Positions 1 through 19,624 of a stretch of 19,624 nucleotides of DNA are shown piece after piece. Positions within the stretch are counted from its first letter, which is position 1. Every line of letters starts with the position of its first letter. A program made the position numbers and the translations under genes. The stretch comes from Marinospirillum sp. (GTDB taxonomy: Bacteria; Pseudomonadota; Gammaproteobacteria; Pseudomonadales; Halomonadaceae). The notes under the pieces are model-generated. The model saw only the letters and a list, made by a program, of their open reading frames with translations. It had not been told where the DNA came from and made no database searches. The DNA lies in assembly GCF_014859565.1 (NCBI RefSeq), contig NZ_JACUUA010000056.1:1-19624 (forward strand), in the 5' to 3' direction.

Positions 1-82
1 GCCATTTACGCGCCAGAACCTGATAACTCATGAGCTTGTTTCCGCCGCTGCTGATAGAAAATAAAACCGCAAGGATACCACT

Positions 83-108
83 CCGACCTGTTTCTGTCGG
101 GTGTTTTT
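83..108 (+). terminator. Possible weak rho-independent terminator at left edge
   Basis: A 5-bp GC-rich stem (CCGAC at 83-87, GTCGG at 96-100) with an 8-nt loop is followed closely by five T residues (104-108). It would end transcription of a plus-strand gene lying mostly outside the window. The stem is short and two bases separate it from the T run, so this is tentative. Confidence 0.35.
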
Positions 109-166
109 ACCTTGAGTGCTTTCCGATTCTGCTAATATAGCTTTTTTTGTCGGAGGGCTCCCGATC

Positions 167-793
167 ATGTCACTGGATACCTGGATCGCTTTGTTTCTTG
201 CCTGCTGGTTCATCAGCCTGTCTCCCGGAGCCGGGGCTATTGCTTCCATGTCTTCCGGTCTGAATCACGGCTTTCGTACCGGTTACTGGAATGCCATTGG
301 CCTGCAACTGGCACTGCTGCTGCAGGTAGCTGTGGTGGCTGCCGGTCTGGGTGCCATTCTGACCACCTCAGAAGTGGCTTTTGGTTTCATCAAATGGTGT
401 GGTGTGGCTTATTTGTTGTATCTGGGCTGGAAACAGTGGAACGCTCCGATCACAGTCATACAGCCGGATCAGGAAGCTAAAACCAAAACTACTGCCTTGG
501 CACTGGTGTTACGCGGCTTTCTGGTCAATGCCAGCAATCCCAAGGCCATCATTTTTATCCTGGCGGTATTGCCGCAGTTCATCAATCCCCAGCAGCCTTT
601 GTTGCCGCAATACCTCATCATGACCCTGACCATGGTGTGTGTGGATCTGGTGGTGATGGCTGGATATACCGGGCTGGCTGCGCGGGTACTGCGCCTGCTG
701 CAACAACCTCACCATCAGGCAGTGATGAATAAAACCTTCGGTGGCACTTTTGTCGCCGCAGCCTTGTTGCTGACCAGCGTTAAAAGCAGCTGA
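167..793 (+). CDS. LysE/RhtB-family amino-acid exporter
   Basis: A predicted inner-membrane exporter of the LysE/RhtB family, whose members pump amino acids or related metabolites out of the cell; the substrate here is unknown. The protein is 208 residues, the usual family length. It opens with a hydrophobic helix followed by SPGAGA (residues 19-24), the family's SPGPGA-type signature, and has the typical NPKA motif near residue 123 before another membrane segment. Five or six hydrophobic helices are visible. An ATG at 116 is in frame, but 167 is preferred: GGAGGG lies at 152-157, nine bases upstream, and the extra 17 residues do not resemble the family. The gene is a single unit converging on katG. 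Confidence 0.9.
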   Translation: MSLDTWIALFLACWFISLSPGAGAIASMSSGLNHGFRTGYWNAIGLQLALLLQVAVVAAGLGAILTTSEVAFGFIKWCGVAYLLYLGWKQWNAPITVIQPDQEAKTKTTALALVLRGFLVNASNPKAIIFILAVLPQFINPQQPLLPQYLIMTLTMVCVDLVVMAGYTGLAARVLRLLQQPHHQAVMNKTFGGTFVAAALLLTSVKSS

Positions 794-812
794 AACCCAG
801 CCCATCAAAACA

Positions 813-846
813 AAAACCCCGGCACCTTTTCAGGTACCGGGGTTTT
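813..846. terminator. Bidirectional terminator between lysE-like gene and katG
   Basis: An inverted repeat pairs 813-826 with 833-846 around a 6-nt loop. It has 13 of 14 pairs, with a single C/A mismatch at 823/836. A-rich and T-rich flanks on the two arms allow it to act in both directions, which suits its place between two convergent stop codons (793 and 871). Confidence 0.85.
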
Positions 847-870
847 GTTGGTTACTGCAACAGCCTTGGA

Positions 871-3066
<2,196 letters not shown>

Positions 3067-3198
3067 TCAATAGTCAGACATTATTAGTTCTGCTGTTTTT
3101 AATTAACTCTACCCTAGTAGTTGTAGCCGTCTTTTGCCATTGAAGACAATAAATCTCTTGCATTGGGTCAATAGGTTGAGTGATTTAAGCCCTTACCA

Positions 3199-4083
3199 CT
3201 AACGACTCAGCAGTGCCTGGTACACCCCACCAATCACCAGAAACTCCTGCTCACCCTGCAGAATGTTCGGCAACAGACCGGGGAAATACAAAAGCTTTGC
3301 ACCCGGCACCTGGGTTTCCAGAATGATGTCTCCAAAAGCACCGGACATCTCACGGTCGCTGCTGAAAGAGTTCAGGTTATTCAACAGCAACCGACAAAGG
3401 TCATTTTCACCCTGATCCAGCACTTCATGAGCCTCGATACGATTCACACCACGATACAGCAGCCAGTGTTCCTGCTCTGGAAAACGCCGCTGCAGTTCGT
3501 ACTGGCAAAAGGTGTAGAGCAAATCCAGCTGTGCCTCCAGTGCATTGGCGTTGTACAAACCACGGGATACATCCGCCATATAAGCTGCATAACGTTCACC
3601 CTCATAATCCCTGAGTGCACCACCGTGATTACGCGGCAACAACCCAAAACGTGATTCCACCCAGCGTTTTAACACCGCAGCCTCCACTCCGTCGGCATTA
3701 AACATCCAGCCGCGCAGCAAACGCAGGTAATCCGCCTTGTGGCGTTTCAGCCGCTGATACCTGGGATCAGCACCGGCAAGGTCAGCATGATCCAGCAGAA
3801 AAGCCGAACACATATACTGACGAAAATGCAGTGCACGCACCTCCGGCTCAACAAGATTATCCAGGGCAACAAACAACTGGCGGTGTAATTCCAGCACCCC
3901 GTCAATGTACAGAGGTGCCGGTTTTAACTGAAAAGTCAGGCTACCAAGAATCACCGATGGCAGATTGCAGCGATTGATCGGGCTGCGAGCCTGAATCGGC
4001 AAGGTGGCGGGTTGTGGTGATAAATGGGTATTGCGGTGAATCAAGATAGGGGTCGCCCTGTCGGTTATCATCCCTGACAGCAT
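3199..4083 (-). CDS. draT: NAD+-dinitrogen-reductase ADP-ribosyltransferase DraT
   Basis: In diazotrophs DraT moves ADP-ribose from NAD+ to a surface arginine of nitrogenase Fe protein (NifH), switching nitrogenase off when ammonium appears or energy falls. The protein is 294 residues, close to known DraT. Family segments include LPSVILGSLTFQ (41-52), then a YRG NAD-binding motif (210-212), SFSS (239-242) and EQE (278-280). These last three fit the R-S-E plan of arginine-specific ADP-ribosyltransferases. The first ATG is used; ATG at residue 5 is an alternative, and neither has a strong ribosome site. draG starts 37 bp away on the other strand, whereas in Rhodospirillum and Azospirillum draT and draG are co-transcribed. 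No nitrogenase genes are in the window, so the target is inferred from family membership. Confidence 0.92.
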   Translation of the reverse strand: MLSGMITDRATPILIHRNTHLSPQPATLPIQARSPINRCNLPSVILGSLTFQLKPAPLYIDGVLELHRQLFVALDNLVEPEVRALHFRQYMCSAFLLDHADLAGADPRYQRLKRHKADYLRLLRGWMFNADGVEAAVLKRWVESRFGLLPRNHGGALRDYEGERYAAYMADVSRGLYNANALEAQLDLLYTFCQYELQRRFPEQEHWLLYRGVNRIEAHEVLDQGENDLCRLLLNNLNSFSSDREMSGAFGDIILETQVPGAKLLYFPGLLPNILQGEQEFLVIGGVYQALLSR

Positions 4084-4120
4084 AAAGTGTTTCCCGACAA
4101 CCGGCAGGAGAAAGAACCCA

Positions 4121-5041
4121 ATGCTTGATCAAAAACAACACCTGACACGGGAACAGCGTTATCGCGGCTCATTGCTTGGTCTTGCTGTGGGGGATGCCAT
4201 CGGCACCACACTGGAATTTCGTGAGCGCGGCAGTTTTCAACCTATCAGTGACATGATCGGCGGCGGCCCTTTTTTTCTAAAGCCCGGCCAGTGGACTGAT
4301 GACACCTCCATGGCCTTGTGTCTGGCTCACTCATTGCTGGATTGCCAGGGTTTTGATGCCGAAGACCAGATGCGCCGTTACTGCAACTGGCGATCCAGCG
4401 GTTACATGAGCAGTAATGGTCGCTGTTTTGACATAGGTGTCACCGTATCCGAAGCCATCAGCCGATATATCCGCACTGGTGACCCGATGGCTGGTTCTAC
4501 CGACCCTTTCACCGCAGGTAATGGCTCACTGATGCGTCTGGCTCCGGTGGTGATGTACTTCAGCCCGGATGCCGAACAAGCATTGCACTACGCCGGTGAA
4601 AGCTCGCGCACCACCCACGGCGCAAAAGAATGCATTGATGCCTGTTGTTGCTTCGCTGCACTGCTGCACCAGGCTTATGCAGGCACAACAAACAACCGTG
4701 AAACACTGCTGAACAGCACAGACTACAAAGCAGCAACCACCAAGGTTCGGGCAATCCAGCAAGGGGCTTATCAGAATAAAAGCAGAGATGAAATCAAAGG
4801 CAGCGGTTATGTAATCGACTGCCTGGAAGCCGCCCTGTGGTGTTTTTATCACACCAGCAGTTTCAGCGAAGCCGTACTGGCCGCAGCCAATCTTGGAGAT
4901 GATGCAGATACCACTGCTGCCGTCTGTGGACAAATCGCCGGAGCCTGGTACGGACTGGAAGCAATACCCACTCACTGGCAAGAGCGAGTGGTGATGGGCA
5001 AAGAAATACTGGAACTGGCAGACAGGTTAAATGGCTGTTAA
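4121..5041 (+). CDS. draG: ADP-ribosyl-[dinitrogen reductase] glycohydrolase DraG
   Basis: DraG removes the ADP-ribose that DraT adds, reactivating nitrogenase Fe protein. It belongs to the metal-dependent ADP-ribosylglycohydrolase family. The 306-residue protein has GDAIG (25-29), the metal-site motif TDDT (59-62), a GNGSLMRLAP segment (133-142), and a second metal-site motif GDDADTT (259-265). Thr59, Asp60, Asp61, Asp261, Asp263 and Thr264 are the expected dinuclear Mn2+ ligands. All are present, so the enzyme looks active. The ATG is preceded by CAGGAG at 4105-4110. The adjacent draT makes the DraG assignment firmer than a general ADP-ribosylglycohydrolase call. Confidence 0.93.
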   Translation: MLDQKQHLTREQRYRGSLLGLAVGDAIGTTLEFRERGSFQPISDMIGGGPFFLKPGQWTDDTSMALCLAHSLLDCQGFDAEDQMRRYCNWRSSGYMSSNGRCFDIGVTVSEAISRYIRTGDPMAGSTDPFTAGNGSLMRLAPVVMYFSPDAEQALHYAGESSRTTHGAKECIDACCCFAALLHQAYAGTTNNRETLLNSTDYKAATTKVRAIQQGAYQNKSRDEIKGSGYVIDCLEAALWCFYHTSSFSEAVLAAANLGDDADTTAAVCGQIAGAWYGLEAIPTHWQERVVMGKEILELADRLNGC

Positions 5042-5146
5042 CACCCACACTTATTTTTTACCTTGTGTGCACCAGCGAACAGACGCACTTTGCACAAACG
5101 TCCACTCTGTTATTTCTGTAACTACAAAAGCCATACCGGAGTTGAC

Positions 5147-5698
5147 ATGAATAAATTATTGAAGCTTGTATCCTGCCTGGTGGTTTCGCTCCCCATAGCG
5201 ACCGCAGCAGTTGCACAAACCAACCCAAACAATTTTGGACCCTCCGCTGGCGATCGTGAATTCTCCATTTCTGGAGCCGGTAGCAGCGATAAGAACTTTG
5301 ACAGTGGCAGCTTTGGCCTGGCAGCTGATTATGGCTGGTATCTGCAAGACAACATGGTTGTTGGTGTTCGTCAGGGGCTGAATTATGCCAGTATCGAAGG
5401 TGAACGTTTTAAAGATGATTTCTGGAACGGCTCCACCCGTGGTTATCTGGATTACCAGTTTGGCACCGACAGAGCACGCCCCTTCGTTGGTGCCAGCCTC
5501 GGCCTTATCTATGGCGATGGTGTCAGAAACAGCACCTTTGCAGGTCTGGAAACCGGTCTGAAATACTATGTACTGCCCAGCACCTATTTCCTTGCCCGCG
5601 TGGAATACCAGTGGTTCTTTAACAGCTCGAACGATGCCAACAACACCTTCAGTGATGGCGCTTTTGCTCATACTGTAGGTCTGGGTTACAACTTTTAA
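5147..5698 (+). CDS. Small outer-membrane beta-barrel protein
   Basis: A secreted 183-residue protein, probably an eight-stranded outer-membrane beta barrel. The start at 5147 gives a classic signal peptide: MNK, then a hydrophobic core, ending in AVAQ with likely cleavage after about residue 23. GGAG at 5138-5141 is the ribosome site. An upstream in-frame ATG at 5063 would bury the signal peptide and is rejected. The mature part has alternating aromatic and glycine-rich strands (GLAADYGWYL, TRGYLDYQFG, RPFVGASLGLIYGDG, FLARVEYQWFF) and ends in Tyr-Asn-Phe, matching the terminal aromatic signal read by the BAM assembly machinery. No specific porin family was recognised and the role is unknown. 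A strong terminator follows. Confidence 0.82.
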   Translation: MNKLLKLVSCLVVSLPIATAAVAQTNPNNFGPSAGDREFSISGAGSSDKNFDSGSFGLAADYGWYLQDNMVVGVRQGLNYASIEGERFKDDFWNGSTRGYLDYQFGTDRARPFVGASLGLIYGDGVRNSTFAGLETGLKYYVLPSTYFLARVEYQWFFNSSNDANNTFSDGAFAHTVGLGYNF

Positions 5699-5746
5699 GA
5701 GCACCAGGCAGCAAAGTTAGTACCCGCAGTACGCATTGTTCCCTTT

Positions 5747-5779
5747 GCCCTTGGTTTATCAGTGACCAAGGGCTTTTTT
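5747..5779 (+). terminator. Rho-independent terminator after the beta-barrel gene
   Basis: A perfect 9-bp stem (GCCCTTGGT at 5747-5755, ACCAAGGGC at 5765-5773) with a 9-nt loop is followed at once by six T residues (5774-5779). This is a textbook intrinsic terminator 48 bp after the stop codon. Confidence 0.93.
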
Positions 5780-5820
5780 ATGCCTGCAATGTGATTCTGC
5801 CGCACCCGGGAAATATATTC

Positions 5821-5849
5821 TTGCCATATAGTTACATCTTCATTAGGAT
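5821..5849 (+). promoter_or_regulatory. Candidate sigma-70 promoter for SIS-domain gene
   Basis: TTGCCA (5821-5826, five of six matches to the -35 consensus) lies 17 bp from TAGGAT (5844-5849, four of six matches to the -10). It sits after the terminator and about 40 bp before the next start codon. Spacing and position are good, but this is only a pattern match. Confidence 0.45.
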
Positions 5850-5887
5850 GAAAAATGAAAAAATAACTTACAGTCTGTAACCCTACC

Positions 5888-6367
5888 ATGCATCTCGACC
5901 TGATCAAACAAGAGCTGGCTGCCGAACAAGAGGCACTCACCCAGATAACCACACAGCTACACCAGGGAATGGAAGACTTTCTGGAAACACTGTTGCAGTG
6001 CCAGGGCAGAATTGTTGTCTGTGCACTGGCACAAAACCAGGAAGCAGGTCGCAAAGCTTTTACAGCACTGGCACAGGCCGAAACACCCTGTGTATTTGTG
6101 TACAGCGATGAAACCTTCAAACCCGATGTTGAGCTGATTTTTCCGGAAGACACCCTGCTGGTGCTCTCCCTGCATGGCGACAGTGAAGCGCATCGTCACC
6201 TGTTAAGACTGGCACATGAAAACAAAAACACCCTCACGGCCATTACCGGCAATGCAGAATCACCCCTTGCGCGGGTTGCACGTCGCCACCTGACCGCCTC
6301 TTCAGCGGAAAACCTTGCCACCCTGGGTCACCTGCTGGCCAGAGCCTACACCCGAGCCAAAACTTAG
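5888..6367 (+). CDS. Short SIS-domain protein, KpsF/GutQ-like but lacking catalytic motifs
   Basis: A 159-residue cytoplasmic protein resembling the sugar-isomerase (SIS) domain of KpsF/GutQ arabinose-5-phosphate isomerases, without their C-terminal CBS domains. The helical N-terminus leads into a Rossmann-like core: GRIVVCALAQ (40-49), PCVFVYSDE (67-75), DTLLVLSLHGDS (88-99) and AITGNAESPLARVA (118-131), each aligning by eye with a KpsF strand-loop. The phosphate-sugar-binding loops are altered: the usual GxGKSG is LAQNQE, the HGDLG loop is absent, and SNSGET reads SLHGDS. It is therefore probably not an active isomerase and may instead bind a sugar phosphate or another protein. No clear ribosome site precedes the ATG. 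It converges on the CheB/CheR fusion gene with only 34 bp between the stop codons. Confidence 0.68.
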   Translation: MHLDLIKQELAAEQEALTQITTQLHQGMEDFLETLLQCQGRIVVCALAQNQEAGRKAFTALAQAETPCVFVYSDETFKPDVELIFPEDTLLVLSLHGDSEAHRHLLRLAHENKNTLTAITGNAESPLARVARRHLTASSAENLATLGHLLARAYTRAKT

Positions 6368-6401
6368 TTGGCCGCTGGTGACTGACTAAGCAAACGGCAC
6401 T

Positions 6402-8954
6402 TCACTCTTGCTGCAAATCCTCTCGTAAAGACCGCTCCAGCTTCTTGGTTTCGGTAATATCCAGCAAGGTAATTACCACCCCATCAATAACGTTATCAAA
6501 CCGGCAATAAGGCATGATTCGCACGGTAAACCAGCGATTGTCAGTGGTGGCGATCTGCTTCTCAGAAAATGCCAAAGTATTCAGGGTATTGCGAGCATCA
6601 TCGTTCAGTTCAGGATACTGCAGGGTGGTGGTGAGGTCGCTCAAAGGCCGGCCGATATCACCCTCTCTGATACTGATAATCTTTGAAGCCCGGTCGGTGA
6701 AGCGCCGCAGATTCAAGTTCTGGTCGAGAAACAGAATGGCAATTTCGATGCTGTTAAGCAGATTTCTCATATCACTTTGAGCAAGGGCAAGATCATCCAG
6801 CTTGGTCTGCATTTCCGAATTGATGGTTTGCAGCTCCTCGTTCATCGACTGCATTTCTTCCTTGGAGGTGGTCAGCTCTTCGTTGGTTGACTGCAATTCC
6901 TCATTGGTTGATTGCAACTCCTCGTTGGCTGATTGCAGCTCCTCTCTGGAGGCACGATTTTCCTCTCGCAAAGCCTGGATTTCATCCTGACACTGTTGCA
7001 GCTCGACGGTGTGAATCTGCTGCGTGGTTGTTTTTGATTGGTTCTTGTTTTTCGAGTCGGCCTGAGGCGGTGCAATGTCGCGGAATACAATCATCTTCAT
7101 GCCACGCAGCGCGGCTGGCTCTCGCAGTGCTTGTACCGTGACATCAATACTCTGTGTGCCCCCACCGGGCAATTGCACCTGCAGGGTTTGCAGTTGCAGC
7201 GGTTCACCTTGATCCGCGACCTTGCGCAGGGCGCTGCCGATGGGCGTTCGCAGACCTTCCCGCACCATGGCATGAAAATTCCAGTTGGCTTTGCCAGCAG
7301 CAGGTTCCAGGTATTTTCCTGTGCGCCCGCTGATATAAACAATATCGCCCTCGTCATTAACCACCACGGCGGCAGGTGCATACACCTGCAACAATACCTG
7401 GTCGGCTGCCGTTTGTAGGTTATCTGTTGTTGGAGAAGGGGAATGGCTGGGTGTCACAGGAAGCTCCTTGGATATCCAGGACAAGGGTGGAAAAGATTTG
7501 ACTGGTAACCGGGCAGCATCACTCTGAACCTTGTTCTGGCGTCGATAAAGTCGCAGCTTTGATTCAATAGGGGTAAACAACTGAGTATAACGCCCAATTG
7601 TCTCTGAACTCCCCAGTAGCAGCACTCCCCCATCACGCAGGCTGTAATGAAACAGCGGAATGAGTTTGCGCTGCAGACTGGGATCAAAATAGATCAGCAG
7701 ATTGCGACAGGAAATCAGATCAAGACGAGTAAAAGGCGGATCAAGCACCACATCCTGCTGGGCGAATAACACTAAATCGCGAATATCGCTGTTAATCTGG
7801 TAGCCCTTGTTACGGGGGCTGAAAAAACGCGCCAGGCGCTCCGCCGAAACGCTGCTGCTGATTTCTGCAGGGTAATAGGCACGCCGGGCAGTGGCGATAG
7901 CATCCGGGCTCAGGTCAGAGGCAAAAATCTGCAGGGTAAAACCATGCGGCTGTGGTAGTTTTTCCAGCACCTCAGTAAAAATCATGGCAAGAGAATAAGC
8001 CTCTTCACCGGTTGAACAACCCACCACCCAGGCACGCAGATGAGACTCTCCAGAATCTCGCGCCAGCAGTTCTGCCAGAGTGGTTTCCGCCAGATGCTGC
8101 CAGACCGCAGTATCACGGAAAAAACGGGTTACCCCAATCAGCACCTCTTTAAACAGCAGGTCGATCTCCTGAGGGTTGTGCTCCAGAAAATCCGCGTAGA
8201 GGGATAAAGTAGCAATTTCGTGAATCCCCATGCGCCGCTCCATGCGACGGTGCAGCGTACTGGGTTTGTAGAGTGAAAAATCATGGCGCGTTCGCTCTTG
8301 CAACAAGCGCAAAATCCGCTGCAAGGGTGTTGATCTTGCATCAGGCTCAACCGAATGCACGTCCGGGGTGTTTTGATCCGGCTCCTGGGCAAGGCAGGAC
8401 AGAATGCGGGCGGGCAAATCACCGGGAGGGGCAAGGATATCAGCACAGTCTGCGGCAATGGCACTTTGTGGCATGGCATCGTACTGTGCCGTATCGGGCT
8501 GCTGCACAGCTGTTAAACCACCAACACTCTTGATTGCCTGCAGACCCTGGGTGCCATCAGAACCCATGCCAGACAAAACAACCCCGATGGCACGCTCCCC
8601 CAGAGCACTGGCCAGGGATGAAAACAGCACATTAATGGGTAAACGCAAGCCTCTGGGTTCCACCGGCCTGGCCAGGTGCAGTGAACCATCAACCACACTC
8701 AGCTCGGTATTCGGTGGAATCACATACACACAGTTGGGCTTGATGGACATGCCCTGAGTTGCTTCACGCACGGGCATATGGGTGACACGCTGCAGCAGTT
8801 CTGTCAGCAACGCTTTATGGTTGGGATCAAGATGCTGCACCACCACATAGGCCATATTACTTTCAGGCGGGATTCCGGCAAGAAAGGCTTCCAGCGGAGC
8901 CAGACCACCAGCAGATGCGCCAAGCCCTACAATACGCGTGGATTCAGCACTCAC
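6402..8954 (-). CDS. CheB-CheR-PAS-coiled coil-PAS fusion protein
   Basis: A cytoplasmic 850-residue fusion that joins the two enzymes of chemoreceptor methylation. Residues about 5-190 are a CheB methylesterase without a receiver domain, with catalytic Ser14 (GASAGG), His41 (VVQHLDP) and Asp133 (SGMGSDGTQG). Residues about 208-475 are a CheR methyltransferase: a helical N-terminal domain, a SAM-binding motif VGCSTGEEAYSLA (311-323), and DLISCRNLLIYF (412-423). A PAS domain follows (about 520-630), then a coiled coil with NEELQST heptads (650-725), and a last PAS domain (730-835) ending in DITETKKLE. Related proteins often continue into a histidine kinase, but this one stops after 15 more residues. 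The start is GTG at 8954; an in-frame TAG lies just upstream. It overlaps the preceding PAS gene by 11 bp, so translation is probably coupled. Confidence 0.93.
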   Translation of the reverse strand: MSAESTRIVGLGASAGGLAPLEAFLAGIPPESNMAYVVVQHLDPNHKALLTELLQRVTHMPVREATQGMSIKPNCVYVIPPNTELSVVDGSLHLARPVEPRGLRLPINVLFSSLASALGERAIGVVLSGMGSDGTQGLQAIKSVGGLTAVQQPDTAQYDAMPQSAIAADCADILAPPGDLPARILSCLAQEPDQNTPDVHSVEPDARSTPLQRILRLLQERTRHDFSLYKPSTLHRRMERRMGIHEIATLSLYADFLEHNPQEIDLLFKEVLIGVTRFFRDTAVWQHLAETTLAELLARDSGESHLRAWVVGCSTGEEAYSLAMIFTEVLEKLPQPHGFTLQIFASDLSPDAIATARRAYYPAEISSSVSAERLARFFSPRNKGYQINSDIRDLVLFAQQDVVLDPPFTRLDLISCRNLLIYFDPSLQRKLIPLFHYSLRDGGVLLLGSSETIGRYTQLFTPIESKLRLYRRQNKVQSDAARLPVKSFPPLSWISKELPVTPSHSPSPTTDNLQTAADQVLLQVYAPAAVVVNDEGDIVYISGRTGKYLEPAAGKANWNFHAMVREGLRTPIGSALRKVADQGEPLQLQTLQVQLPGGGTQSIDVTVQALREPAALRGMKMIVFRDIAPPQADSKNKNQSKTTTQQIHTVELQQCQDEIQALREENRASREELQSANEELQSTNEELQSTNEELTTSKEEMQSMNEELQTINSEMQTKLDDLALAQSDMRNLLNSIEIAILFLDQNLNLRRFTDRASKIISIREGDIGRPLSDLTTTLQYPELNDDARNTLNTLAFSEKQIATTDNRWFTVRIMPYCRFDNVIDGVVITLLDITETKKLERSLREDLQQE
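6881..6943 (-). repeat. Three 21-bp repeats encoding coiled-coil heptads
   Basis: Three imperfect tandem copies at 6881-6901, 6902-6922 and 6923-6943 encode the repeated heptad NEELQS(T/A) of the CheB/CheR fusion. The copies differ at a few bases each. Gain or loss of a unit would keep frame and change only the length of the coiled coil between the two PAS domains. Confidence 0.85.
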
Positions 8955-9534
8955 AGCAGGCTAACAACAGGTGTTCATGTCTTGAACAGGTTGATGCCAT
9001 AAGCCGCAGGCCACGAGACCCTTTTTTGTCTTTAGCCTGCTCTACGATGCAAAAGTCTTTGTTGCCACTCTGTGCCACCCGTTTTAACAAATCGAGCAGC
9101 AGGGGTCGGTTTTGAGGGATCAGAAAAGTGCCAAAATCCTGCCCGGGCAACTCATTAAACCCAAGACCAAGCAGCTCGGCAGCAGCAACATTTCCCTGTA
9201 TAACCTTACCCGTGAGATCAACAACAAAATAACTGATCGGGGCGGAATCATACAGTTCACGATAAAGGGATAAATCCTCGGCCAAATCACGCTCATTGGT
9301 CGCCATTTCTTCATTCTGCAGGTCAAGCTCAACCTGGTGAACCTGCAATTCATGGAGCAGTTTTAACGCATCTTCCGCTCTGCCGGGATCACTGGACATA
9401 CGGTATAACATCTGCAGGGCATCAACCCCCAGCGACCACTGCTGCCCAGCGCGTGTGGTGCCTGTCTGCAACTGTTGCTCTGCTTTGTTTCGCAGCTCGG
9501 TCAGGATATTGGACTCATCAGCGCTAACAGACAT
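8944..9534 (-). CDS. Coiled-coil PAS sensor protein
   Basis: A 196-residue cytoplasmic protein with no visible output domain. Residues 1-60 are helical, and 60-92 form a coiled coil (LKLLHELQVHQVELDLQNEEM) of the sort that precedes PAS domains in many sensor proteins. Residues about 92-165 are a PAS fold: YDSAPISYFVVDLTGKVIQ, then NVAAAELLGLGFNELPGQDF. The C-terminal tail is Cys-rich (LLLACCEC). The ATG at 9534 has GAGG seven bases upstream. Its stop lies inside the start of the CheB/CheR fusion gene, so the two are probably made together, with this protein as a stand-alone sensor partner. The ligand is unknown. Confidence 0.82.
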   Translation of the reverse strand: MSVSADESNILTELRNKAEQQLQTGTTRAGQQWSLGVDALQMLYRMSSDPGRAEDALKLLHELQVHQVELDLQNEEMATNERDLAEDLSLYRELYDSAPISYFVVDLTGKVIQGNVAAAELLGLGFNELPGQDFGTFLIPQNRPLLLDLLKRVAQSGNKDFCIVEQAKDKKGSRGLRLMASTCSRHEHLLLACCEC

Positions 9535-9639
9535 AAAGACCTCGTGTGTATTCTCGAAGAACAGTTGTCATAGTAGCCTATCCCACCTTACCACCCTAAT
9601 TGTCCGCGAATGGTGACCGGTTGCTTTTCATCTATGCTG

Positions 9640-11244
9640 TCACACTGGCGGTAGATTCAGCTCCTTCAGGTATTGATTGTGTCTGTCAGATGCTTCGCGA
9701 ATGCGCTTTTCGATGTCTGACAGTTGCGCATGTACAGTGGCAAGATCAATCTCCGGCTCCGCCTCGGCAGTACTGACGTAGCGGGAAATATTAAGGTTGT
9801 AATCGTTCTTCTCGATTTCCACCATCTCTACCCGGCGGGCATAGCGTTCTTCTTCCCGTCGGTACTGGTAGGTCTCGACAATTTTGTCGATATGTTCCGG
9901 CAAAAGCTGATTCTGTCGTTTGCCCTTATCAAAATACTCGGCGGCATTGATGAAAAGTACATCATCAGGCTTTTTGCACTTTTTCAGCACCAGAATACAC
10001 ACCGGGATGCCGGTGGAGAAAAACAGGTTGCTCGGCAAGCCAATAACCGTGTCGATATGGCCGTCCTTGAGCAGTTTAGTGCGGATACGGCTTTCTACAC
10101 CGCCTCGGAAGAGCACACCATGGGGCAGAATGATGGCCATGGTTCCCTCGTCGCCGAGGAAGTGGAAACCGTGCAGCAGAAAGGCAAAATCCGCAGCGGA
10201 CTTGGGTGCAAGACCATAGTTTTTGAAACGAAAATCTTCACCCAGGGCTTCATTGGGCTGCCAGCGGTAACTGAAGGGTGGATTAGCCACCACCGCATCG
10301 CACTAGAGTTTTCTGGCCGGATTCATCTCGTTGAGCAGCTCCCAGTCATTGGTCAGGGAGTCACCGTGGTGTATCTCGAATTCACTGTCCTTCATCCCAT
10401 GCAGCAGCATGTTCATGCGCGCCAGGTTGTAGGTGGTGATGTTCTTTTCCTGCCCATAAATCTTGCCGATGCCGTGCGGCCCCATCTGGTTACGCACGTT
10501 CAGCAGCAGCGAGCCGGAGCCACAGGCGAAGTCCAGCACAGAGCTGAGCTTTTTCTTTGTTCCTGAGGCGGGTTCCTGGCTATCCAGCGTGACAATACGC
10601 GAAAGGATGGTGGAGACACTTTGCGGGGTATAAAACTCCCCGGCTTTCTTGCCGGAACCAGCCGCAAACTGACCGATCAGGTATTCGTAGGCATCACCCA
10701 GAATGTCGCTGTCGGTGGAGAACTGCGCAATCCCCTCGGCGATCTTGGTAATGATGGTGCAGAGTTTGTCATTACGTGCTTTGGGGGTTCGTCCCAGCTT
10801 TTCCGAGTTCAGATTGATCTCGGAAAACAGCCCCTGAAAGGTGCTTGCAAAGGATTGATTCTCGATATAACTGAATCCCCGCTCCAGGGTTTGCAACAGC
10901 TCGGCATCCTGAGTGCGGGCACATTCGTAGATGCTGCTCCACAGATAGTCCGGGTGAATGCAGTAATGCACCTTGCGACGCATTTGCTTCTCGAACTCAG
11001 CCACATCCCCGGCATTGTTTGCATACCAGGCCACCAGAGGTGCACGACGGTCGTTATCAGCCAGATTGGGATAGTCCGATCCCAGTTCCTTTTTTGCTGC
11101 CAACTCGTAGTTATCGGAAAGATAGCGCAGAAACAGAAACGACAACATATAGTCGCGGAAATCATCAGCGTTCATCGCCCCGCGCAGGTCGTCAGCGATG
11201 GCTCAGAGGGTTTTACCCAGCTGGCTCAGTTGTTCTTTTGTCAT
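9640..11244 (-). pseudogene. hsdM: Type I restriction-modification methylase hsdM, two in-frame stops
   Basis: The gene for the DNA adenine methyltransferase subunit of a type I R-M enzyme. Read from the ATG at 11242-11244 it keeps one frame for 535 codons. The N-terminus MTKEQLSQLGKTL is followed by TGA at codon 14 (11203-11205), where homologues have Trp. Translation then resumes as AIADDLRGAMNADDFRDYML. The SAM-binding motif DFACGSGSLLL is at codons 238-248. Codon 314 is TAG (10303-10305), in a segment reading RKL-stop-CDAVVANPPFSY, seven codons before the catalytic NPPF (10273-10284). There is no frameshift, and the rest reads as normal HsdM to its stop. Internal starts exist (ATG at 11175, GTG at 10293) but without good ribosome sites. 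Two separate nonsense changes point to gene decay, or less likely to sequence error. It is the last gene of the R-M operon. Confidence 0.9.
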
Positions 11245-11276
11245 GTATTTTGTTCTCTTAGGTGATTGACCAAGCG

Positions 11277-11306
11277 ACCACAATGAACCACAATAAACAC
11301 CAATAT
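11277..11306. repeat. Three 10-bp near-direct repeats in the Abi-hsdM gap
   Basis: Three consecutive 10-bp units, ACCACAATGA, ACCACAATAA and ACACCAATAT, lie in the only real gap (97 bp) of the R-M operon, upstream of the hsdM start. The spacing equals one DNA turn, so they would face the same side of the helix. They could be an operator for hsdM or the remains of a small repeat element; no function is shown by the sequence. Confidence 0.6.
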
Positions 11307-11341
11307 GACTGGCGCCTCTGCATTTATGTACGCGTCAGTTC

Positions 11342-12301
11342 TCATTTCTGATTCTGCAATAGCCATTGCTCCCATCCTTTGATCGCACCAAAATCCTCCA
11401 GTGTTAAAAGCTGGCTGCTGGAAGTCACGCCCACTCTCAATAAATCAACCAAACGCTGAGCCCAGGTGGAATTAGGGCAAATGACTGCCAACAAGTGCGC
11501 CATGATGACAAAATACATGAAAGGCCGGGTATTTTTCATGGTTGGCCATCCCTGCGGGCAAGGGGACAGCTCCAGTACGTTGATATTCCACAAGCGGCTG
11601 TGATGCGCAGACACATTGCGGATAAAGTTCAGGCTGCGCAGCCATTGGGCGAGTGTTTTTCCTTCAGCAAGACCATACTTTTTGGCTATCAGGTTCTTGT
11701 CCGGGTGCTTCATCCCGTCAAAAAGCCGTGAAAGTAAACCAAAGTCCCATACTTCAATGGCCACCCAGACAGGTACCTGGCCGTTATACTTCTCTTTATG
11801 GTGCGCAATAAAAGGCTCCCGTCTGGCTCGATGCAGCATATTTTCATACTTTTCCAGCCAAACCTGGTGGTCGGTTTTTCCTTTGCTGGCTCCGTTAGCT
11901 CTCACCTTTTTGGCAAAGTTACCGTGAAGGCAATCCGGATTCTGATGAGCTTGTGGATCTCGTTCACCCAGCAAATGCGCCACGTCCACGCGAAGCGCCA
12001 TTTCAATTCTTTCCAGTGCATCCAGTGCCATCAGGCGCAGCTTTTTATCAAACACATAAAGCTTGACGACCTTCTCAAAATGACTGCCCGGAACAAAGCA
12101 ATCTGAGCGAATAGGTCGCTTGTGCAGCAAAGAGGCCTGCTTGTCTATCTCTCGCAGCGGATACCAATAACCACTGAGCCGGTAGTAGCCAATTCGTGCC
12201 AGATAATCCAGCGCTGCTGATTCGTTGTCCACCAACAAACCCCGCTTTTTCAGCAAAGCCAATTGATCAGACATTGATTTCCAGGGTTTCAAATCAGTCA
12301 T
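11342..12301 (-). CDS. Abi_2 (AbiD/AbiF-type) abortive-infection HEPN protein
   Basis: A 319-residue protein of the Abi_2 family (AbiD/AbiF), first known from lactococcal phage-abortive systems and belonging to the HEPN group of RNases. Family hallmarks are ARIGYYRLSGYWYPL (35-49), FDKKLRLMALDALERIEMALR (84-104) and LNFIRNVSAHHSRLWN (224-239). The last contains the HEPN RNase signature R-x4-H (Arg228, His233). RNA cleavage leading to growth arrest on phage attack is inferred from the family. The ATG overlaps the stop of the upstream gene as ATGA, so the two are probably translationally coupled. hsdM lies 97 bp downstream. This is an insertion within a restriction operon, where such genes are often carried as accessory defence. 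Confidence 0.87.
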   Translation of the reverse strand: MTDLKPWKSMSDQLALLKKRGLLVDNESAALDYLARIGYYRLSGYWYPLREIDKQASLLHKRPIRSDCFVPGSHFEKVVKLYVFDKKLRLMALDALERIEMALRVDVAHLLGERDPQAHQNPDCLHGNFAKKVRANGASKGKTDHQVWLEKYENMLHRARREPFIAHHKEKYNGQVPVWVAIEVWDFGLLSRLFDGMKHPDKNLIAKKYGLAEGKTLAQWLRSLNFIRNVSAHHSRLWNINVLELSPCPQGWPTMKNTRPFMYFVIMAHLLAVICPNSTWAQRLVDLLRVGVTSSSQLLTLEDFGAIKGWEQWLLQNQK

Positions 12302-13836
12302 TTGGGGGTCATGCCTCGGCCTTTTTCTGTCAACCGGTACTTCTGCAGGCGGCTGCGGGGTTTGTCGGGTATGGTCATTTCGATCAGCCCCTTGCGAATA
12401 GCTGTTTGCAGATAGTGCTCCCTGAAATGCTTTTCGTCCTTTAAACTCAAGGCTTCCATCAACTCTAAGCGACCCATCTCGCCTTGAAGCACTTCAAGCA
12501 GTCTGCCCACTTCGGGGGTGACTTCGGGGGTGACTTCGGGGGTGACTTCGGGGGTGACTTGTTCGGCTACTTCCCCAGCAAAACCCTCATGCACTGGCAA
12601 GCGGATCAAAAACGAACTTCGTTCATCATCGCTTTCAAAGCGCGGCTGGGGTGAACCATTGGCTTGCATTACCCGCAGAATTTTGGGGATACCGGTGGAA
12701 CGACCCTCGGTGAGATCCAGCTCCTTCAGAAACTCCCCGATGCGGCGGTTACGGTAACGGCGACTGACAGCACGACCAGCCTGCAGATCCTCCATTCGAA
12801 TAGACCGATCCGGGCCGGGGAAGCTGAGCACCACCAGTTCCTCCGGGGTGATACGCACCTCTATGGGCTCACGGATTTCATAGGAGCGGTGATATACCGC
12901 ATTCACCACTGCCTCTTCAATGGCCGCCAGCGGGTAGTTCCAGAAACGCTCTGCCTGGGGGCGATCCGGGTGCTTGATCACGGCTTCCTTGAGGTAGCTG
13001 CGGTTGATGTAGTCCACCGCATCACGGGTAATACGCCCCAACGGGCCACGAAACTCCTTTTCCTCGAAGCGATCACCGCCCGGCCCATCGGGGAAATACA
13101 CCACATCAATCTGGGTAGCAGGAAAAAAATGCTCAGGGTGATCGTTGAAAAACAGCAGTCCAACATTTTTGGGAAATGCCAGCTCCACCGGGCCACCTAC
13201 CACATTCATACGCCGTCCCAGCGCTTCGTTATCCAGGCTGGCCGCTTCGCCTGCCAGCTCACTGCCAATCTCCTGAAGAAATTCCCGCATAAGATGCGGT
13301 GACAGATCAGTAAGGTGAGCGTTCTGCCGATAGCGATCATCAAACGGCACCGTCGCCGCCAGCGACAGGAGTTCTCGCTCATCCACCCCTTTCGCCCGTA
13401 CAGTGCTGGTGTGCTTGCGCAGATAAAAGGCCCAGTCGGTACTCTTATCGCCCAATCGCACCCGAGCCTTATAAGGTCGAGTCTCGCCGCCGGGCACCCA
13501 GAGTACAAGAATCAGCTTGCCCTGAACTTCATAAGTGGCGGTCAGGGGGTGATAGGATGGTTGAATCGCCGCATTACCCAGATTCAGCAACTCCTTCTGG
13601 ATCCGGTCAATCTGTTCTGGCTGCAAGCCAGCAGGTGGCAAGACTGGCTGGCCATTTTCCTCCGCTACGCCCACCACCAGATAACCACCCCCAAGGTTGT
13701 GAAAATCGTTGGCAAAGGCACAAATACTGTGCAACACCGCCTCCGGATTCCAGCCCGCCTTGTACTCTACCCGCTCACTTTCGATGGAGCGGTGGTGAAG
13801 CAGGGAGTCGAGATTGATGGGGAGTTTGGTGGTCAA
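12298..13836 (-). CDS. AlbA_2-domain ATP-binding regulator with VTPE linker
   Basis: A 512-residue protein of the COG2865 type (AlbA_2/Schlafen-like domain plus a GHKL-like ATPase region). Residues 15-150 form the AlbA_2 domain (ESERVEYKAGWNP at 19-31, NLGGGYLVVGV at 47-57). Residues about 295-415 hold the ATPase-like part (AAIEEAVVNAVYHRSY, then RNRRIGEFLKELDLTEGRSTGIPKI). A VTPE repeat linker follows at 427-443, then a C-terminal winged helix (445-510) ending in the RSRLQKYRLT pattern seen in Fic-family tails. Members are common beside type I R-M genes; the exact role is unsettled and could be regulation or defence. The start is probably TTG at 13836, supported by GGAGG ten bases upstream (13847-13851) and by a 4-bp overlap with the hsdS stop; no upstream ATG is in frame. 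Confidence 0.85.
   Translation of the reverse strand: MTTKLPINLDSLLHHRSIESERVEYKAGWNPEAVLHSICAFANDFHNLGGGYLVVGVAEENGQPVLPPAGLQPEQIDRIQKELLNLGNAAIQPSYHPLTATYEVQGKLILVLWVPGGETRPYKARVRLGDKSTDWAFYLRKHTSTVRAKGVDERELLSLAATVPFDDRYRQNAHLTDLSPHLMREFLQEIGSELAGEAASLDNEALGRRMNVVGGPVELAFPKNVGLLFFNDHPEHFFPATQIDVVYFPDGPGGDRFEEKEFRGPLGRITRDAVDYINRSYLKEAVIKHPDRPQAERFWNYPLAAIEEAVVNAVYHRSYEIREPIEVRITPEELVVLSFPGPDRSIRMEDLQAGRAVSRRYRNRRIGEFLKELDLTEGRSTGIPKILRVMQANGSPQPRFESDDERSSFLIRLPVHEGFAGEVAEQVTPEVTPEVTPEVTPEVGRLLEVLQGEMGRLELMEALSLKDEKHFREHYLQTAIRKGLIEMTIPDKPRSRLQKYRLTEKGRGMTPK
12509..12556 (-). repeat. Four perfect 12-bp tandem repeats (VTPE codons)
   Basis: Four identical 12-bp units (plus-strand ACTTCGGGGGTG) at 12509-12520, 12521-12532, 12533-12544 and 12545-12556 encode the TPEV linker of the AlbA_2 protein. 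Perfect identity, including third codon positions, suggests recent slippage. Copy-number change would add or remove four residues without a frameshift. Confidence 0.95.
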
Positions 13837-15101
13837 ATCTGTGTTTCCTCCACAGCGGGGAAAAGCTGCTGCATCAGGCCTTTTTTATGGGTCTTGAGGG
13901 CGTCGAGTTTTTCCGTATGTGCAACTACCAGCGCATCGAGGGACGAGAGGCAATCAGCGATTTTTTGTTGTTCGGATAAACTTGGCAACATTATTTCTAT
14001 CCTCTTGATTCCAATTAGGCTCATCCCCGCCTTTGTGCCAGTATCGGTTGATGCACAGAAAAGCTTCTGAGTCCTTTCAGATGCAAGAAAGTAGGCGGCA
14101 TACTTTCCGGAAATTTTTGTTCTATCGAAACGTACAAGCGCAATATGTTGATTGATGTAGGCAGGCAGCGGAATACTGGCATCAACGTAACCTACAATTC
14201 CAATATCAGCCGTGATGGAAACCAACACGTCATGCTCTTTGAGCTGAGTTCGCATACCTTCATTCGCTCCCTGTGGGAGCTGAACGAATTTAGGGTCTGT
14301 CAGATCCAAGTAGATGGAGCCGCGCCATAGGTTCGTTATGCGGACGAATAGTTCACCTTTGTCGGCATAATACGCCGCCCAACCCCGTGAACCACTGGTC
14401 ACAAAAGGGTTCAAGTCACCAAGCATTTTTACTGCCCACTCCCCAACCTCCCGAAACTCTGGGAAGCGCAACCGGGGGATGGTTTCGCCTTCGCGGGGGA
14501 AGAGTTGTTGCATCAGCCCTTTTTTATGGGCCTTGAGGGCATCAATCTTGTCAGTTTGGGCTGCTATCAGCGCGTCGAGGGAGGAAAGGCAAGCAGCGAT
14601 TTTTTGTTGTTCTTCAGGGGCTGGCACTGCAAGAGTGTATTCCTTCATTAAGGAAATATCACCTCTTGGCATTTTTACACCCTTGGCACCTTCCATTACA
14701 TAGTTAATAAATACATCACTTTTAAGCAGTACTGACAGAAATGATTCATGGACACTATCCATTGGGCGTATAACGATTACATCGTTAGATGCGGCTCCAT
14801 CACAATCAGCTACCCAAACTTTTTTCAAGTATGGGCGGATGTTGGCAATAAGAATGTCCCCCGCCTTGAAGCAGGTAAAAGAGCCAGAAGGAGGCAGCTT
14901 GGATGCACATTTTTTCCCACCGAAATCGGGAAGCAAATTCTCTGTGCTGACGTAGCTTTCAATACGGAGATCATTGAGCGAGATCCGTTTTTTTACAAAG
15001 GTTGCTATACCTTTTGTTCCAAGCTGAGTTTTGCGCCACTCCCCTGCCTCCCGAAACTCGGGAAACCGCAACCGGGGCACCAGTGCATTTTTCTCGTCCA
15101 T
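13833..15101 (-). CDS. hsdS: Type I restriction-modification specificity subunit HsdS
   Basis: The DNA-recognition subunit of a type I R-M complex, 422 residues, the usual size. It has two target-recognition domains (about 23-160 and 223-375), each preceded by a conserved RLRFPEFRE(A/V)GEW segment (10-22 and 210-222). Each is followed by an EQQKIA(A/D)CLSSLDAL helix with a HKKGLMQQLFP end (163-202 and 376-415). This two-fold layout sets the two halves of a bipartite DNA target and the spacer between them. Both halves are intact and the recognition domains differ, so the protein looks functional. The start codon shares one base with the stop of the DinD-like gene (TAATG), and its stop overlaps the TTG start of the AlbA_2 gene. 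Its target sequence cannot be read from the protein by eye. Confidence 0.95.
   Translation of the reverse strand: MDEKNALVPRLRFPEFREAGEWRKTQLGTKGIATFVKKRISLNDLRIESYVSTENLLPDFGGKKCASKLPPSGSFTCFKAGDILIANIRPYLKKVWVADCDGAASNDVIVIRPMDSVHESFLSVLLKSDVFINYVMEGAKGVKMPRGDISLMKEYTLAVPAPEEQQKIAACLSSLDALIAAQTDKIDALKAHKKGLMQQLFPREGETIPRLRFPEFREVGEWAVKMLGDLNPFVTSGSRGWAAYYADKGELFVRITNLWRGSIYLDLTDPKFVQLPQGANEGMRTQLKEHDVLVSITADIGIVGYVDASIPLPAYINQHIALVRFDRTKISGKYAAYFLASERTQKLFCASTDTGTKAGMSLIGIKRIEIMLPSLSEQQKIADCLSSLDALVVAHTEKLDALKTHKKGLMQQLFPAVEETQI
13865..14612 (-). repeat. Two ~109-bp diverged direct repeats within hsdS
   Basis: The stretches 13865-13973 and 14504-14612 are near-direct repeats, offset by 639 bp (213 codons), coding for the two conserved helices after each recognition domain. 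A shorter pair at 14436-14474 and 15036-15074, offset by 600 bp, codes for the segment before each domain. They are diverged at many bases but long enough to allow homologous exchange of recognition domains with other hsdS genes. Confidence 0.85.
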
Positions 15102-15358
15102 TACTCTTCCAGCCCATCAGGATTTTTAAGTGCTTTTTTCTCATCCGATGCCAGGCGTCGTTCAACCTTTTTCACATCTTCGGCAGGTGGCAGGCTTTCC
15201 GGACGGATTCCCCGACTCAACAGCGTTTGGCGCACGGCTTCGTTATTGGTGACATGCTCTTGTGAGATTTGTTTTTCGCTTTGCATCTTCTGACTGCGGG
15301 TGTTGTGGATGGTGATCTCGGCAGCGAAGTCGTTGGCCTTGAGGATGAGCTTATTCAT
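15101..15358 (-). CDS. Small protein matching the C-terminus of DinD
   Basis: An 85-residue hydrophilic protein. From NKLILKANDFAAEIT to the PPAEDVKKVERR segment it follows the C-terminal end of DNA-damage-inducible protein D (DinD), including the EAVRQTLLSRGI(R)PE(S)LPP region. The N-terminal two-thirds of DinD is absent. The start at 15358 is well supported: GGGAG lies just upstream and the ATG overlaps the end of the DUF1016 gene by 8 bp. A longer in-frame extension to 15535 would run wholly inside that gene and is rejected. It shares one base with the hsdS start. The neat fit into the operon argues for a maintained gene rather than debris. Its function is unknown; it may bind or modulate an R-M subunit. 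Confidence 0.75.
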   Translation of the reverse strand: MNKLILKANDFAAEITIHNTRSQKMQSEKQISQEHVTNNEAVRQTLLSRGIRPESLPPAEDVKKVERRLASDEKKALKNPDGLEE

Positions 15359-16367
15359 TGTTTTCTCCCAGCTGCTCTGCCAGTTCATGCAATCTAGCTT
15401 GCAGGAGTTTTTTGTCTGGTAGTTGTAATTGGTACTCGGCGACCAGGGTTGGCGAAAGATTTCGTGATAGTGCGTATTCCACCACTTCATCGTCTTTATC
15501 GCGGCAGAGCAGCACGCCGATGCTGGGATTTTCATGCGGTTTTTTTATGTCACGATCCAATGCTTCAAGATAAAAGCCAAGCTGCCCCATGTGTTTGGGG
15601 CTGAATTTGCCGATTTTGAGCTCGAAAGCGACCAAGGCAGACAGGCCACGGTGGTAAAAGAGCAGGTCGATGTAAAAGTCTTGATTTCCTACTTGAAGGC
15701 GGTATTGCTCATCAACGAACAAGAAGTCACGACCTAGTTCGAGGACAAAAGTCTTCATGTGCCGGACGAGGGCTTTCTGTAGGTCGCTTTCGCTATGGTC
15801 TTCAGGTAAGCCTAGAAATTCAAGGACATAGCTGTCCTTAAAAGCTTGACCGATCCCGCTGGGGAATTCTCTCGGCAATGCCGAGAGTTTTTTCTGGCTG
15901 GCCACTGCACGCTCAAACTGGGCCGCATCAATCTGCCGCTCAAGCTCGCGGGATGAATAGCGTTCGCGAACGCATTGTGCCAAGTAGTACGCACGCTCCT
16001 CATTGGTTTTGCAGCGGGAAAAGATAATGGTGTTGTGCGTCCAGGGCAATTCTCGCACCAGCGACGAGAGTTTTTCATCCGCCTGATAAGTCTCGTAAAA
16101 CTGCTTCATCCGCCAGAGGTTTTTGTCGCTAAAGCCTTTGATACTGGGATCTGTGGCGGTAATGTAGGAGGCCAGCGCTGTTACGACACCTTTGCCCCAC
16201 GCCTGTTGTTTCACTTTTTCGCTCAGGAGCCGCCCAACCTCCCAATACAATGCCATCAGCGCCGTATTGGCCTGCTGGAAGACTTTGGCGCGGGTCGCCT
16301 GAATCGTATGCAGGATGTGGGCAAAATCTTCCTGCGCGTTTGAGTGGGCTGGGGATTTTTTACTCAT
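15351..16367 (-). CDS. DUF1016/YhcG-type PD-(D/E)xK nuclease-family protein
   Basis: A 338-residue protein of the DUF1016 (YhcG) family. The N-terminal helical domain (about 10-165) includes ANTALMALYWEVGRLLSE (33-50) and the family's RELPWTHNTIIFSRCK (105-120). The C-terminal PD-(D/E)xK nuclease fold is visible as NQDFYIDLLFYHRGLSALVAFELK (228-251), with Asp234, Glu249 and Lys251 as the likely metal and catalytic residues. All are intact, so nuclease activity is plausible, though the substrate is unknown. Members often sit beside or inside type I R-M operons. It overlaps the end of hsdR by 8 bp and the next gene by 8 bp, so it is firmly part of this transcript. Confidence 0.92.
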   Translation of the reverse strand: MSKKSPAHSNAQEDFAHILHTIQATRAKVFQQANTALMALYWEVGRLLSEKVKQQAWGKGVVTALASYITATDPSIKGFSDKNLWRMKQFYETYQADEKLSSLVRELPWTHNTIIFSRCKTNEERAYYLAQCVRERYSSRELERQIDAAQFERAVASQKKLSALPREFPSGIGQAFKDSYVLEFLGLPEDHSESDLQKALVRHMKTFVLELGRDFLFVDEQYRLQVGNQDFYIDLLFYHRGLSALVAFELKIGKFSPKHMGQLGFYLEALDRDIKKPHENPSIGVLLCRDKDDEVVEYALSRNLSPTLVAEYQLQLPDKKLLQARLHELAEQLGENNE

Positions 16368-19300
16368 ACGCCGCCAACCCCGATATCTCGCGCCCGCTGG
16401 CTTGTTTTTTCAGAAGAGGTATCAGTTCTTCCATCAGTGCCAGTTCGGCTTTGCTGCGCGCCTTCCAGCTCAGCTCCAGTGGCTCGAACAGGTCGCTGAG
16501 TTGTTCGCCGTCGAAGATCATGCGGTCCAGAATAGCGTTTACGAAGTTTTTCAGGTCATCGCAGTTCAGTCCGTGGCGGTTGGCCAGGGCGGTGATTTCT
16601 TTGTGGGCTTTCTGTGCTTTGAAGGCCAGGTAGCCGTGTTTGATGTCCTGCTCTTTCAACCCTTCACCCGCTTGCAGGGTGTTGATGTAGTCAATGATAT
16701 CCTCGCGCTCTTCCATCAGGTTGCTGCTGGCGCTGAGCATGTTCACCAACTGTTCACGGCTTACGGTTTGTTTGCCGGGCTTTTCCTGACTGAAGCGGGC
16801 GGCCAGACCCATGATGTAGTCATAGTCGATCAGTGCCGAGGAGAAGAGCACAAATTCAAAATCCAGTTGTTCGATGGCTTCCTGATCGGGTGAGGCTTGT
16901 GCACCGGTTTTGCCCTGCTGTTCCTTCAGGCGCTGAGCCGTTTCCAGGTAAGCGCCGCGCAAGGAGCGCAGATCGTCTTCGGGCAGCACACTGTTGATCT
17001 GTGCTTTCTGCTCTTCATTCAGGTCGGTGTACTGGTCGAGCTGGGTCTTGAGACGCTGCACTTCCTTGAAGCGGTTGACGAACTCGATGCGCGCGGTATC
17101 ACCCCGGAGGTTATAGACACCCTGGGGTTCAGCCACAACATCTTTTTCAGTGAGGAAGTGCCCGATGGCAGAGACCGCCTCTTTGTATTTTTCGATCACC
17201 GTCGGCGCCGGATCCACCAGCCAGATTTCGCGGGAGCGGTTGATGTCTTCACCGGAAAATAGCGCAATGGCTTCATCCACGGCCTGCTGCTGGCCGCGAA
17301 AGTCGAGAATATTGCCATAGGGCTTGGTGTCGTTCAGTACTCGGTTGGTGCGTGAAAATGCCTGAATCAGACCGTGGTACTTGAGGTTTTTGTCCACATA
17401 CAGGGTGTTGAGGTACTTGGCATCAAAGCCAGTGAGCAGCATGTCCACCACGATGGTGATGTCGATCTTGTGTTGGTGTGGCAGGTCGCTGTTGGGGTAT
17501 TGCTGATCCTTGATGCGCTGCTGCACGTCCTGATAGTAGCGGTCGAACTCGCTGACACTATGGCTGGTGCCGTACTGGGTGTTGTAGTCGGCAATGATCT
17601 CTTGCAGGGCAGCTTTTTTCTGTTCCGGTTCCTGCTGGTTGTCGGCCATTTCCTGCGGCAGGTCTTCCTGCAGCTGTTTCACATCCTTGTCGCCATTGGC
17701 TGGCGGTGAAAAGACGCAGGCAAGGTTGAGCGGCACGAAGTCCGGGTCTTCTGCTTGCATTCCAGACTGGATCTCTTTAAACAGCCGGTAATAGGCAATC
17801 GCATCATTGATGGAGGCAGTGGCCAGCAGGGCGTTGAAACGGCGCTGGTTGGTGGCGGCTTCATGCTTGCTGAGAATGGCATCCACCACTGCGCGCTGAG
17901 CCAGAGCCTGATCAGGTCTGGCTTTTGCCTGCGTTGTCTCGGGCTTGTAATAGTCGATATGAAAGCGCAGCACATTGCGATCATCAATGGCGTGGGTGAT
18001 GGTGTAGGCGTGCAGCTGCTTCTCAAAAATATCCCGGGTTGTGCGGTAGCTGCCCACGGTGCCATCGATCTGCTTGTAACTGGCGTTGTCATCAAAAATG
18101 GGCGTGCCGGTAAAACCGAACAGTTGTGCTTTTGGAAAAAAGCCCTTGATGGCCTGATGGTTATCACCGAACTGAGAGCGATGGCACTCGTCAAAAATGA
18201 TGACGATGCGTTTGTCACGCAGCGGAGCCAGTCGTTCCTTGTAGGTTTGCCTGCCCTTTTCCTTGTGCTGCTGAGCTTTTTTTCCAGTTTCATCCAGCGC
18301 CAGGCCGAGTTTTTGGATGGTGGTGACGATCACCTTGTCGGCGTAGTCCTCGGAGAGCAGGCGGCGCACCAGGGTTTCGGTATTGGTGTTTTCCTCCACG
18401 CAACCTTCCTGAAAGCGGTTGAATTCCTCGCGCGTCTGGCGATCCAGATCCTTGCGATCCACCACGAACAGGCATTTTTCAATGTCCGGGTTGTCCTTCA
18501 GCAGGGTGGAGGTCTTGAAAGAGGTGAGCGTTTTGCCACTGCCGGTAGTGTGCCAGATGTAGCCGTTACCCCGGTTCTGGTGGATACAATCAACAATCGC
18601 CTTGACCGCATAGATTTGGTACGGGCGCATGATCATCAGTTTCTGTTCACTCGCTACCAGCACCATGTAACGGCTGATCATCCGACCCAGGGTACATTTA
18701 GCCAGGAAGGCGTCGGCGAAGTCGTCCAGGTGGGTGATCTTGCGGTTATCTTCATCAGCCCACTGGTAAATGGGTAAAAAACGCTCGTCGGCGTTGAATG
18801 CAAAATGCTGAGTCTGGTTGTTGGCGAAGTACCAGGTATGATCGCGATTGCTGACAATAAACAACTGCATGAAGCACAGCAGCGTGTTGGTGTAGCCGTT
18901 GCCGGGTTCATTACGGTATTCGACAATCTGCTCCATGGCTCGGCGCGGGTTGATGCCCAGCGTCTTCAGCTCGATTTGCACCACTGGCAAGCCGTTGATG
19001 AGCAGGATCACATCGAAGCGGTGGTGGCTGTTGTCGGTGTTGATGCGCAGTTGGTTGATGACTTCAAAGTCGTTTTTGCACCAGTCCTTGAGGTTGACCA
19101 GCATGTAGTGCAGCGGGGTGCCGTCTTCACGTTGAAAGTAGCCATATTCACGCAGGGTTCTGGCAGCCTGGAAGACATCGGCATTGATAATCTCATCGCG
19201 CAGGCGGGCGAACTCAGCGTCGGTCAGGCGTACATGGTTGAGCGCCTCGAATTTCTGGCGGAAGTTCAGCTCCAGAGTGGCCTTATCGCGGATATCGGAG

Positions 19301-19371
19301 CGGTAGCTGTACTTGAGTTCTTCGAGCTTTTTGATCAGTTTTTGCTCGATGTTGCTTTCTTTTTGAGTCAT
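16360..19371 (-). CDS. hsdR: Type I restriction enzyme HsdR (nuclease-translocase subunit)
   Basis: The motor and nuclease subunit of a type I R-M enzyme, 1003 residues. It cuts DNA far from an unmodified target after ATP-driven translocation. The N-terminal nuclease motif is complete: Asp120 (HRFDVILLING) and QIELK with Glu134 and Lys136. The superfamily-2 motor has Walker A TGSGKT (276-281), the DECH box (394-397), and TGTP (421-424), followed by a long helical C-terminus. A further 28 in-frame residues exist upstream (to 19455), but ATG at 19371 starts the family-like MTQKESNIEQKLI and is preferred. It is the first gene of the operon, downstream of ffs on the same strand; a promoter in the 184-bp gap (19372-19555) was not evident. 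It appears functional although hsdM is broken. Confidence 0.96.
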   Translation of the reverse strand: MTQKESNIEQKLIKKLEELKYSYRSDIRDKATLELNFRQKFEALNHVRLTDAEFARLRDEIINADVFQAARTLREYGYFQREDGTPLHYMLVNLKDWCKNDFEVINQLRINTDNSHHRFDVILLINGLPVVQIELKTLGINPRRAMEQIVEYRNEPGNGYTNTLLCFMQLFIVSNRDHTWYFANNQTQHFAFNADERFLPIYQWADEDNRKITHLDDFADAFLAKCTLGRMISRYMVLVASEQKLMIMRPYQIYAVKAIVDCIHQNRGNGYIWHTTGSGKTLTSFKTSTLLKDNPDIEKCLFVVDRKDLDRQTREEFNRFQEGCVEENTNTETLVRRLLSEDYADKVIVTTIQKLGLALDETGKKAQQHKEKGRQTYKERLAPLRDKRIVIIFDECHRSQFGDNHQAIKGFFPKAQLFGFTGTPIFDDNASYKQIDGTVGSYRTTRDIFEKQLHAYTITHAIDDRNVLRFHIDYYKPETTQAKARPDQALAQRAVVDAILSKHEAATNQRRFNALLATASINDAIAYYRLFKEIQSGMQAEDPDFVPLNLACVFSPPANGDKDVKQLQEDLPQEMADNQQEPEQKKAALQEIIADYNTQYGTSHSVSEFDRYYQDVQQRIKDQQYPNSDLPHQHKIDITIVVDMLLTGFDAKYLNTLYVDKNLKYHGLIQAFSRTNRVLNDTKPYGNILDFRGQQQAVDEAIALFSGEDINRSREIWLVDPAPTVIEKYKEAVSAIGHFLTEKDVVAEPQGVYNLRGDTARIEFVNRFKEVQRLKTQLDQYTDLNEEQKAQINSVLPEDDLRSLRGAYLETAQRLKEQQGKTGAQASPDQEAIEQLDFEFVLFSSALIDYDYIMGLAARFSQEKPGKQTVSREQLVNMLSASSNLMEEREDIIDYINTLQAGEGLKEQDIKHGYLAFKAQKAHKEITALANRHGLNCDDLKNFVNAILDRMIFDGEQLSDLFEPLELSWKARSKAELALMEELIPLLKKQASGREISGLAAYE

Positions 19372-19555
19372 CCTGTTATCACTTCCTGATGTGTCCAGAG
19401 CCCACCGTGTATAGGTACTGTTTTGCTTTTGATAGCAGCCACAAATGAAACCCAACTTACCGATTTATCAGGCGAATGTCTATTGACCCAGCACAGCGCG
19501 AAATCAGGCTAAGGAGCTGGGGGATAGTACAGGAGGGTTTTTGCTGCCCTGAAAT

Positions 19556-19624
19556 GGAGATGACCCCTGCCAGCCACATCCCGGCACACACATCCATCAC
19601 TACCGTTGCTCCCTTCCGGGCCTG
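19556..19624 (-). ncRNA. ffs: Signal recognition particle 4.5S RNA (ffs), 3' part only
   Basis: Read on the minus strand, the last bases of the window match the apical and 3' part of bacterial 4.5S SRP RNA. They show the CCGGAAGG tetraloop region that binds Ffh, GGGAGCA, then TGTGTGCCGGGATGTGGCTGGCAGGGG. The 5' end lies outside the window, and the 3' end near 19556 is inferred. The short 4.5S form without an Alu domain is typical of proteobacteria. Confidence 0.93.

Follow-up and report, generated by a model that had tools for sequence, protein, structure and literature searches.

The window, meaning the whole stretch of 19,624 bases that was analysed, carries a same-strand set of genes in the order hsdR, DUF1016/YhcG, a dinD remnant, hsdS, AlbA_2 + Fic-like_C, Abi_2 and hsdM. 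The set was assigned to a type IC R-M system by the presence of hsdM, hsdS and hsdR together, and by an EcoR124_C domain in HsdR. Some gene names in the window are a reading of the sequence, rather than a profile or protein match. The features of the operon, with the basis for each assignment where applicable, are as follows.

9640..11244, minus strand: hsdM, interrupted frame of the type IC R-M system (translation, domain and TIGR00497 matches, alignment)
11203..11205, minus strand: TGA, codon 14 of hsdM; Trp in the relatives compared
10303..10305, minus strand: TAG, codon 314 of hsdM, ahead of NPPF; residue variable among relatives
10303..11175, minus strand: first open piece of hsdM, 290 aa from Met24, covering the bulk of HsdM_N and the beginning of N6_Mtase
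9640..10293, minus strand: second open piece of hsdM, 217 aa from GTG codon 318, with the NPPF half of N6_Mtase and the C terminus
11342..12301, minus strand: Abi_2 (AbiD-like) gene, open frame (domain match)
12298..13836, minus strand: AlbA_2 (Schlafen-type) + Fic-like_C gene, open frame (domain match)
13833..15101, minus strand: hsdS with two Methylase_S stretches, open frame (domain match, alignment to L001)
15101..15358, minus strand: 85-aa C-terminal remnant of dinD (matches positions 202-287 of the 288-position family profile)
15351..16367, minus strand: DUF1016/YhcG nuclease-like gene, open frame (domain match)
16360..19371, minus strand: hsdR, an open frame of 1003 aa with an EcoR124_C domain (domain match, alignment to L001)

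Read from 11244 to 9640, hsdM is a single frame of 534 codons, with its natural stop at codon 535. Retranslation recovered both of the in-frame stops reported in the initial annotation, TGA at codon 14 and TAG at codon 314, and placed the N of NPPF at codon 321, so that TAG indeed lies seven codons ahead of this motif. Pfam searches matched HsdM_N in the first open piece and N6_Mtase (PF02384) in both pieces. Scored separately against TIGR00497, the pieces reached 157.7 and 179.5 bits, against a cut-off of 242.75 that is a whole-protein threshold. Alignment with the HsdM of Halomonas sp. 25-S5 (locus L001) gave 91% identity over all 534 codons with zero gaps, which argues that the frame is not a product of chance.

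The domains of this frame and their order are those of EcoR124-type (type IC) HsdM, as represented by TIGR00497 and by the EcoR124II M protein (PDB 7BST); the PDB relatives were found with the intact L001 HsdM as query. The likeness extends to HsdR with its EcoR124_C domain and to HsdS with its two Methylase_S stretches. Unlike the EcoR124-type HsdM, the window frame is interrupted twice, with each piece below the TIGR00497 cut-off, and the uninterrupted hsdM reading frame expected of a type IC system was not found in the window.

The operon had been described as otherwise intact. For hsdR and hsdS this holds, as both frames are open at full length and align to their L001 counterparts over full or nearly full lengths. 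It does not hold for dinD, which is a 5'-truncated remnant. A full 280-aa dinD is located between hsdR and hsdS in L116, which comes from a genome of the G163 family (see below); the remnant shares 83% identity with the C terminus of this full dinD. Gene order places the DUF1016 gene where the missing part of dinD should be. The ATG of the remnant overlaps the stop of the DUF1016 gene. In the AlbA_2 protein (12298-13836), there is a tandem run of four TPEV units, whose copy number could vary.

The L001 stretch shares with the window the order hsdR, hsdS, hsdM, with the end of an AlbA_2-type gene just before hsdM; identities for hsdR, hsdS, the AlbA_2-type end and hsdM are 88, 38, 78 and 91%. 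Relatives of DUF1016 and Abi_2 were not found in the L001 stretch, and the left flank of the window gave zero matches in it. This shared order without a shared left flank suggests, on sequence comparison, that the operon seems to move between genomes. Comparison of ten loci matched the katG or CheB/CheR-PAS region alone in four; each of these four covers only 5.1-6.1 kb, and boundaries of the operon insertion were not found among the ten. In the left flank, a PAS-domain gene runs at its end into the GTG start of a CheB-CheR-PAS gene (overlap at 8944-8954), which suggests coupled translation. On the other side, the window, apparently a whole contig, extends for only about 250 bases past the hsdR start in the upstream direction (19371-19624), and whatever follows lies out of view.

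Relatives were compared at both stop positions. The Trp that the initial annotation expected at codon 14 is carried by 79 of the 79 loci covering the site, out of 80 fetched as the best matches to the first hsdM piece only, and by 121 of 121 full-length HsdM proteins. At codon 314, a residue is present in all 80 loci, and the 121 proteins carry Q (76), K (42) or H (3), with a stop in none. The stops thus constitute disabling changes relative to intact orthologues, a criterion for pseudogenes, and the relatives compared do not share them. Both close relatives are intact, unlike the window hsdM: L001, 91% identical over its full length, and the full-length protein P0258, which is 97.9% identical. 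P0258 is two residues longer than the window HsdM and differs from it at 11 residues. Polarisation of these differences put P0258 off the majority at five and the window at two, with four undecided, so that 2 to 6 may be specific to the window.

The frequency of in-frame stops in hsdM was surveyed in the 80 loci and in the family and class of G163. Of the 390 genomes that were sampled from the L001 order, G163 matched katG best (80% of bases) and was chosen on that ground; its family is a stand-in for that of the host, whose membership was guessed from KatG. One in-frame stop was found in 3/80 loci, L050 among these with a frameshift as well, in 2/59 listed matches of the family survey and in 2/85 listed matches of the class survey; the 59 and 85 count entries in the listed tables and include distant methylases, and in the class survey at most three candidates per genome were scored. 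Two in-frame stops were seen in no relative across these three surveys (80 loci, 59 and 85 listed matches). A TAA listed for G413 in the family survey was not seen again in alignments of L117. The hsdM genes of L062, L073 and L115 are 72-74% identical to L001 HsdM and align over nearly the full length, while that of L050 aligns from residue 36. Like the window hsdM these four carry in-frame stops, but only one each and at other positions, which fall on residues 91 (L062), 510 (L073), 102 (L115) and 39 (L050) of L001 HsdM. A fifth stop-bearing case, L118, is a distant methylase (37%). The stop positions that could be placed differ from one another. In L115, hsdM lies at about 10945-12540 and is 72% identical to L001 HsdM, with its stop aligned to Trp102; in the same fetched stretch, hsdR was matched at residues 4-131 only. 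A twice-stopped hsdM is thus rarer than a singly stopped one, yet is not a new kind of locus, and represents ordinary R-M gene loss.

The ends of 120 short HsdM relatives from the database are scattered across the gene; this set was limited to proteins below 508 aa and is enriched for broken and partial genes. Its top-scoring member, P0001, shifts frame a few codons before NPPF, near the place of TAG. A hotspot before NPPF was considered on account of P0001 and rejected, as the scatter of the ends suggests coincidence. The scatter also bears on a split HsdM, in which two polypeptides, broken at TAG and restarted at GTG codon 318, would reassemble. The pieces do divide N6_Mtase into a first part and an NPPF part, and the GTG falls just after TAG. 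Codon 318, however, is not preceded by a Shine-Dalgarno-like site (0.2 kcal/mol), TGA is left unexplained, and codon 314 encodes a residue in 80/80 loci and 121/121 proteins. Neither a break common to relatives nor a proper start for the second piece, the marks of a split methyltransferase, was found, and we regard this arrangement as hardly credible.

Outside the stops, hsdM is nearly undecayed. Window-specific amino-acid changes numbered 17, against 16 specific to L001, with 79 outgroup rows; three of these rows are duplicates, and the counts are unchanged with the 76 distinct rows. For hsdR as a control, with 47 outgroups, the counts were 40 and 28. Branch omega values for hsdM with three outgroups were 0.050, 0.083 and 0.041 for the window and 0.048, 0.038 and 0.085 for L001, with no significant difference (LRT p 0.96, 0.22 and 0.58). 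For hsdR with two outgroups, they were 0.040 and 0.084 for the window and 0.064 and 0.035 for L001, the second comparison giving p 0.036; all omega values are rough because the outgroup branches are long or saturated. Excluding the stops, hsdM of the window shows 0 departures at columns conserved at ≥98%, while the 121 intact HsdMs average 1.45 such departures, with 6 at most. These specific-change, omega and conserved-column tests gave no sign that selection on the remaining codons had relaxed; a recent break would indeed leave no such sign. The distribution of nucleotide changes leans the opposite way. Polarised with six relatives, changes at codon positions 1, 2 and 3 numbered 7, 12 and 14 for the window and 4, 6 and 23 for L001 (positions 1+2 vs 3, 19:14 and 10:23, Fisher p 0.046). 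This result tilts towards relaxed selection in the window lineage, and the break would then be older. Long-standing decay of hsdM nevertheless found no support in the conserved columns, the balanced changes, omega or the random-mutation estimates described below.

The constraint on the whole frame is that expected of a working gene, and would also fit a full-length HsdM made by read-through or suppression of the stops. It is equally explained by recency, and suppression would have to act on two stop codons of different kinds. The 14 other gene frames in the window terminate in TGA (7), TAG (2) and TAA (5); these were picked from the open-frame list, and the absence of stops inside them partly reflects that choice. 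As all three stops are used as gene ends, no stop codon appears to be reassigned. A search of the window with Rfam at gathering thresholds found no tRNA gene or known RNA element, and the relatives compared are without these stops. Read-through or suppression is thus extremely improbable. Recoding or a variant genetic code found no support, since the stops are not conserved in relatives and all three stop codons serve as gene ends.

A difficulty for a recent break is that random mutation would seldom yield a pair of nonsense changes and next to nothing else. Under neutral decay with four mutation schemes, about 3% of random mutations in hsdM created a stop (0.029-0.035). Among the numbers tried, exactly two stops were likeliest at 60 mutations, and at about 60 the probability of the observed hsdM conservation was 0.0000. 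The observed conservation fits 10 mutations (0.28-0.43) and hardly 20 (0.004-0.020), while at 2-5 mutations the probability of exactly two stops is about 0.001-0.01. Since the locus was singled out for having stops, only the second stop is surprising. That surprise leaves room for a partly functional first stop, or for a mixed or faulty assembly.

An assembly artefact or multi-strain consensus would account for one or both stops if the contig joined alleles with one stop or none. The window is apparently one whole 19,624-base contig, as its length equals that of the contig bearing its KatG, and errors or mixed alleles also predict scant decay of hsdM and two stops without neutral companions. 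The contig does not look error-rich in the frames checked, KatG and hsdR. The window KatG, whose closest named relative is from Nitrincola (86%; two others are 94 and 93% identical), departs at 2/429 columns conserved at ≥98%, against 2 and 3 in near relatives, and the alignment of hsdR covers the whole gene and meets no stop. Stops would moreover be no more frequent from random errors than from random mutations. Overall, we judge an artefact or mixture unlikely.

A partly functional first stop could arise from a restart at Met24, which would bypass TGA such that TAG alone is the true null and TGA only trims the N terminus; the need for a second hit would then be explained. Met24 lies 10 codons past TGA, with an anti-SD energy of -5.0 kcal/mol, compared with -2.9 at the hsdM start itself. 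Internal starts are also annotated for nonsense alleles of E. coli dcm and rpoS in an excerpt of PMC4444293. Among the 120 database relatives below 508 aa, 10 start at Met24 (7) or Met33 (3), but six of the seven starting at Met24 also stop early or carry an unrelated tail, pointing to broken or partial genes. The invariant Trp14, together with a single residue difference from L001 in the first 23 codons of the window hsdM, further argues that the N terminus matters. A restart that renders TGA largely harmless is therefore quite unlikely. By extension, HsdM activity might persist if a Met24 restart were combined with either read-through of codon 314 or another restart there, with a low or conditional dose of methylase keeping the constraint. 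The nearly undecayed frame and the better ribosome-binding match of Met24 make such activity compatible with the data, but recency explains the undecayed frame more simply, and we consider persistence highly improbable.

The broken copy might also be tolerated if a second compatible HsdM elsewhere in the genome acts in trans, which would itself be compatible with a recent loss. Genomes with multiple HsdM-like genes exist, such as Halomonas G001 with 6 HsdM_N matches. An HsdM at least 70% identical to that of L001 was, however, present in only 2/116 genomes of the G163 family, and in at least 13/369 genomes of its class with up to three candidates scored per genome; a compatible second copy seems very unlikely.

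Taken together, the data are best explained by a very recent pseudogenisation of hsdM by two nonsense substitutions, in a horizontally spread type IC operon, to which we assign a probability of roughly two in three. Translation of hsdM would end after 13 residues, and a piece restarted at Met24, if made, would stop short of NPPF. The type I methylase is named as M2S in an excerpt of PMC4444293; cleavage requires M, S and R all together according to part of PMC9465063; and a gonococcal type I system that became inactive when HsdM and/or HsdS was disrupted is reported in an excerpt of PMC6789123. With these excerpts as support, the proposal in the initial annotation that neither modification nor restriction should persist without HsdM is likely right. 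Neither an M2S methylase nor a complete endonuclease would be expected to form, and the two activities would be lost together from the cell. HsdR does not cut without M and S, and for this reason the loss should be harmless. Judged from its sequence, the type I system is most likely silent.

The initial annotation had also put forward the embedded DUF1016, DinD-like, AlbA_2 and Abi genes as reasons for retention of the operon. Such reasons are unneeded: hsdM is nearly undecayed, an intact copy is 97.9% identical, and dinD is itself a remnant. From the first two of these observations, the break seems so recent that the operon would not yet be expected to disappear, and the same recency would account for the persistence of its other genes. 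Type I loci that are otherwise present but have likewise lost one subunit gene are NgoAXVII of Neisseria gonorrhoeae, described in the excerpt of PMC6789123, and hsd loci of Mycoplasma agalactiae, described in that of PMC9465063. The excerpted M. agalactiae case differs in that hsdR is disrupted and methylation kept, whereas in the window hsdM is disrupted and both activities should go.

If this reading is true, the locus would be one more snapshot of type I turnover, taken just after the loss and while hsdR and hsdS remain open. It is also a cautionary case, as domain or operon annotation alone would call the system active. The locus would matter more only if methylation occurred despite the stops.
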